Assembly: GCF_040784935.1 (NCBI RefSeq)
Contig: NZ_CP160680.1
Span: forward strand, 434,001 to 498,000
Source of the DNA: Lewinella sp. LCG006
GTDB taxonomy: Bacteria; Bacteroidota; Bacteroidia; Chitinophagales; Saprospiraceae
DNA length: 64,000 nucleotides
Reading direction: 5' to 3'
Below the pieces are notes generated by a model. That model worked only from the letters and a program-made list of their open reading frames with translations. It was not told where the DNA came from and did not search any database. Positions 1 through 64,000 of the stretch are shown here, one piece after another (position 1 is the first letter of the stretch; each line of letters starts with the position of its first letter). The position numbers and the translations under genes were made by a program.

Positions 1-1715
1 TGCAACAGGCAGAACTCTACTTAGACCGGGCTAGCCTTGGTGCACGTACCCGCAATTGGGACAATACTGATTACCTCCTCCAAAAAGCCCGTCAATTGAT
101 TGGTGATGATACCCTTAGTACGACTATGGCCAGTTATCATTTTCGTGCTGGCGTCTATGAATTTGAAGCGAAGCAAAACATGGTAGAAGCACTTGTGCAT
201 TACCAGCAAGCAAAAAAGATTGAAGGTGTTTCTAACAGGGTCCTCACCAGTATTAATAACAATCTTGCGATCATCTATGGAGTCGTTAATGATTTTGAAA
301 AAGCACATAGCCTTAATGAAGAGAACCTGCGCTTTGCTATGGAAGATAACGACCCAACAGGGCAGCTTTTTGCCTACTATGGACTGGCGTTTTCATCCGG
401 AATGATGGAAAACGACGCCAGTCTTTACACCTATTGCCAAAAGGCCATTGAGTTGCACAACACTACAGGTATTTCTACTGCTTTTGGTTATATCTACTCT
501 TTACTCGGTGAGTATTTTATGACACTCAACCAATTGGATTCTGCCGAATATTACCTACAAAAAAGCATCCTCATTAGTAAAGAGCAAGGAGAAAACAAAG
601 AATTGGTCGATGCCTATCAAGGAATGATGCATTTTCACACCCTTAAGGGAGAAGATGCCATCGCAATTGAATACGGAGAAAAAGGTTTAGAACTGGGCAC
701 ACGCGTAGACCATAACATTGAGGAACCGCTCGCTGCCCTCTACGAGAAACAAGGAAATTACGAAAGAGCATATACCCTGCTGCGTAGAAGCTGGATCAAA
801 CAAGCAGAACTGGACCAAGGCAAAGCCAATATTTCGCTCATGGCAAAACTCCTTGAAGAGCGCTTTGAGCAAGAACGCAACCAGCAAGCATTTGCGCACC
901 AGCAAACTTTGACGCATCAGCGTTTCACCCTGGTGACTTCTGGTTTCGCGCTCATCATTTTCTTGACTTTACTTATCTTATTACTACAGGCTCACAGTAG
1001 GCGAAAGCTACAAGTATTAAATAAGTCTCTCACGGAAAGCAACGGCGCCCTCAAGCAGTTTGCCTACATTACTTCTCACGACCTGAAAGAACCCGTACGT
1101 AATATCACCAGTTTTTCGGGCTTACTAAAACGCCGATTAGCTAATCGGGAAACCACCACAGAGGAAACCGATTTTCTGAACTTTATCACCAGCAACGCCG
1201 CGGTACTCAAAGAGATCGTCGACTCACTGCAAGTCTTCACAAAAATATCTTTTGGAGAACTCGAACATGAAGTGGTGACTTTGACGGAGGTTTTTCAAAC
1301 CGTAGAGAACAACCTCCAGCAGTTTATTCAGGAAACCAATGGGCAGCTCATCTTCCATAATCCTCAACAGATAGACAAGGTATTTTTTACCCGCCCTATG
1401 CTGATCCTTGTTTTACAAAACCTTGTACAGAATGGATTTAAATACAATGAATCTGAGCACCCCACAGTTACGGTGAAAGTTACCCCCAATAACAAAGGGA
1501 AGACTTTATTTCAAGTTGAAGACAATGGAATAGGTATTGAAGAAGCATACTTCGAAGGGATTTTCACGCCGTTTAAAACACTGAAAAACAAGTCCATCAC
1601 TCAATCCTCAGGACTTGGCCTTTCGATTTGTAAAACGATTCTTGAGCGCTATGGAGGAAACATCACGGTGGCTTCTGATGGAAAAACCGGAAGTACTTTT
1701 TCCTTTTGGATTTAA
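1..1715 (+). CDS. TPR-containing sensor histidine kinase (5' end outside window)
   Basis: Visible part of a membrane sensor kinase. The frame is open from base 3 and the first possible start, a TTG at 96, falls inside a TPR helix, so the true start lies to the left. In order: tetratricopeptide repeats (to about nt 830), a short coiled coil, one membrane helix (about nt 925-1000), a HisKA domain with FAYITSHDLKEPVRNI (phospho-His codon at 1077), and HATPase_c with N box NLVQNGFKYNE, G1 VEDNGIGIE and G2 SSGLGLSICKTI. All ATP-binding motifs are intact. TPR kinases of this build are common in Bacteroidota; the TPR region probably senses a protein or envelope signal (inference). No response regulator lies beside it in the window. 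It converges on the LysE-type gene with 16 bases between the stops. Confidence 0.93.
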   Translation, partial: QQAELYLDRASLGARTRNWDNTDYLLQKARQLIGDDTLSTTMASYHFRAGVYEFEAKQNMVEALVHYQQAKKIEGVSNRVLTSINNNLAIIYGVVNDFEKAHSLNEENLRFAMEDNDPTGQLFAYYGLAFSSGMMENDASLYTYCQKAIELHNTTGISTAFGYIYSLLGEYFMTLNQLDSAEYYLQKSILISKEQGENKELVDAYQGMMHFHTLKGEDAIAIEYGEKGLELGTRVDHNIEEPLAALYEKQGNYERAYTLLRRSWIKQAELDQGKANISLMAKLLEERFEQERNQQAFAHQQTLTHQRFTLVTSGFALIIFLTLLILLLQAHSRRKLQVLNKSLTESNGALKQFAYITSHDLKEPVRNITSFSGLLKRRLANRETTTEETDFLNFITSNAAVLKEIVDSLQVFTKISFGELEHEVVTLTEVFQTVENNLQQFIQETNGQLIFHNPQQIDKVFFTRPMLILVLQNLVQNGFKYNESEHPTVTVKVTPNNKGKTLFQVEDNGIGIEEAYFEGIFTPFKTLKNKSITQSSGLGLSICKTILERYGGNITVASDGKTGSTFSFWI

Positions 1716-1731
1716 GGCCTGTTTAGTATTC

Positions 1732-2352
1732 TCAGGCCAACCTCACCAACTGATACAGGCCCAGAACCAAGAAGACCAAGGCCAGAAACTTGTTGGTATA
1801 CTGCACCAATTTTTCCATGCGATATACGATAAGATGCCCCAACCTGGCGTACAATAAAAACATACCCAATGCCCCTAGTGCTGAAGCCGAGGCGAAAGCT
1901 ATCAATTCAACTTGTTCTGTGAATTCGTAGCCATAGGTATGCAAAGAAAGGGCGATGAAAGCCCAAAAGGGCATGACTAAAAGATTAATACTCGCCGTAA
2001 AAAAACCTCGCTGGAAGCTGATGAAGTTGTCTTTAGAAGAACTCGCAATATCCAGTCCTGGTTTTTCTGCTTTTTGAAAAAGGTAGTAAGCAGCCATACT
2101 AAAGAAAACTACCGCTCCTACAACTTGAATATGGTGGCCAATGGCTTCATCTTTGGCAATCGTCAGGTAGCCATAAACGGCAATATAGGTGTAAACAAAC
2201 TCCGGAATAATCGTACCCAGGGCAGCAAAAACACCCGCCTTGCGCCCTGCGGCGATCGCACGCTTCATCACCATTAGGTTGATCAGCCCAGGAGGGGCAC
2301 TACCGATGGCACTTATCAGAAAAGTAAGAAGAAACAACAGGACGATACTCAT
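1732..2352 (-). CDS. LysE/RhtB-type amino-acid exporter family protein
   Basis: A 206-residue polytopic inner-membrane protein with the LysE family length (about 200-220) and about six hydrophobic helices. The N-terminal helix carries the small-residue signature SAIGSAPPGLINLMV, matching the G-x-x-x-P-G-P loop that LysE/RhtB proteins have after TM1. Family members export basic amino acids, homoserine, threonine or cysteine; the substrate here cannot be read from sequence. A hydrophilic loop around residues 95-105 separates two three-helix halves, as is usual. Transcribed alone, convergent with the upstream kinase and divergent from the DUF2188 gene; the 234-base divergent region shows no clear promoter. 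Confidence 0.8.
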   Translation of the reverse strand: MSIVLLFLLTFLISAIGSAPPGLINLMVMKRAIAAGRKAGVFAALGTIIPEFVYTYIAVYGYLTIAKDEAIGHHIQVVGAVVFFSMAAYYLFQKAEKPGLDIASSSKDNFISFQRGFFTASINLLVMPFWAFIALSLHTYGYEFTEQVELIAFASASALGALGMFLLYARLGHLIVYRMEKLVQYTNKFLALVFLVLGLYQLVRLA

Positions 2353-2586
2353 GACTAATTCAGGCTTACTTTGGGCAATTTCAGCTGCAAATAAAGAGGA
2401 AGTAAGTCGTTAATTGCAATTTTTTCGACGAAAAGGTGCAATCATTGCCCCCATGGCATTATTGAACCAAACCAAGCAGTACACTGATCATCAATTGCCA
2501 GCTATAAGAGCAGATTGGATAGAAACCTCTTGAAATTTGCCAGCAAGCACTTATCTTAGCTTCCCCAAATTCAAGCTATTGATCGC

Positions 2587-2883
2587 ATGACAGATATCCG
2601 CACCCCTTCCTTTTGGACGAATCTTTTACAGAAAATCATCAAGATTATCCTCAACAACCTGGGGGTACGCACGAGTAAACCTACGCACAATCAACACGTG
2701 GTGCCACACGAAGAAGGATGGGCCGTTAGAGGAGCTGGCAATGAACGCTATACTGGCGTTTACAACTACCAGCGCGAAGCCTTGGAGCGCGCCAAAGAAA
2801 TTGCCAAAAATTACGGCTCTACCGTCATCATCCACGGCGAAGATGGTAAAGTGCGCGACAGCATCAGCTATCGGAAAGATTAA
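2587..2883 (+). CDS. DUF2188 domain protein
   Basis: A 98-residue soluble protein. Residues 38-95 match the DUF2188 pattern: a WAVRGAGNER-type beta strand, a central helix with evenly spaced Ala and Lys (REALERAKEIAKNYG), then a strand STVIIHGEDGKVRDSISY. DUF2188 proteins are small alpha/beta proteins, often encoded beside phage or stress genes, with no known activity. The N-terminal 35 residues are basic and hydrophobic and look like a short amphipathic extension. The gene stands alone; ATG at 2587 is the only good start. Confidence 0.8.
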   Translation: MTDIRTPSFWTNLLQKIIKIILNNLGVRTSKPTHNQHVVPHEEGWAVRGAGNERYTGVYNYQREALERAKEIAKNYGSTVIIHGEDGKVRDSISYRKD

Positions 2884-2994
2884 ATCACTTGTCTCCATTT
2901 GAACACTCGTGTTCTTTTCGGCACCAGAAAATAGCTAATACGAACTCATGGGACTAATTTGCTGTTTGGACCACATCAAATACCCTCCTTCCCC

Positions 2995-4092
2995 ATGAAG
3001 ACTGTCTGTATTGTTTTTCGCTATTTTCATTTTGCCTTGCCTTTACTACTCAGTGTGGTCATGTTTCTTCCTTCATCTGTAAAGGCGCAAGCTGAACGTG
3101 CTAAAGCTGAGCGTTTCGTCCTGCCTTTGGTGTATTACACCCCCGAAACCACCTGGTCTTTTGGCGCAGCAGGCGTGATGACTTTTCAACTTGACAGCCT
3201 CAGTCCGCGCTCACAGGTGCAGCTGGGTGTTGCTTATACTTTGAACAACCAGCTCTTGTTTTATCTGCCCTTTCAGCTGTACACCAAAGCTGACCATCTG
3301 CGCTTTACAGGGGAGTTGGGATACTACCGTTACAATTATTTCTTCTACGGTATTGGCAATACCTTTGAAGACTACGAAGGCGAGACTTACGGGGTCAATT
3401 ATCCAAGAATTCGGCTCAATATCCTCCAACGAATTGGGGAGCATCAATTGGCCGGCATTCGCTACGCCTGGGATCAATGGGAGGTCTATGACCAAAAGGA
3501 AGGAGGGCTGTTATTGCAAGAAAACGTGATCGGTAACGAGGCTTCTACCTACAGCGCCATTGGCCCGATCTGGCAATGGGACAGTCGCGACCATCTTTTC
3601 TTCCCGACCAAAGGCTGGTGGGCTGAAGCTACACTCCTCACCAATAACGAATTCCTTGGGGCTACCCAAAACTTCCTCAAGTGGACCGTCGATGCTCGAA
3701 AATACTGGAGTCGCAAAGAAAATCGCGTATGGGCCGGACAGCTCTATCTAGAGGGAAACAGCGGTCAACCCTCCTTCAATCAATTGGCTTTACTGGGTGG
3801 AACGCGCCTCCTGCGTGGCTACTATGAAGGCCGCTACCGGGATCGGCAGCTAGCGGCAGCCCAACTGGAATACCGCTTTCCAATCAAGGGACGCTTTGGT
3901 GCTGTAGCATTTGGAGGCCTGGGCTCCGTCGTCGACGAATGGCAAAACTGGGAGGCTGATTACTTGCGCTACGCACTGGGGGCAGGTATCCGCTTCACTT
4001 TATTACCTAAAGACAAAATTCGCCTCCGGCTCGATTACGGCATTGGCCCCAACACCAGTGCTTTCTACCTCACGGTGGGGGAGGCTTTTTAG
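2995..4092 (+). CDS. Outer-membrane beta-barrel protein, BamA/D15 surface-antigen type
   Basis: The frame is open from a TTG at 2959, but ATG at 2995 places a clean signal peptide (MKTVCIVFRYFHFALPLL, cleavage near VKAQA) at the N-terminus, giving 365 residues. The mature part is built of amphipathic strands with aromatic ends, a conserved SRDHLFFPTKGWWAEA segment and GGTRLLRGYYEGRYRDR. Those two motifs are hallmarks of the 16-stranded Omp85 barrel (R-G-[YF] motif on the last loop). No POTRA domain is present, so this is a stand-alone barrel of the type common in Bacteroidota, not BamA itself. Likely role: outer-membrane translocation or surface protein (inference). A hairpin terminator follows at 4155. 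Confidence 0.85.
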   Translation: MKTVCIVFRYFHFALPLLLSVVMFLPSSVKAQAERAKAERFVLPLVYYTPETTWSFGAAGVMTFQLDSLSPRSQVQLGVAYTLNNQLLFYLPFQLYTKADHLRFTGELGYYRYNYFFYGIGNTFEDYEGETYGVNYPRIRLNILQRIGEHQLAGIRYAWDQWEVYDQKEGGLLLQENVIGNEASTYSAIGPIWQWDSRDHLFFPTKGWWAEATLLTNNEFLGATQNFLKWTVDARKYWSRKENRVWAGQLYLEGNSGQPSFNQLALLGGTRLLRGYYEGRYRDRQLAAAQLEYRFPIKGRFGAVAFGGLGSVVDEWQNWEADYLRYALGAGIRFTLLPKDKIRLRLDYGIGPNTSAFYLTVGEAF

Positions 4093-4154
4093 GTTTTTTT
4101 TGAACCACATGAGGTTCTGGTTTTGAACCATATAAGGGATTATAAGGTCATATA

Positions 4155-4190
4155 AGAGGTTTGGAGATTTTTCATTTCCAAACCTCTTTT
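4155..4190 (+). terminator. Intrinsic terminator after the outer-membrane barrel gene
   Basis: An 11-bp perfect stem (AGAGGTTTGGA / TCCAAACCTCT) with an 11-base loop, followed by TTTT. It lies 63 bases after the stop at 4092. Confidence 0.7.
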
Positions 4191-4217
4191 GGTAGTAATA
4201 ATATGCAGCTTTGAGCA

Positions 4218-4628
4218 TTAGTCAGGAAGATCTCGGTAGGACTTTGTTACGTATGTTTTTTGACCTTCTTTGTAAAGGTTGGTTACGTAGAAATTTAACA
4301 GTAGACCTTCAGGGAGATCTAAAAGCCGCAAATAGGTGATCAATTGAGCTTCGTGGATGGGAAGAACTTTTTCGATCGCTTTTAATTCAACAACCAAACA
4401 ATCAGCCACCAGTAAATCACAGCGGAAGTCTAGTTCAAGGGTTTCTCCTTTATAAACAACGTTGATTGGTTGCTGAGAGACGAAGGGGACTTGCCGCAAT
4501 CTGAGTTCATGTTCTAAACATTTCTGATAACTACTTTCTAATAAGCCAGGGCCTAATGCTTTGTGAACTTCAATAGCTGCACCATTAACTTGGTAAACTA
4601 AGTTTTTATAATACGATTTGGTCAACAT
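4218..4628 (-). CDS. GxxExxY family protein
   Basis: A 136-residue soluble protein with the family signature at the N-terminus: ALGPGLLESSYQKCLEHEL holds the G-x-x-E-x-x-Y that names the family. The central ELDFRCDLLVADCLVVELKA segment fits the D...ExK core of PD-(D/E)xK nuclease folds, so a nuclease-like fold is expected; activity is unproven. These genes are abundant and often multicopy in Bacteroidota and Spirochaetota. Here the gene sits between two inverted repeats, which suggests it can move as a unit (see findings). Confidence 0.88.
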   Translation of the reverse strand: MLTKSYYKNLVYQVNGAAIEVHKALGPGLLESSYQKCLEHELRLRQVPFVSQQPINVVYKGETLELDFRCDLLVADCLVVELKAIEKVLPIHEAQLITYLRLLDLPEGLLLNFYVTNLYKEGQKTYVTKSYRDLPD

Positions 4629-4774
4629 AATAAAGTGCTATTTTATAATTAACAATACTTATTACTATAAGCCTGAGAACTCTAATTCGTGACAATTAAT
4701 TCGTGTGTTTTTTCTAATAATCTCTTATAATCCCTTATATGGTTCAAAAATCGATGCCTCATGTGGTTAAAAAA

Positions 4775-5812
4775 TCACATCAACACCCCATTCACCGCTG
4801 CAATAGCCGGTGGCAAGTCCGTTTCTCCTAACATTTCGCGGAGATCAATTTCGATGACGCGGCACAGGGAGAGCATGGGAATGTCATTGCCCAACCCTTC
4901 GAAGGGGTTCTCCGAGTAATCGCCTACCAGCTCCATCATGATGAATACCCAGCCGACAATGACCGAGAAAGGGATCGACAACCAGGCGCCAAAGGCACCC
5001 AACTTGTGAAATTCCGCGACCATGCCCAATGGTAAGAGGAAGATAAAAATTCCTACAAAAATGAAACTCATGTTGGCGTACTGCCTCGGTAAAGGAAACT
5101 TCTTGATCCGCTCGGCCTTGCCTTGGTGTTCGTAAAAGTCGTAGAGAATTTTTTGCAGCTCCATGTGTCGAAAATCGTCGATCAATCCTTGCTCCCGGAG
5201 TGCTTTGAGATCTTGCGCTTGCTGATCGATGATTTGGGTAGCGGTATTGACGTAATTCATCAATCGCTCATGCTCCTCCTTGCCCAGGAATCGGTCAAGT
5301 TCGGCTATCGTCACATTGTCCTTAAGGAGGCCTACGCCGTAGGTTTCCATCCGGCGGGCATTCAGTTTGCCAATATGATTGCTCTGGCTGATGTGTTCCC
5401 AACTTGTAGGAATCAGCAATTGGCTGCGCAGGGCATATAGCCAGGCGATGTGCCGGTAGAAGAGATTTTTATGCACCAAATGAAGCTCTTCCTTACTTAC
5501 TTCCCGATCGGCAAACTGGTCGGTCACGAAGCCTTTTACGGCACTGCCCCAGGCGCGGCTACTATTAACAATAGCTCCCCATATTTTGCGCGCCTCCCAC
5601 AGTCGATCATAGGCCTGGTTGTTTTTAAAACCAATATAAAAAGCTACTGCCGTACCGATGACGGACAGCGGCAACCACGGAATATGCAGCCATTCCCAGT
5701 GGGTATATTCAAACAACACGGCCACTAAAGCTGACCAAGCTGTTATCCAAAGAAGGTGCATCCCCGAAAAATTCCAAATATTGCGAAAGCCAAAGTTCTT
5801 GTTTACAAACAT
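4775..5812 (-). CDS. Bestrophin family chloride-channel-like protein
   Basis: A 345-residue membrane protein with the bacterial bestrophin (UPF0187, RFP-TM) arrangement. The N-terminal helices contain AFYIGFKNNQAYDRLWEARK, whose N-x-x-A-Y-D-R-x-W motif is the family hallmark; next come RAWG and a long cytosolic helical region. Another pair of membrane helices (about residues 240-290) follows, and the C-terminal NPFEGLGNDIPML motif matches the bestrophin Ca-clasp region. Bacterial members form pentameric ion channels; the KpBest homologue conducts cations. It starts at 5812 and its stop is only 2 bases from the end of the right repeat arm of the GxxExxY element. Confidence 0.9.
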   Translation of the reverse strand: MFVNKNFGFRNIWNFSGMHLLWITAWSALVAVLFEYTHWEWLHIPWLPLSVIGTAVAFYIGFKNNQAYDRLWEARKIWGAIVNSSRAWGSAVKGFVTDQFADREVSKEELHLVHKNLFYRHIAWLYALRSQLLIPTSWEHISQSNHIGKLNARRMETYGVGLLKDNVTIAELDRFLGKEEHERLMNYVNTATQIIDQQAQDLKALREQGLIDDFRHMELQKILYDFYEHQGKAERIKKFPLPRQYANMSFIFVGIFIFLLPLGMVAEFHKLGAFGAWLSIPFSVIVGWVFIMMELVGDYSENPFEGLGNDIPMLSLCRVIEIDLREMLGETDLPPAIAAVNGVLM

Positions 5813-5875
5813 GGAAGCTGCTTTTTTTCAAATATATAGAATTATGGGTAGATAAAATTTTATAGGTATTTTCAA

Positions 5876-6042
5876 TAGTGGTCTGTCAATATTTAAAGTT
5901 CCGGTTGAGCGAACGCGGATTTTGGTGCTGATTGAGGCGGAGGTTCCCGCGCATAGCAGCGCTACGCAAGGGGTTCTCCAACGAAGAGCAGTGCCGAAAG
6001 ACGCATCGGGCAACCGGAAAGTTTAAGTTTGACAGACCACTA
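5876..6042. mobile_element. MITE-like element with TA target duplication
   Basis: A 163-bp core (5878-6040) has perfect 12-bp ends (GTGGTCTGTCAA and its inverse at 6029-6040). The match continues imperfectly to about 30 bp (CCGGTTG on both sides). Both ends are bordered by TA, as in elements moved by IS630/Tc1-mariner transposases. The interior is GC-rich and palindromic (around 5945-5985) and encodes nothing convincing. It lies 1 base beyond the stop codon of the large kinase at 6044. Confidence 0.7.
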
Positions 6043-6043
6043 G

Positions 6044-9000
6044 CTATGGTATGGTCAATTGGATAAAGAATCCGTGGTCTGTGTTGATCTCTAATTTTGC
6101 GCCAATTTCTTTAGCCCTCATCCGTAAATTTGAGTGTCCCAACCCAGAATTTTTGAGCACATTGCTCTTTATACGGCCATTGTCCTGGATGATCAATTGC
6201 ATCCCATTTCGTCCGTGTTTTTGAAAAGTGATTTGGCAATTGTCGCCATTAGAATGCTTGGCAGTATTCGTAATGGCTTCTTTACAGATCAGGTACAGGT
6301 TTTGCCGAATTTGAGTAGGCATATTTTTGTCCAAGGAAACGTCAATAATTTTCAGCTCGAAATGGATGTCTTTTACCTCCAGCGTTTCTGCGGCATGCTC
6401 CCGAATGCGATCCAAAAGGTTTTTGAACTTGTCTTTTCGAGCATCAATTGCCCAAACGGTGTCTCTCATTCGAGACATGGCATTTCTGCTCATTTCACTA
6501 ATCCGTTGCAATTTGGGTTGACGATCTTCTGAAGCGGTCTGTGCCAGAATTTCTGTCTGCATCGTTAGGCCTGCCAATACACTACCTACATCGTCATGTA
6601 AATCACTGGAAATTTTGACGCGAATACGTTCAATTTTTAAGGCTTGCCGTAAGCGATACATGGCAATGCTGTAAATAATCGCAGAGATCGCAAATAGAGA
6701 GATGGTATAAAACCACCACGTCTGCCACCAAGGTTTTTTGATAGCTATGTTTAAAGCATAAGCTTGTTCATTCCAAACACCGTCTGAGTTGGAAGCTTTT
6801 ATCTTGAACAGGTAATCACCAGGTGGTAAGTTTGAATAACGGGCAAAGCCATTCTTTTCAGCATCTACCCAGTCATCTTCATGGTTTTCGAGTTGATATT
6901 GAAGCCGATTGTTTTCAGGGTCACTATACTCTAGCGCTACAAAATCAAAGGAGAGGGTGTTTTCATTGTACGCTAATGACAACTCCTTGAGTTCGCCAAT
7001 TTGTTTTGCCGTTGCAAACGGCTCATCATTAACCTGTAAACGTGTTATTTGTATCTGTGCATGATGAGGCGAATTTTTAATGCGCTCTGGCGAAAACCGA
7101 TTCATGCCCTTGGTGCCACCCAGCCAGATTTCACCATTACTCGTTTTCAAAAAAGCATTGGTGTTGTACTCATAAGCCTGTAAACCATCGAAAAGCGTGT
7201 AACGATGATGCCTTTTTTCTTCCGGGAAATAACGAATGACGCCTCTGTTACAACTCAACCAGAAGCTACCCGAGCTATCTGGTATAATGCAGTAGTAACT
7301 TTCATTAGGCGCACCACTAGTGGCTTCATTGAGTAAGTCATTGGTTCCATCCTGCTTGTTTACTTTAAGCATCCCCGTAGAGGTAGCGATCCATAAAAAC
7401 TGCTTTTCCTCATGGTAGTCTTTGGCATAACCAATCCCTTCAATTTGACGGCTTACACTGTATTTGTGCTCATCTGTTTGTAAAACTAAAAGCCTGGAAG
7501 CATCTACCGCTAAATACAGTAGCCCCTCCTGTGTCTCATAAATGGAGGTTGCCAACGCTTGTTGGAGTTCTCCAAGCGAGTGGAAAGGCGTAAATACAGC
7601 TTCGTGCTCCAAGATGGTCAACTCATAAATTCCCGAGTACGTAGCAAAAAGAGTGCGCCCATCTCGAAGCTGATAAACATATAGTATGTAGTTGGGTAAA
7701 TCTTGAATATATTCAAACTGACGTAATGCCTTATTCCATTTTAGTAATTGGCTTGTGCCGACTGCCCATAGATCATTCTTTTTTTCAAAGAAAAATTGGA
7801 TGGATGGTTTATCGGCTAAAAGTATAGAAGTAAGTTCTTCGTTCTTTTCAACTGTTGGATAATAAGTGGTATAGCCCCTAGAGTAGCTGCAAAAAATTTC
7901 TCCTTGGCTGGTTTCAAAAATGGCGGCAATGTTTTGACCAATAAATTCGTCTACAACAGCGAATTTTTGCTTGCTTAAATTGGTATAATTTACGCCAGAT
8001 GAAAAGCTGCTTATCCAGATGTTTTCTTGATGGTCCTTGTATAATTTATTGGGTATCCTGATGCGCAAGCCCAGCTTTTCAGGATTGTCAGCAGGGATTT
8101 GCCCAATAAACTGCCCAGTTTTTCTATTGAAAATCAGTATACCCAGCCTTGAACTAGCGACCCAGCGTATAGAATCATTGATACTAACCGTCGAATTAAC
8201 GCTCCCTATCTCAAGGCCGTTCAACTCATCGAGGATGCGATACTGGTTCGTCTTGGGGTGGAAGATGACCAGCCCTTTTTTAGCTCCTAAATACCAAACA
8301 TCGTCTTTGTCTTCCTTTACGCTGGCAAGGTGGATGATTTCCATTGCGGGCACCTCCGCTTGCTTTCCGTCAAAAGCAGCACGAACGTGGAAGGGGGGCT
8401 GGGTGTCCAAAATACTAATTCCCCGGGCTCTGTTTATATTACAGGAAACGACCTGCTTAAGCTCCCCTTTGTCATCCAATACAGGGAAATTGTGCTGGCC
8501 ATCAATAGCACATAAAGCGAGTGCTGTTTTATCATCAACATCAAACAAGTAGAGCCTGCCTTTAGCGCCAATTCCTACTCTGACCCACAATTGTTGTTGT
8601 CCATTCCTGTCGAGATGAAATGCGTGGTAATCCTCCTTAAGCAATACCCCCTTGTCGTCTTTGATTTGAAATCGCTGAAAATGATCCTGTTCTCTGTTAT
8701 AACAATGGATACCTTCATAGCTCGTAAACCATAGATTGGTTTGCTCGTCTTCGTAAAAATTACTGGTAATGATATTGCCCAGTAGACTAGTGGAATCGCC
8801 CGAAATGGATTTGTAAACTTTTACTGATTTGCCATCAAAGCGATTTAAGCCGTCTATCGAACTCAGCCACACAAAGCCTTTGGAGTCGTGGTAGATGAAA
8901 TTGTTTGAGGCTTGGGATAAACCTTCTTCCGGAGAGAGATAATGGAAGGTATGGCTTTGAATTTGGGCGTAAAAAACACCAGGGCTGATCGCGAGTAATG

Positions 9001-9046
9001 CGATCAGCCACAGCAGTGGGACGTTTATTTCATGATTGCTAATCAA
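6044..9046 (-). CDS. Sensor histidine kinase with beta-propeller and Y_Y_Y periplasmic domains
   Basis: A 1000-residue one-component-length sensor. An N-terminal hydrophobic segment (residues 10-27) exports about 700 residues of two-component regulator propeller repeats, seen as recurring GxxWxSSxxGLxRF-type blades such as KGFVWLSSIDGLNRFDG. A Y_Y_Y domain follows (about 675-760), ending NLPPGDYLFKIKASNSDGVW, then a membrane helix (about 770-792), a HisKA_3 domain with SSDLHDDVGSVLAGL (phospho-His near residue 816) and HATPase_c (CKEAITNTAKHS). The cytoplasmic half is of the NarX/LytS type that partners NarL-type regulators, and such a regulator is encoded upstream at 9843, with one unknown gene between. 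Propeller-Y_Y_Y sensors often detect glycans or other periplasmic ligands; the ligand is unknown. Confidence 0.93.
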   Translation of the reverse strand: MISNHEINVPLLWLIALLAISPGVFYAQIQSHTFHYLSPEEGLSQASNNFIYHDSKGFVWLSSIDGLNRFDGKSVKVYKSISGDSTSLLGNIITSNFYEDEQTNLWFTSYEGIHCYNREQDHFQRFQIKDDKGVLLKEDYHAFHLDRNGQQQLWVRVGIGAKGRLYLFDVDDKTALALCAIDGQHNFPVLDDKGELKQVVSCNINRARGISILDTQPPFHVRAAFDGKQAEVPAMEIIHLASVKEDKDDVWYLGAKKGLVIFHPKTNQYRILDELNGLEIGSVNSTVSINDSIRWVASSRLGILIFNRKTGQFIGQIPADNPEKLGLRIRIPNKLYKDHQENIWISSFSSGVNYTNLSKQKFAVVDEFIGQNIAAIFETSQGEIFCSYSRGYTTYYPTVEKNEELTSILLADKPSIQFFFEKKNDLWAVGTSQLLKWNKALRQFEYIQDLPNYILYVYQLRDGRTLFATYSGIYELTILEHEAVFTPFHSLGELQQALATSIYETQEGLLYLAVDASRLLVLQTDEHKYSVSRQIEGIGYAKDYHEEKQFLWIATSTGMLKVNKQDGTNDLLNEATSGAPNESYYCIIPDSSGSFWLSCNRGVIRYFPEEKRHHRYTLFDGLQAYEYNTNAFLKTSNGEIWLGGTKGMNRFSPERIKNSPHHAQIQITRLQVNDEPFATAKQIGELKELSLAYNENTLSFDFVALEYSDPENNRLQYQLENHEDDWVDAEKNGFARYSNLPPGDYLFKIKASNSDGVWNEQAYALNIAIKKPWWQTWWFYTISLFAISAIIYSIAMYRLRQALKIERIRVKISSDLHDDVGSVLAGLTMQTEILAQTASEDRQPKLQRISEMSRNAMSRMRDTVWAIDARKDKFKNLLDRIREHAAETLEVKDIHFELKIIDVSLDKNMPTQIRQNLYLICKEAITNTAKHSNGDNCQITFQKHGRNGMQLIIQDNGRIKSNVLKNSGLGHSNLRMRAKEIGAKLEINTDHGFFIQLTIP

Positions 9047-9122
9047 ATAAAATCGAGGATTTAATTAAGAAAATTATCTAGTTAATCTCAACTTACGACC
9101 CATTATCGCCATCATTTTCAGC

Positions 9123-9767
9123 CTACTCATTACCATAAGTACCACCACAATTGGGAGGGCAGGGTAATAAACTCAGGCTTGAAGAAACTTGATTGTTGTT
9201 ATAATTTACTTGCCCAATAATGGTTCTATGAGTATCTGTAGTGTCGTTAAACTTCACGTCAATGACCTCGAATAGTATATCATCGAAATCGTTGCTGGTG
9301 AAAAAGCTATCGTCAAATAGTACTTTAAGCCCCATTTGAGAACTGTCTACCTGACGAATTTCATTCAGTTTATCGACTATTTCTGGCCCTGATCCTGCTG
9401 CCACAACAAGGTATTTTGCAAGATCAGTTGGAACTCGTTCTACACCATCAACTTGAACAGCGCCATTAATGGGAACAGCACCCTGCTCATTACTGGCCAG
9501 GCAAAAATGGTTGGCCTCTACTAACTCATCATTGCCATTAACACCCAAGGCTATCATAATCAATTCATTGTTACGGGCTGCTGGATAGATCCGGAGGCTA
9601 TCACATTTATTTTTTTTGCATAAATCTAATAGGCCCTCTCTGCTAAAGGTAGCCGATAAATCAGAAACAGTGCCTGAAACGGATTGAATAGATTTTTCAT
9701 CAGCTGCTCTAAAATTGTCGTCTAATAAAGTACTGCTCGGTAAATTAACTTCAACTGTCTTTCCCAT
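9123..9767 (-). CDS. Unknown 214-residue protein between sensor and regulator
   Basis: Not recognised. It is soluble and acidic, with no signal peptide or membrane helix. The N-terminal third is polar, the middle is alpha/beta (KYLVVAAGSGPEIVDKLNEI), and the C-terminus is beta-rich, ending in the striking tail LLPCPPNCGGTYGNE with two close cysteines. Gaps of 75-76 bases separate it from the response regulator (upstream) and the kinase (downstream), all on the minus strand, so one transcript is plausible. The position suggests a signalling accessory or effector of this two-component system, but nothing in the sequence proves it. ATG at 9767 is the only sensible start. Confidence 0.6.
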   Translation of the reverse strand: MGKTVEVNLPSSTLLDDNFRAADEKSIQSVSGTVSDLSATFSREGLLDLCKKNKCDSLRIYPAARNNELIMIALGVNGNDELVEANHFCLASNEQGAVPINGAVQVDGVERVPTDLAKYLVVAAGSGPEIVDKLNEIRQVDSSQMGLKVLFDDSFFTSNDFDDILFEVIDVKFNDTTDTHRTIIGQVNYNNNQVSSSLSLLPCPPNCGGTYGNE

Positions 9768-9842
9768 GATGTGTGGTTTTAGAATGTTTTAAATAAAATC
9801 CTTGATGCTTTATTTCTTTTAAACCCGCCTTATGACAAGCGA

Positions 9843-10481
9843 TTACAGCTCACCATCCATTACTTTTTTAATCACTTCCATCTTGTTATTAACCTCCAGG
9901 GTACGGTAAATCCTCTTGATGTGATCTCTGACGGTGTCTAAAGAAATATCCAATTTATGACCGATCATTTTGTAGGACAATCCGTCTACTAATCCTTGAA
10001 CGATTTGTTTTTGGCGTTCCGATAGCTCGTCTCCTTGTTTTTTGGCTTTAGGCATAAAACGTTCCGCAATCTTCCTCGCTATGGTAGGAGACATATAAGA
10101 CCCACCTCGGGAAACGGTAAAGATGGCTTCCTGGATTTTTGTAAGCGGTGTCCGTTTTGAGATATAAGAGCACGCGCCTGCGCAAAGCGCATCGTAGATT
10201 TTATCATCTTCCTCAAATGTAGTCAAGATGATGATGTCTATATTGGGGTATTTCTGGCGAATATGATAAATGCCTTGTATGCCAGACATGCCGGGCAGCC
10301 CAATGTCTAATAACATAACATCTACCAGAGGTTTCCTGAAAGACTGTGCCATTTCTAAAAAAGCCTCTACGCTGGTAACGCTAGCTGTTAGCTCAATAGA
10401 CGGATGCTGAAGTAGGAAGGTTTCCAAGCTTTCCTTGATGACTGCATCATCTTCTATGATAACTAATTTGATTTCTTGCAT
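9843..10481 (-). CDS. NarL/LuxR-type response regulator
   Basis: A 212-residue two-domain regulator. The receiver domain has acidic pair D11-D12, phospho-acceptor D59 (LLDIGLPG), switch T87/T88 and K109 (SYISKRTP). The output is a LuxR-type helix-turn-helix at about residues 144-190 (LSERQKQIVQGLVDGLSY...DTVRDHIKRIYRTLEV). The start is taken at 10481 (MQEIKLVIIEDD), not 10520, because the -7 box TACCTTTG ends at 10486, five bases before that ATG, so the transcript is nearly leaderless. HisKA_3 kinases pair with this regulator class, and such a kinase lies downstream. It probably regulates its own promoter and the divergent operon through the palindromes described below (inference). Confidence 0.93.
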   Translation of the reverse strand: MQEIKLVIIEDDAVIKESLETFLLQHPSIELTASVTSVEAFLEMAQSFRKPLVDVMLLDIGLPGMSGIQGIYHIRQKYPNIDIIILTTFEEDDKIYDALCAGACSYISKRTPLTKIQEAIFTVSRGGSYMSPTIARKIAERFMPKAKKQGDELSERQKQIVQGLVDGLSYKMIGHKLDISLDTVRDHIKRIYRTLEVNNKMEVIKKVMDGEL

Positions 10482-10485
10482 ACTA

Positions 10486-10493
10486 CAAAGGTA
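10486..10493 (-). promoter_or_regulatory. -7 box TACCTTTG of the response regulator promoter
   Basis: An exact match to the Bacteroidota -7 consensus TAnnTTTG, read on the minus strand, five bases before the regulator ATG. No TTG-type -33 box is visible about 19-21 bases upstream, where the palindrome at 10517 lies instead. This suggests activator dependence. Confidence 0.65.
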
Positions 10494-10516
10494 ACAAAGC
10501 AGCACCTGGCAGTTGT

Positions 10517-10532
10517 CCACATTTTGATGTGG
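10517..10532. promoter_or_regulatory. Palindromic operator, regulator-side copy
   Basis: CCACATTTTGATGTGG is a 6-bp inverted repeat with a 4-base centre. On the minus strand it reads CCACATCAAAATGTGG, identical to the copy at 10607. It lies exactly 23 bases upstream of the minus-strand -7 box (10486-10493). A NarL-type dimer site is likely; the neighbouring regulator is the obvious candidate. Confidence 0.7.
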
Positions 10533-10606
10533 GTACGCGAAACAGAGCCTACTACTTGATGTATGCCTTGTGCTGTTCTTCCGTTTTCATAAAAAAAATG
10601 CGCCAT

Positions 10607-10622
10607 CCACATCAAAATGTGG
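10607..10622. promoter_or_regulatory. Palindromic operator, GNAT-side copy
   Basis: CCACATCAAAATGTGG, the exact inverse of the site at 10517, again exactly 23 bases upstream of a TACCTTTG -7 box (10646-10653). The two 23-base spacers share no sequence, so the matching distances point to function. The palindrome centre would lie near -42 to the start of transcription, where class II activators bind. Confidence 0.7.
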
Positions 10623-10645
10623 ATTCCCTCCCTGACTCCCCCCCA

Positions 10646-10653
10646 TACCTTTG
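10646..10653 (+). promoter_or_regulatory. -7 box TACCTTTG of the GNAT-like operon
   Basis: Same octamer as the divergent regulator promoter; matches TAnnTTTG. It lacks a recognisable -33 box. It would give a leader of roughly 75 bases before the ATG at 10736. Confidence 0.65.
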
Positions 10654-10735
10654 TCCTATCAGCAATTGAAAAGGAATCGAAGTAGTGAAAAGGAAAACTT
10701 CGATCTTTTTCAGAACCACCTAAAACCTGTCAACC

Positions 10736-11329
10736 ATGAAGATATTTCCTGTCATGCGACCATTACGAACCCAGAAATCTCGTGAAAATTTTTCCGACAT
10801 CTATTATAAAGCTTCAAGTTTACCAATTCCTGACCACTATTTACATGATCCCAATAACATCGTTTTGGGTATCTATTGGAATCAGGAATTGATCGGGGGC
10901 TTTATTCTGGGTAAAAGTTCCCATTTGAGAACTATTGAGCTTTTCGCCAAGGAAGACAAGCATGAGCTGCTCTACCAACAGCTACATGATAAAGGCGTAT
11001 GCACAGAAATTTGCTGCTTCTGGATCAAGAAAGAGGTACGCACTAAAACGACCCTTAATTTTTTCATTTGGCTGTCTATGGCTTACGCGCTCAAGCGGTA
11101 CGCTACGGCTCATATTGTTTTCGGAACCTGCTCTCGCTCCTTGGCGCGTCTGTATGCAGTCACCACTAAAGTGAAGTTCCTCAGTCAGGACTTTATCAAC
11201 AGGAAACCCACTTTTATCTTTTGGGGCAAGCAACGGTATGCTATATCGGGCATCTCCGAGATTGTTTTTTATAAGCTGAAGCGGATTTTGAAGATGGCTA
11301 AGAGATCTCAGTCACTTACCTCCATTTAG
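10736..11329 (+). CDS. Putative GNAT-fold acyltransferase-like protein
   Basis: A 197-residue protein of unknown function. Its order of predicted elements fits the GNAT fold: strands around VLGIYWNQELIGGFILG, a strand TEICCFWIKKEVRTK in the beta4 position, a long helix (TTLNFFIWLSMAYALKRY), strand HIVFGT and helix SRSLARLYAV, the usual beta4-alpha3-beta5-alpha4 core. The canonical Q/R-x-x-G-x-G/A loop for the CoA pyrophosphate is not obvious, so catalysis is uncertain. Autoinducer synthases share this fold, but LuxI-specific residues are missing. It is the first gene downstream of the palindrome-controlled promoter and so is probably co-regulated with the divergent response regulator. Confidence 0.5.
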   Translation: MKIFPVMRPLRTQKSRENFSDIYYKASSLPIPDHYLHDPNNIVLGIYWNQELIGGFILGKSSHLRTIELFAKEDKHELLYQQLHDKGVCTEICCFWIKKEVRTKTTLNFFIWLSMAYALKRYATAHIVFGTCSRSLARLYAVTTKVKFLSQDFINRKPTFIFWGKQRYAISGISEIVFYKLKRILKMAKRSQSLTSI

Positions 11330-11352
11330 TACAGACTTCAACATCCAACATC

Positions 11353-11571
11353 ATGCTACCAACACCCCCATTTGTACAGCCGTACGAACAGTCCAAGCTA
11401 CGTCTTGAAAAAAGCACTTCGCTAGCGCACACCAACAACTTTATCAGAAAGGTAAAGTACCTGATTCAACTGAATTTCGACAATGAGTTATTCGATGCCA
11501 GCTATCTGGCCAGGCAAGTTCACCTGAGTGTTTCACAGCTCAATCGCAAGGTGTTTAATACACTCAATTAA
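11353..11571 (+). pseudogene. Truncated AraC-type helix-turn-helix fragment
   Basis: A 72-residue ORF. Residues 30-72 (FIRKVKYLIQLNFDNELF, then SYLARQVHLSVSQLNRKVF) match the first half of an AraC/XylS DNA-binding domain, including its first helix-turn-helix. The second half, normally about 50 residues more, is missing. The reading frame ends at TAA 11569-11571, inside a perfect 18-bp-stem hairpin. It starts 24 bases after the GNAT-like gene and probably shares its transcript. Either a remnant or a short HTH protein in its own right; with only one HTH it could still bind DNA as a dimer. Confidence 0.5.
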
Positions 11572-11601
11572 ATTGAAAATAAATTTCAATTTAATTGAGT
11601 G
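11561..11601. repeat. Perfect AT-rich hairpin over the AraC-fragment stop
   Basis: An 18-bp perfect inverted repeat beginning CACTCAATTAAATTGAAA with a 5-base loop (ATAAA). It contains the stop codon of the truncated HTH gene. There is no T-run after the stem, so it may be an mRNA-processing or stabilising hairpin or an insertion scar, not an ordinary terminator. Confidence 0.8.
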
Positions 11602-11642
11602 ACAAATCTTAATTTATTTATTAACCTTTCATATCTATTATT

Positions 11643-11960
11643 ATGAAAAACAAGAATTCGGAAAAAGAACTTTATTACATCAACTTTACCAATGAATTGA
11701 CAGATGTGAGTAGTGTTTATGTAGAAATGCAGCACGATTTCACTCATACCTCTTATTGGACAGCGAGTGCGGTAAAGGACAATTCCGTGCATTACAGGCC
11801 TTATTTTCAATCCTACCATTACACTGTTGCTGTATACAGAGCGGACAATGGGACGGAAGGCCCACACATAGCAAGTTTTCAATATGCTTGCTGTAAAGAT
11901 GCTAGTGTGACTATTACCATCCATGGAACATCCTCTAAGCCTAGCTTTACGGTTTCGTAA
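11643..11960 (+). CDS. Unknown 105-residue beta-rich protein
   Basis: Not recognised. It has no signal peptide and no membrane helix. It is rich in Tyr, Thr and Ser with alternating strand patterns (SVYVEMQHDFTHTSYW, YHYTVAVYRAD, ASVTITIHGTSSKPSFTV), which suggests a small beta-sandwich. Paired cysteines lie in FQYACCKDA. It sits 47 bases before the 240-residue unknown protein and probably shares its transcript, ending at the terminator at 12758. A size and strand pattern of this kind also occur in small membrane-binding or lectin-like proteins, but no motif settles it. Confidence 0.55.
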   Translation: MKNKNSEKELYYINFTNELTDVSSVYVEMQHDFTHTSYWTASAVKDNSVHYRPYFQSYHYTVAVYRADNGTEGPHIASFQYACCKDASVTITIHGTSSKPSFTVS

Positions 11961-12007
11961 TCATCCACCCGCTTCAAATCTTAAATCAAATCTAAAACTA
12001 AACAATT

Positions 12008-12730
12008 ATGTCAGATTACAAATTTTCAGTCTCAAGCCCACCAACATTAAAGGATCAAGGTGTTGATTTTGTAATTCATCACCCAGAATTCCCCGATGTT
12101 CTTAAATCGTACAATATCTCCATTCCAATGCCTCAACCGCCGAATTTTATCGCCTTCGGCTTAGATTTACCTGAAACGGTTAAAGGAGTGTTGAAAAGTC
12201 AAAATGTATGGAAACGATTGGGAGAGGTAAGAACAATAGCTACTAAAGAAACCCTTACTGTAACAGAAACGATAACGCAAAGTCTTACGGAAACAAGAAG
12301 CTTAAGAGCATTGATTCGCTTGGCTGTCAGTGCAGAAGCAAATGGGCTTTTTGCTTCTGCAAAAGCAGAATTAACTGCTGAAGTGGAAGGTACAATTCAA
12401 ACCCAAGAGAATTGGACTAAAGAAACAACACACACTAGAACTATTGAGACCCAACCAGACAGAACCTATGCCTTCTGGAATCTTTTAAATCGGGTATCCT
12501 TTAGTTATTCTTCCTCCGATCTACAAGATATTATTACTAAAGTTGAAACCCTTATCCGAAGCAATAATAAAAATGATAAAGCTAAGGAGATATTAGCGAG
12601 TGCTACTAATTACCTTAACAAGATAAAAACGCTTAAGGAAATGGAACATAAAAGCGACTTGCTGTTTCATTATTTTGAAGATCATATGGACAATGATCAT
12701 GCTTTATTGGCTAGAATGCAAGGTTTCTAA
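12008..12730 (+). CDS. Unknown 240-residue protein with an aerolysin/ETX-MTX2-like segment
   Basis: No family was recognised with certainty. Residues about 75-160 carry two long Thr/Ser/Glu-rich alternating stretches (TKETLTVTETITQSLTE and NWTKETTHTRTIETQPDRT) around a small-residue core (LIRLAVSAEANGLFASAKAE). This resembles the amphipathic insertion hairpin of ETX/MTX2 beta-pore-forming toxins. The C-terminal 80 residues are helical (EILASATNYLNKIKTLKEM). No signal peptide is present, so release would need lysis or another route. Last gene of the divergent operon, followed by a strong terminator. Alternative: a structural beta-protein with chance resemblance. Confidence 0.5.
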   Translation: MSDYKFSVSSPPTLKDQGVDFVIHHPEFPDVLKSYNISIPMPQPPNFIAFGLDLPETVKGVLKSQNVWKRLGEVRTIATKETLTVTETITQSLTETRSLRALIRLAVSAEANGLFASAKAELTAEVEGTIQTQENWTKETTHTRTIETQPDRTYAFWNLLNRVSFSYSSSDLQDIITKVETLIRSNNKNDKAKEILASATNYLNKIKTLKEMEHKSDLLFHYFEDHMDNDHALLARMQGF

Positions 12731-12757
12731 TACGCAATAACACGGAGAATTCTATCA

Positions 12758-12790
12758 GAGGCTGCCCCACCATAGGCAGCCTCTTTTTTA
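12758..12790 (+). terminator. Intrinsic terminator of the GNAT-like/unknown-protein operon
   Basis: A 9-bp GC-rich stem GAGGCTGCC / GGCAGCCTC with an 8-base loop followed by TTTTTT, 27 bases after the stop at 12730. Confidence 0.9.
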
Positions 12791-13193
12791 TCACTATACC
12801 GATCCTAAAGTGGTTTGGGCTTTAACCAAACGCCCGCTGAAATTATCCATGGCCATTTTGGTGGTATAGAATATCAATTAGAAAGGGCCAAAATGGCGCC
12901 AAGATTCACTTTTTTTAAAAAAATCACCCTTACCACTTACCTCCTTCTCTCTTTCCGACATATACTGATGGTTTCCCGAATGAAGTGTTTGGGCAAAGGC
13001 CCGCAACACTTAATTGTCAGGATAATTTGGCTTCTCAATTGTTATTTTTAATTATATTTATTGAGGATATTTGGCTATCCCTACCCCATCCTTCTGAAAA
13101 TAATCAACGGTTGAGAACCCCAAAAAGCGCAAAACACTTGGTTAATCCATTCTTTTTTGACGCTGCTATTCACCAAACATAAAACCTACTAGT
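12791..13193. other. Non-coding gap before the OmpA gene
   Basis: About 400 bases without a credible gene; the short frames here lack family features. The only structure seen is a 10-bp inverted repeat, GCCATTTTGG (about 12852-12861) and CCAAAATGGC (about 12888-12897), which could be an operator or mRNA structure. The region just before 13194 is AT-rich, as expected for a promoter. Confidence 0.5.
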
Positions 13194-15002
13194 ATGTTCA
13201 GATTATTTTTCAGCCTACTTATTACGAGCATAATCTTTAGTACCTCATTGGGGGCACAAAGTGCAGAGAACCCCGAAGCATGGGCTTTTCGTTATGTCTC
13301 CAGCAACTTTCAGTGGCCACTTGATAACAATTCAGGGCTGGCCCGCGATGATTTCAATGGAGGGCTCCAATTCGAATATTTTCGATTCCTCAACGACAAC
13401 TTTGATGTAAGTTTTCCATTTCGGATAGCTTCCGCCCAACATCCTCTTGACGCTACCGGTAGCAGAACCAGACAGGCCGTTAATTTTGGTCTGGATGTGC
13501 TACTCAATCTAAACCTTTACAAAGGTGATGTTTTCCGCCCGCGCTTATTTGCCGGGGTGGGTGGCCTACTTCTAGAGACCGATGACTTGTCTTTGGACGT
13601 ACCTATGGGACTGGGCTTAGACTTTTACCTTGGACGTAACACCTCCCTCTCAACCACCTTTTCCTACCATTACAACAGCGTTGATTTCCGCGATCACTTT
13701 ATGGCAGGTATAGGTTTCCACATTGCTGTGGATGATTACGACCCTCCCGCACCTGTTGTCAAAGACCGAGATGGTGATGGTATCGTTGATGCAGAAGACC
13801 TTTGTCCTAACACCCCTGGTATTGTAGCCCTCAACGGCTGCCCCGATAAGGACGGTGACGGCATCAAAGATAGCAGTGACAAATGTCCGGACACTCCTGG
13901 CATTGCTAAATTTGAAGGTTGTCCAGATACCGATGGTGATGGCTTGATGGATAGCGAAGACAAGTGCCCGGAAACAGCCGGACCTATAGACAATGAGGGT
14001 TGCCCCATCACCGACCGCGATGGCGACGGTGTAGAGGACGCCCAAGACAACTGCCCTGACGTAAAAGGAACAGTAGCCAACAATGGCTGTCCGACCTCAC
14101 CAATGATCGTTACGGCCAAAGACAAAATCACCGGCGAAGTATTGCCCGACACCGAAGTTGCCCTCCTTGATGGCAGCGGACAGGTTGTAAAAACAGGCAC
14201 GACCAACAGCCTGGGCGTAGTAGAATTTGCCAACGTGGAGCCTGGTAACTATACCATCCAATCTAAGCTTTACGGCACTGCACTGGAAGAAGGAACAATT
14301 GCGGCCAGCGATTTCAATACTTCTACTTCCGTACAGAAAACGGTCTACTATAATGACCCCAACTTTATCATCAAGGGCAAGGTGTTCTATTGTAATAGTC
14401 CGAACCCCCTACCCTCTGTATCCCTCAACCTGAGCAACAATGCTACGAACTTTATGAAAACAACAATCTCTAAGAGCAATGGAGAGTTTGTTTTCTACCT
14501 GGACAACCGTGCCGTTTACGAATTGTACGCCAAGAAGGAAAGCTTCCTTTCGCAGGTGGTCAATGTGGATGCGAAGAACTACGATCGCTCTAAGTCGGTA
14601 TTTGTGCGGTTAGAAATCTGTGCCGATGAAGTGAAGTGTGGTGATGCCATCAATCTGGAAAATATCCTTTACGATACCGGTAGTGCGGCCATCCGACCTG
14701 ATGCAGAACCCGACTTAAACAAGGTGGTTCAATTCATGAGAGACAATACGGATGCGAAAATAGAATTGTCGTCCCATACCGATAGTCGGGGGCAAGCTTC
14801 ATCCAACCTTGCACTGTCTCAACGCAGAGCAGAAGCGGCAGCCAACTATATCATCGCTCAAGGCATTGCTGCTTCACGGGTGATTGGTAAAGGTTATGGA
14901 GAAACCCAATTACTCAACAGGTGTGCTGATGGCGTCAATTGTAGCGCTGCGGAACACCAGGTGAATCGCCGTACGGAATTTAAGGTGATCTGTCCGGAGT
15001 AA
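13194..15002 (+). CDS. OmpA-family protein with TSP3 repeats
   Basis: A 602-residue envelope protein. Signal peptide MFRLFFSLLITSIIFSTSLG, an N-terminal eight-strand-type barrel (about residues 25-180), then Ca-binding thrombospondin type 3 repeats (about 185-305) with recurring DxDGDGIxDxxDxCPxTPG units. Two carboxypeptidase-regulatory-like beta-sandwich domains (about 305-480) follow, and a C-terminal OmpA peptidoglycan-binding domain (about 485-600) with SHTDSRGQASSNLALSQRRA and NRRTEF. It anchors the outer membrane to peptidoglycan, with a calcium-stiffened periplasmic spacer. Such proteins are abundant in Bacteroidota. A long hairpin terminator follows. Confidence 0.95.
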   Translation: MFRLFFSLLITSIIFSTSLGAQSAENPEAWAFRYVSSNFQWPLDNNSGLARDDFNGGLQFEYFRFLNDNFDVSFPFRIASAQHPLDATGSRTRQAVNFGLDVLLNLNLYKGDVFRPRLFAGVGGLLLETDDLSLDVPMGLGLDFYLGRNTSLSTTFSYHYNSVDFRDHFMAGIGFHIAVDDYDPPAPVVKDRDGDGIVDAEDLCPNTPGIVALNGCPDKDGDGIKDSSDKCPDTPGIAKFEGCPDTDGDGLMDSEDKCPETAGPIDNEGCPITDRDGDGVEDAQDNCPDVKGTVANNGCPTSPMIVTAKDKITGEVLPDTEVALLDGSGQVVKTGTTNSLGVVEFANVEPGNYTIQSKLYGTALEEGTIAASDFNTSTSVQKTVYYNDPNFIIKGKVFYCNSPNPLPSVSLNLSNNATNFMKTTISKSNGEFVFYLDNRAVYELYAKKESFLSQVVNVDAKNYDRSKSVFVRLEICADEVKCGDAINLENILYDTGSAAIRPDAEPDLNKVVQFMRDNTDAKIELSSHTDSRGQASSNLALSQRRAEAAANYIIAQGIAASRVIGKGYGETQLLNRCADGVNCSAAEHQVNRRTEFKVICPE

Positions 15003-15005
15003 AAT

Positions 15006-15043
15006 GGGTACTTCGAGGTACTTGGTACTTCGTATTTGGTAGC
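15006..15043. repeat. Heptanucleotide tandem repeat (GGTACTT type)
   Basis: Units of seven bases: GGTACTT three times plus CGTATTT, with one 3-base CGA interruption. The same heptads occur inverted at 32128-32158. See the findings on the dispersed heptad family. Confidence 0.65.
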
Positions 15044-15047
15044 TGAC

Positions 15048-15106
15048 AAAAAAATCCCGAAAACAGGGCAAATTCATGAATTTGCCCTGTTTTCGGGATT
15101 TTTTTT
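15048..15106. terminator. Bidirectional intrinsic terminator with a long perfect stem
   Basis: A 24-bp perfect palindromic stem (AATCCCGAAAACAGGGCAAA ... inverse) with A-run before and T-run after, between the convergent OmpA and SnoaL-like genes. It can stop transcription from both sides. Confidence 0.92.
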
Positions 15107-15185
15107 AGGCCAAACACAAGAGGGATTTGCTGCCCTTTCGACCAACAAATCCCTCTACTCTTTACCATTTTTCAGGTACTAAATA

Positions 15186-15539
15186 CTACTGCTCGTAGTA
15201 GAAACGCTCGTGTACGATCTGGTCGCCTTCCCACTTCTGGACGGCTACCTGCTCCATCTTTACGCGGTTGCCATCCTTGAAAGTGACTTCCATCATAGAC
15301 TCTACGAAGGTAGTACCATTGGCTTCGTCGGAACCGATGCCCGTAATCTGTAGATCATGGAATTCCTGAACGCTGTTCAAAAACTGCACCTCGTAATCAC
15401 GGCAAACTGCTTTGCTCTCACGCGTACCACGTGGCTCGGTCATTACTACGTTATCAGCATAGTACTTGTCGAAGGCCTCCAACAATTGGCCTTGGCCAAG
15501 CATGTTGTAAATATCTTGTGCTTTTTCTAAATAAGTCAT
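15186..15539 (-). CDS. SnoaL-like / NTF2-fold protein
   Basis: A 117-residue soluble protein with the SnoaL-like cone fold pattern: N-terminal helix MTYLEKAQDIYNMLGQGQLL, then DKYYADNVVMTEPRGTRESK, then beta strands ending in KMEQVAVQKWEGDQIVHERF. The closing motif W-x-x-G-x-I-x-x-E-R-F-Y-Y is typical of this superfamily. Members are small-molecule isomerases, hydrolases or ligand binders; no substrate can be assigned. Single gene, convergent with OmpA. Confidence 0.85.
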   Translation of the reverse strand: MTYLEKAQDIYNMLGQGQLLEAFDKYYADNVVMTEPRGTRESKAVCRDYEVQFLNSVQEFHDLQITGIGSDEANGTTFVESMMEVTFKDGNRVKMEQVAVQKWEGDQIVHERFYYEQ

Positions 15540-15679
15540 TTTGGGTATTTTTTAATTAATGTATATACACTAAATGTATTTACACAATAATTAGTTGAAC
15601 ATCATAGGCATTATTTTTCAAAAAAAATCACAGCCCTATGAATGCGCAGTAGAATAGAGGCTCCGTAGGACAGGGTTTC

Positions 15680-15737
15680 CTACTCCCCTCGCTCCGTAGC
15701 GTTTTTAAAACCCGACGCTACGGAGCGAGGGGAGTAG
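15680..15737. repeat. Long hairpin repeat, copy A
   Basis: A 23-bp perfect stem (CTACTCCCCTCGCTCCGTAG and onward, with its inverse) around a 12-base loop TTTTAAAACCCG. The bases after the stem (GCGGACAGCCTGATGCCTT) match those after copy C at 50313, so the unit is larger than the hairpin. A simpler copy is at 29831. Confidence 0.8.
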
Positions 15738-15819
15738 CGGACAGCCTGATGCCTTCAAAATATTCAACTTATCCATTGTTGCTTACGTTGATAGTCTCAT
15801 TACAAGTAATTATCCTACT

Positions 15820-16884
15820 ATGTCTTCTTTCCATGTAATTATCATTGGTGCCGGCTTGTGTGGCCTAAGCACGGCCTATCGTTTGCAGCAAGCAAATATT
15901 CCTTTCCTCCTCCTGGAAGCCCGCGACCGGATTGGGGGTAGAATCCTGACGGTGCGCAATGAATCGGGTACCCCCATTGAGATGGGTGCGACTTGGTTGG
16001 GTAAAAAACATACGGCCATCAACGCTTTATTGAAGGAGTTGAAAATTGGGATCACCGAGCAATACCTGGGGCAACAAGCGATCTACGAACCGCTTTCGAC
16101 CAGTCCGCCCCAACTGGTACAACTTCCACCCAACAATGACCCCAGCTACCGTATTGCAGGCACCACTACGGCGCTGATTGAAGCCCTGGCAAAGCCTCTA
16201 TCGCCCGCCAGTATCCACCTCCAACAAGTGGTGCAAGCTATTGAAAGCAAAAGTGACGGTTTTTTGGTACGCACCCAGAATGCGGTATTTACCGGAGCAG
16301 CCATCGTCAGCACACTTCCCCCTCGCTTACTCATGCAGACGGTGGCATGCACACCGGCCTGGCCGGAACCGCTACAAAGCATCGCCAACCAAACCCACAC
16401 CTGGATGGGCGAAAGCATTAAAGTAGGCTTCACCTACCCTACTCCTTTCTGGCGGGCCAAAGACCTGAGTGGTACGTTGTTTAGCAACGTTGGGCCCGTG
16501 GGTGAAATGTACGATCATTCGGATGATGACCAGGGGTACTATGCCCTCAAAGGTTTCCTCAATGGAGCATACCACTCGCTGACGAAAGCAGAACGCTGCC
16601 AACTGGTATTGCAACAGTTGCGCAAATACTACGGGGAGCAGGCTGACCAATACACTACCTACGAAGAGGGGGTATGGCGACAGGAGTCTTATACCTTTAC
16701 GGATTACGACCAAGCGCTGCTACCCCACCAAAACAATGGCCACGCTATCTTTCGACAGCCGTTTTTCGGTGGGCGATTCTGGATGGGAGGGGCAGAAACC
16801 GCCAGCGAATTTCCGGGCTATATGGACGGTGCAGTGCGGCGGGGAGAGGAAATTGCGGCAGCATTGATCGCTGCTATTTTTTGA
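15820..16884 (+). CDS. FAD-dependent amine oxidase family protein
   Basis: A 354-residue flavoprotein, shorter than most monoamine oxidases (about 450). The N-terminal Rossmann motif VIIIGAGLCGLSTAYRL and the EARDRIGGRI segment bind FAD. The C-terminal FAD-contact motif GRFWMGGAETASEFPGYMDG is also present, with WMGGAE matching the usual [FW]-A-G-E-x-x motif. The substrate is unknown; amines, amino acids or polyphenols are all possible. No secretion signal, so cytoplasmic. A second, longer Tat-type paralogue lies at 30339. Confidence 0.88.
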   Translation: MSSFHVIIIGAGLCGLSTAYRLQQANIPFLLLEARDRIGGRILTVRNESGTPIEMGATWLGKKHTAINALLKELKIGITEQYLGQQAIYEPLSTSPPQLVQLPPNNDPSYRIAGTTTALIEALAKPLSPASIHLQQVVQAIESKSDGFLVRTQNAVFTGAAIVSTLPPRLLMQTVACTPAWPEPLQSIANQTHTWMGESIKVGFTYPTPFWRAKDLSGTLFSNVGPVGEMYDHSDDDQGYYALKGFLNGAYHSLTKAERCQLVLQQLRKYYGEQADQYTTYEEGVWRQESYTFTDYDQALLPHQNNGHAIFRQPFFGGRFWMGGAETASEFPGYMDGAVRRGEEIAAALIAAIF

Positions 16885-17101
16885 TGCTATAGTTCTCTAA
16901 GGCAGACGATATGTATATAAATGACTTATATAACACACGACAACTGTGAAGCAATAAAAATCAGCAGACCCAATACCTTATAATTCCGCAGCACCCACAT
17001 TTTAAAATATATTATTCTAGCATTTAGGTTGATATTGTTTTTTTTATTTACTATGTTTGCCATACACAAGACAAACATCATCAACTTCAACCTGGACAAT
17101 C

Positions 17102-18304
17102 ATGACAAAACGCTTAACTATTTATCTAGGCCTACTGGCCGGATTTGCCTTTATCATCTACAGCTGCGCGAAAGATGAAACCATCATCAATACACTTGAT
17201 GATCAAGAAATAACCACCCAACAAAGTCAAGTTATTGACGGTCAGTACATCGTTGTTTTCAACGAAGGCGCCATTGAACTGGGACGCGCTGACATCAGTG
17301 CTGCTAATTACTGGGAAGTGAGGGCACAAGTGGCCGAAGCAGCACAAGCAATTTTACGCGAAAACCGGATTGTTGACCGGGAACTCCTTCAAACTTATGC
17401 TAAAGTATACCAAGGCATTGCACTCAACCTTGACCAGGAAGAGCTAGCACGCTTGAAGGCTGATCGCCGGGTAAACTTCATTGAGCAAGACCAAACCGTA
17501 CACGTAACCATGGGCGGCCCTCCGGGTGGCGGCGGTGGTGGCGGTGGCCAGAGCACACCTTGGGGGGTAACCCGCGTAGGTGGCCCGGTAGCTGGTGCTA
17601 ATGCGGGTACTGCCTGGATCATCGATTCTGGTATTGACCTGGATCATCCTGATCTTAATGTAAACACGGCCCTTTCTGCTACTTTTCTTGGTGGTAATAG
17701 TACCCCTGATGATCAAAACGGTCACGGCACCCACGTAGCAGGTACAGTAGCCGCTATTAACAATGATATTGGCGTTGTAGGTGTGGCAGCAGGTGCTCCT
17801 GTTGTATCGGTACGCGTATTGGACCGTCGCGGCAGTGGTGCCTACTCAGGTGTTATTGCTGGTGTTGACTACGTTGGAGCTTTGGCCAGCAATGGTGATG
17901 CGGCCAATATGAGTTTAGGTGGTGGTGCTTCTTCTGCTTTGGATGCAGCCGTAATAGCAGCTTCTGGTAGTTGTCCTTTTGCCCTGGCAGCAGGAAACGA
18001 ATCTACCAATGCTAACAACTCTTCGCCAGCAAGAGCTAACGGAAACAATGTTTATACAGTTTCCTCAATGACCTCTACCGACAACTGGTCTTCTTTCTCT
18101 AATTATGGCAACCCACCCGTAGATTACTGTGCGCCAGGATCTAGCATTCCTTCTACGTACAAGGATGGTGGTTATGCTACATTGAGCGGTACCTCTATGG
18201 CGGCTCCTCACGTTTGTGGGATCCTTCTATTGGGTAATGTCAGCAGTGATGGCACCGTTAATGGAGACCCTGATGGCAATCCTGATCCAATTGCACACCT
18301 CTAG
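17102..18304 (+). CDS. S8 (subtilisin-like) serine protease, lipoprotein
   Basis: ATG 17102 is preferred to 17057 because it gives a lipoprotein signal, LLAGFAFIIYSC|AKDE. In order: an I9 inhibitor/propeptide (YIVVFNEG to NFIEQDQTVHV, about residues 45-135), a Gly-rich linker, and the peptidase S8 domain with catalytic Asp (AWIIDSGIDLDHPD), His (NGHGTHVAGT), oxyanion Asn (ALAAGNEST) and Ser (LSGTSMAAPHV). All are intact. 400 residues; no T9SS domain follows, so it is expected to be membrane-anchored and active outside the cytoplasm. Terminator at 18348. Confidence 0.93.
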   Translation: MTKRLTIYLGLLAGFAFIIYSCAKDETIINTLDDQEITTQQSQVIDGQYIVVFNEGAIELGRADISAANYWEVRAQVAEAAQAILRENRIVDRELLQTYAKVYQGIALNLDQEELARLKADRRVNFIEQDQTVHVTMGGPPGGGGGGGGQSTPWGVTRVGGPVAGANAGTAWIIDSGIDLDHPDLNVNTALSATFLGGNSTPDDQNGHGTHVAGTVAAINNDIGVVGVAAGAPVVSVRVLDRRGSGAYSGVIAGVDYVGALASNGDAANMSLGGGASSALDAAVIAASGSCPFALAAGNESTNANNSSPARANGNNVYTVSSMTSTDNWSSFSNYGNPPVDYCAPGSSIPSTYKDGGYATLSGTSMAAPHVCGILLLGNVSSDGTVNGDPDGNPDPIAHL

Positions 18305-18347
18305 GGGCAATTGATCTTCCTTATCTAATCATTGTCTTGTAAGTAGG

Positions 18348-18384
18348 AAAGCGGGCAAATCGGAAAGATTTGCCCGCTTTTTTA
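18348..18384 (+). terminator. Intrinsic terminator after the S8 protease gene
   Basis: A 10-bp stem GCGGGCAAAT / ATTTGCCCGC with a 7-base loop and TTTTTT. Confidence 0.92.
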
Positions 18385-18458
18385 TTCCTAGCCTTCCTGT
18401 AATTTTTCTGATTCCACTTTATCCATTAAATTGGACGTTTCCAAAACAGTCTCCACCT

Positions 18459-20021
18459 ATGCTTGGCGAAAACAACAAGAACTATCTTCTACTATTATCT
18501 TTTCTGGAAGGCGGTGCCGTAATGGCCTGCGAACTCATCGGCGCGAAATTGTTAGCGCCTTACTTTGGTACTTCGCTCTACGTGTGGGCCGCAGCCTTGG
18601 GGCTTACGTTGGGAGGGCTCACGATCGGCTACTTTGTAGGCGGGCGATTATCCAAACGCTACACCGGGAGCACGCGCCTCCTTTATAGCATTCTGGTAGG
18701 GGCAGCTGCCTTATTGGTGTTGATGCCGTTCACCAGCAATTTCATCATGGAGGCCACCATCAACCTGCCCTTGGAATTGGGGGCTATCTTCTCCTTGATC
18801 GTCTTCATGGTTCCTCCTTTGGTATTGATGGGCATGGTTTCTCCCGTGATTATCAACTTATTGACCGATCAAGCGAAATCGGCTGGTAACAGTGCCGGTA
18901 ATGTTTATGCCATTTCTACAACTGGTGGTATTCTTTTTACTTTTCTAATGGGCTTTTGGGTGATTCCCGAATACGGCTTGCGGCTTCCAGCTATTGTCAC
19001 GGGTTTTCTATTGGCTGCACTTCCGCTTCTTTCTTTGATAAAACAAGCCAAAAGCCAGACCTTCTTCTTACCGCTGCTACTAGGGTTTGCTTACCTTAGT
19101 TTGCAGGCGGCACCACAATACAACGAAGAATACCAAATATTGTATCAATCTGACGGCATACTCGGCCAGGTGAAAGTGGTAGACTACCCCTCTTATGAAA
19201 TCACCGACAATGCTGCAATCGGGCGCGGCCTGATCGTCAACAATACCTTACAGACTTACGTGGGGCATGCCGAAAACTTTGCCTACAGTATTTGGAACTG
19301 GGCCAATTATTTCCCTACAGCAGCCTCCGTTTTTCCGGAAGGAAGCAAAATCCTCTTGCTCGGGCTTGGAGGCGGCACATTGGTCAAGCAACTCACCCGC
19401 CTGGGTTTTGAAGTGGATGTGGTGGAGATAGATCGCCGCATTTGGGAGGTTTCGGTGATCCACTTCGGGCTTGACCCCAACACTAATATCTTTATTGATG
19501 ATGCCCGCCATTATGTCAAAACAACAAATAAAACCTACGATATCGTCATCTTCGACACCTTCCTCAGTGAGTCTGTTCCAGAGCATTTACTTACATTGGA
19601 AGGAATTTCGGATACCAAAGAAATTCTCCGACCCGGAGGGATGATCATGGCCAATTTTTATGGCTTTTTGCAAGGTGATAATGGAATAGCTGCTCGTTCT
19701 GTTTATAAAACGATGAAAGCAGCGGGGCTGGTCACCGAATTGCTGGCAACCCCAGGTACAGAAGGTTCACGTAACCTGATTTTCTTGGGAGCTTTAGAGG
19801 AAAAAGACTTTAGTCAAACCCGCTATACCGTGCCTACTTTGCCCACCATCGAAGATTTATACGTTCATTTTGTCGATGATCGTCTCATCTCTCAAGAAGA
19901 AGCCTATCTACTCACTGATCAGCAACCGCGCTTGTCCAAGCTTTACGCCCGGGCAGCTATGTCGTGGAAAGAGAGTTACAATGCCTACTTCCGTCGGCAC
20001 TTTCAAAAGGACGTAAGATAA
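18459..20021 (+). CDS. Fused membrane/spermidine synthase-like protein
   Basis: A 520-residue protein. The N-terminal half (residues 1-215) has about seven membrane helices beginning NYLLLLSFLEGGAVMACELIGAKLLAP, typical of fused MFS/spermidine synthase proteins. The C-terminal half is a class I SAM-type Rossmann domain with LLLGLGGGTLVKQLTRLG, the acidic strand end VDVVEID, and IFIDDARHYV. These match aminopropyltransferase motifs, but the gatekeeper and putrescine residues cannot be confirmed. Known relatives make spermidine or methylate small molecules, while many have no proven activity. Single gene, convergent with the next gene (24 bases between stops). Confidence 0.85.
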   Translation: MLGENNKNYLLLLSFLEGGAVMACELIGAKLLAPYFGTSLYVWAAALGLTLGGLTIGYFVGGRLSKRYTGSTRLLYSILVGAAALLVLMPFTSNFIMEATINLPLELGAIFSLIVFMVPPLVLMGMVSPVIINLLTDQAKSAGNSAGNVYAISTTGGILFTFLMGFWVIPEYGLRLPAIVTGFLLAALPLLSLIKQAKSQTFFLPLLLGFAYLSLQAAPQYNEEYQILYQSDGILGQVKVVDYPSYEITDNAAIGRGLIVNNTLQTYVGHAENFAYSIWNWANYFPTAASVFPEGSKILLLGLGGGTLVKQLTRLGFEVDVVEIDRRIWEVSVIHFGLDPNTNIFIDDARHYVKTTNKTYDIVIFDTFLSESVPEHLLTLEGISDTKEILRPGGMIMANFYGFLQGDNGIAARSVYKTMKAAGLVTELLATPGTEGSRNLIFLGALEEKDFSQTRYTVPTLPTIEDLYVHFVDDRLISQEEAYLLTDQQPRLSKLYARAAMSWKESYNAYFRRHFQKDVR

Positions 20022-20045
20022 CGTTTGGAGCCAAGGAACACTGCG

Positions 20046-21095
20046 CTATTGCTTCTTATCCAACCGATAGTTGATGTAAGTGATCCCTTGTTGCGCCTGT
20101 GCCATTAGCTGCTGGACGGTGGGTGTCGATTCAATTTTGCGGTAAGCATCAATGGCTTGTTCGTAGCTTTTGCGTGCTGCAAGCAAACGCTGGGTATCAA
20201 AAACGCCCGAAGATTGGGTATAGCCCAGATTATAGTGCGCATCTGCCACTTGGCGAATATTAAAATCGGAAGGATTGAATTCGTAGGTGCCCTGAAGACT
20301 CATCAGGCGCTGTGTGGCTGGGCTTGCATTTTCAAATTCATGAAGGGCACGCTTGTAATCAAACGGTTTGGAATAGGTGCTGGCACTTATCCTAAGCACA
20401 TCCTCGTAGGGAATTCGGGTATGGAAGGGCTTGAGCAGAATAGGATATTCTCTCATTTGCCAGCGCGGATCAGCAGGAAGATGGATACGAAAAAACATCC
20501 CCTCTTTGACCAACACCTGCTCCAAATCAATTTTCTTGACGAACTCGGCCGTCACCTCATCGCCACCAACAGCACCGCTGCCCAGGCTGATATCCACACC
20601 GTAGTAGACCCCATCTATTTTTACCAGGTTCCAGGCATGATAGGGATGGTCAGGAATATCTTTGATCGCTCCATCATAGTGATACTCAGGATAATCTATT
20701 ACTTCGTGCCAATAATTCACATATCCCGTGACCAAGTAGCAATCTATGCCCATCAAGCGGCACAATTCCTGGTAAAACTGTGAGAAGGTCTGAAAGTTGC
20801 CACGTTGGGTACGCAAAACTTCTTGTAGGTCGACTTTGTCCTTGGCGAATTGCTCGCCTTCAAAATCGTAGCTGATGTGCTCAGTGATCCAATAAAAGGC
20901 AATTTCGGCGGCTTGTAATTTGGTGGTCGTTTTGCTTTCCAGGGTACTGGCCAAAGAAGCCAAAGTCATCTCTTCCGTTGGGCGACTGACACTGGCGTAA
21001 TACAGTAAATTGTGATTGAGAGAATCTAAGGCCTGTAGGTTATAAACAGTGCTTAGGAAGCAGAGTAGTGCAATAAATTTAGCGCGCATCTTCAT
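20046..21095 (-). CDS. Transglutaminase-fold protein lacking the catalytic cysteine
   Basis: ATG 21095 is chosen over 21224 because it gives a signal peptide (FIALLCFLSTVYNLQA); 349 residues, exported. The transglutaminase-like core is at about residues 60-210: AFYWITEHISYDFEG, then QRGNFQTFSQFYQELCRLMG, then HAWNLVKIDGVYYGVDISLG. The His and Asp of the triad are present. In the position of the nucleophile (usual G-x-C-Q-x-[FY]-[AS]) the sequence is GNFQTFS, so Cys is replaced by Phe. It is therefore probably a non-catalytic binding domain. The C-terminal third holds TPR-like helices. It differs from the catalytic transglutaminase at 25687. Confidence 0.78.
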   Translation of the reverse strand: MKMRAKFIALLCFLSTVYNLQALDSLNHNLLYYASVSRPTEEMTLASLASTLESKTTTKLQAAEIAFYWITEHISYDFEGEQFAKDKVDLQEVLRTQRGNFQTFSQFYQELCRLMGIDCYLVTGYVNYWHEVIDYPEYHYDGAIKDIPDHPYHAWNLVKIDGVYYGVDISLGSGAVGGDEVTAEFVKKIDLEQVLVKEGMFFRIHLPADPRWQMREYPILLKPFHTRIPYEDVLRISASTYSKPFDYKRALHEFENASPATQRLMSLQGTYEFNPSDFNIRQVADAHYNLGYTQSSGVFDTQRLLAARKSYEQAIDAYRKIESTPTVQQLMAQAQQGITYINYRLDKKQ

Positions 21096-21300
21096 CGGTG
21101 TTTGTGTATGATAACAGGGATACATTGAGCACCTAGTGCCTGCCGCAAAAATAAGGATTTTACCCATTACAAAGATTGATTTTTTAAAGCCTTTAGGGCA
21201 ATAGAAGGAATGATAAGCGACCAAGCTGACCGCGTAAATTCACAAATTTACCCGAAGTGGAAATTTTATTAATTCACCCGATAATGTCTAAATTCGTGGC

Positions 21301-22488
21301 ATGAAGCAAACCATCGCCATTATCGGGGGCGGGCCAGCGGCATTGATGTTGGCCGCTTTTTTGAAAGAGGAACAATTCGACGTTACGATCTACGAGAAGA
21401 ACAAGACCGTAGGCCGTAAATTCCTCGTAGCGGGCAAAGGCGGCTTCAACCTTACCCATTCCGAATCGTTGTCGGCTTTCGCCGAAAGGTACACGCCGGC
21501 CCATTTTCTGCAACCTGCACTCCATCATTTTAGCAATGAGCACCTGCGGCAGTGGCTCGAAAGTATCGGCATTCCCACCTTTGTGGGCAGCAGCAAAAGA
21601 GTCTATCCTGAAAAAGGCATTAAGCCCATTGAAGTACTCCAAAAAATATTGGCGGTGTTGGAAGAAAAGGGCGTCCGCATACTTACAGAACATACCTGGA
21701 CGGGTTGGGGGGCGGACAATACCCTTCTATTTGCCGAACAAATGCCCATAGCGGCGGACTACACGGTCTTTGCCCTTGGCGGGGGAAGTTGGAAAGTAAC
21801 TGGCTCCGATGGCAGTTGGCTGACCATTTTCACCAAAAAAGGTATTGCCACTAAAGCTTTCAAGCCTGCCAATTGTGCCTACCAGATGGATTGGCCCACT
21901 ACCTTTCTTTCCAAAAACGAAGGGCAGCCGCTCAAAAACATTGCCATTTCCTGTGAAAATAGCACCCAAAAGGGGGAAGCCGTCATCACGCACTTCGGGT
22001 TGGAAGGCAACGCCCTTTACGCCCTGAGCCCGCAAATTCAGGCACAACTTGAGGAGCAGGGAAAAGCTACGGTTTACCTCGATTTAAAACCGATGTTTAC
22101 GGAAGAAGAAATCCTGCGGCGGCTCCGCTCCTCACGCGAAAAGACGATGAGCAGTACCCTCCGGCGTGGCCTCAAGCTCGGGCCAACCAAGATGGACATG
22201 CTCCAGGCTTTGCTTCCAAAGGAAACTTACCTGGTACCCGAAAAGCTAGCGCCCAGCATTAAGCGCCTCCCCCTCACACTACTGGGGGCTGCACCCCTCG
22301 ACGAGGCCATCTCCACCACCGGCGGCATTGCCCTCGAAGCGGTGAATGCCAACTTTGAGCTTTCCCAACTCCCAAAAACCTTCTGCATTGGCGAGATGCT
22401 GGATTGGAATGCCCCTACCGGCGGCTACCTGCTGCAAGCTTGTTTTAGTATGGGCGTGTTTTTGGCGGATTATCTTGGTGGGGAGTGA
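21301..22488 (+). CDS. HI0933/YhiN-family flavoprotein (TIGR03862 type)
   Basis: A 395-residue FAD-dependent oxidoreductase with the N-terminal FAD motif TIAIIGGGPAALMLAAFL and the family signature VGRKFLVAGKGGFNLTHS (G-R-K-x-x-x-[AS]-G-x-G-x-C/F-N-x-[ST]-[NH]). The C-terminal FAD-binding motif FCIGEMLDWNAPTGGYLLQA is also typical. The biochemical role of this family is unknown. No signal peptide. The gene is followed within a few bases by AAAAGACGCGTCTTTT, a weak palindrome that may stop transcription. Confidence 0.88.
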   Translation: MKQTIAIIGGGPAALMLAAFLKEEQFDVTIYEKNKTVGRKFLVAGKGGFNLTHSESLSAFAERYTPAHFLQPALHHFSNEHLRQWLESIGIPTFVGSSKRVYPEKGIKPIEVLQKILAVLEEKGVRILTEHTWTGWGADNTLLFAEQMPIAADYTVFALGGGSWKVTGSDGSWLTIFTKKGIATKAFKPANCAYQMDWPTTFLSKNEGQPLKNIAISCENSTQKGEAVITHFGLEGNALYALSPQIQAQLEEQGKATVYLDLKPMFTEEEILRRLRSSREKTMSSTLRRGLKLGPTKMDMLQALLPKETYLVPEKLAPSIKRLPLTLLGAAPLDEAISTTGGIALEAVNANFELSQLPKTFCIGEMLDWNAPTGGYLLQACFSMGVFLADYLGGE

Positions 22489-22508
22489 TAAAAGACGCGT
22501 CTTTTCTT

Positions 22509-22952
22509 TTAAACTTTATACTTTTTCTTCAAATCATTAAAATTAACCACTTTCTTAAAACCTCTATCCTTCAGACCTTTATACAGCTTAGTATCTCCAG
22601 TCCATAGAGTTTCATCCATATATTGTGTTAATGCCACAAAAGTGACATCATCTGGATCTATATCTCTGACCAACCTCATCGCTTTGACATATTCTTCAAA
22701 AGGAATTAAACCATCAGCAATAAATGATACTCGGGAATAGACCATTTCTAAAGCAAGTCGGACTTCTTCTTCGGTCAATTTCGACCTCTCTAAAATTTTT
22801 TGAAAATGCTTCTCAATCTCTACCTTCAAATAGCTTGGCGCATACAGCACCACACCTATTTCATTTGTTCTTAAAATAAATTGACCTATTCCACTACTTA
22901 TGTTTAAGACTCCAGAAAATATAACATTTGAGTCAATGATATAAATATCCAT
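22509..22952 (-). CDS. PIN-domain toxin (VapC-like RNase)
   Basis: A 147-residue protein with PIN-fold acidic residues: N-terminal YIIDSNVIFSG (first Asp), the middle LRDIDPDDVTFVALTQ (RDIDPDD pair) and TLWTGDTKLYKGL (third acidic region, TGD). These bind Mg/Mn for single-strand RNA cleavage in VapC toxins. Its start overlaps the upstream antitoxin-like gene by one base, the classic toxin-antitoxin arrangement with the antitoxin first. The specific RNA target is unknown. AT-rich relative to neighbours, which fits horizontal acquisition. Confidence 0.85.
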   Translation of the reverse strand: MDIYIIDSNVIFSGVLNISSGIGQFILRTNEIGVVLYAPSYLKVEIEKHFQKILERSKLTEEEVRLALEMVYSRVSFIADGLIPFEEYVKAMRLVRDIDPDDVTFVALTQYMDETLWTGDTKLYKGLKDRGFKKVVNFNDLKKKYKV

Positions 22953-23188
22953 TATTCTAATACATCTTTAAACTCATCTAACTGAGATAATCTTTCTTTC
23001 ATTTCTTTTGACCATCCTCCTTTGACTTCCCTTGATAATTCCTCAATATCATCGGTGGTAGCAGAACTTCTACTCACTACATCAATAAATTGGAAGTATT
23101 CTAATACCTTTTGAATATCAACTGGGTTGACAGTTAAAGGTAACTTTATAATAAACTCGTTATCAGTCCTTTCTATACTTACAGCCAT
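22952..23188 (-). CDS. Putative antitoxin of the PIN-domain pair
   Basis: A 78-residue acidic protein encoded directly upstream of the PIN toxin with a one-base overlap. The N-terminus is strand-like (VSIERTDNEFIIKLPLTV) and the C-terminal half is helical and charged (DDIEELSREVKGGWSKEMKE), which would wrap around a toxin. No standard VapB AbrB or RHH motif is clear. Assignment as antitoxin rests mainly on gene order and size. Confidence 0.65.
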   Translation of the reverse strand: MAVSIERTDNEFIIKLPLTVNPVDIQKVLEYFQFIDVVSRSSATTDDIEELSREVKGGWSKEMKERLSQLDEFKDVLE

Positions 23189-23297
23189 TACTATAATTAT
23201 TTTAATATGAGAACAGAATTACGTTGGCTATGGTTCCGAACGTCTAACTTAATAATTTTATAGATGCTCTCCATTATCAAATGGAATTTATTGAGAG

Positions 23298-23714
23298 TCA
23301 TTTTAGGCCTCTTATAATATCCAACTTATCAGCTGGAGCGTTGGGGGCTAAAAATAATGGTATTGTATCTTCTGTTCTTTTTGGCCTTTTAAGAAAGTCT
23401 ATTGGCCATTCAGTTATTCTTTCTTCTTTTCGATGGACGTAATTTCCTGGCTGAGGTTCATCAATATATTCCCTTTGTAGAATCAATGCAAGCGGTTCTT
23501 GAGCACCTGAAATCTTCTTCGCAAATTCTATTGCAGCATCACAATCATCAAATGAGTAGTAATAATCACTTCCTTGTTCTAAATCTTCAGCTCCATCACC
23601 TGGGTAACACCATACGCGATACTCTAGGACCTCATCCCATACATATCCGCCCCCAGCTTTTGCTAATCCAGGGTACTTGCCCACTCTTGACTTATCATAT
23701 ACACTTGGATACAT
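23298..23714 (-). CDS. Conserved protein of unknown function, often labelled GCN5-family
   Basis: A 138-residue soluble protein. The segments KAGGGYVWDEVLEYRVWCYP, ALILQREYIDEPQPGNYVH and ITEWPIDFLKRPKRT, and the end APADKLDIIRGL, recall a widespread protein that databases frequently call a GCN5-family acetyltransferase. No GNAT core motif is visible, so I would not assign acetyltransferase activity. Single gene, just upstream of the PIN pair's antitoxin in transcription order but separated by 109 bases. Confidence 0.6.
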   Translation of the reverse strand: MYPSVYDKSRVGKYPGLAKAGGGYVWDEVLEYRVWCYPGDGAEDLEQGSDYYYSFDDCDAAIEFAKKISGAQEPLALILQREYIDEPQPGNYVHRKEERITEWPIDFLKRPKRTEDTIPLFLAPNAPADKLDIIRGLK

Positions 23715-23760
23715 TTTCTCTTTTTTAATTCATTGAGCAGAATATTTTCCCTCGCACCAC

Positions 23761-25572
23761 TCAACGATAAATCACCTTCAAAACCTGCGTACTCCCTGCC
23801 GCTCGGAGATGCACAAAATATACCCCCGGCTTGGGCAACTGGACGCGAAGTTGACCTTCTGACAGGTTTATCGTTGGCAGTGCTACTTGCCGACCAAGTG
23901 CATCAAACACCCTTATCTCCGCTGCGTGAAAATCACCTAAAACTGATACTTCACCGTTGCTCGAAGGGTTGGGAAACACCTGCCAGGGCGAGGACAGCTC
24001 GGGTGATTCGTCTAGTGCAGTGCTCATATCATTGTAAGCGAAAACGCACTCCTGCAAGCCCAGGTATTTAGGATTGTTTACATCATCCATGGTTTCTTTT
24101 ACGCCCCAGCTGCCCCATTTGGAATAGCGGCCGTGGGAGGAGAAGTGCGCAAACAATCCGCCGTGATTGGTATACCAATAATCAAAATATTCACAATAAG
24201 CAGCTTGTAAATCCGGGTGATGGTTGGCCGCATTAAGTTTTGCGGTAAGCTCATCAATATTGACATTTGCGCCAGTGGCTACCAGGTGTTGCCCGCCTTC
24301 GTAGGCAATCAAATCGAGCCCATAATTATCTGCAACCACCTTGTTATCGTCCATGTAGCCAAATGAAACGGGCAGGCTTTCCTGCATCCTCGCTACGATC
24401 TCCGGGATAGAAATTGTAGCCACTTCGCCCTGGCTCACAATGGTATTGGCCACATCTGTACCACCAAAATAAGGCGCTATCGCTATGGCATCGGCCGCCA
24501 CCTGGGTAGGATTGTACATGGGGTTATTGAAATATTCCATGATCCGGTTGGTCACCCAGGCGTTGGCTGCTTGGGTGGGAATGATGCGAATCAAGCGATC
24601 GGCCCCACCAAAAGTATCCGTAAATACGCGAAATATGTCCGCAGAACGCTTGGCCGTGTATTGCCAGGCGCGGTCCCAGGAAGCTTCGGGATAACCGAGG
24701 AGGAGCCCCTGCTCAGCGGCGTAATGGTGTTGGGCAAATTGCGAGTTCCACACCTCATTACTGTACTCTACGTATAGCTTTAGATCGGGATCAAGGTTTG
24801 CCAAAAGGAAGCTGGCCAATTGCTGGATATAATCATCATTGGCCTGGTGAGGCACATTGATCCAAACGTCTTTTTGCAACAAATTGGCCAATTCAACCAC
24901 ATATTCCCAAGCAACACCCGCTTCTGTACTTTGGGTAAAATAATCGTAGCGGCTACGTTCCGACCAACTGGTGACCGAAGACCCATTGGTACGCAACCAA
25001 TCCATAAAACGGATAGCTTGAAAATCGTCTAAAAATGTCAAAAACTCATCCGTAAAAACCTGCTCTTCGTACCTGTCTACGTATGCTGGATAAATGAATT
25101 TTATATCGGAAATAGGATCATCTGCGTTTGAAGCAATGATCTCCACCGAGACACCACTCGTCACGGTCACCAGGGTATCTACCGGGCACTGAAACTCACC
25201 ACTGGCCCCAAAATGCAAACTCACCGTACCACTACCTTCTACAATCAAGCGGTACTGTCCCTGTGGTAAGGCTTCCTCAATGTCCCATAACATCAATGCC
25301 CGGACAGCCTGCGGAGGATGTACGCCATCCTCATAGGGGATTTCCAGTGGGTAACCTCGGTCATCCACTGGAACAGCCACCTGTGTATCCCAGGGGCCGT
25401 TGCCTTCGGCGTTATAGGTGATCCATTCCCGGCTTTGTTTAAAGGCATCGGTAAAGACCAGCTCAGTAGAATAATCAACAACAGAGGTGAGATTGATTGC
25501 GATGGGGCGCTCTTGGGCAGACATTATTAGTGCTGAAAAACAGGAGATTACAAGTAACATGCTTGCTTTCAT
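23761..25572 (-). CDS. T9SS-secreted glycoside-hydrolase-like protein
   Basis: ATG 25572 gives a signal peptide (MLLVISCFSALIMSAQ); 603 residues. The middle resembles a TIM-barrel glycosidase: QAIRFMDWLRTNGSS, KDVWINVPHQANDDY, then LKLYVEYSNEVWNSQF with a candidate catalytic Glu after YSNE, and DLIAYEGGQHLV with a second candidate Glu. The C-terminus (last 75 residues) is a type A T9SS domain, WQVFPNPSSNGEVSV to VLKVIYR. A predicted secreted or surface carbohydrate-active protein; similar sequences occur as cellulose-binding-associated proteins, but the exact family is not settled. Confidence 0.75.
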   Translation of the reverse strand: MKASMLLVISCFSALIMSAQERPIAINLTSVVDYSTELVFTDAFKQSREWITYNAEGNGPWDTQVAVPVDDRGYPLEIPYEDGVHPPQAVRALMLWDIEEALPQGQYRLIVEGSGTVSLHFGASGEFQCPVDTLVTVTSGVSVEIIASNADDPISDIKFIYPAYVDRYEEQVFTDEFLTFLDDFQAIRFMDWLRTNGSSVTSWSERSRYDYFTQSTEAGVAWEYVVELANLLQKDVWINVPHQANDDYIQQLASFLLANLDPDLKLYVEYSNEVWNSQFAQHHYAAEQGLLLGYPEASWDRAWQYTAKRSADIFRVFTDTFGGADRLIRIIPTQAANAWVTNRIMEYFNNPMYNPTQVAADAIAIAPYFGGTDVANTIVSQGEVATISIPEIVARMQESLPVSFGYMDDNKVVADNYGLDLIAYEGGQHLVATGANVNIDELTAKLNAANHHPDLQAAYCEYFDYWYTNHGGLFAHFSSHGRYSKWGSWGVKETMDDVNNPKYLGLQECVFAYNDMSTALDESPELSSPWQVFPNPSSNGEVSVLGDFHAAEIRVFDALGRQVALPTINLSEGQLRVQLPKPGVYFVHLRAAGSTQVLKVIYR

Positions 25573-25686
25573 AAGGGGGTAATTTAGTCCGCAAATTACG
25601 AGTTTGCTGATAAAAGTCATTACTTTATCTTGCTAAGATGGGCTACCTTCAATAGTACTCCTAATCCCTTATAAGGTTCATCTCTT

Positions 25687-26544
25687 TCACAAGAAATCCG
25701 CTAATAATTCAATCTGCAAATCCGTAACTAGTTCAGAACGAGCATCACCCCGGATGTTGCCACTCACGGGCATGGTGTTTTCGTAAGCACTACTGGCCGC
25801 TATAGGAACATGAGCCGCCCCGACGGCCAATCCGTGCGTGGGATCGTAACCTATCCAACCCGCACCGGGCAAAAAGACTTCCACCCAGGCGTGGAGTTCA
25901 AAACTGGGCTCCTCGTCGGTAACAAGGTAGTTATAACCACTCACAAACCGCGCCGCCAGACCAAGATGGCGTAAGAGTTGAATCATCATCCAGGAAAGAT
26001 CGCGGCAGGAGCCTTCGCGGTAGGCAAAGGTCTGATCTGGTAAAAAAGGCTCGCCCTCTTCTCGGTAAATGGCCGTAAAATCTTGCTGTATTTGTTGTGT
26101 CAACGCCATCAGGAAAATCGACGTATTGTGCTGGGTTTGCACCAAAAGTGCTTGCCCGTAATGCCGCAAATCATTGCCAATGCCCATTCCCTGGAGTGAT
26201 GGCTGCAAGACCAGTCCTAGCTGGTAATTGTACTTGAAGGGTACTTGCATCGCTGTAGCAGGATACAAAATAAAATTAAAAGGATTGTGCTCCGCTACGT
26301 GAACCACCGATTCGGTGCGGATACTAAACACCTCGTGTACCCCATCAAACCAGCAGCTATCGATCAGGTTGTTTTCGGCGTCCCTTTGCTGGCGGTGCCC
26401 ACTCGGTGTTGGTGTTATTGTTAACTCAAACTGCTCAACGTGGTGAAAAGGCGTCGCCTGGGGGCGAAAACGCAAAAGATGAGGCTCCAGGAATACGGGG
26501 GCCGAAAACGTGTAGTTGGTATCATGAATGATTCGGTATCTCAT
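25687..26544 (-). CDS. Transglutaminase-like protease of the Anbu operon
   Basis: A 285-residue bacterial transglutaminase-like protein. N-terminal beta domain MRYRIIHDTNYTFSAPVFLE to about residue 100, then the cysteine-protease-like core with EGSCRDLSWMMIQLLRHLG (catalytic Cys), FELHAWVEVFLPGAGW (His) and GYDPTHGL (Asp). All three are intact. Fourth gene of the operon: its ATG overlaps the Anbu stop as ATGA. Genes of this type accompany Anbu, alpha-E and ATP-grasp genes in many bacteria; a peptide-bond cleavage or transfer role is inferred. Confidence 0.92.
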   Translation of the reverse strand: MRYRIIHDTNYTFSAPVFLEPHLLRFRPQATPFHHVEQFELTITPTPSGHRQQRDAENNLIDSCWFDGVHEVFSIRTESVVHVAEHNPFNFILYPATAMQVPFKYNYQLGLVLQPSLQGMGIGNDLRHYGQALLVQTQHNTSIFLMALTQQIQQDFTAIYREEGEPFLPDQTFAYREGSCRDLSWMMIQLLRHLGLAARFVSGYNYLVTDEEPSFELHAWVEVFLPGAGWIGYDPTHGLAVGAAHVPIAASSAYENTMPVSGNIRGDARSELVTDLQIELLADFL

Positions 26545-27257
26545 GACTTCAGTTTATCCAACCACTCATCGCTCAATTTATCTACCGACGCAATGAGGTC
26601 TTTGTTCCATTCGCGAGACAATACGCTCAGTTCTTCCTGCTGGTAGCGCCTTTCAATGATGTTAAAAGAATCCTTTTCGTAATACAGTACATCGACCGGA
26701 TAATCGACATCGTTGGCGCTGATTCGGGTGGCATCAAAAGAAAGGAAACCGGCCTTGAGCGCAAACTTTAAAGTCGAATTATATTTGATCACCCTATCCA
26801 GAATGGGTTTCCCGTAACCATTGTTCCCGATAATAACGAAAGGCGACCCATCGGCCACTTCCACCCAATTGCCCTCCGGATACAAGAGGTAAATCTTGTG
26901 CTCATCGTCTTTTTCCAATTGCCCACCAATGATGGTAAAGAGGTTAAAATCCAGCCCTCCTTCCCGTAGAGATTTCTTATCTTCTACCGCTACCTGCTTC
27001 ACTTCTTTGGCAAAAGCATTGACGATTTTGTAAAGCTTGTTGAAGGGTTCCTCCCGCTCTTCGAGGGTTTCCTTAAAGTAGGTCATGGCTTTATCGCGAA
27101 CGGAGCGCAACCCGGAAGTCATGATAAAAAAGGAATGGCGATTTTCATTAACGGTAAAGACTTTTTTAGCCCTACCCGTAGAGCTACCAGAGGTAATACG
27201 GGTATCGGCAATACCGATAAAACCCGTTTTGGTTTTGATGCCGAGGCAATAGGTCAT
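26541..27257 (-). CDS. Anbu proteasome-related peptidase
   Basis: A 238-residue protein of the Anbu family, relatives of HslV and 20S beta subunits. The start MTYCLGIKTKTGFIGIADTR would expose Thr after Met removal as N-terminal nucleophile, with Asp17 (numbered without Met) and Lys30/31 completing the usual Thr-Asp-Lys site. The middle has a strand-helix pattern typical of Ntn hydrolases. Encoded immediately after the alpha-E gene (stop and start adjacent) and overlapping the transglutaminase gene. Anbu forms helical or ring assemblies in other species; substrates are unknown. Confidence 0.9.
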   Translation of the reverse strand: MTYCLGIKTKTGFIGIADTRITSGSSTGRAKKVFTVNENRHSFFIMTSGLRSVRDKAMTYFKETLEEREEPFNKLYKIVNAFAKEVKQVAVEDKKSLREGGLDFNLFTIIGGQLEKDDEHKIYLLYPEGNWVEVADGSPFVIIGNNGYGKPILDRVIKYNSTLKFALKAGFLSFDATRISANDVDYPVDVLYYEKDSFNIIERRYQQEELSVLSREWNKDLIASVDKLSDEWLDKLKS

Positions 27258-28226
27258 TTATTGGTTTTGACTTGAAGTTTCTTGGATAATGGTATTTACC
27301 GCTCCAAAGGAAGTGAAAATTAGCGAAGACGCCAGGTTTAAATCTAGCTGAAATTGATCAATGTATTCATGTAATCCGCGCTCAAAGATTTCTTCCATAT
27401 TGGTCTGTTCCATTGCTAAGCGCATCCGGCTCAATTCTGCCGTTGCAGGATGTGATGTATCTCCGGTAATACTCAACAAAGAACGCTCGGCCTGGATGAG
27501 GCATTTGTACATCGAACGTGGAAATTCTGGATCGAGCAGCAAGTACGCCGCAATCCCCAGTGGCGTCAGCTTTCCGTTCTTCTTACGGTACATATCGTAA
27601 GCCGTCACTGATTTGAGCAAAGCCACCCATTGCACCATATCCAGCGGCGAGCCCAATACCTGAGGCGTAGAAACAATGAAGTGATATTTGACATCCAGCA
27701 CTCTGGAGGTCTTGTCGGCCCGCTCAATCAGGCGGCCCATTTTGGCAAAATGCCAGCCTTCGTTTCTAGAAATAGTAGCGTCGTACATGCCGTAAAGCAG
27801 CTGACAACCGTCTTTTATCTTTCTGAAAAATTTACGCGGATCTTTCTTTTTCCACTTCTCTTTTTCATTGCCTTTTTTGACGAAGTAGTATAAATAATTG
27901 ATCTGTTCCCACACTTCCTTCGTGATCTCCGAACGTACAGAACGTGCATTTTCCCTGGCATAGTTGATACAGGAAAAAATCGAATTCGGATTCTCGGGAT
28001 CGAAGCCCATGAAATAAATCACCTGGTTTTTTTCCGGGTCACCATAGCGCTCGGTGTAGATGCCCCAATCACCCGTAGCCACAACCAAGGGCTGCCACTG
28101 TTCGGCCTCTGATGGGGGCATCTCCAACGCAAGGTTAAAATTGACGTCCAAAAAACGGGCATAATTTTCAGCCCGCTCAATGTAGCGATTCATCCAATAG
28201 ATCGTATTTGCAACTCTATTTAACAT
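27258..28226 (-). CDS. Alpha-E domain protein
   Basis: A 322-residue all-helical protein beginning MLNRVANTIYWMNRYIERAENYARFLDVN, the characteristic start of the alpha-E family (R-x-A-N-x-x-Y-W-x-x-R-Y-x-E-R-A-E-N). REGs at HFAKMGRLIERADKTSRVLD repeat a similar motif. Function unknown; it is linked with circularly permuted ATP-grasp and Anbu/transglutaminase genes, where a peptide-tagging system has been proposed. It starts 9 bases after the ATP-grasp stop, so translational coupling is likely. Confidence 0.93.
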   Translation of the reverse strand: MLNRVANTIYWMNRYIERAENYARFLDVNFNLALEMPPSEAEQWQPLVVATGDWGIYTERYGDPEKNQVIYFMGFDPENPNSIFSCINYARENARSVRSEITKEVWEQINYLYYFVKKGNEKEKWKKKDPRKFFRKIKDGCQLLYGMYDATISRNEGWHFAKMGRLIERADKTSRVLDVKYHFIVSTPQVLGSPLDMVQWVALLKSVTAYDMYRKKNGKLTPLGIAAYLLLDPEFPRSMYKCLIQAERSLLSITGDTSHPATAELSRMRLAMEQTNMEEIFERGLHEYIDQFQLDLNLASSLIFTSFGAVNTIIQETSSQNQ

Positions 28227-28235
28227 ATTTTTCTC

Positions 28236-29675
28236 TTACTTATTCAAGACCCAGGTATCCTTGCTACCGCCTCCTTGTGATGAATTAACGACCAATGACC
28301 CTTTCTTCAAGGCTACTCGAGTGAGTGCGCCGGGGATGATCTTGATTTCTTTGCCGTACAAAATGTAAGGACGTAGATCGACATGGCGGCCTTCAATACC
28401 CTCATCAACGAGGGTGGGTACCCGCGAAAGACTGATCATTGGCTGGGCAATGTAATTGCGAGGGTTGGCCTTGATTTTACGGACAAACGCTTCCTGTTCC
28501 GCTTTGGTGGATTTCGGACCGATTAACATCCCGTAACCGCCGGAAGCATCGGTTTGTTTGATCACCAAATCAGCAATGTTTTCAATGACGTGGGCGCACT
28601 CCTTGGGATCAACGCAAATGTAGGTTTGCACATTAGGCAAAAGCATATCTTCTCCCAAGTAGTATTTGATAATTTTTGGGACGTAAGCATATACCGCTTT
28701 ATCATCCGCCACACCCGTACCAGGAGCATTGACCAATACCACGTTCCCTTTAAGGTAAGCCCCAAAAAGGCCAGGCGTACCGAGTAAGGAATCTTTGTTG
28801 AAAACAAGTGGATCGATATAATCATCATCTACCCTACGATAGATAACATCCACTTTTTGGAGCCCTTTGGTAGTGAGCATGTAGACCATATCATTTTGCA
28901 CGACCAGGTCACGGCCTTCTACCAGTTCCGCCCCCATCTGCTGAGCGAGGTAAGCATGTTCAAAATAGGCAGAATTGTAAGCACCTGGCGTGAGTACTAC
29001 AACGGTAGGCTGCTCGCGATCCGGCACCAATGATTCCAGGGTATCCCTTAACAAATGAGAATAATTGGACACGGGACGAACGCTCAGTTTTTCAAAAATA
29101 TCGGGCAGTGTTCTTTTTAGAATTTCCCGATTTTCGAGCATATACGATACGCCCGAGGGACAGCGCAGATTGTCTTCCAAAACGTAGAAGTTGCCATCGC
29201 CACCCCGAATCAAATCACTACCCGTGATGTGGCACCACACTTTTTGTGGCGGATTCAGCCCTACACACTCTTTCAGAAAAGTAGCACTGGACAGGATCAG
29301 GTCCGCAGGAATAATCTTGTCTTTGAGGATTTTTTGCTCGTGGTAGAGGTCGTCAATAAACAGATTCAAGGCGATAATACGTTGGCGCAAGCCTTTTTCC
29401 ATCTCTTCCCAATCCTCCCCACTAATGATTCGAGGAATAACATCGAGGGGTAAAATGCGCTCCGACCCTTGGTTATCGCTGTAAACATTAAAAGTCATAC
29501 CCATTGACAGCTGGGCGCGATCGGTAGCGAAACGCAAAGCATTGAGTTTTTTCCAGTCCATTTTTTGCATACGGTCCCTGAAACGAACATAATGGGAACG
29601 GACCTCCCCTTGCTCCGAGATCATTTCATCGAAGAAACCACCGGTATCGTAGCCGGCAAAGTTGATTTTTGGCAT
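28236..29675 (-). CDS. Circularly permuted type 2 ATP-grasp protein
   Basis: A 479-residue protein that starts the four-gene Anbu operon. Recognisable segments include YDTGGFFDEMISEQGEVRSHY near the N-terminus, GGDGNFYVLEDNLRCPSGVSYMLENR (the E-D-N-x-R-x-P-S-G motif of the permuted ATP-grasp fold) and the C-terminal LVVNSSQGGGSKDTWVL. The fold binds ATP and would join an amino group to a carboxyl group (amide ligase), as expected for glutathionylspermidine-synthase-like folds. The natural substrate is unknown. No other operon gene precedes it; its upstream 300 bases contain hairpins and a MITE. Confidence 0.93.
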   Translation of the reverse strand: MPKINFAGYDTGGFFDEMISEQGEVRSHYVRFRDRMQKMDWKKLNALRFATDRAQLSMGMTFNVYSDNQGSERILPLDVIPRIISGEDWEEMEKGLRQRIIALNLFIDDLYHEQKILKDKIIPADLILSSATFLKECVGLNPPQKVWCHITGSDLIRGGDGNFYVLEDNLRCPSGVSYMLENREILKRTLPDIFEKLSVRPVSNYSHLLRDTLESLVPDREQPTVVVLTPGAYNSAYFEHAYLAQQMGAELVEGRDLVVQNDMVYMLTTKGLQKVDVIYRRVDDDYIDPLVFNKDSLLGTPGLFGAYLKGNVVLVNAPGTGVADDKAVYAYVPKIIKYYLGEDMLLPNVQTYICVDPKECAHVIENIADLVIKQTDASGGYGMLIGPKSTKAEQEAFVRKIKANPRNYIAQPMISLSRVPTLVDEGIEGRHVDLRPYILYGKEIKIIPGALTRVALKKGSLVVNSSQGGGSKDTWVLNK

Positions 29676-29830
29676 AAATTGTAGTAAAGAAAGATGTGTA
29701 ATCGTGCTCTACAAGTAATATAATAAAATTCGTGGAATAAGCAAAGATAGATTTGAATATTGACGAAGCAACTTCCCGATGATCATCGGCCATGCTGGGA
29801 ATCGGCACCAAGCTGTCCGCTACGCTTCTA

Positions 29831-29869
29831 GCTCCATAAGATCGGGTTTGAAATCCGATCTTATGGAGC
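29831..29869. repeat. Hairpin repeat, copy B
   Basis: A 15-bp perfect stem GCTCCATAAGATCGG / CCGATCTTATGGAGC around a 9-base loop. The core GGGTTTGAAA and the outer GCTCCATA / TATGGAGC are shared with copy C at 50313; copy A at 15680 has CGCTCCGTAG in the same place. Confidence 0.75.
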
Positions 29870-30066
29870 AGAACCGCGTCTATCCCTCATCCTATTCCTC
29901 CTCCGTCCGGCGCGCTACGGGCTGTGGGGCCATACTATCGGGCTGGGCTGCCAACACAACCGTATCTGGTTGAATAGGGTGATAATTGACGGCACAACCC
30001 GCCCAGCCGAGGTCAAGGACGATAAAAAAGAAGCTAAAATTACGATGATGGTGGTGCTTCATTATT

Positions 30067-30258
30067 AGACTTGTTCTGCCGGGGCAGTTTGGTGGGAACT
30101 CTGAGCCAAAGGCGATCAGCGAAGCTAAAATTGATGCATTATCGACCACGCGAAGCCTTTTTTGAGGAGCTTAGCCATAGCTAAGTGACTTAAAAAAGGC
30201 ACAGTGTGGGAAGATAAGGCGCGATTTGCCCCCGAAATGGTCCCGGCAGAACAAGTCT
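30067..30258. mobile_element. Intact MITE (family AGACTTGTTC)
   Basis: A 192-bp element whose ends are inverted copies: AGACTTGTTCTGCCGGG at 30067 and its inverse ending at 30258. It is bordered by a 3-base direct duplication ATT (30064-30066 and 30259-30261). The interior is a long hairpin with CTTAGC / GCTAAG around the loop CATA. No gene. A second copy interrupted by an IS is at 44150-45913, and a single-end fragment at about 57792. Confidence 0.85.
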
Positions 30259-30338
30259 ATTAGGTGGTCTAGGTGCTAATTTACACAAAAAATGGGTTTC
30301 TAAAGGCCAGAAAGGTAGCACTTTACCTCTGTATTTTT

Positions 30339-31943
30339 CTAATCCATCACCTTCAGGATCGCCTCTGCTGCTTCTCTCCCACTTTGGGCAGCACCGTTCA
30401 TGTAGCCCGCAAAATCGCCGCCGCAGTGTTCACCAGCAAAGTAGATGCGCCCTACGGGCAGTTGTTCCGCACCAGAAATCTTGGTAAACTGACCTTTGGT
30501 GTAACAAATATAGCTTCCCAGGTTGTACTCGTAGGTAGGCCAGTGCATGCGGGCCGCTTTGCCATTGTATTGCCCGCTGGCACCAGGGTAAATTTGCTCC
30601 CACAGCGGCAGGTATTTGTTCTTTTGCTCCTCTACGCTACCGGTGCCCAATGCAAGCCCGGAAGGGCCACCAAAAAGAATGGAAAGGCCACCTGTGCCCG
30701 AAGGAGCATTCTGCAACTGGGCATTGTCCCACCCATTAGGAATACCATTGTCACTATAGACAAGGCCAGTATAACCTTGTTCCCGCCAGAAGTGCGACTT
30801 CATCCCCAGCATAAGCTTGGCATTGGTTCCATACCCCACTTCATCAATACACTTCCGCTTGACTTGCGACATCTCGATGGGAAAATCGATCATCCGCAGT
30901 CGGGTAAAAGGCAGGGCCAGAATGACAAAATCGGCAAAAACATCTTCCTGCATTCCGCCAAAGAACAATTGGTAGCGCGTGCCCTGCTCCCGGATGGATT
31001 CTAGTGGGCGATCAAGTTCAATGGCATCTTCATACTTCGCCGCCAGGGCATCGGTGATGCGTTGGTTGCCACCAGCCACCTTGTAGCGTTCATCGCTTTC
31101 GCCAAAGAGAGAAATCTTATCGTCGCTGGTATCAGCAGAAATGAGGAGGGTAAGATTGAGGCTGGATTGCACCTTGGGCGAAAGGCCATACTCCGACTCG
31201 TAGGCCACCTCAATGAAACGTTTGATCCAGCCCGAAGCACCAATTTTCTTGAGGTATTTGGACAGACTCATCTTGTCGAGCTTCTTAACGTAGGGGCTTC
31301 CTGCTTCGTAGCTGATATCTTCTTCTTCCAACAGGTCCATATCGGCTTGCATGCGGGGAGCGAAGGCACGGAATTCCGTCACTACTTCTTCCAGGCTGCG
31401 GTGCTGTCCTTCGAAGAAGAAGGCTTCCTTTTCGAGGGCAGCTTCACTGGCCTGTTCAAAATCTACCAATTCCAGGTCGAACTCGCGGGCCAGGGCCCAC
31501 ATGTCAGCGTGGTTGGTGTCAATAAACTCTCCGCCAAATTCTGTCCAGGTACCCGGCCCCATAGCTTCCTGAACGGTAAACATCCTGCCGCCAATGCGCT
31601 TGGTGGCTTCGTAGAGGGTAGCATTCAAGCCTGCTTTGCGTAAGGTATGGAGCGCGTTGAGTCCGGCAATACCACCGCCTACGATGGCTATTTTGGGTGG
31701 ATCACCACCGATATTCGGGCGTAACAGCAAGGGCGACTGCCGTGCCATGAGCAGACCAGGAAGTACAGCACCACCCAGCAGCACTTTACCTGTGTTTTCT
31801 AAAAACTTCCGGCGATCCAAAGCCTTCTCTCGGGCTTGTTCAATCACTTCGGCAGTATTGGTATTGAGTTCTTCGGCGCGCAAGGCCAGCGCAAAGGCTC
31901 TGCGGACGGTAGAGAAAAGAGGGGTACGGCTGTTCTTTTTCAT
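30339..31943 (-). CDS. Flavin amine oxidase with internal Tat-type signal
   Basis: The frame extends to 32159 but ATG 31943 (MKKNSRTPLFSTVRRAFALA) is favoured, giving 534 residues. Residues about 43-65 (DRRKFLENTGKVLLGGAVLPG) form a twin-arginine-like signal preceded by a 40-residue polar extension. The FAD motif IAIVGGGIAGLNALHTL, the segment EATKRIGGRMFTV, and C-terminal IYFAGEHCGGDFAGYMNG (F-A-G-E-H) are intact. Predicted exported monoamine-oxidase-type enzyme; the substrate is unknown. The upstream leader is full of heptad repeats, which argues against the longer start. Confidence 0.85.
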   Translation of the reverse strand: MKKNSRTPLFSTVRRAFALALRAEELNTNTAEVIEQAREKALDRRKFLENTGKVLLGGAVLPGLLMARQSPLLLRPNIGGDPPKIAIVGGGIAGLNALHTLRKAGLNATLYEATKRIGGRMFTVQEAMGPGTWTEFGGEFIDTNHADMWALAREFDLELVDFEQASEAALEKEAFFFEGQHRSLEEVVTEFRAFAPRMQADMDLLEEEDISYEAGSPYVKKLDKMSLSKYLKKIGASGWIKRFIEVAYESEYGLSPKVQSSLNLTLLISADTSDDKISLFGESDERYKVAGGNQRITDALAAKYEDAIELDRPLESIREQGTRYQLFFGGMQEDVFADFVILALPFTRLRMIDFPIEMSQVKRKCIDEVGYGTNAKLMLGMKSHFWREQGYTGLVYSDNGIPNGWDNAQLQNAPSGTGGLSILFGGPSGLALGTGSVEEQKNKYLPLWEQIYPGASGQYNGKAARMHWPTYEYNLGSYICYTKGQFTKISGAEQLPVGRIYFAGEHCGGDFAGYMNGAAQSGREAAEAILKVMD

Positions 31944-31949
31944 AATTGT

Positions 31950-32158
31950 GTGAGGTGCTTGGTGCGAAAATGTTTCTGACTTTTGGTGCGAGGTGCGGAG
32001 TGTGTGGTGCGAAAAATACTTCCGATTTCCGACTTCTGGTGCTTGGTATAGTTTCAGATTTAGGTCGTTCAAATACATTAAAACCGAAGGGACAACTCCG
32101 ATGACCAAAGGGAAGCTTGCACAAATACCTTGTACGAAGTACCTCGTACCAAGTACCA
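31950..32158. repeat. Heptanucleotide repeat region
   Basis: Upstream of the amine oxidase. Read on the minus strand, the end nearest 32158 gives GGTACTT, GGTACGA, GGTACTT, CGTACAA, GGTATTT. Nearer 31950 lie GGTGCGA, GGTGCGG and GGTGCTT units and CTTCCGA-type units. All are seven-base steps. The same kinds of unit occur at 15006, 36961 and 38825. Confidence 0.6.
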
Positions 32159-33004
32159 CTAATCCATCGTTCCCTGCATCGTCAAGCGATCCGTTTTGCT
32201 ATCGCTTAACTGGAAAGTGATCTTCTCCCCTGTCTGCCAAAGCTTTAGCATCTGCATACTTGGTAAATATACTGGACTTTTGAAGTCAACTGCAATAGCT
32301 TTCATTGGTTTGCCCAAAAAAGTTTCTGCCGATTGCAAGGCCCGACCAGCACTGTACCAACCATGTAAAATGCGGGTCGGAAAACCCATCGCTTTCGCCA
32401 CCAGGGTAGAAGTATGGATGGGGTTAATATCTCCGGAGGCCTTGGCGTACTGTTTGCCCAAACGGGCGGGTATCTGCCATTCTTCGCTAAATACGGGTTT
32501 ATCCGAGCGTATTGCTTCCTCTTTCCTGGGACTTCTCGAACCCGGCTGCTTGCGCTTGCGTTTGGCCAGATACACACTGGTGCAAGTAGCCACCTTGGTG
32601 CCGTTCTGCCAAAAAACGACGGTAAACGTGATGATCAAATGGCCCTCTTCCTTGTAAGGCACCTCCCCTGAAACTTCCATGCTGAAAGGCTCCTGCATAT
32701 TGTAATCGGCCAATTGCTCCAACTCATTGCTCAGGTGTACCAAACCGGGGATGGCAATGGTGAAGGCACTGTCCAACATCAGCGCCGTCTGTGCCCTTTG
32801 CGCCAGGATGTAGAGATAAGCGAAGGGAGCAGGATGCGACCACTCCATCATGGCCACGTATTTTTGCAACGCCACTTGGTCAACCATCACCTCGTCATAC
32901 ATACGCTCCAGTGCAATACCGGCGGGCTTGATCTTTATCCCCCGGCCTAAAGTGAGTAACGAGGGTAGGATGAGTTTCGAGAGGTGGGGAAGTTGAGGGT
33001 TCAT
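32159..33004 (-). CDS. MaoC-family hydratase/dehydratase
   Basis: ATG 33004 (MNPQLPHLSKL) is preferred to 33025, because 33025 lies inside a REP-type hairpin (33019-33050). 281 residues. The C-terminal hot-dog domain has ASGDINPIHTSTLVAKAMG, the hydratase-2 motif with catalytic Asp and His, then FPTRILHGWYSAGRALQ. The N-terminal half is a second, degenerate hot-dog domain. Family enzymes hydrate enoyl-CoA or dehydrate 3-hydroxyacyl-CoA/ACP. It has no fatty-acid neighbours in this stretch, so the pathway is unknown. It follows the amine oxidase gene in map position and lies downstream of the large gene at 33320. Confidence 0.87.
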   Translation of the reverse strand: MNPQLPHLSKLILPSLLTLGRGIKIKPAGIALERMYDEVMVDQVALQKYVAMMEWSHPAPFAYLYILAQRAQTALMLDSAFTIAIPGLVHLSNELEQLADYNMQEPFSMEVSGEVPYKEEGHLIITFTVVFWQNGTKVATCTSVYLAKRKRKQPGSRSPRKEEAIRSDKPVFSEEWQIPARLGKQYAKASGDINPIHTSTLVAKAMGFPTRILHGWYSAGRALQSAETFLGKPMKAIAVDFKSPVYLPSMQMLKLWQTGEKITFQLSDSKTDRLTMQGTMD

Positions 33005-33018
33005 TTTGTTGGTTTTGG

Positions 33019-33316
33019 TGCTCATTCCGACAAAAGGTCGGAATTCGCGGCTATGCTCTCCCGAAATTTCGGGATTGCGGAGGTACTCGCTTCGCTCGTG
33101 GAGTCGTGCTCGCTAAAGCTCGCGTGTAACGGCTGCTATTGTCGACGTAGTCGGTATGATAAAAAGTCTCCACGAATCTACGGGAGAACACTAACCGTGA
33201 GCGCAGCGAACACCCCCCGCGATCCCAATACTTCGGGAGAGCACTACCACTCGCGAAGCGAGTACCCCCGCGAGTGAAACGAGCACCACCGCGATTCCGA
33301 TTTATCGGATGAGCAC
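33019..33316. repeat. REP-like palindrome cluster, four copies
   Basis: Four modules of about 28-32 bases with the pattern GTGCTC, a short CCGA-n4-TCGG-type hairpin, then ATCGCGG or ATTGCGG. Positions: 33019-33050, 33053-33080, 33217-33244 (reverse) and 33289-33316 (reverse). The last ends 3 bases before the stop at 33320. A fifth copy is at 55364-55390, starting on the last base of a stop codon. Between them are more short palindromes such as CTCGCGAAGCGAG. Confidence 0.75.
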
Positions 33317-33319
33317 TCC

Positions 33320-36300
33320 CTAAATCCCCGCCAAACCTACCTCTACCTTGACCACTTCCCCCGTCCGGTCCATGATTTTATCGCTCCATTCCTGGTTCAA
33401 GCGAGCACCTGCTGACTCGAAGGTCTTGCCATCCTGCGTGTGGATTTTCAGGGAAGCTTTATCTGCTAGTTGGTACACAAAAGGTACCTGGCAATACGTG
33501 AAGGCCAGGGTGTTTTTGGGCAGCTTGATGTCCTGCGTCTTTCCATTGACATCCACGTAAGTGAAGGTTTCCGGCGTAGTCAAAAACTCGGAGGTTTGCA
33601 ACAGATCGGCGCGGCATTCGATGCGACCATCTTCGACGAAAACACCCAGTTCGCCAAAACGAGAGAGGATATCTTCTTTCACTTGCCCCGTCATACCCGG
33701 CTGTTGGGCACCCGCATTGCCGGGGGTGTGAGAGTAAGGATCCATGGGGAAAGCACCGTAATTTTCGGGCGTCTTGTGCGTACCCAGGCCAGCTCGAATA
33801 TCATAATAATGCTCGATGAGTTCCTTGACCAGGTCCTTGTCTTCGCCTGCCTTTATGGCCTGCCAGCAATTTTCCTCGACGGCCAGCAAGAGCTTGGAGA
33901 CCATGTGCCAATAGATGGAACCCAGCCCTTCGTAGCCAAAGAAAGTACCTGACCGCCCGGTGAAGGATTGGTGATCAAAAACAGCCTCAAAAGCATCCAG
34001 GATGTGGGCAGCCTCCTTTTGCGGTAAATCTCCGTACTCGCCTTCCGTCAAGGTCGCCAGCACCCGTTCGATGTCTTTTTGGTTATTGAAACTTCCGTTG
34101 AAGTGGTATTCCCCACGAACATCCTGCTCAATCAGGCGACGATCTCCTTTAGCGACCATCTGGCTGAGCAAAACAGACTCCTCCACAGCTGCTGCCGGAA
34201 TGGTATTCTTTACCTCAAAACGAGGGAGCTGACGATCGGGATACAAGATATAGCTGTGCTGATCGGCGCGATAAAGGTCACTTTTGCGCAAAGCTCGCAA
34301 GAGTTCCAAAACTTCTACGGTTGATAAAACTCCGGCACTCAGTACTGCTACCTGCCCTTCCAGCATCTCGTAAAGATGACGGATCGCGATACCACCGTCG
34401 GCTTTTACACTCATCAGGTTGTAGGAATGGTAGAGTTTATCCGGGCGTTCGTTGGCTTTGATCGTATGGTCAGTGAAAGCCAACACATCACTCAGAAAGC
34501 TGGTTATTGCTGTGCGGTTCAGCTTAGTATTTTTTTCAGAAAAGCCAGCGTAAACCTGGCTCCTGTACGCTTCGCCGGCAAGGCCCAATTCGTCTACAAT
34601 CTGCCGACGCAATTGATTACTTATAGAGGCTGACAAGTGGCTTTTGTGTTCCTTAAAGGTTGTTGCAATAGCCGACAAAAGCTGGGCAACTTCCGTTGAA
34701 ACGGAGACTTCGTCTTGTGGTGATTGCGCAAACAAGGTTTGGCAAAAAGTCACGAAACGGCGAATATAGAAGAGCGTTACCATAGAGACACCACTCCCTA
34801 CAAGGGCATTGTTGGCATCGTTCCATTCCGGGCGTTGGGTGTTGAGCCAGATGCCTCCTTCGGGGATAAAGTTGGACAACTTCGCCAGCAAGGTCACCAA
34901 CAGTTTTTCCGTAAGGTTTACCAAAAACACCTCGCCTTGCTTGTTCCAAACCAGTTTGCCATCGGCCCCTTGTGCAGTTACGCGATGACCGATTTCCTCT
35001 TCGAGCTGATGGTCAAAATCAACGGTATCTTGTGGGTCAGCCAATAGCTTTTCGTAACTGCGAATGCGGTAGGGCACGTTGGCGTAAGCAAACAAGGGTT
35101 GCGTGAGTAGTCGCGTAAGCGCATCGGGATGATGAGCTTGCGACAGTTCCAGCAATTTCAGCAGATAGATGATCTGGTGATCCCCCCAATAGCCGATGTA
35201 CGACCAGGGGTCATCCTCTTCGATCACTTCCCAATCGATGCCATTGCGGGTGACCCGGTAAGGGTTGTAACCATCAGGCGTGGAGGCGTTGACAAATTTG
35301 CTGATCATCCCTTCCAGGAAGCGGGGGTAAGACAAGGCCAGACCTTCCCAGTTTTGGAAGATATCGCGCCAGTTGCCCTCGTAGTAGAGCTTCTTTTCGC
35401 CGGACGGTTCCAGCAATTCGATAGAGAAACGATTCCACGGCCGGCTGGGGTCGCCATGTCGGCGGCTGAAGGTGAGGGGCAAATATTCCAAACACAAGCG
35501 ATGCAGTTGGGCATCTCCCTGCTGAGCAGCTTTACCAATGAGGTCGGAATAGGCAAAAGTTGTTGGCAAGCTTTGTAAAAACGCCTGCTGCTGGGTAGCA
35601 ACAGCTTTATTGTAATGGGTCACAAAAGAGATCAGGTCCCTTTTGGTTACGAGGTAATTCTCATCAAAAATACCACCGCGCATGACATTGAACAGCACGT
35701 TACCGAAATGGCGAGCCGTCAGCAACTTATCACTTGTAAGTTGGAGACCATCTGCATTGGCAACGATCTGAGTAAGATGCGCTGTGCCCGCGGCAATATC
35801 TGCTTCCAACACGGAAGACAAATCAGCTGCCCCACTAATCCAATCAGCCAGCGCCACTACCTTTGAGGGGCCTTGGTTGATTTCTGCGACAAAATACCAG
35901 CTCTGGCGCTCTCCTTTTTTCAGCGACAGCGTACCTTCTATAAAATAACCACCCCGCTCGGCCCGAATATCGGTTTCATTGACCAGCGCATGCCCCTGGC
36001 GGAAAGCATGGAGCTGACGAGAGCAGAGCAGATGCGTCTTCACTTCTAATCCCGTAGACCAAACGGTCGTGGCCTGCAGTGATTCACTGGGTTCGGCTTT
36101 ATCTACCGGGATGGAGCTCAGCAGAAAAAGCCCCAATCCAGAAGGGGTGAGCAGTTCGTTTTTCTTATAAGCGTCCAGTAAGGTGCTACGTTCTGTTTGC
36201 ATCTTGAGGTCGATGCCGTAGGGTAAAAGATTTTGCATACCATCCAGCACCCGGACATTGACGGTTGTTTCACTGTGCCCTTCCAAGCGAGATTTTTTCA

Positions 36301-36778
36301 CAAAACCATACTGCTTACTATTGTACCAGCCGTAGGAAAAAGTAAGCCCTAAATCATGGTTCTCTTCTTCGAAGATCAGCTGATTGCCACAGATGTTTTT
36401 GTACAAATTGCGGCTTATTTTATAGGCTCCTTCAAAACGCTCAGAAAATGGCTCCCATAGGAAAGTCTTATGGTCTTTCTCTACCAGAAGTATAGTTTTG
36501 CTGCCGGTAAGCTCGCCACTATCATGGATTTTATCGTCGGTGTAATAAGGGAACAGTGCATTCTCCGGATTTTTGCGTCCAGCTGATAAGCCGCCTTTGC
36601 TAGAAATATAAAGCCAATGGTCGGCATCACTGACCACACTGATAAAAAAGGGCGGCATTTGATCATAATGGCTGATCTTATAATATTCAGTTCCATCGCG
36701 GGTAACGAATTCGCCAGACACCTGGTCATTGGAATAATGTAAGGCTGCCGGGCCGATGTGGATAGTGGGTTTACTCAT
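33320..36778 (-). CDS. Large glycan-phosphorylase-like protein (1152 residues)
   Basis: No exact family recognised. N-terminal 280 residues are beta-rich (MSKPTIHIGPAALHYSNDQV, VVSDADHWLYISSKGGLS), like the super-sandwich of GH94/GH65-type enzymes. The centre has helical stretches with aromatic pairs, e.g. NWRDIFQNWEGLALSYPRFL and DDPWSYIGYWGDHQIIYLL, consistent with an (alpha/alpha)6 barrel. The C-terminus holds YGAFPMDPYSHTPGNAGAQQ and ends in beta structure. No signal peptide, so cytoplasmic. The layout suggests a glycoside phosphorylase or hydrolase acting on an intracellular glycan, but the catalytic acid has not been located. Single gene. Confidence 0.5.
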   Translation of the reverse strand: MSKPTIHIGPAALHYSNDQVSGEFVTRDGTEYYKISHYDQMPPFFISVVSDADHWLYISSKGGLSAGRKNPENALFPYYTDDKIHDSGELTGSKTILLVEKDHKTFLWEPFSERFEGAYKISRNLYKNICGNQLIFEEENHDLGLTFSYGWYNSKQYGFVKKSRLEGHSETTVNVRVLDGMQNLLPYGIDLKMQTERSTLLDAYKKNELLTPSGLGLFLLSSIPVDKAEPSESLQATTVWSTGLEVKTHLLCSRQLHAFRQGHALVNETDIRAERGGYFIEGTLSLKKGERQSWYFVAEINQGPSKVVALADWISGAADLSSVLEADIAAGTAHLTQIVANADGLQLTSDKLLTARHFGNVLFNVMRGGIFDENYLVTKRDLISFVTHYNKAVATQQQAFLQSLPTTFAYSDLIGKAAQQGDAQLHRLCLEYLPLTFSRRHGDPSRPWNRFSIELLEPSGEKKLYYEGNWRDIFQNWEGLALSYPRFLEGMISKFVNASTPDGYNPYRVTRNGIDWEVIEEDDPWSYIGYWGDHQIIYLLKLLELSQAHHPDALTRLLTQPLFAYANVPYRIRSYEKLLADPQDTVDFDHQLEEEIGHRVTAQGADGKLVWNKQGEVFLVNLTEKLLVTLLAKLSNFIPEGGIWLNTQRPEWNDANNALVGSGVSMVTLFYIRRFVTFCQTLFAQSPQDEVSVSTEVAQLLSAIATTFKEHKSHLSASISNQLRRQIVDELGLAGEAYRSQVYAGFSEKNTKLNRTAITSFLSDVLAFTDHTIKANERPDKLYHSYNLMSVKADGGIAIRHLYEMLEGQVAVLSAGVLSTVEVLELLRALRKSDLYRADQHSYILYPDRQLPRFEVKNTIPAAAVEESVLLSQMVAKGDRRLIEQDVRGEYHFNGSFNNQKDIERVLATLTEGEYGDLPQKEAAHILDAFEAVFDHQSFTGRSGTFFGYEGLGSIYWHMVSKLLLAVEENCWQAIKAGEDKDLVKELIEHYYDIRAGLGTHKTPENYGAFPMDPYSHTPGNAGAQQPGMTGQVKEDILSRFGELGVFVEDGRIECRADLLQTSEFLTTPETFTYVDVNGKTQDIKLPKNTLAFTYCQVPFVYQLADKASLKIHTQDGKTFESAGARLNQEWSDKIMDRTGEVVKVEVGLAGI

Positions 36779-36934
36779 GCTTTTCAGGTTGGAAAGTTTA
36801 CAAGTGCTATTTGAGGAGTATCATTAGAAAAATGTACAGCCCAAAAAACTCTCAGACCCGAAGATATAATTTTATGGGTATTTTTTTGAGTGTTGTAGAG
36901 GATGGGTGTTTCTGAAAAGTGGAGGCGTGGCGGT

Positions 36935-36965
36935 TCAATCGTATGATCGCAATGGTACGATCAGG
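36935..36965. repeat. Inverted relative of the 38-bp minisatellite unit
   Basis: TCAATCGTATGATCG and GGTACGATCAGG match the reverse complement of the minisatellite unit at 61980 over about 31 bases, with four or five mismatches. A shorter piece (GGTACGATCAG) lies at about 38861, on the other side of the IS1634 element. Confidence 0.55.
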
Positions 36966-36995
36966 AGTGGGATAAGTCGGAAGTGGGAAGTGGGA

Positions 36996-38755
36996 CGGTC
37001 TTTTCGCGTAAGACGAAAGTGAGTTCACGCCTCCCATGGATGACGATAAATATCTGTTGGCAATCGCATCATCTTAAGCAACCTCAGGTGATGTTCTTCG
37101 ATGCCCTGCAAGTGTACGCTGGCTTTGTGATCATCAGTCATTATGTAGATCATCTGGACGCTTCGGAACGCGCTTAAGACCAGCGATGTGGTAGGTCGCT
37201 CAACTTTGCGGCCGGGATTGCCGGGCACTAGATTGGTAAGATAGCTGTTTTGTTCGCTTTTCAGTGTTTGGCGGATGGTGTATTGCCACAGATTATAGTA
37301 CTGTAGAGCCAGCATTAGTTATGCGCAACATGGCTTGGATGCGATTTTCTTTTTTCAGGAAGATTGGCGTAAGCGAGGTGCATTTGGTCAACAGCAAATG
37401 AAAATGCTGCTCGATACGATACTCCTCCCAGTAACAAAGTACCACCTCGCAAGCCGAGAGTCTATCCGAAGGAGCGTTAGTGGTCATCACGCGCCATCCG
37501 GCCAGTTGCTGTTCGATGTTGTTTTGCTGCTCGTCCAGTGTAAGTTCCACACTGCAAGGTTCGGCCGGGTCCTGAGATAGTGTGATCTTCCAGCTGTATA
37601 GGTGAGCGACTTTGTGCTTGTCCAGTATCTTGTTGATGGTTCGTTCAGCTTCCTCTACCGACTTGATCGTTTTACGACCTCGGTTGCGCGTGAAGCGCAG
37701 TCTGACCTCCTGGCAAGCGGTCTGGCAGCGTTGCTCTAGTTGGGCAACTTGGCGCTTGCGTAGATTCAAGCTACATACCCCGAATAGCCTTTGGGTGTGA
37801 ATCGTGCCGTCAGCGGAGATGATTTCACGTGCGGGCAGCTCTTTAACCAGCGCGATGGCTTGTGAATCCTTACTTCCCGCCGCCTGACGCATTACGCGTT
37901 CGGCGGGCTCTTGTTGTTGCTCAATCCACTCACGGGCTTGCATTAATTCCTCTCGTGAGTATTGCCGTTGAGCCAATGGGCCCAAGTAGTAGTTGCCGCT
38001 GTCAGCAATGAAACACATATTGTACTGATTACACAGCTTGCGGTCTCCCACTACCAGTACTCCTTTGGACTTGAGACCTTGTTCCCAGGCCTGTTCCAAG
38101 GCTGGCACGTAAAGCTTGTCGTCACTGTTTTGCCCTGCTACCACGTTCAGAGCCAGTGGCAGGTTGGCTTTGTCTATAGCCAGTAGCATCAATTTTACCT
38201 GAGGTAGGGCCAAACCCATGGCATTATGCCCCAACTGAAAAATGCCTTCTGTTTCTCGATGACTTTGAGCCGTGGTACTGTCGATACGCACCGTATCAAG
38301 GGGACCTTGATCAGTATCGTTGTCCAGATCGTAAAACCGAATTAGCGATTGGTTATGATCGCGCTGAAAGGACATCCAGCGCTCATCGTCCTTAGACAGG
38401 TAATCCAGCAGACTACCCAAACGGTCATCACTGAGATAAGCAGCCTGAAAATCAGCTTCATCCAAAAGCCAACTCAACGTGCGCTCCAAGCCCAAAGCCC
38501 AGTCTTCTACGTTGTACAGTCGATGATCGTTCTCGCTCAGAATATAGACCAGAAAAGCCTCCAATGTCTTGCCAATACTGGTTCCCTGCCACAAATGATG
38601 AGTAGGATAGTGCTTGTCCACGCGCTGGGACAAACCGGTCGATTGGAGTAGGCGACTAATCGCCGGTAGATCGCCTACAGGCTCTGCTTTGATCAGCATA
38701 CAGTTTTCTTATAAAACGCTTTGCGAACTCACTTTCGTCTTACGCGAAAAGACCG
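36996..38755. mobile_element. IS1634-type insertion sequence
   Basis: About 1760 bp. Perfect 31-bp terminal inverted repeats start CGGTCTTTTCGCGTAAGACG at 36996 and end with the inverse at 38755. Both sides are flanked by TGGGA (36991-36995 and 38756-38760), a 5-base target duplication. It inserted into heptad repeats (AGTGGGA units). It carries one transposase frame broken by a frameshift. Confidence 0.9.
37025..38699 (-). pseudogene. IS1634-family transposase, frameshifted
   Basis: Two overlapping frames. Frame 1 (38699 to 37293, 468 residues) has the IS4-superfamily core: DTVRIDSTTAQSH (first Asp), VLVVGDRKLCNQYN (second Asp) and YWEEYRIEQHFHLLLTKCTS, the Y-R-E-K-like motif. It then ends early. 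Frame 2 (37315 to 37025) begins MLALQYYNLWQYTIRQTL and has PGNPGRKVERPTT, the normal C-terminal tail of this family. A one-base shift near 37307 separates them, with no slippery homopolymer at the junction. So it is most likely inactive. Confidence 0.85.
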
Positions 38756-38824
38756 TGGGAAGTCGGAATTATTAGGTTCACCTAGTGACATGCTCTACTC
38801 TTGGTCTTCGTGTGTCCCACTACT

Positions 38825-38858
38825 TCCGACTTCTGACTTCAGATTTCCGACTTTAACT
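38825..38858. repeat. Heptanucleotide repeat (CTTCCGA type)
   Basis: Seven-base units CTTCCGA, CTTCTGA, CTTCAGA, TTTCCGA in a row. The reverse complement, AGTCGGA-like, matches the units flanking the IS1634 insertion. Confidence 0.6.
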
Positions 38859-38884
38859 CGGGTACGATCAGCTGAAAAAACACC

Positions 38885-39268
38885 TCACAGCACATACCGC
38901 CGAAACAAATCCTCCAACTCCTCCTCTGGTGCTTCGCTGATACCAGGATGAATGCGAGACGTTTGTAAGATCGTACTTCGGGATGCGGATAGCCAGCGAA
39001 AGCGATAAGGCTGCTCCTGCTGACCGATGCTCCCGCCTTGAGTACCGCCTATACATACGGCTTTCCAGGCGGAGAGGTAGCTGTTCAGCATTTCTATATC
39101 CAGCTCTTTGTCGAAGGCGCGCAAGCGGTCTTCATTGATTTGGTACTTGATACCCAGGTACTTTTTTCGCTTGCAAAACACGATGACGCCCACGTTGAGA
39201 AACTCTTCGCGTTCTACCCTGGGCACGACTCGGATGATGGCAAATTCGTAAGGTACTTTATTGAGCAT
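38885..39268 (-). CDS. DUF3037 protein
   Basis: A 127-residue soluble protein with the DUF3037 start YEFAIIRVVPRVEREEFLNV and GVIVFCKRKKYLGIKY. The C-terminal RSTILQTSRIHPGISEAPEE is also typical of the family. Its start lies inside the end of the HipA-like kinase gene (11-base overlap), so the two are translationally coupled. HipA-like/DUF3037 pairs recur in bacteria; the joint role is unknown. Confidence 0.87.
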   Translation of the reverse strand: MLNKVPYEFAIIRVVPRVEREEFLNVGVIVFCKRKKYLGIKYQINEDRLRAFDKELDIEMLNSYLSAWKAVCIGGTQGGSIGQQEQPYRFRWLSASRSTILQTSRIHPGISEAPEEELEDLFRRYVL

Positions 39269-40037
39269 CAGCAGCTTCTTTGGCTAAAGCGTCAAGCTTA
39301 GCAATTCGAGAATTCAGATACGCCGCGTAAGCCACTCTTTTTTCTGCTGGCAGCAAACCACTCCCCTCTTCCTCCAACCAGTCTTCTGGAATATTGGCGA
39401 TGATCTCGGTAATGACCTGTTCATTCACCAACGATTGAATTTCAGCTGCTGCTTCCGATAAGTTGGTCGCTCGTGCCAAGAGAACATGGTCTTTGATATT
39501 TGGAAAAGTACGATTCAGGTGGTTTTCCCAGCTGCCCCAATTGTGATGAAAATAAAGGCTGGCCCCGTGGTCAATCAACCACAACTCCTTGTTCCAATTC
39601 AGTAGATTGGTATTCTTGGGCGTCCGGTCGATGTTGATGATCATGCTATCCAGAAGGACGACTTTGGCCGCCGTTGCGGCATCCGCTTCGGACACCAGCG
39701 GGTCGTAGGTGATGGCACCAGAAAGGAAATGCATCCCCAGGTTGAGACCTACACTAAACTTGAGCAGGTCTTGTATTTCTTCATCTGGCTCCGTCTGACT
39801 GAAGGAGTTATCCAGGTTCATAAACACCAGTTCGGGCACCTTCAAACCCATCGCCCGGGCAAGCTCTCCACCAATAAACTCGGCCACCAGGGCTTTCTTG
39901 CCCTGCCCTGCTCCACGAAATTTCAGGACGTAGAGAAAATCATCGTCCGCCTTGACAATAGCAGGCAGTGAGCCCCCTTCTCGCAGCGGCTGCAAGTATT
40001 GGACGACATCGACCGTGCGGATTTCTAGCTTTTTCAT
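39258..40037 (-). CDS. HipA-like kinase family protein
   Basis: ATG 40037 (MKKLEIRTVDVVQYLQ) gives 259 residues; the frame extends to 40133 but that part has no family signal. A HipA_2-type kinase fold: VKADDDFLYVLKFRGAGQGK (ATP-contact Lys region), SMIINIDRTPKNTNLL (catalytic Asp and Asn) and KELWLIDHGASLYFHH (Mg-binding Asp, DHG in place of DFG). HipA toxins phosphorylate tRNA synthetases in other bacteria; this shorter family's target is unknown. Overlaps the DUF3037 gene. Confidence 0.82.
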   Translation of the reverse strand: MKKLEIRTVDVVQYLQPLREGGSLPAIVKADDDFLYVLKFRGAGQGKKALVAEFIGGELARAMGLKVPELVFMNLDNSFSQTEPDEEIQDLLKFSVGLNLGMHFLSGAITYDPLVSEADAATAAKVVLLDSMIINIDRTPKNTNLLNWNKELWLIDHGASLYFHHNWGSWENHLNRTFPNIKDHVLLARATNLSEAAAEIQSLVNEQVITEIIANIPEDWLEEEGSGLLPAEKRVAYAAYLNSRIAKLDALAKEAADAQ

Positions 40038-40477
40038 AGTCGCTAAGATAGAAAAAGATGTGGGGTGTTTTGTTTCATGTATCCAATGCCTTTTTTGCCT
40101 CAAAAAACCAGCCCTCCAAATACCTCCTGCCACGGATCGCGGGCCAGCAAGGTATAAAAGAAAAACCCTCCTACTAAGTTGGTTCTTGGCCTAATATAGC
40201 GGATTTTGTTATTTTGTGTGATGACAGATCACGAATTATTCGCAGCAGCATTATCTCTGATGGAAGTGCTCTTTATGTTGCCAAATAAGAGGATCGTCTT
40301 CATTCCTTAAAAGCAGACGGTACAGAAGAAATATTGACCATACAAGACCGAGGAAATCGCCCCTTTGTCTCTCAAAAAAAGACTAACTTCACCTACCGCT
40401 TGACCAGAATTTCTTGAAAACTACTTGCGCATTTTCTGACCATTTGTCCAACCACTTGCTTATCAAACAGTAATATT
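40038..40477. other. Non-coding gap, divergent between HipA-like and barrel genes
   Basis: About 440 bases. No complete gene. A 29-codon open frame begins ATGACAGATCACGAATTATT at 40221 and stops at about 40310; further downstream, about 40311-40428, an unrelated short open stretch ends at TGA. Both look like remnants of a decayed gene. I could not name the source. Confidence 0.35.
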
Positions 40478-41317
40478 ATGAAGGTTTTATTTCGTTCTAC
40501 TGTGCTGCTACTGCTGCTTGGCCTTTCTGGCTACACGGCGGCTCAAGCAGATGGCTCATCACGTCCATGGGCTGCTTTCTCGAAGGAGGTTTCGGTGGCT
40601 ACCGGTATCAGTGGGTTCGGCACTTCCCAATCGTTGTGGGGCTATTCAGAGCATGCCGTCACCAAAAGCAGGTTTGTCAATATCGACATGGGCATGTCTT
40701 ATCCCATCAAAGGGCGTTTTTTTGTGCACACGGGCCTTGGCTTGGGCTATACTGCCGTCAACGCCTTTAGCGACAGAGGATATCGGCTCAGTGGCAACAT
40801 TTTAGTTGACAGAGGAAGGACAGAACGATCCACGGCAGCAAAATACATGGATGTAATCGTCCCCCTCCTGGGAGGTATGCAAGTCGGGAAGCACAAAAAA
40901 ATAAATATTTCGCTAGGTGCTACCTTCAGTTACCGTGCAGCCGAACAGATGAAGGTAGAAGGCGTCGTGTACCAATACTATTCGTCCATTGCTCTGGGCA
41001 CAGAAGATGTAGGCCAAATAGGGAATGGCCCACCTCCTTCTGATGATCCATTCATTTTTACAGGAATACCGACCAACTGGGAACCCTGGAATGAATCACC
41101 CGCGTCCGCAGCCCCGTATAGTTATGAAGCAGAACTCCCCACTTCCCGCTTCCAAGTTGCAGCTACCAGCAAGGTCAGCTACGCACTTCCCTTCAAAAAG
41201 GGGCTCAAAGGTACCAGCATAGGCATCCAAGGACTGTGGTACCTCACGGAATACAATATCGGGGACGGACAACTGGCCCGCTACCGGGTACAGGTGGTGG
41301 TGGGTAGGCAATTTTAG
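40478..41317 (+). CDS. Outer-membrane beta-barrel protein
   Basis: A 279-residue protein with a signal peptide (MKVLFRSTVLLLLLGLSGY, cleavage near AAQA). The mature region is made of amphipathic strands with frequent Tyr/Gly/Ser and ends in FRVQVVVGRQF-like RYRVQVVVGRQF, closing with the aromatic C-terminal residue normal for outer-membrane barrels. No known family; it resembles the porin-like OMPs of Bacteroidota. Followed closely by convergent genes. Confidence 0.72.
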   Translation: MKVLFRSTVLLLLLGLSGYTAAQADGSSRPWAAFSKEVSVATGISGFGTSQSLWGYSEHAVTKSRFVNIDMGMSYPIKGRFFVHTGLGLGYTAVNAFSDRGYRLSGNILVDRGRTERSTAAKYMDVIVPLLGGMQVGKHKKINISLGATFSYRAAEQMKVEGVVYQYYSSIALGTEDVGQIGNGPPPSDDPFIFTGIPTNWEPWNESPASAAPYSYEAELPTSRFQVAATSKVSYALPFKKGLKGTSIGIQGLWYLTEYNIGDGQLARYRVQVVVGRQF

Positions 41318-41499
41318 AAAATGGTGATAGTGTCCAAAAAAACTATACGAACGCCAGTCCCAAAGTACCCGCCACCAACAAAGAAGAAAGGGAAATGCAC
41401 GACCGAAAATACCGTGGCCGTCACCAGTATTACCACCCAGAGGACAATTTTGGGTTGTTCTAAATCGCGCAGGTTTTTATCGATTAGTCCTACAGTCAA
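41314..41499 (-). CDS. Possible small membrane protein
   Basis: A 61-residue frame 3 bases after the stop at 41503, so it would continue the operon of the two genes upstream. The central helix KIVLWVVILVTATVFSVVHF is strongly hydrophobic and the motif FSVVHFPFF resembles the F-x-x-x-H of CPBP-type membrane proteases. It may be a truncated member or a chance frame; four bases overlap the stop of the convergent barrel gene. Confidence 0.3.
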   Translation of the reverse strand: MTVGLIDKNLRDLEQPKIVLWVVILVTATVFSVVHFPFFFVGGGYFGTGVRIVFLDTITIF

Positions 41500-41502
41500 A
41501 AC

Positions 41503-41730
41503 TTAAGCTGCTTGATCTTCGTGAATAACCCGAATGTGATGTGGATTTAACAAACTGTTTAACTCCTCTATGAATTCAGCTCTTCTATCTATGTATTGCT
41601 GAGATTCTAATGCATGTGCACCATGCTCTTTATGTAATGCCAAGAGGTTATCCAACAGAATTACTTCTTCGATAAGCTCACTTATACGGACGGCTTTGTC
41701 TGCTACTTCTTCTATTCCTGCTTGGCTCAT
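41503..41730 (-). CDS. Small helical partner of the nucleotidyltransferase-fold gene
   Basis: A 75-residue, all-helical, acidic protein (MSQAGIEEVADKAVRISELI, then LLDNLLALHKEHGAHALES). It overlaps the upstream nucleotidyltransferase-fold gene by four bases (ATGA). Size, charge and overlap fit an antitoxin, toxin or HEPN-like partner, but none of their motifs (e.g. R-x-4-H) is clear. Function unknown. Confidence 0.5.
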   Translation of the reverse strand: MSQAGIEEVADKAVRISELIEEVILLDNLLALHKEHGAHALESQQYIDRRAEFIEELNSLLNPHHIRVIHEDQAA

Positions 41731-42224
41731 AAGGCAATTCTTTGATGAATTATTTGCACATAACCTCTTCTAAAACGTTTTCCTGCTCTGTTTTTCCTAG
41801 TCTGGGTAAATTGATTATCCCAATATACCAAGTTTCCATGATAGAGAGGATATTTTTCATGCTCTTCTGGATAGGAAGATACAATATACGCATCAACTCC
41901 GTAAACGGACTTCGCGCTCTTTCTAAACTTCCTTTCTATCAACTCTGATTTCTCCTCGAAAGTTTCTGAAGGAATAATCGTCACTACATCAATGTCCCGA
42001 GGATTCAGTTTATTACTGCTAAAACTACCTCCAATCCACTGAATAATAGCTGTAGTGATTTCTTCCCTGAAATCCTTCGTATACCTCAGATAACCATTAT
42101 ATAGCTTTTCTCGCGTTTCACTTTTTGGAAATGCTTCAACAAAGTGCTCCCTAAACTCTTCAAGGCTTAATTCTTGTCTCTCGGGCGGATCTATATATCC
42201 CCTGTCAGTGTACTTTATTGGCAT
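41727..42224 (-). CDS. DUF6932-like nucleotidyltransferase-fold protein
   Basis: A 165-residue protein. The segment IIQWIGGSFSSNKLNPRDIDVVTI shows the polymerase-beta-type G-S-F/S ... D-x-D layout: GGSFSS then PRDIDVV. That is the MNT-type active site, with the second acidic strand AYIVSSYP not clearly acidic. It resembles DUF6932-like proteins that occur beside small partners in defence and toxin-antitoxin neighbourhoods. The family call is by memory of pattern, so moderate. Confidence 0.55.
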   Translation of the reverse strand: MPIKYTDRGYIDPPERQELSLEEFREHFVEAFPKSETREKLYNGYLRYTKDFREEITTAIIQWIGGSFSSNKLNPRDIDVVTIIPSETFEEKSELIERKFRKSAKSVYGVDAYIVSSYPEEHEKYPLYHGNLVYWDNQFTQTRKNRAGKRFRRGYVQIIHQRIAL

Positions 42225-42319
42225 ATTGAATTACTTTAATACCATGTAAAATGGATAAGTATCTCGCTTTTATCTGAAGTACTCTACCTAATTGTCAATC
42301 TAGCCTTTACGCAAAAGCC

Positions 42320-43447
42320 CTACCCCGCAAAAATGCTCCGCGTCGCAGCACACAGCTTTTCGACCTGCTCTACCGTCCCCATACTCACGCGGCACCAGTC
42401 GGTAAGTGGAGGGAAGGAGCGACCCACCAGGAGGCCTTCTTTGCGATAAGCGGCTTGTACCTCGCTGATCGGGCGCCCTGCATGAAAGAAGACAAAATTA
42501 CAGGCCGAGGGCACGTAATTCAGGCTTAGGTCATCCAGCGTGGTGGTCATCATTTTTCGGGCGATCCGGTTTTTTTCTATGCTGAAATCATAGAAGGCTT
42601 CATCTTCCAGGGCCGCTTTAGCTGCTGCAATGGCAAGAACATTAGGCCCGGCTACCGTCTTCTTGTCGAGGCGTTCAATAATATCCGGGCGGGCAATCAG
42701 GTAACCAATGCGAATGCCGGCCAGGCCAAATACCTTGGAAAAGGTACGAGCTACGATCACATTTTTATCCTCTTGTACCAGCTTGATCATGGTGGGATAA
42801 TTGGGGTCTTCGATGTAGTCGAAGTAGGCCTCATCCGCAAAGACTACCGTACGATCGGCGACTGCATCACAAAAGTCGGCCAAAGGCTTGGCTGGCTGTA
42901 GCGCACTGGTGGGGTTGTTGGGGTTGCAGACGTAGACCAAGCGGGTGGACTGGGTGATTCTTCCCTCCATCGCTTCCAAATCGTGCACCATATCTTTGGT
43001 CACGGGTACTTTATGGATGTAAGTACCGAATTGCGCCGCATAATTTTGCAAGGCCAAAAACACCGGATCAGCAGCCACTATATTACTACCTTCCCCACCA
43101 TAAACGATACCAGCGATCTTGAGCCCCTCCGTAGATCCGGCAGTCAGTAAGATATGGTCTTTGGTAACGCCATGCTTCTTGGCCAGCAGCTCTACCAATT
43201 CAGTGTAATAGGAGAATGGATAACGACATACATTATCAAAAGCATCGGTCATGGCTTGCCGAACTTTAGGAGATGGGCCGTAGGGATTTTCGTTGGCGTT
43301 CAGCCGAATCATCAGGTCTGAATCGAGCGAATTGCGACCAAAAGTGTTATCCACAGACTTAGTTGCTCCTAACGGCGCTCCCATCAAAGTAGCTGTTCCG
43401 GCCATGCCCAAGATACTGAGCCAATCTCTTCTAGTGATGCTTTTCAT
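42320..43447 (-). CDS. Exported class I/II aminotransferase (HisC-like)
   Basis: A 375-residue PLP enzyme, similar in length to HisC (about 350). The N-terminus is a twin-arginine signal, SITRRDWLSILGMAGTATLM, followed by an Ala/Gly cleavage-like region. The catalytic domain has LNANENPYGPSPKVRQAM, TAGSTEGLKIAGIVYGG, VCNPNNPTSALQ, FADEAYFDYI and RTFSKVFGLAGIRIGYL with the PLP-binding Lys. All fold-type I motifs are present. A Tat-exported HisC-like enzyme would work outside the cytoplasm, so histidine synthesis is unlikely. Substrate unknown. Confidence 0.87.
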   Translation of the reverse strand: MKSITRRDWLSILGMAGTATLMGAPLGATKSVDNTFGRNSLDSDLMIRLNANENPYGPSPKVRQAMTDAFDNVCRYPFSYYTELVELLAKKHGVTKDHILLTAGSTEGLKIAGIVYGGEGSNIVAADPVFLALQNYAAQFGTYIHKVPVTKDMVHDLEAMEGRITQSTRLVYVCNPNNPTSALQPAKPLADFCDAVADRTVVFADEAYFDYIEDPNYPTMIKLVQEDKNVIVARTFSKVFGLAGIRIGYLIARPDIIERLDKKTVAGPNVLAIAAAKAALEDEAFYDFSIEKNRIARKMMTTTLDDLSLNYVPSACNFVFFHAGRPISEVQAAYRKEGLLVGRSFPPLTDWCRVSMGTVEQVEKLCAATRSIFAG

Positions 43448-43545
43448 AATGGCTTATGCTTTTGTTTGCTCTCCAAGATACAAAATAGAAAACCTTCAAT
43501 CGGTTCTGAATTATAAATCCGAACGACGAGCGGCAGCCTCCCCCC

Positions 43546-43553
43546 TATCTTTG
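43546..43553 (+). promoter_or_regulatory. -7 box TATCTTTG of the sigma factor gene
   Basis: Matches TAnnTTTG, 43 bases before the ATG at 43597. No clear -33 box is seen. Confidence 0.4.
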
Positions 43554-43596
43554 TGTCATACTTTTTCACTACTAGTCAATATAAACATCCTTCATC

Positions 43597-44139
43597 ATGA
43601 AATCTTCAGATAATACCGACCTTCTTCTTCGTTTTAAGCATGGCGAACAGTCTGCTGTTAAGCAAGTTTTTCACGACTACTACCCATTGATGTGTCAAAA
43701 TATTTTTCGGATTATCCAAGATAAAGAAACCGCCGAAGATTTGGCCCAAAATGTCTTCATTCGTGCTTGGCGCAAACGCGAACAATTGGCCATCACAACT
43801 TCACTCCCCGGCTACCTCCGGAAGATGGCCATTAATGAAGCCCTTTATTATTTGCGGCGCCAATCAGAGCGCAGGAGTATCCTTGAACGGCAACAACCCA
43901 GCGTGAGTGCTGCACCTACGACGCCCTTAGAGGAAGTAATGCGGAATGAAACAGCGAGCCAAATAGTAGCCACCATCCAGCAGTTGCCCCCTCGCTGCCG
44001 TACAATCTTTACCCTTAATCGGGAACAAGGACTCAGCTACCGGGAAATTGCCGAACGCTTGGATATTCGCCCAAAGACCGTAGAAAACCAAATCGCTAAA
44101 GCTTTGCGTATTTTGCGACATTCCCTGCAAGCGGCTTAG
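43597..44139 (+). CDS. ECF-type RNA polymerase sigma factor
   Basis: A 180-residue sigma-70 family protein. Region 2 (KQVFHDYYPLMCQNIFRIIQ, ETAEDLAQNVFIRAWRKREQ) contacts the -10 region; region 4 (IQQLPPRCRTIFTLNREQGL, YREIAERLDIRPKTVENQIA) is the -35-binding helix-turn-helix. Bacteroidota ECF factors of this type usually sit beside a FecR-type anti-sigma gene; none is next to it. A MITE begins 10 bases after its stop, with an IS1182-type element inside, so any downstream partner would be cut off. A -7 box TATCTTTG is at 43546. Confidence 0.92.
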   Translation: MKSSDNTDLLLRFKHGEQSAVKQVFHDYYPLMCQNIFRIIQDKETAEDLAQNVFIRAWRKREQLAITTSLPGYLRKMAINEALYYLRRQSERRSILERQQPSVSAAPTTPLEEVMRNETASQIVATIQQLPPRCRTIFTLNREQGLSYREIAERLDIRPKTVENQIAKALRILRHSLQAA

Positions 44140-44142
44140 TTT

Positions 44143-45772
44143 TCAAACCAGACTTGTTCGTCCGGGGGGCTTTGGTGGGAAGACGCCGCTATCTTTTGTT
44201 CCCGCAAGCGAACAAAGTGGGAACATAGCCTTACAGGGTGACCGGGAATAGGATTTGGGAATACATGAGGATAAATAAGCAAGTGTAACTCCTGCGAATT
44301 GATCCATTGGTTCCGGCCAAGTTCTTTGAAAAATCGGGTTAAACAAGATGTTTTGTGCCTTGAGAAGCCAAAATATGGCCTTTACTGTCCAAATTGATGG
44401 AAAAAGGAGGTACTTGGCCAATTTACGTAAGTTATTGGCCAAGCACATCAACGTAAATTCCGCTTTTACTTTTTCCAGGCCCCGGAGTAAAAACCGAGTA
44501 TATCCCAGATTGTATTTCAAATGGCCAAAAATGGCTTCAATGGGGTGTAGTCGTCGGTTATACATCTTTTTGCCTTCTGGGATATTTAATCGCTGCTTCA
44601 TTTGGTCTCTTAATGCTTGTCTTACTTCTCTTAAGATCGTACGATAAGGAGACCTCTTAGGAGTACATTCATCTTTGAAAGGGCAGTTTTTACACGCCGT
44701 CGTGCGATATTGGCGATATTCTTTATTACGAGTCCGGTCTATTTTAATGCTTTTGAACGATAGGGTGTGCTTAGCCGGGCAAGTGTATACATCTCGTTGA
44801 TCGTCATAGTCAAAATGAACACTATTAAAAGGTTGATTTTCAAAAGTGGCATTCATGTCTCGGTAAGGGACGTATCCACAGATGTTGTTGGTGTCCATGT
44901 ATTCAAAACTGTCGAAAGTGCCAAAGTCAGCATCGGCTAGGACAACCTGGACCTGTTGACCAGTGTTGGCTTGAATGCCTTGAAGAGCAGGGATCAGTTG
45001 TGCTTTATCATTGCCATCTAAGACCACATTATTATAGGAGATAATTTGATCTTCACTACAGGCTACCTGGATATTATAATTCGTATCAAAGTTTCCTTTT
45101 TTACCTTTCATGATCGGGGCATCCGGATCGGTTAAGTTCATCGTCTTTTTGGACTCATCGGTTTTCATGACCTCAATGGCATCACTGATTTTTTTGTACA
45201 GGCGTTTGTTCGCTACTATTTTTTTTTTGAGATCCCTCATCAGAAGGCTCTTTTTCTAATGAGGCAATATCATCCAAGAGTACCTGTTGCCATTTTTCAT
45301 ATTGTGCTGCCGTTTTTGTCCGACCCTTGGAGCTATTGGATTCCTCTTTGCTACCATCCACAATACTAAAAGTGGCATCCCCCAAACCAAATTCCTGACA
45401 CTTTTTTAGTACTTGGACGAAAAGATCTCCAAAATGCAGATAGTTATCTCTACGAAAATCATTGATGCAACTCTTTTGAGGACCATAGTTTTTACTCAAA
45501 TAAATGAAGCCAAGGTTTTCCTCACAGGCTTTGGCTAACTTCCGACCGCTCCGAATGCCTACGGCATATCCATAAAAAATGATACTGAGCAGTAATTTAG
45601 GATGCAAAGCATTTTGTCCAAGACCACTATATGTTGCCTCAATGGCACTTGTATCTAAGCTGGATATTATCCTCTCCATCTGCTTGCTTAGGTGCTCGGA
45701 AGGAAGATGTTGGCTTAAATCAATCATCACTGAGTGATCAGACCCGATTTCATAATTCTTAAATTTCGCCAT
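44143..45772 (-). pseudogene. IS1182-family transposase in two frames across an A10 run
   Basis: Frame 1 (45772 to 45182): MAKFKNYEIGSDHSVM, then PSEHLSKQMERIIS and the DUF772-like SGLGQNALHPKLLLSIIFYG; it stops after the run. Frame 2 (45240 to 44143): the DDE domain with MKGKKGNFDTNYNIQVACSE, VVLADADFGTF and the Cys cluster TACKNCPFKDEC. The two overlap at ten consecutive A (T on the plus strand, 45219-45228). Adding two A or losing one would join them. Either transcriptional slippage makes full transposase or the gene is broken. Frame 2 has no stop before the IS end at 44234 and runs on into the MITE, so the last 30 residues are not native. Confidence 0.85.
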
Positions 45773-45913
45773 AGTTACACATGATAACATTTTTCTATGC
45801 CTTAAACTAATCCTATTCCCGGTCACCCTGCTTAGCTACGTGACCACTTTGGTTGCGAAGTGGGAGCGGAAGAGAGCAAGTCAGCCCCCAAATGTTCCCG
45901 GACGAACAAGTCT
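44150..45913. mobile_element. MITE copy (family AGACTTGTTC) interrupted by an IS
   Basis: The outer ends are inverted copies: AGACTTGTTCGTCCGGG at 44150 and the inverse ending at 45913. A 3-base duplication ACC flanks it (44147-44149 and 45914-45916), like ATT around the intact copy at 30067. Without the IS1182-type insertion it would be about 163 bases, in two parts of 84 and 79 bases. The rejoined centre is a hairpin: AAAGTGG...TAGC and GCTA...CCACTTT around the loop CTTA. Confidence 0.85.
44234..45830. mobile_element. IS1182-type insertion sequence in the MITE hairpin loop
   Basis: 1597 bp with 22-bp perfect inverted ends starting CAGGGTGACCGGGAATAGGA at 44234 and the inverse at 45809-45830. 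The 4-base duplication CTTA (44230-44233 and 45831-45834) fits the IS1182 family, and this CTTA is exactly the apex loop of the MITE hairpin. One transposase, in two frames, is on the minus strand. Confidence 0.9.
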
Positions 45914-45920
45914 ACCAAGA

Positions 45921-45945
45921 ATGGCCAACGATAATCGCTGGCCAT
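45921..45945. terminator. Hairpin displaced from the sigma factor gene
   Basis: ATGGCCA ... TGGCCAT hairpin with inner pairing, followed on the plus strand by a T-rich stretch (TTGGTTGTTCTTTCT). Without the MITE it would sit about 15 bases behind the sigma factor stop. It also lies 28 bases downstream of the DUF1761 stop on the minus strand. Confidence 0.5.
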
Positions 45946-45972
45946 CCCTTGGTTGTTCTTTCTAATGACTTA

Positions 45973-46485
45973 TTACATCATCTGTGCAAATTTTAAGGTC
46001 GCACTCAGCAAACCTCCCATCAGCATCAAGGTAATCAACCAGTAGCCAAAGTGGATCAGGACGTACTTCCAGCCACGACGCTCGAATGCAGCATTGATAC
46101 CAATAAGGGGTAAAGCGAAAAGTAAGGCATTTGCAAAACCATGTACCATTCCATGGGTAAAACTCCGGTGACGTTCGCCGTACTTCGCCATAAAATCACT
46201 GAACTCTTGCTGAATCGCACTACCGGGTTCCATCACTTCCGGCATCAGCAAAGACGCTACATTGAACTGGTGAATTACCGAGCCAGTGAGCCCAAAAGCC
46301 AGGACAAAAGATAACAAGTAAGCCGTACCCATAATCACAGGCATATTGCCCCCCTCTAAAGATTCCATCGTAAAGCCATTGCTCTTCATCCAGGCAGTAC
46401 CCAATACCTTTGGATGGTAATAAATAAAGCCAATGATCATCGGGATCAGGGCCGCTACAAAGTACATGTAGAAATTAGTAGGCAT
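45973..46485 (-). CDS. DUF1761 membrane protein
   Basis: A 170-residue membrane protein with four helices. N-terminal MPTNFYMYFVAALIPMIIGF IYYHP is the characteristic DUF1761 start (F-x-Y-Y-x-P), and the C-terminal helix holds GYWLITLMLMGGLLSA. Family function unknown. Single gene on the minus strand. Confidence 0.85.
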   Translation of the reverse strand: MPTNFYMYFVAALIPMIIGFIYYHPKVLGTAWMKSNGFTMESLEGGNMPVIMGTAYLLSFVLAFGLTGSVIHQFNVASLLMPEVMEPGSAIQQEFSDFMAKYGERHRSFTHGMVHGFANALLFALPLIGINAAFERRGWKYVLIHFGYWLITLMLMGGLLSATLKFAQMM

Positions 46486-46730
46486 GATAATAATGTTTAG
46501 ATAGGTTTATAAAACAATCGAAATGATGTGCTGACAAGCTTTTTTTAACTACAAAAAATTGTCATACAATACAAAATAAACAAAAATGTATTTATTTTAA
46601 TAAAATTTACGCGATTTTTCAAAATACAATTCACCTGTTACTTTGATCACAAAATCCGTCTGATAGAAGCAAAAAATGAGTTGATTTATCTTGAAATTTT
46701 TCAAGGTATTCATGTTTAAATGATCATGCT

Positions 46731-47981
46731 ATGCGTTACTGCGCTATTATCTCTATCTTATTGGTAATTACAACCTTCGGTTATACTCAGGAAAACACCT
46801 TCACAGGTAGCTGGGAGCTTACGGAAGTAACTGATCCTGACAGTTTTGTACTCCCAAAAATCACAGAACAATACCTTGGAAAACGTTTTTATTTCCTACC
46901 AGAATGGCTGATCATCGAAGACGAAGACGGCTATTTCTTAACGCCTTTGCAGTCAACAGAAAACACCGCTCATTATGGCCAAGCAACATTAACACTTATT
47001 GAACAAACTGCAGATACCTTAAGGGTTTCCCTACAGGATGACAACTATCTAAGCGTATTTAAGCTTGGCTTTTCAGTAGCTCCTCCTCTAGAAGAAGACT
47101 CCATAGAAGAGCTGTTGCGGCAACCGGCCATTATCAATCAAAATGGACTTAAGCTCCAGGGATTCTACTTTCATTTTGATGAGCCAACCAAGGAGTACAC
47201 CTATTTCCGATTTTATCCCGACAGTACCCTTACGCGTAGCGTATCGGAATTACCCCCAGCGCTGATGGCTCCCCAGTTGAATCAGGCCACTACCCGCCGA
47301 GAAACCGTCACCTTTTCAAGGGTAAGCGAAGGGGAGAAACTTGGCGCGGTTGCACATTTTTCAGCGCCACCACAAATCGAGTTGAATGATTTGCACAGCA
47401 TTGTCTACCAGGATTTTATACTACAACCTCAGCAGGACAGCATCTTTGTCACCAAAAACACGCATTATAATATCGCTAATGACCTCGGTAATAGTGAGCA
47501 ATTTACACTCACGTTTTATCCTACAGTGAACCTTTCTTACCGGTTGATTGCAGAACTCGGCAAACGTTATGTAATCAATTACCGTAGCCTCGCGGGTATG
47601 TCTTCGTTTAAAGAAAACCCCTACTACCTTACTTCCGAGCTCCCTCGTTTTCCCGGTTGTGAAGAACTAAAGGACCCGGATGAAAAACAAAGCTGCGCAC
47701 AAAAAGCCCTCATGACGTTCATCTACCGACGTTTAAAATACCCGGATTCGGCCATCCGGAAGGGAATCGAAGGAACCACCGTTGTAGAATTCACGGTACA
47801 GCCCGATGGTAGTGTTGCCGGTATAAAATTGTTGCGGAGTGTAAGCCCCGAATGCGACCAAGAGGCATTGCGCACCATCGCCAAAATGCACTACGAAAAT
47901 ATCCGCTGGATACCGGGCAAACATGATGGCATTCCGATTGAGGTGCCTTTAGTTATACCCATTACCTTTAGGCTTCAGTAG
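46731..47981 (+). CDS. TonB C-terminal domain protein
   Basis: A 416-residue protein with signal peptide MRYCAIISILLVITTFGYTQ. The N-terminus (GSWELTEVTDPDSFVLPK) resembles a lipocalin-like domain and the C-terminal 100 residues are a TonB_C domain, FPGCEELKDPDEKQSCAQKA and GTTVVEFTVQPDGSVAGIKL, ending in VPLVIPITFRLQ. There is no Pro-rich spacer or N-terminal anchor typical of a true energy transducer. Proteins of this mixed kind are frequent in Bacteroidota, with unknown function. Confidence 0.85.
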   Translation: MRYCAIISILLVITTFGYTQENTFTGSWELTEVTDPDSFVLPKITEQYLGKRFYFLPEWLIIEDEDGYFLTPLQSTENTAHYGQATLTLIEQTADTLRVSLQDDNYLSVFKLGFSVAPPLEEDSIEELLRQPAIINQNGLKLQGFYFHFDEPTKEYTYFRFYPDSTLTRSVSELPPALMAPQLNQATTRRETVTFSRVSEGEKLGAVAHFSAPPQIELNDLHSIVYQDFILQPQQDSIFVTKNTHYNIANDLGNSEQFTLTFYPTVNLSYRLIAELGKRYVINYRSLAGMSSFKENPYYLTSELPRFPGCEELKDPDEKQSCAQKALMTFIYRRLKYPDSAIRKGIEGTTVVEFTVQPDGSVAGIKLLRSVSPECDQEALRTIAKMHYENIRWIPGKHDGIPIEVPLVIPITFRLQ

Positions 47982-47990
47982 AATTATTGG

Positions 47991-49202
47991 CTACATCCAC
48001 GCCTTCACCGTATCTCTACCCAGTTGGTACATGTGCACTTCATCGGGGCCATCGGCAATGCGGATGATACGTGAGTAGGCGAAGAAACTAGCCAGCGGCG
48101 TATCGCCACATACGCCCATACCGCCATGAGCTTGGATAGCACGATCTACGACGCCCTGACACATGCGGGGTGCGACAATCTTGATCATACTGATCAGATC
48201 CTTGGCCCCTTTGCTGCCTTCGCGATCCATTTTATCCGCAGCGGAGAGGGTCAGTAAGCGGGCTTGCTCGATTTCGCAGCGCGAGGTGGCAATATCCTGC
48301 CGGATGCTGGAAAAATCTTTGAGGGTGCGCCCAAAAGCTTGCCGGCTGGCCACTCTTTGGCACATCAACTCCAGGCTGCGTTGGGCAGCTCCCACCAAGC
48401 GCATACAGTGATGGATACGGCCCGGCCCGAGGCGGCCTTGAGCGATCTCAAAACCACGGCCTTCGCCAAGCAAAATATTGCTCTTGGGCACCCGCACATT
48501 GGTGAGCTTGATCTCGGCGTGGCCTTCTGGTGCATCATAGGAGCCAAACACATTCAGTGGGCGTACGATTTCCAAACCCGGAGTATCCATGGGTACCAGT
48601 ATCATGCTTTGCTGCACGTGGCGCTGGGCCTCAAAGTCCGTTTTGCCCATCACAATGGCGACTTTACAATGGGGATGCATCGCGCCCGACGACCACCACT
48701 TGCGGCCGTTGATCACATACTCGTCGCCATCAGCAACGATAGAGGTTTCAATATTGGTAGCATCCGACGAAGCCACATCCGGCTCCGTCATCAGAAAAGC
48801 AGAGCGTATTTTTCCTTCCATCAAGGGCTTTAGCCAGCGCTCCTGCTGCTCAGGGGTACCATATTTGGCCAACACTTCCATGTTTCCGGTATCGGGAGCA
48901 CTACAATTGAAAATTTCTGCTGCCCATTTGCAGCGGCCCATTAACTCGGCTAGTGGTGCATATTCCAGATTGGTTAGGCCGGGGCTCAGGGCGCCATAGC
49001 TTTTAGGTAGAAACAAATTCCACAAACCAGCAGACTTGGCCAGACCCTTTAGCTCTTCTACTTTGGGGTGCACCGTCCAGTAGTTTTCCGGTTGCCCGTA
49101 ATAAGTATTGAGAAGCTGCTCCACGGGGTAGATGTAACGATCCATAAACGCTTCCACTTGCTGGATCAAGCCTTGTGTACGCTCCGTATATTCGAAATTC
49201 AT
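47991..49202 (-). CDS. Acyl-CoA dehydrogenase family protein
   Basis: ATG 49202 ([20 protein letters not shown]) gives 403 residues, the family norm; an earlier in-frame ATG at 49232 adds 10 non-conserved residues. Three-domain ACAD fold: N-terminal helices, the FAD motif [20 protein letters not shown], and C-terminal [20 protein letters not shown]. The catalytic Glu is expected in the helical domain near [12 protein letters not shown]. The sequence is of the large-substrate or ACAD10/11 type; the substrate is unassigned. It is in the same orientation as the SDR gene upstream, and both could act on one acyl or alcohol compound. Confidence 0.9.
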
Positions 49203-49453
49203 TTCCTTTTCGTTGATTTTATTTTGAACCATATAAGCTGGACTTTAGCCAAAGTCCGTACAAGGACACAGGCTGCTTCGCGCCTTAAGGTAAAGGGTAT
49301 AGAGATGGAAAGACCAATGTTCATTAATTTCCAATATCAGTCTAATAGGTCGAGGCTGGAAATTAAAAAGCCGCTTCCCTCTTGGGTAATCGAAGTCCCT
49401 TTACCTTCTACCTTAAGGGGCGATGCAATCGCCCCGCATCCCTCTACCAAAGA

Positions 49454-50215
49454 CTACCCCCCAATCAAATACCCACCATCGGCAGTGTATACGCCACCAG
49501 TCATGTAAGAGCCAGCCTCAGAAGCCAGGAGCAGGGCCAGCCCCGTCATTTCTTCAGGCTGGGCCATGCGGCTCAGGGGGAGATGTTTTTCCAGCTTATG
49601 AAGGAGTTTTTCATCTTGCCAGAGGGCTTCGCTTAATTTGGTTTTCACCAAGCCCGGGCAGATGGCATTGGCACGGATACCGTGGCGCCCCCATTCCTTG
49701 GCCTGGTTTTTTGTGAGCATCAATACAGCAGCTTTACTCACACTATAGAGGCCGAGGCCGAATCCGGGGTGCAGCCCCTCTACCGAACTGATATTAATGA
49801 TGGAACCACCGCCATCTTTGAGATAAGGCAAGCATAAATTCGACAAATGCCAAACTGCCTTGACATTGACGTTCATAATTTTGTCAAAAGCATCCTCAGA
49901 AGCATCTTCAACTGGCCCAAAAATGGGATTGATGGCCGCATTATTGATCAAGATATCAATGCGTCCGTAAGCAGCAATGGTCTTTTCTACCAAAGCCTGT
50001 CGCTGATCACTGTCCCCTACGTGGCAGGCGATCCCAATGGCCTCCAGGCCCTGTGCTTTAAATGCGGCTGCTACGGCATCTACGGCCTCTTGTTTGCGGC
50101 TACTGATGACCACTTTGGCGCCGGCTTCGGCCAGTGTGAGGGCCATGGCTTCCCCAATACCTTTACTGGATCCCGTGATAATGGCGACCTTCCCAGTTAA
50201 ATCAAATGCTTTCAT
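49454..50215 (-). CDS. Short-chain dehydrogenase/reductase
   Basis: A 253-residue classical SDR. Cofactor-binding GSSKGIGEAMALTLAEAGAK, structural ILINNAAINP, catalytic Ser (IINISSVEGL) and the Y-x-x-x-K motif YSVSKAAVLMLTK are all present. The end YMTGGVYTADGGYLIGG is typical of FabG/glucose-dehydrogenase-like SDRs. NADPH versus NADH preference is unclear, though the SRKQE sequence after the second strand suggests NADPH. About 250 bases upstream of the acyl-CoA dehydrogenase on the same strand; this gap contains the inverted repeat CTTAAGGTAAAGGG / CCCTTTACC...CTTAAGG. Confidence 0.9.
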   Translation of the reverse strand: MKAFDLTGKVAIITGSSKGIGEAMALTLAEAGAKVVISSRKQEAVDAVAAAFKAQGLEAIGIACHVGDSDQRQALVEKTIAAYGRIDILINNAAINPIFGPVEDASEDAFDKIMNVNVKAVWHLSNLCLPYLKDGGGSIINISSVEGLHPGFGLGLYSVSKAAVLMLTKNQAKEWGRHGIRANAICPGLVKTKLSEALWQDEKLLHKLEKHLPLSRMAQPEEMTGLALLLASEAGSYMTGGVYTADGGYLIGG

Positions 50216-50312
50216 GAATAATTGGCTTTATTTGCTCGCCGGTGAAGATAAGCGAAAATTCGCTATTCATGAAAAAGGTCATAAATGTGTACAGATTGAA
50301 AGAATAGGAACT

Positions 50313-50351
50313 GCTCCATAGCCTCGGGTTTGAAACCCGACGCTATGGAGC
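50313..50351. repeat. Hairpin repeat, copy C
   Basis: GCTCCATAGC / GCTATGGAGC outer stem with inner CGGGTTTGAAACCCG. The following bases (GCGGATAGCCTGGTGCCTT) match those after copy A at 15680 in 17 of 19 places. Confidence 0.75.
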
Positions 50352-50407
50352 AGAGCGGAGCAGCACAGCGGATAGCCTGGTGCCTTGAGAAGGCATGGCC
50401 TCAAATA

Positions 50408-51724
50408 CTATTCATTACTCACCACCGTCGCCGCTCGAAAGAGGCCTTCGATCGTTTCTACGGCAGCTATTGCCGAGAGGTTTTCTTGTAGGCTTTCGCT
50501 AAACGCCCAGGCAATATCAGGGGCCAGCTCCATATAATCAGGCGTGACGGGGCGGAGTCGGGCGTTGGGCAACACTTGCTTGGCCAAACCAATGGCAGGC
50601 ACTTGAGCAATAAGAGCCTCGTCGTCGTAGAGGCTGCGTAACGCAGGCAAATTGCCACCCTGCAAAGCGAGTGTCCGCTGTTGCATTTCGTCGGTGAGGT
50701 ACTCAATAAATACCCAGGCCGCCTCTTGTTCTTCCTCACTGGCAAAGGCACTGACCATCAAGTTCCAACCACCCAGGCAACTGTACGAGGGGTTGCCTTC
50801 TTTGCTAACCGGGAGGGCTGCTACACCAACATCGGCAGCACTGATCGGTGTTTGTTGCGATACAATTTGGTGATAGGCTGTGGGCCAGGAACGCATAAAA
50901 ATAGCATCGCCATTTTCAAAAGCCGCTAATGCATCAGCCTCTTTGTATTGAAAGACATCACTAGGTGCTACGCCGCCAGCAACCAGGTTTTGTGCGTCTT
51001 CAATCCCCTGAATAGCTTCCTGGCTATTGATCATCAACAGTGGGGCTTGTGCCGTTTCATCATCAATGGAAAAATTGCCCAACAGTACTTGTCCGCCGGC
51101 ATTCCAGATAAACTCGCAGGCATTAGCGACCCCTCCTTCGTAATTACCGCCCTGAAAAACATAACCGTACTTTGTGAAATTTGCATCCTTGATGGTATGG
51201 GCCATGATCGCCAATTCCGTCCAGGTAGCGGGTGGAGCAGTGAAACCAAATTGCTGGAGAAAGTCTTTGCGGTAATAAAGAATTCCTAAATCCGTGTACC
51301 ATGGTACTCCCCATACTTCATTTTGATAGGAAACAGAATTTAAGGCCTCGGGGACAAAGGCACTGGCTTGATAATCTTCAAAAAAACGATGGGATAGATT
51401 TTTCACCCAATTCCTCTCGGCAAAAGTTGCCGTCCATACGACATCGGCACTTAATACATCAATATCAGCATTCCCTGATTCAAAGGACTTCTCCAACTCG
51501 TGGTAATATTCATTGGATAGGCGAGCAGATTGTTTCCAGGTAACGTGAATGTCGCCCGCATGGGCAGCGTTGAATTGATGTACCAACTGCTTAAGCGCAC
51601 CGGAATCATCGGGGCCGTGGGTAAATACAATTTCCGTTGGCTCCGAGCAAGCACTTAGCAAACAACATAAAACGAGTAAAGAAAATAAGGGTATTGATTG
51701 GATGGATGTAATTATTTTTTTCAT
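50408..51724 (-). CDS. Sugar-type ABC transporter substrate-binding lipoprotein
   Basis: A 438-residue lipoprotein with a signal and lipobox (FSLLVLCCLLSAC|SEPT). Type 1 solute-binding fold: EIVFTHGPDDSGALKQLVHQ, NADIDVLSADVVWTATFAER, and AWVFIEYLTDEMQQRTLALQ near the C-terminus. Matches the SBP family 1 (maltose/oligosaccharide) pattern. No permease or ATPase gene lies nearby, so the transporter would have to be assembled from a distant locus, or the protein works alone. Confidence 0.85.
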   Translation of the reverse strand: MKKIITSIQSIPLFSLLVLCCLLSACSEPTEIVFTHGPDDSGALKQLVHQFNAAHAGDIHVTWKQSARLSNEYYHELEKSFESGNADIDVLSADVVWTATFAERNWVKNLSHRFFEDYQASAFVPEALNSVSYQNEVWGVPWYTDLGILYYRKDFLQQFGFTAPPATWTELAIMAHTIKDANFTKYGYVFQGGNYEGGVANACEFIWNAGGQVLLGNFSIDDETAQAPLLMINSQEAIQGIEDAQNLVAGGVAPSDVFQYKEADALAAFENGDAIFMRSWPTAYHQIVSQQTPISAADVGVAALPVSKEGNPSYSCLGGWNLMVSAFASEEEQEAAWVFIEYLTDEMQQRTLALQGGNLPALRSLYDDEALIAQVPAIGLAKQVLPNARLRPVTPDYMELAPDIAWAFSESLQENLSAIAAVETIEGLFRAATVVSNE

Positions 51725-51865
51725 AGAAAAATGACTTTAGTGAAGCATACTATAAATTACGAATTATTTAACAAATAATCAATTATATTTTACATTAATT
51801 TAATTATACAGTTTTATAAATTGAATAAATAATTTATTTCAGAATAAAATACAACTGCATTGAAT

Positions 51866-51900
51866 AAAAATACCACGGACTAGCAGGTAGTAGTCCGTGG
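51866..51900 (-). terminator. Intrinsic terminator of the PQQ-propeller gene
   Basis: A 10-bp stem CCACGGACTA / TAGTCCGTGG with an 8-base loop; on the minus strand it is followed by TATTTTTATT. It lies 59 bases downstream of the stop at 51960. Confidence 0.85.
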
Positions 51901-51959
51901 CATTAATAGCGTAGTATTTGGTCAAGAGTGATACCATCTCACTGCATTCCTCTACCTGT

Positions 51960-53858
51960 CTAAAGCGCAAATATTTTCAACTGATCGTCTACCAGATAGT
52001 AGAGTTGGCCGTAGGCACTGTCAATTTCGTATACCGGCTGGTTGTCATCAAATGGGTATTGCTTCACTTCCTCTCCTGTGTTCTTATCCACTTTGAAGAG
52101 TACCAGTTGATTGTCATCATTACCGGCAAAAAAGTAGCCGAAATCATTCTCTACGCGGCCCACCCGGCGACGTTTTACCATTTCGTTGGCAACATCATTG
52201 CCACTGTCCAGTGCCGATTGGCGCGCTTCGTAACGGCCGATGGCAGCATCGTCATTTGAGATAACAGCAGAAGAGCCTCCTAAGCCATTTCTTACTTGCG
52301 CCCCCGCTAAAGCCACTGACATCACAGCACCTTTAAGGAACCGTTCTCCGCGCGAAGGATCAGGGTAATACTTCCAGGTCACCTCCGACCAATCGTTGCC
52401 ATCGAAGTTGAGCAGAGCAAAGCCACGATCATTGTAGAAGAAGTAGCCGTTGGCGACTTTGTCGACCGATTCTACCTCTTTACGAATACCGTAAGTGGTT
52501 CGCTTATTGGCACCCGTTTCCATGTTGATCGCCCTAGCCGAGTGGGTCCAGGGGCCAACTTTAATGCTAGCACCATTTGTCTCATCGTAATTGGTAATCA
52601 CCAGCAACTTGGAATCAGCATCATAGTCATAAGCATCGTAAGGATAGGAACTGGTACCCTTACCTGTGTTTACATAAATATTGCCGCCCTGCGTGTAGAA
52701 GTAGTGGTCACCCACCTGGGTCCGTCGGCTTCTCCAAGCCATCAGGTAAGCGGAAGGCTCTTTGTCCAACTTTTCGGCTTTTTTCCAAATGTCTTCGCCT
52801 GTTGCAGGGTCAATCAAGACGCGGCGGTTTTTGAAATACACCATCAGACCTTCATCTTCTACCACAATGTCTCTAACATCTTTTTCTGCGTAGTCTTTTT
52901 TCCAACGGCCTTCCGCAGACTTTCCAGGGGTATAATCAAAGATATTGAAACCAGCATCGTGTACGACGATGTACCCGTCGTCATAAGGCATGATAAACTC
53001 AATATTGCCATCCATTTTGCTATCGCCCTTGCTCCACAGGCTCTCGCCGGTATCAGCATCTAGTAAGTAAAGGGTTTTGCTAAACTTATTGGGAGCGCCT
53101 CCGTCTGTCGGCAAGGTCATCATACCTCCAAGGCCACCTCGCTTTTCAGCAACAAGAAGCTTGGTTGCGTCATCATTCTGGAAAATATAGCCAGGATCCA
53201 GCTTGTTGTTCCACTTCAACTGGCCACTTTTGAGGTCAACGGAAGCCAGGTATTTGTCGTTGTGATAAAGCAAATCGCCATTGGCCGTCAACAGTGGCGG
53301 GATAACATAAGGCGCAGCGCCACTTGTTTCTGCCGAAGCAACGACTTGTCCCAAGCCACTCATTTCGCGCAGGTCCACGCCCCACTTCATTTCAGAAGTA
53401 AAAGGATCAAGTCCGTAAAGACGAATCTTCCCCTTAGCGTAAAGCTCTACCAAAACCAACTCAGCTGCTGGAATGATGTAAAAAGTGGAAAAGCTCTTGA
53501 TCTCCTCCTTCTCGCCATCCACCAGCACCTGGCCAGTCAGCACATTCAGGATGGAACCATTAAAAAAAGCAAAAGGAGTATTGAAGAAATCGACGTAATC
53601 ATCAGTCCCTTCACTCCCTACCGACTCCAGTGCCGCGGTCGTTTTGTTGCGGTCTACCGCCCAAAGTTGGGTATGGTCAATGGGGTTGATCGCCGTGTAG
53701 GTCTCGTTGGTTTGCACGATCGGAATCCCCGTGAAATCATGAATAAAAATAGCTTTACCTCCCCCCTGCACAGTTAGTTGGGCGATAGGCGCTACTTGTG
53801 CACTGGCAAAAAAGCCGGTACCTAGCAATAGCAGCATAAAGAAAGTGCGAATTTTCAT
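51960..53858 (-). CDS. PQQ-like beta-propeller repeat protein
   Basis: A 632-residue exported protein with signal peptide MKIRTFFMLLLLGTGFFASA. The body is built of outer-propeller blades with the WxxD/G...L motif, for example KTLYLLDADTGESLWSKGDS, VLIDPATGEDIWKKAEKLD and VDKNTGEEVKQYPFDD. This is the PQQ-dehydrogenase-type or BamB-type propeller, but no catalytic quinoprotein domain is seen, so a binding or scaffold role is more likely. A MITE lies 32 bases upstream of its ATG. Confidence 0.87.
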   Translation of the reverse strand: MKIRTFFMLLLLGTGFFASAQVAPIAQLTVQGGGKAIFIHDFTGIPIVQTNETYTAINPIDHTQLWAVDRNKTTAALESVGSEGTDDYVDFFNTPFAFFNGSILNVLTGQVLVDGEKEEIKSFSTFYIIPAAELVLVELYAKGKIRLYGLDPFTSEMKWGVDLREMSGLGQVVASAETSGAAPYVIPPLLTANGDLLYHNDKYLASVDLKSGQLKWNNKLDPGYIFQNDDATKLLVAEKRGGLGGMMTLPTDGGAPNKFSKTLYLLDADTGESLWSKGDSKMDGNIEFIMPYDDGYIVVHDAGFNIFDYTPGKSAEGRWKKDYAEKDVRDIVVEDEGLMVYFKNRRVLIDPATGEDIWKKAEKLDKEPSAYLMAWRSRRTQVGDHYFYTQGGNIYVNTGKGTSSYPYDAYDYDADSKLLVITNYDETNGASIKVGPWTHSARAINMETGANKRTTYGIRKEVESVDKVANGYFFYNDRGFALLNFDGNDWSEVTWKYYPDPSRGERFLKGAVMSVALAGAQVRNGLGGSSAVISNDDAAIGRYEARQSALDSGNDVANEMVKRRRVGRVENDFGYFFAGNDDNQLVLFKVDKNTGEEVKQYPFDDNQPVYEIDSAYGQLYYLVDDQLKIFAL

Positions 53859-53890
53859 AATTCAAATTAGTATAGTAAATAAATAGTTTA

Positions 53891-54049
53891 GAGCTTGTTT
53901 GGCACGACCTAGATTGCCTGCAAGTGGCAAATTTCATTTCATACTGCGTTAAATTTTTCGTCGAATTGCCCGCATTCGACTGCAAAATTTGCCTTGTCTG
54001 AAATAAAATTTGCTCACTTTCGGCTAATCATGCCGTACCAAACAAGCTC
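53891..54049. mobile_element. MITE (family GAGCTTGTTTGG)
   Basis: 159 bp. Ends GAGCTTGTTTGGCACGAC at 53891 and the inverse at 54049 (GAGCTTGTTTGGTACGGC read inward; 16 of 18 match). Direct duplication TTA on both sides (53888-53890 and 54050-54052). The interior is self-complementary over much of its length (CAAGTGGCAAATTTCATTTC against the right half). It sits in the presumed promoter of the PQQ-propeller gene. Confidence 0.8.
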
Positions 54050-54332
54050 TTAGACCCTTCTATTGTCGGAGCAAGAAAATGGTAACCAAGAAAAATCAAA
54101 TGAATGGCTAAACAAGAAATTTTATGAGCGATGTAGCTTTAAGGGTCGGCGAAGAAAATTGATTATTGCTATCTTCCCCCTACCAAACCCTTGACCATTC
54201 CGGTACTGTCTTGAAGAAATAAGATCTCGGAGAGATCAGGTAGCGCCATCAGCAACTTGGCTATTCGACCTCGGAGAGTATCGCACAACCTTAACGTATG
54301 GCACCATTTCTTTTCTAAAAAACAACCAAAAA

Positions 54333-55364
54333 ATGAAATCCAATCTTTTTGCTTTTATCTTCCTTCTTTCATGTCTGCCTTTTGCAAGTTGGTCACAAAT
54401 CCCTTCTGATTATACCATCCCTAACGTACTGCGCGAAGCCTATGACCGCGATGTCAAAGGCATGGCCATCAAACGCATGCAAGCACAGAACAGTCCGGAC
54501 AATGCCTTAATTGAAATTCCGGCAGCAGTACAAGACAGTATTTTAGAAGGCATGGCCGCTATTTTCAACCTCAGCAATGAGCTACCCGAAGCTGACTCAG
54601 TCTTCAACCGCTACTGTGTACACGACAATTTTGGCTCTCCTGCCCTATTGGGCTTCATCGTCGGTGTAGATACAAATTCGCCCATCGCCCAGGCTTGGGC
54701 ACAAGGCAGCACCCTCACTGGCAATGCCATTCTCGATAATTTGTTGACTACCTACAACTTTACCCTGCAAAACTACATCAGCTTCGGGGCTGGCGTTTTA
54801 TATACCGATCAGTACCTCAATCTTTTTGCGCTAGCCGACTCCATTACCGCCAGCGTTCCCGGTGTCTCCTACGCCGAACCCGACTACATCATTGGCAATG
54901 CCGGGCGTATCGATTACAGCACCGATGAACTAGGCAATCGCCTCTTCGAGTTTCGCTATGAATGGAACGATTGCTTTGATGGTTGTGATAATTTTTACAG
55001 CTGGTTCTTCACGGTCGCTCCCGACTGTAGCGTGACTTTTACAGGTACTGACGAAGGCGGATTTTTTGGTATCGAAGACCTGCCCGCTCCCACCGATTGC
55101 CAGCTCACCACCGGAGTAAAAGAGCTTGGCCTTTTCCCCGATTTCCGTCTCTTCCCCAACCCTACGAATAATACCCTGCACTGGCAAGCCGCACCCGAAC
55201 ATGGGTTCTGGCAAATACACAATGCCCAGGGGCAACTGGTACAACGCGGCCAATGGTCATCGAAAGCGGTGGAGGTGGCTCACTGGCCCGCTGGGCTTTA
55301 CTACCTTAGTGGCTACAGCGCAAGTGGAGAAAAGGTACTGAAGAAGGCTTGGGTGAAGATGTAG
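54333..55364 (+). CDS. T9SS-secreted protein of unknown function
   Basis: A 343-residue exported protein, signal peptide MKSNLFAFIFLLSCLPFASW. The mature part resembles no known enzyme; it is rich in DNA-binding-free alpha/beta segments (AQAWAQGSTLTGNAILDNLL) and has a Cys-containing stretch WNDCFDGCDNFYSWF. The C-terminal 75 residues are a type A T9SS domain (FRLFPNPTNNTLHWQA to YSASGEKVLKKAWVKM). Likely surface-attached or secreted. A REP-like copy overlaps its stop codon. Confidence 0.8.
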   Translation: MKSNLFAFIFLLSCLPFASWSQIPSDYTIPNVLREAYDRDVKGMAIKRMQAQNSPDNALIEIPAAVQDSILEGMAAIFNLSNELPEADSVFNRYCVHDNFGSPALLGFIVGVDTNSPIAQAWAQGSTLTGNAILDNLLTTYNFTLQNYISFGAGVLYTDQYLNLFALADSITASVPGVSYAEPDYIIGNAGRIDYSTDELGNRLFEFRYEWNDCFDGCDNFYSWFFTVAPDCSVTFTGTDEGGFFGIEDLPAPTDCQLTTGVKELGLFPDFRLFPNPTNNTLHWQAAPEHGFWQIHNAQGQLVQRGQWSSKAVEVAHWPAGLYYLSGYSASGEKVLKKAWVKM

Positions 55365-55390
55365 TGCTCACTGATAAATCGGGATCGCGG
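55364..55390. repeat. REP-like palindrome, fifth copy
   Basis: GTGCTCACTGATAAATCGGG and on to ATCGCGG. It begins on the last base of the stop codon of the T9SS gene (55362-55364), like the copy next to the 33320 stop. A related palindrome, TTCCGacacctCGGAA with GAGCAC, follows at 55400-55425. Confidence 0.65.
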
Positions 55391-55481
55391 ATGGTGCTTC
55401 GTTCCGACACCTCGGAACGGAGCACTATTTTCTCTATCTACGCAACCATGCCGAACACTTGTTCGTTTCAACAGTATAAAC

Positions 55482-55489
55482 TACGTTTG
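55482..55489 (+). promoter_or_regulatory. -7 box TACGTTTG of the paaD gene
   Basis: Matches TAnnTTTG; a TTG is 20 bases upstream (55459-55461) in the -33 position. It is so close to the first ATG (55492) that the second ATG (55501) is the more likely start. Confidence 0.6.
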
Positions 55490-55491
55490 CC

Positions 55492-55998
55492 ATGGCTGAG
55501 ATGAACAAAACCATTGACCTCAACGACGTTCGGGACATTCTTGAAAAAGTGAGTGATCCGGAAATCCCCGTGCTCACCATCACCGACTTGGGTATTGTCC
55601 GAGACGTACGCTTGGATGAAGGAGGAAAGTTGGAAGTAGTCATAACCCCCACCTACTCTGGCTGTCCGGCGATGAACATGATAGAAGTCAACATCCGCGC
55701 AGAGCTCCAAGAGGCGGGGTACGACCCGGTCACCATCACCACCGTCCTCTCCCCCGCCTGGACGACCGACTGGATGACCGAAAACGGTAAAAAGAAACTC
55801 AAAGCCTACGGCATCGCGCCCCCCGAACCTGGTAATGTAGACAAGCACGCCCTCTTTCAGGACGACAAAAAAGTAGAATGCCCCCGTTGTAGCAGCCGCA
55901 ACACCGAGATGATTGCGCAGTTTGGCTCTACCGCCTGTAAGTCGCTTTATCGCTGCCTGGATTGTTTGGAGCCTTTTGATTATTTTAAGTGTCATTAG
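55492..55998 (+). CDS. paaD: Phenylacetyl-CoA epoxidase subunit PaaD-like protein
   Basis: A 168-residue protein matching PaaD (also called PaaJ). It has a MIP18-type domain: VRDILEKVSDPEIPVLTITD, the strand-loop VRDVRLDEGGKLEVVITPTY, SGCPAMNMIEVNIRAE, then a C-terminal zinc/Fe-S cysteine tail CPRC, STACKSLYRCLDCLEPF. PaaD is required for phenylacetyl-CoA epoxidase activity, probably in Fe-S or cofactor maturation. The other paa subunits are not in the window. The -7 box position supports a start at 55501 (MNKTIDLNDV), though 55492 is kept here. Confidence 0.88.
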   Translation: MAEMNKTIDLNDVRDILEKVSDPEIPVLTITDLGIVRDVRLDEGGKLEVVITPTYSGCPAMNMIEVNIRAELQEAGYDPVTITTVLSPAWTTDWMTENGKKKLKAYGIAPPEPGNVDKHALFQDDKKVECPRCSSRNTEMIAQFGSTACKSLYRCLDCLEPFDYFKCH

Positions 55999-56085
55999 GG
56001 GCCCATAAATAAAATAAGCCCCCTAAGCCACCTTGATTACCATCCTATTATCCCTTATATTGAGGCAATCGAAAAACGCTCTTTT

Positions 56086-57780
56086 ATGAAAAACGCTATA
56101 GGCTTCCTCTTGCTTTCTATTTCTTTTCTGCCCAGCTTATTCGGTCAAGCTATCAACAAACAATACGCCCGGGCACATACCTCGGTGATCAGTGGAATTT
56201 CGGTAAATAATGACGGAAGAATATTGACGGCGGGTTATTACGACACCACCAACGGTTCGCTTTATGTGGGGATGACGACGGAAGAAGGCGACTATATAGA
56301 CGTCAGTGCTTTCTTTGAAGAATCATCTGGATCGCTTATGAATATCAGCAATATTGTACACGATACGGCCAGTAATTTCTCTTATTTTGCGGTGGCACTT
56401 GATGGCTGTGATGTTGGAGATTCGGATCAGTTGTACAAGATCAATCTCGACAACTTCACGCGTGAGTTTGTGGAACTACCTGGTTCCAACTTCGCCGCTA
56501 AATACCATCTTGCTATACTACCAGATGGGAGCGTATTGATCGGAGAAGAAGAGACTTCCCAAGCCAACAAAGTGGTCTTGTACCGCAGCGGTTCGTTCTA
56601 TGAGCTGTTGACGAGTGAGCTGGTTCGAGGCCTTGCTGCTTTAGGGCTGGATAAATTTGTCATTCTCGGAGACGAAACGTTAACTACCGCTCAATTAAAC
56701 CTAGCAACGAATACTGCCACCACAATCAATACAGTAGCCATTACAGATGGCAGCGCGATAGAAGCACTCAATGCTACCCAATTATTGGTATTACGCAGTA
56801 ATGGATTACAAGTATGGAGTGAAGACCTGGAATTACTGCAAGAGCTAACCTTGAACAATCCTCTTGAACTTACAGTCGACAACAGCTACCTCTACGTACT
56901 GACAGCCGATGGTATCCATTTACTGAACCACGATTTGGAAAACATTACACTTCTTCCAAGCCTCGAACTCGATAACTATGCCGTCTTAACTTCGGTGGCT
57001 AAGAACGACCGCGTGTATTACGCGGGCACTTACGAGGATGCCTATAATACCAGTGCGAATAGTACCATAAGAAGACCATCAGATCTGTTCATTAGATCCT
57101 TCAGTCCTGCGGGGGCCGATATTCTTTCCGATACAGATTTGGCCGTCGAGATGATCACTCACTCACCCGCCGAAGTGTCTTTGGAAGCCCCGAATTGTAT
57201 GGATGCCATCATTCGTGACGTAGAGGTAACACTTCGCAACCAGGGGACAGCGGTGATTGAAGAAGCTAGCATTATGCTCAATCTGGAGGGATGTGGACAA
57301 AATGTCTGTCCCCCTTGGATAGAAAGGCATTGGACAACAGAAATCTATCTTGAACCAGGCCAAAGTACGACCCTCTCATTAGGTACCATCAACATCTATC
57401 ACACCCAGGAAAATGATGAATTTGGTCTGTGCTTGTGGGCTTTCCCCAACGGAGAAACGATGGAAACCGACATGGACAATAATTACAATTGCGCAGTGGC
57501 ATCTCCCATCGTCCGTACTTCAGACCTTAGCGTAAACACTCCTTTTAGCGTTTATCCTACCCTATTCAGTGATCGGCTTACCCTCTTGTTGACGCCAGAT
57601 CTCAATGTGTTTGATCAGGTTGTCGTATATAATCTGCTAGGTCAGCCATTGCAGCATAAGCCATTACCACCTGGCCAGAGCGAGGTAGTTTTGGAGCTGG
57701 AGCAATTACCCGATGGCAGTTATTACCTACGCCTTGAAGGAGAAGGAGTGAGTCAGGTCGTTATGGTGATAAAGCAGTAA
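56086..57780 (+). CDS. T9SS-secreted protein with CARDB-like domain
   Basis: A 564-residue exported protein with signal peptide AIGFLLLSISFLPSLFGQAI. N-terminal three quarters form repeated beta-rich segments that look like a low-complexity beta-propeller (about residues 25-340, e.g. DKFVILGDETLTTAQLNLA). A CARDB-like fibronectin domain follows (about 345-460, ending FGLCLWAFPNGETMETDMDN), then a type A T9SS domain (FSVYPTLFSDRLTLLL to VVMVIKQ). No catalytic motif. Surface or secreted adhesion-type protein (inference). Confidence 0.78.
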   Translation: MKNAIGFLLLSISFLPSLFGQAINKQYARAHTSVISGISVNNDGRILTAGYYDTTNGSLYVGMTTEEGDYIDVSAFFEESSGSLMNISNIVHDTASNFSYFAVALDGCDVGDSDQLYKINLDNFTREFVELPGSNFAAKYHLAILPDGSVLIGEEETSQANKVVLYRSGSFYELLTSELVRGLAALGLDKFVILGDETLTTAQLNLATNTATTINTVAITDGSAIEALNATQLLVLRSNGLQVWSEDLELLQELTLNNPLELTVDNSYLYVLTADGIHLLNHDLENITLLPSLELDNYAVLTSVAKNDRVYYAGTYEDAYNTSANSTIRRPSDLFIRSFSPAGADILSDTDLAVEMITHSPAEVSLEAPNCMDAIIRDVEVTLRNQGTAVIEEASIMLNLEGCGQNVCPPWIERHWTTEIYLEPGQSTTLSLGTINIYHTQENDEFGLCLWAFPNGETMETDMDNNYNCAVASPIVRTSDLSVNTPFSVYPTLFSDRLTLLLTPDLNVFDQVVVYNLLGQPLQHKPLPPGQSEVVLELEQLPDGSYYLRLEGEGVSQVVMVIKQ

Positions 57781-58176
57781 TTAACTTAATAGACTTGTTC
57801 TGATTCAACACTAAGTATTTTGACGAAAATGCCGAGTGCCCCAAAGAGGTCGCTACGTGGCGCCTATGGCATAAATCCAGCAAGCTCCTGTCCAATAAGA
57901 GCAATTCTGCTCCCTTCTAAGTCCTGACTTTTACAGAAACGGCGAAAACATCGTCTACCTCATCGTAAAACAAAGGACTCATGTATCTTTTTACAAAAAA
58001 AACATCCCCTTCCAGGTAACACCTTCCTGATTGCGTGCATCAATGGCCAAATGCATCCAATTGTAATGACACCTGTTATCCCTTCTCTTCTAATGCTTTG
58101 CCTGTCCTTGTCCAGCTTGCTGGCTTATGGACAGAGCTGTGGCGGCACCTTTCCTTATTCACACAAATCCCTATTG
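57781..58176. other. Gap with a MITE end fragment and a second signal-peptide-like frame
   Basis: About 400 bases. At 57792 AGACTTGTTCTG matches one end of the MITE family at 30067, with no partner end nearby. At 58066-58176 an ATG opens a frame continuous with the next gene that encodes a second hydrophobic leader, TPVIPSLLMLCLSLSSLLAY, and SCGGTFPYSHKS. No other gene is supported. Confidence 0.55.
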
Positions 58177-58680
58177 ATGAAGCACAACACACCCCATTTT
58201 GGCCTTAGCGCTTGCCTGGCCATTTTGCTCAGCGCAGGTGCTTTGAGCGCGCAAGACATACCTCGTACCGTTGTCGGTAACGCTGGTGATTATTATGACA
58301 ACCTGATTTTCGGCAGCCTGCACTTCACGGTGGGCGAAGTGGCCGTTGCTCGTTATCAAAACGGGCTGGAACTCGGCGAAGGGTTTCACCGTGCTTACTA
58401 CGACCTTTTGGTAAAAAACGAGGAACTACTCCCCCTTGATTGGGCAGTCAACATTTATCCCAATCCTACGACTGAAAGTATCCGGATTGCACTCCCCGAT
58501 TTAGCTCCTACCCAGGCAGCACTTTACAATACGAATGGTCAGCTGCTTTGGCAGGAAACCATTGTGACGCCTTTGCAGGTGGTCGATCTTGCTGCTTATC
58601 CTGCGGGAACCTACCTGCTCCGTCTAGCTGACGAGGAGGGTCGAACTGGCACCTTCCAAGTACTAAAAATCAAACACTAA
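58177..58680 (+). CDS. Small T9SS-secreted protein, partner of the collagen-like gene
   Basis: ATG 58177 starts the normal signal peptide (FGLSACLAILLSAGALSAQ), giving 167 residues; an in-frame open stretch begins earlier at 58066 and carries a second leader. The mature part has LHFTVGEVAVARYQNGLELG and GFHRAYYDLLVK, and a full type A T9SS domain (WAVNIYPNPTTESIRIAL to GTFQVLKIKH). It lies 19 bases before the collagen-like gene and is probably co-transcribed. Small proteins of this kind precede tail-fibre-like proteins in other Bacteroidota (from memory of gene order). Confidence 0.75.
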   Translation: MKHNTPHFGLSACLAILLSAGALSAQDIPRTVVGNAGDYYDNLIFGSLHFTVGEVAVARYQNGLELGEGFHRAYYDLLVKNEELLPLDWAVNIYPNPTTESIRIALPDLAPTQAALYNTNGQLLWQETIVTPLQVVDLAAYPAGTYLLRLADEEGRTGTFQVLKIKH

Positions 58681-58699
58681 TCCCTAAAACGCTAAAAAA

Positions 58700-61600
58700 A
58701 TGCGTCATTTACTTCAACTCATTTTCCTGCTGGTCTTCAGTGCCAGCCTCTGGGCTCAAGCCCCACAGCAATTCAAATTTCAGGCGGTTGCCCGCGATGC
58801 AGGGGGCTCACCTTATGCCAGTGCCAACCTCGCGGTGCGGGTCAGTATTGTGCGCGATGGAGTGAGTGGACTCGTCGATTACGCCGAACGCCATACCATT
58901 ACCACTTCTCCACTCGGCGTCTTTGACCTCGCCATTGGCAATGGTATTCCCTTGAGTGGCACGATGAACGATGTAGATTGGGCCAATCATCCTTATTACT
59001 TAAAAATAGATATTGATCCTGCAGGTGGCACTGCTTATCTCAATTTGGGTACCAGCCAGCTACTTTCCGTCCCTTACGCCATTTACGCTGGCGAAAGTGG
59101 CTCAGGCGGTAGCGATGACCCAACCGACGAATTACAAAACCTCATTTATGATCCCGTCACCCAGATACTGACGCTCACTGATGGCAATTCCGTCACCCTC
59201 AACACGGGAAGTGGCACCGATAGTCAGACCCTTACGTTTGATCCCCTTAGCGGGAATCTGACGATCAGTAATGGCAACACCGTCAATATTCCTGCTGGCG
59301 CTACCGGCCCGCAAGGGCCCACTGGACCAGCTGGACCTGCTGGTCCACAAGGTACTCCAGGTGTTGCTGGCCCAGCCGGACCGCAAGGTCCAGCCGGAAC
59401 AGGCATCAATCTACTCGGTACAGTCCCCACAGTGGGTGACCTTCCCGCTGGTGCTAGCCAGGGCGATCTTTACATCGTAACCGCCAGTGGCGATGGCTAC
59501 GCTTGGGATGGCAGTATGTGGAACAACGTTGGCCAAATCCAAGGCCCACAAGGACCGCAAGGAGAACCCGGGCCCGCGGGAATGACCGGCCCTACCGGAG
59601 CTACTGGGCCCGCAGGGCCTGTCGGTGCTACTGGTCCACAAGGTGCTCAAGGTCCGCAAGGACTATCAGGACCTATGGGTCCACAAGGAGCTACCGGTCC
59701 ACAGGGACCCGCTGGACAGGATGGCACGGGTATCTCTATCCAGGGAACCGTAGCCACCATTGCAGATCTCCCCGCAGGAGGCAATACCCAAGGTGACCTG
59801 TACATTGTTTCCGCTGACGGGAACAGCTATGTGTGGGACGGCATGATGTGGACCAACGTTGGTCAAATCCAAGGCCCACAAGGTCCACAAGGTATCCCTG
59901 GACCTGATGGACCTACTGGACCAGCCGGGCCCACTGGACTCACAGGGCCGCAAGGTATTCCAGGGCCCACTGGAGCTACTGGACCACAGGGACTTCCCGG
60001 CGCAACAGGACCTGCCGGACCAACAGGACCACAAGGCCCTACCGGGCCGCAAGGCGAACAAGGACTTACTGGCCCGCAAGGTATTCCCGGACCCACCGGA
60101 GCTACTGGACCACAGGGACCCGCCGGTGAAACAGGGCCTGCGGGGCCTGCTGGACCACAAGGTATACCAGGTCCAATTGGCATGACAGGGCCTGCGGGAC
60201 CACAAGGCCCTGCTGGTGTGATAGAACTGCCTTATTACGATGAAGTTACGGTTGAAGGAGCTGCTTTTCATATCCAGAATGATGGCAATGCTGCCTATGG
60301 TATAGTAGGCAGTCAAGGTACAGGCGCGGAAGTATTACCCGCTAATCGGGCAGGTGTTTTGGGTCACTCTTTGAATGGCCATGGTGTTTACGGTTATTCC
60401 GAGAATGATTTTTATGCAGGCGTCCAGGGCGTTTCCAATTCCAACACAGGTTATGGGGTTTTGGGCTATGGCTTCGGTGGTGGCGTTGGTGGTTATTTCT
60501 ATACCACTTCTTCTGGGCAGGCTGCTTTAACGACAGGAGTAGGCAATGTGGGCATTGGTACAAATACCCCTGAAATGAAAATGCATATAGCTGGTGATTT
60601 ATTTATACAATCGAATTTAGGTGCCATTCATTTAGGTTACCCCGACAATGGAAATCGTTGGAGGATGAGTACCATCAATGGTGGTGCCGATTTACAATAC
60701 CGTTCCAAACCCAATGCTTCGTCGACCTATACTACGCGTTTCAGAATGCTACAATCTGGTGAATTTCAAGTAGGAGATATCTTTGATGCAAACGCTTGGT
60801 TGCATGTCCAGGAAAACTCCGGGGTAGATAAAGTTCATCTTTTACTTGAGGAAACACAAGATGAGTTTGCCCGTCTTGGTTTTGGCAATACCGTACATAC
60901 AGATGCCCAGTGGCATATTGCGGCTACCTCTAGAAATGGTACTACTGGTGCAGCGAATAGCAAAATGAACTTCTATTTCAGAAATGATCAGGGCGCAGCC
61001 GATCGGATGACCATTCTTGGCAATGGCCAGGTAGGGATCAATAACGCTAATCCGGATGAAGAATTGGTGGTTGGTAGCAACCTGGGTTCAGGCTGGGCTA
61101 TTCCCGCAGCTACGGTTGGCGGTACTACTGGTGGAGCACTAGAAGTGGGTACTCCTAGCATTAATTTTTCAGCTAGTGCCAGCAGCACTTTTGATCGCAC
61201 CCGACTCATTGCCACCGACGCCAATGGTTTTGGTCAGGGAAAAATTGAAATGCGTACCCGACAACTGAATGTGGGCGTAGCACCGGGCGTTAATGATACC
61301 CGTGGCTATCCTCTCCGGATTCAGCAAAATACCAGTACAACGGGTGGCGAATACGGTATGCTCCTCTACAATGGTACCAACAGTAATGAAAACTGGGAAT
61401 TCTACGTAGCTTCTACCGCCGCCAATGGTGGTAACATGGCACTCTACCACAACAACGCTCTCCGCGGCACTTTTGACCAGACCAGCGGCAATTACTCCCC
61501 TACTTCGGATGCTCGTTTGAAAACAAATATTAGCACTTTAAACGGGACACTCTCAAAGCTTTTGCAACTGCAACCCAAAACCTACAACTACAAGACGAAT

Positions 61601-61861
61601 CTGGAACGTAATTACTTTGGTTTTCTAGCACAAGAGCTACAAACCGTTTTTCCAGCAGTCGTCACCACCACCATGCCTAAAGAAGGAGAAGAAGCCACCT
61701 TGCTGGTGGATTACAGCCAACTGACGGTACTTGCTATTGCTGCCATCCAGGAGCAACAAGAGGTCATTGAGCAACAGAAAGCGCAATTGGCCCAGCAAGC
61801 AGAACAGCTACAAACCTTGGAAAATCGGCTACAAAAACTGGAAGCACTCATTCAGAAATAA
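58700..61861 (+). CDS. Collagen-like protein with S74 tail-fibre chaperone
   Basis: A 1053-residue exported protein (signal [19 protein letters not shown]). Layout by residue: N-terminal beta domain 20-195; Gly-X-Y block 1 (about 198-232); module A (about 233-281, [20 protein letters not shown]...[10 protein letters not shown]); Gly-X-Y block 2 (about 282-343); module B (about 344-393, a diverged copy of module A); Gly-X-Y block 3 (about 394-510); repeated head region with [18 protein letters not shown]; a variable beta region to about 930; and a C-terminal peptidase S74 domain ([20 protein letters not shown]), ending in a coiled coil. S74 domains trimerise and self-cleave in phage fibres. 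No T9SS domain, so export route is open. Predicted trimeric surface fibre. Confidence 0.88.
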
Positions 61862-61910
61862 AAGAGCAATCCCCATGAACTAGCTCAAGTGGAGTCACTC
61901 CACTGATTCT

Positions 61911-61942
61911 GTGACGCTGACGTGAGTTGGCGTCACTTTTTG
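61911..61942 (+). terminator. Intrinsic terminator after the collagen-like gene
   Basis: Stem GTGACGC / GCGTCAC (7 bp) with a 12-base loop, followed by TTTTTG; 49 bases after the stop. A second small hairpin, GTGGAG / CTCCAC, precedes it. Confidence 0.7.
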
Positions 61943-61979
61943 TTTGGGGGGAGATGGGTGATCAAGAGGGAGGGAGGTC

Positions 61980-62120
61980 AATCGTACCAACACGATCATA
62001 CGATCAACGCGACCCCCAATCGTACCAACACGATCATACGATCAGCGCGACCCCCAATCGTACCAACACGATCATACGATCAGCGCGACCCCCGATCGTA
62101 CCAACACGATCATACGATCA
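61980..62120. repeat. 38-bp tandem repeat (3.7 copies)
   Basis: Unit AATCGTACCAACACGATCAT continuing ACGATCAGCGCGACCCCC, with copies starting at 61980, 62018, 62056 and 62094 (last one partial, 27 bases). Copies differ by only single bases. Each contains the near-palindrome CGATCATACGATC. No spacers, so it is not a CRISPR array. A related inverted unit is at 36935. Confidence 0.9.
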
Positions 62121-62213
62121 CCACAATTCGTGCTCATACAGGAATGCATTTATACAAACGCTCTCCAAAACCTTCCGTAACTTTGAATTTTATCCTTGAT
62201 TCCCAACCCGATT

Positions 62214-63707
62214 ATGCTCAGCCGAAAAATCACCCTGCTTTTTGTTCTACCTTTCTTGTGCTTGGATGCTGCCAGTGCCACTAATATCAAAGCCGATCCT
62301 TTCCCAGATTTGAGCCAACTCCTCATTGGTGAATGGAGCTCACCCGCCTGGAACGGAAAATTGATCGAAAGCTGGCGGATGATCGACGCCACCACCTTTG
62401 AGTCCAGTGCCGTCTATCTGGAGAAAAAAGATACGCTCTATGCCAGTACCTCCCGTATCGAAAAGGTAGCGGGTAAATGGATGCTTTTTAGCGTCATCAA
62501 AGACAGTGCGCCTAAAATATTCCAGGCAGTCTCCTCTTCTGCCAACCACATTCTTTTCGAAAACAGCGACTACAGCCATCCTCGCCAAGTCCGCTATTCC
62601 TTCACCGAAAGGAACAAATTCAATCGTACCATCACTGGGGAAGAAAACGGTCAACCTTCCACCTTCAATTTCAACTTGGTACCGCAAGTGGAGGTAGCCG
62701 TCAAAAACCAGACTCCAGCTTTGCGTGCCGCCTTTGCGCCCTTGATGGGCAAAACCTGGCGCGCCAAAGGTGCCTGGGCCAACGGCGACGCCTTCCAGCA
62801 AGAAGTCCGCTTCCACTGGGACTTGGAAGATGCTGCCGTCATTGCCCAATCCCACGGGATCATCGATCCTATCAACAACACCTGGGGCCAGCGCAACCAT
62901 GGCATTCGTTACTGGAACAAAGGCGAAGAAAAACTCCTATTCGCGGAATACGACATCTTTGGCTCCGTCACCGAAGGCACCATCAGTTTGAGAGATAACA
63001 ATATTTATTACCATTACAATTACGGAGGTTTTCTCCTCACCGATGCCTGGGAGAAAGTAGACGAATTCACCTACAACTTCAAAGTAGGCGTCTTCTCAAA
63101 AGGCGATTGGCAAGACGTTTATCTCAGCACCCAATTCATTGACATCACCACTACCGAACCTGCACTTATGGAACCAGACCTCACCCTCCCTTACCGGCAA
63201 ATTCCCGATGCCCCCGAAAAGTACAATGCCGCTACCGTGGCCGCCCGCGCGATCGACGGCCTGGCTTTTCGCTACTACTGGGCCACCGAAGGCCTCCGCC
63301 AGCAAGATCTCGATTATCGCACCACACCCGAATCACGTTCCAGTGCCGAAACCATCGACCATATCCATGGCTTGGCCAAAGTGGTCCACAACGCCGTCAT
63401 GGAACTCCCCAACATCAGTGGTGACCCCTCCGAAGAACTGTCTTTCATCGAGCAACGTACCCAAACCCTCACCCTGCTTGCCGCTGCCAGCGAACGCCTC
63501 AAAAACAGCAAATCCAAAGACCTGAAACGCTTCAACATCATCTTCCAACGGGGCGACAACCAGTCCGTACTCCCCTTCTGGAACACCCTCAATGGGCCCC
63601 TCGCCGATGCGCTCTGGCACGTAGGGCAAGTCGTTGCGTTCCGGCGGGCTTCTGGCAACCCCTTCAATAGTAACGTCAGTGTGCTGCGCGGTACGGTTAA
63701 GGAGTAA
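62214..63707 (+). CDS. DUF6265-like plus DinB-like protein
   Basis: ATG 62214 (MLSRKITLLFVLPFLCLDAA) gives 497 residues with a signal peptide. N-terminal lipocalin-like DUF6265 domain (about residues 25-170; LLIGEWSSPAWNGKLIESWR), a second beta-rich domain of the same kind (about 170-320), and a C-terminal helical domain (about 340-490) with HIHGLAKVVHNAVM and LADALWHVGQVVAFRR, like the metal-site His positions of DinB. Predicted exported; function unknown, perhaps a small-molecule binding hydrolase or transferase. Confidence 0.7.
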   Translation: MLSRKITLLFVLPFLCLDAASATNIKADPFPDLSQLLIGEWSSPAWNGKLIESWRMIDATTFESSAVYLEKKDTLYASTSRIEKVAGKWMLFSVIKDSAPKIFQAVSSSANHILFENSDYSHPRQVRYSFTERNKFNRTITGEENGQPSTFNFNLVPQVEVAVKNQTPALRAAFAPLMGKTWRAKGAWANGDAFQQEVRFHWDLEDAAVIAQSHGIIDPINNTWGQRNHGIRYWNKGEEKLLFAEYDIFGSVTEGTISLRDNNIYYHYNYGGFLLTDAWEKVDEFTYNFKVGVFSKGDWQDVYLSTQFIDITTTEPALMEPDLTLPYRQIPDAPEKYNAATVAARAIDGLAFRYYWATEGLRQQDLDYRTTPESRSSAETIDHIHGLAKVVHNAVMELPNISGDPSEELSFIEQRTQTLTLLAAASERLKNSKSKDLKRFNIIFQRGDNQSVLPFWNTLNGPLADALWHVGQVVAFRRASGNPFNSNVSVLRGTVKE

Positions 63708-63732
63708 GTAATAGCGTGGAACTATCTTTTTG

Positions 63733-63740
63733 TATTTTTG
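63733..63740 (+). promoter_or_regulatory. -7 box TATTTTTG of queA
   Basis: Matches TAnnTTTG; the queA reading frame with TTG at 63762 begins 21 bases later. A weak -33 box only. Confidence 0.45.
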
Positions 63741-63761
63741 TTTCGAAAAAAATATTCCCCC

Positions 63762-64000
63762 TTGCCACACCACATCAACATCGACGACTACGATTACCCA
63801 CTACCGGAACACCGTATTGCTCGCTACCCACTGCCGCAGCGTGATGCCTCCAAACAGTTGATCTACCGCCAGGGGGAGATCACCGAGCAGGTCTTCCAAG
63901 AACTTCCCAGCTTGCTTCCTCCGGGCAGCTTGCTGGTCTTCAACAATACCAGGGTCATTCACGCGCGCCTACGCTTTACACTAGCTAACGGTCGGCCACT
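63762..64000 (+). CDS. queA: S-adenosylmethionine:tRNA ribosyltransferase-isomerase QueA (start only)
   Basis: The first 79 residues of QueA, running off the right edge. INIDDYDYPLPEHRIARYPL, PQRDASKQLIY and LVFNNTRVIHARL match the QueA N-terminus. The enzyme transfers and isomerises the ribosyl group of SAM onto 7-aminomethyl-7-deazaguanine in tRNA, in queuosine synthesis. TTG at 63762 is taken as start because no ATG precedes the conserved region; an in-frame TTG at 63738 is possible but follows the -7 box too closely. Confidence 0.87.
   Translation, partial: MPHHINIDDYDYPLPEHRIARYPLPQRDASKQLIYRQGEITEQVFQELPSLLPPGSLLVFNNTRVIHARLRFTLANGRP

Follow-up and report, generated by a model that had tools for sequence, protein, structure and literature searches.

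Response regulators of the NarL/FixJ type with a LuxR-type helix-turn-helix (HTH), such as NarL, VraR, DesR and RcsB, combine a receiver domain with a GerE HTH domain and bind an inverted-repeat operator. In these systems, a HisKA_3 kinase is encoded on the same strand and in the same neighbourhood as the regulator. In class II activation, the activator is centred near -41.5 or -42.5, as at sites of the lux-box type. Sigma-ABfr promoters of Bacteroidota carry TAnnTTTG at -12 to -5 and an often weak -33 element, according to three published reports (PMC6847099, PMC7366714, PMC9723704).

The locus described here shares the regulator domains, the inverted repeat and the kinase arrangement of the NarL/FixJ systems, but its operator is CCACAT(C/G)AANATGTGG and its promoter is of the Bacteroidota type. 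As in class II activation, the operator abuts the -33 region at a fixed spacing and the -33 element is weak or absent; unlike class II activation, the promoter would be read by the Bacteroidota sigma factor (TAnnTTTG), and the operator centre, predicted at about -43.5, would lie about one base further out. The -7 box is shared with Sigma-ABfr promoters, while the regulator mRNA has a predicted leader of zero length. A word search of the open-licence literature returned no NarL-type operator with this geometry in Bacteroidota and, at the level of search listings, no ATGTGG half-site associated with LuxR-type response regulators. The regulatory principle is familiar, and we did not find this switch and its fixed geometry described in the open-licence literature searched. 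To the extent that sequence can show it, the locus would be a new regulon within a known class; the interesting extension is a broader rule for promoters.

Two divergent promoters with the same palindrome

The window analysed here is a 64,000-nucleotide stretch of the Lewinella sp. LCG006 genome. Between a response regulator gene and a FeeM-like gene it contains two CCACAT-N4-ATGTGG palindromes, at 10517-10532 (minus strand) and 10607-10622 (plus strand). Each of these predicted operators reads CCACATCAAAATGTGG towards its own promoter; the mirror symmetry therefore includes the central four bases. Across spacers of 23 nt (10494-10516 and 10623-10645), each is followed by a -7 box TACCTTTG, at 10486-10493 on the minus strand for the regulator and at 10646-10653 on the plus strand for the FeeM-like operon. 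The sequence-only reading had claimed that the two divergent boxes are preceded by identical palindromes at equal distance, and the arrangement CCACATCAAAATGTGG - 23 nt - TACCTTTG is indeed exact on both sides. Its claims that the spacers share no sequence and that both promoters lack a -33 TTG were likewise borne out: the spacers are identical at 6 of 23 positions (counted by hand), which is chance level, and no TTG occurs 17-23 nt before either box. Measured against the Sigma-ABfr pattern, both window promoters have the TAnnTTTG box, and the -33 TTTG/TTG is absent from both.

In F. johnsoniae, the -7 box spans T-12 to G-5, as given in PMC6847099. With this numbering, and hence a transferred transcription start, the palindrome would extend from -51 to -36 and be centred at -43.5, which is close to the position near -42 proposed earlier. 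The bases after the palindrome fall at -35 to -33, which places the operator directly against the -33 region.

The exact CCACAT-N4-ATGTGG palindrome occurs twice in the whole genome (7,507,556 bases), only as the pair in the window. Allowing up to two mismatches gave 6 matches in the window (2.57 expected), and only the two promoter copies had none. When the whole unit was searched in the same genome with up to three mismatches, we found 20 matches (10 forward, 10 reverse) versus 16 (10 and 6) for a reversed control; apart from the two perfect sites, none stands out, and this search revealed no wider regulon in this genome. Rfam gave no match to an RNA element in 9700-10900. Looping between the two operators was also considered and dropped because their distance is not conserved (90 nt in the window, 98 nt in L031, 81 nt in L032 and 106 nt in L036).

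The regulator (9843-10481, minus strand, 212 aa) is a NarL/FixJ-type response regulator with a receiver domain (PF00072, 71.5 bits versus a cut-off of 30.2) and a C-terminal GerE/LuxR-type HTH (PF00196, 49.7 bits versus a cut-off of 23.5). Its nearest solved chains are VraR and NarL, and its best solved relatives also include ChrA and DesR. The sensor histidine kinase gene (6044-9046, minus strand; start codon uncertain) encodes Reg_prop/Y_Y_Y and HisKA_3 domains. Between the two lies a gene for a 214-aa protein (9123-9767, minus strand) that ends in LPCPPNCGG and matched in 5 of 199 Saprospiraceae genomes, all five of which have the regulator. Neither Pfam nor NCBIfam assigned a family to this protein or to the other members scanned. 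Proteins of ~180-260 aa occupy the same place in other genomes (L031:3581-4219, L032:11726-12394, L112:7135-7797, L115:6794-7573 and L144:5562-6110). By eye, these in-between proteins appear to repeat a 'GIRFY'-like module, and their C-terminus reads LPCPPxCG; this motif stands at or near the end of 6 of the 9 aligned, at alignment identities of 15-64%. Those of other genomes may be distant relatives of the 214-aa protein.

The regulator ATG follows its -7 box after 4 nt, in the window as well as in 15 of the 16 members of the regulator clade described below, and after 5 nt in L092. The A of the ATG would consequently lie at or next to +1, and the regulator mRNA is probably leaderless. Given this predicted start, the start codon is likely the ATG at 10481 rather than the GTG at 10520 of the automatic ORF list. 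Leaderless mRNAs account for 5.5% of those examined in F. psychrophilum, and ~3.7% of leaders in B. thetaiotaomicron are shorter than 10 nt, according to the same group of reports (PMC6847099/PMC7366714/PMC9723704).

The divergent gene (10736-11329, plus strand) encodes a 197-aa protein whose sole Pfam match is FeeM (PF21926, FeeM N-acyl amino acid synthases), over residues 32-141; the score of 26.3 bits (E 7e-6) is below the family cut-off of 27. A FeeM match at E<=0.01 was present in 6 of 19 homologues and absent from 13, and a profile of the 19 homologues retrieved only two sequences from the PDB, polyamine and other acetyltransferases, at E 0.1-0.14. 'Acyltransferase-like' is therefore a fair description, and no more. 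This is the protein that the sequence-only reading called 'GNAT-like'. No copy of the protein was found in the plasmid collection searched. Two ORFs on the same strand, of 105 aa (11643-11960) and 240 aa (12008-12730), are possible further members of the operon for which no family was found, and a terminator-like hairpin (12757-12784, plus strand; 10 pairs, 7 of them GC) could close it. A likeness by eye between the 240-aa protein and an operator target in L051 was discarded as unsupported (BLASTP E 0.06). The 105-aa and 240-aa ORFs have no match in the sister genome L031, where the OmpA/TSP3 gene at 13194-15002 and the short gene after it (15186-15539) are kept at 90% and 97% identity.

Conservation of the site and its link to the regulator

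We defined a strict site as the palindrome, 23 nt and NAnnTTTG. Among 199 Saprospiraceae genomes, this site gave 54 matches in 24 genomes, compared with 1 match in 199 for a reversed-pattern control, and was present in 19 of 112 sampled genera. In a sample of the order, 10 of 87 Saprospiraceae genomes had it and none of the 211 from other families did (rows counted by hand). In a sample of the class, it was found in 2 of 295 genomes, namely that of the window and G666. A bestrophin gene contains the palindrome in G666 and likewise in G185, a genome of the family sample, and we took these two sites as chance. A chance origin of the site as such is contradicted by the genome-, family-, order- and class-wide counts.

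The spacing proved nearly invariant. Scanning gaps of 10-40 nt between palindrome and ANNTTTG, with spacings counted from coordinates, we obtained 68 rows: 54 at 23 nt, 5 at 22 nt, 2 at 24 nt and 7 distributed over 28 other spacings (reversed control, 3). In one of these 7 (G182:C41), the box is the second one after a site that already has a box at 23 nt. These counts place the site at a fixed position next to the -33/-35 element, as expected of class II sites. Positions of the box that the search pattern left free nonetheless show preferred bases (T at position 1 in 36 of 54, C at position 4 in 32 of 54), so the boxes look like those of real promoters. Furthermore, the palindrome is polar with respect to the promoter: its centre is xAAx in 43 and xTTx in 3 of 56 sites, and TT directly follows it in 27 of 56, compared with 3 of 56 at the mirror position. 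Over all loci, a TTG 17-23 nt before the box occurs at 13 of 56 sites.

The site tracks the regulator. A regulator of at least about 59% identity is encoded in 18 of the 199 genomes, and the strict site was found in 17 of these 18 compared with 7 of the other 181 (Fisher p 3.6e-18, with genomes counted regardless of kinship and the cut-off set after seeing the list). In one of the 7, G019, the site stands directly before a regulator of 53% identity, and two others (G187 and G196) belong to the same genera as genomes possessing the regulator. No explanation was found for the sites in G061, G066 and G104, and that in G185 is the bestrophin match; some strict sites are chance matches.

In a tree of 84 regulators (5 of 89 rows were omitted for having fewer than 190 residues), 16 formed one clade with an SH-aLRT value of 96. 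L212 was excluded from the set of regulator upstream regions, its locus having been fetched for another reason than the regulator. In each of the 16 clade members, the start codon is preceded by the palindrome at 50-52 nt; the match is exact in 14 and has one mismatch in G193 and two in G133. Within the clade, the palindrome arms have a mean pairwise identity of 0.97; the corresponding values are 0.28 for the 40 nt that precede the palindrome and, over 13 rows of equal length, 0.33 for the spacer. The conservation of palindrome and distance upstream of orthologous genes, on which the sequence-only reading had staked its prediction, is thus observed for the regulator: the operator persists in every clade member, degenerate in two.

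The same holds for the divergent partner where the regulator is present. The FeeM-like protein matched in 20 of the 199 genomes, and in 11 of these the palindrome precedes a FeeM-like gene; 10 of the 11 have a close regulator ortholog. All 10 genomes that combine a FeeM-like gene with a regulator of at least about 59% identity have the palindrome before a FeeM-like gene, compared with 1 of 10 genomes that lack such a regulator (G187, a draft 84% complete; p 1.2e-4). Eight of the 18 genomes with the regulator gave no FeeM-like match. In 4 of the 10 genomes that have both (the window, L031, L032 and L036), the two genes lie side by side and diverge, and head-to-head gene order is less widely conserved than the palindrome. 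Site, spacing, conservation, and association with the regulator clade and the FeeM-like gene all emerge directly from these comparisons.

In G157 (L035), the regulator gene has an internal TGA, and the adjoining FeeM-like gene has the decayed palindrome CTGCATCAAGATGTAG with its box still 23 nt away. Second FeeM-like copies in G186 and G157 are without the site. In L046 (G125), the FeeM-like gene matched as two pieces ~1.2 kb apart, the first still behind the operator.

Proposed action of the regulator

Since the palindrome stands before the same two genes in relatives, that of the regulator and that of its partner, it very probably serves as the switch of this regulator. Our main reading, to which we assign a probability of about 0.8, is that the regulator activates its own, probably leaderless, operon together with the divergent operon from a class-II-like site at about -43.5. 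Insofar as sequence can decide, the sequence-only reading was thus right in outline. A signal would cause the kinase (6044-9046) to phosphorylate the regulator (9843-10481), and a regulator dimer would bind both palindromes at about -51 to -36. The bound regulator would adjoin the place of the -33 element and would recruit RNA polymerase, with the primary sigma factor of Bacteroidota, to promoters in which a good -7 box is not accompanied by a -33 TTG. One promoter would then drive the regulator, the 214-aa protein and the kinase (i.e., positive autoregulation) on an mRNA that begins at the ATG or immediately beside it, and the other would drive the FeeM-like gene, probably along with the two ORFs that follow it up to the hairpin at 12757. 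What we infer is that the regulator binds the site, that its action depends on phosphorylation by the neighbouring kinase, and that it activates and does not repress, the last from the position and fixed spacing of the site. The system offers a direct and cheap test case for activators that work on promoters without a -33 element.

The regulator could instead bind the palindromes and repress both operons, with a kinase signal releasing negative autoregulation. Divergent regulator-target pairs are often repressed, a site that abuts the -33 region could block RNA polymerase, and the sequence does not show whether regulation is positive or negative. We nevertheless regard repression as unlikely, since a nearly invariant 23-nt spacing is easier to reconcile with RNA polymerase being contacted than with its being simply blocked, and the same goes for the polarity of the palindrome centre (43 xAAx and 3 xTTx among 56) and the missing -33 TTG in the window promoters.

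It is more improbable still that another transcription factor, rather than the adjacent regulator, binds the palindromes. Less related regulators, including L204 of the window's own genome, do have the same TVRDHIK stretch in the recognition helix, and some genomes have the site without a close regulator ortholog; against this, the site precedes the regulator gene in 16 of 16 clade members, follows the presence of the regulator across genomes (17 of 18 versus 7 of 181), and is replaced by variant palindromes at the same place in the promoters of some paralogs. Finally, that the identical, inverted 16-mers are a chance or non-regulatory repeat, arising by mirror duplication of one promoter or as inverted repeats of a mobile element, is hardly credible: spacers that agree at only 6 of 23 positions argue against recent duplication, the genome holds no further exact copies, and the site persists where regulator and FeeM-like gene are separated (L040, L042 and L046) as well as in G133, which has them on separate contigs and a degenerate copy before its regulator.

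Candidate regulon and paralogous regulators

Activation from this site may extend to further genes in relatives. Our survey of the fetched loci, at spacings of 21-25 nt, yielded 56 sites; no gene was called behind 4, and the other 52 precede 11 FeeM-like genes, 11 regulator genes and 30 other genes. A Pfam scan of 30 proteins of these operons, a subset, identified 3 fatty-acid desaturases in three genomes and 3 proteins with a Por secretion tail; 11 proteins had no Pfam match, and single proteins had H-type lectin, F5/8-type, fascin, ricin-type lectin with MACPF, thioredoxin or VWA domains. The desaturases lie behind the operator at L036:1943-3028, L130:2309-3271 and L143:2395-3381, and L140:3392-6472, behind the operator in one relative, encodes a MACPF protein with ricin-type lectin repeats. 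The targets in other genomes include many that are mutually unrelated, and we offer lipid modification plus secreted or surface proteins as a possible theme of the regulon, not as proof of one. Starting from a bare sequence observation, the analysis arrives at a regulator with its putative operator, at a promoter geometry and at a candidate regulon, across many Saprospiraceae genera.

The same distance recurs with other palindromes before some paralogous regulators. In 69 regulator upstream regions without the CCACAT palindrome, we searched for 6-N4-6 palindromes 12-35 nt before TA..TTT[GA]. Seven perfect palindromes were found (e.g., TCACATCATCATGTGA, CTACATGATCATGTAG and TCCCATGTTTATGGGA), five at 23 nt, two at 22 nt and none at the other 22 offsets, compared with 0.00-0.10 per offset in shuffles that preserve base composition and boxes, not dinucleotides; two of the seven come from the sister regulators L110 and L162. 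When one mismatch was allowed, there were 8 at 23 nt, 4 at 22 nt, 2 at 21 nt and 6 over other offsets, and 57 of the 69 paralogs had no palindrome with up to one mismatch 22-24 nt before the box. As all seven perfect palindromes stand at 22-23 nt, at least some other regulators seem to have their own operator there. This links the position to regulators of this type and suggests that some paralogs bind their own palindrome variant. The variant half-sites TCACAT, CTACAT, TCCCAT and CCCCAC occur 22-23 nt before the -7 box in L110, L162, L152, L180, L187, L198, L170 and L165, the L152 and L165 palindromes with one mismatch each.

The outer half-site bases seem to vary with the recognition-helix residue after TVR: all 19 rows with D have C outside, and all 6 rows with T have at least one T. 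We take this residue to correspond to a base-contacting residue of NarL. Helix 9 of RcsB and DegU makes, or is modelled to make, base contacts, as reported in PMC5829831 and PMC9263151. Tentatively, these observations could reflect a NarL-type module of Bacteroidota in which a palindrome 23 nt before TAnnTTTG replaces the -33 element, the regulator is translated from a leaderless mRNA, and the outer bases of the half-site depend on which residue comes after TVR (CC for D, TC for T and CT for F). If such a portable module were real, sequence alone would be enough to predict operators and regulons for many orphan regulators, and the FeeM-like target would add a self-amplifying N-acyl signal or lipid circuit. 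The residue-to-base relation corresponds to a single independent change on the tree and is therefore without statistical support. Together with the mixed outcome of a search for TCACAT sites, this led us to reject the helix code as an established rule and to keep it as an idea.

That search combined TCACAT-N4-ATGTGA with a 23-nt spacer and TAnnTTTG; matches were present in 5 of 199 genomes, 9 sites in all. One precedes a TVRT regulator (L227), and the other eight are not before a regulator of this kind. Five of the nine (L225 and L230-L233) are in G149, suggesting a second regulon of the same geometry in that genome, whose regulator reads TVRSH.
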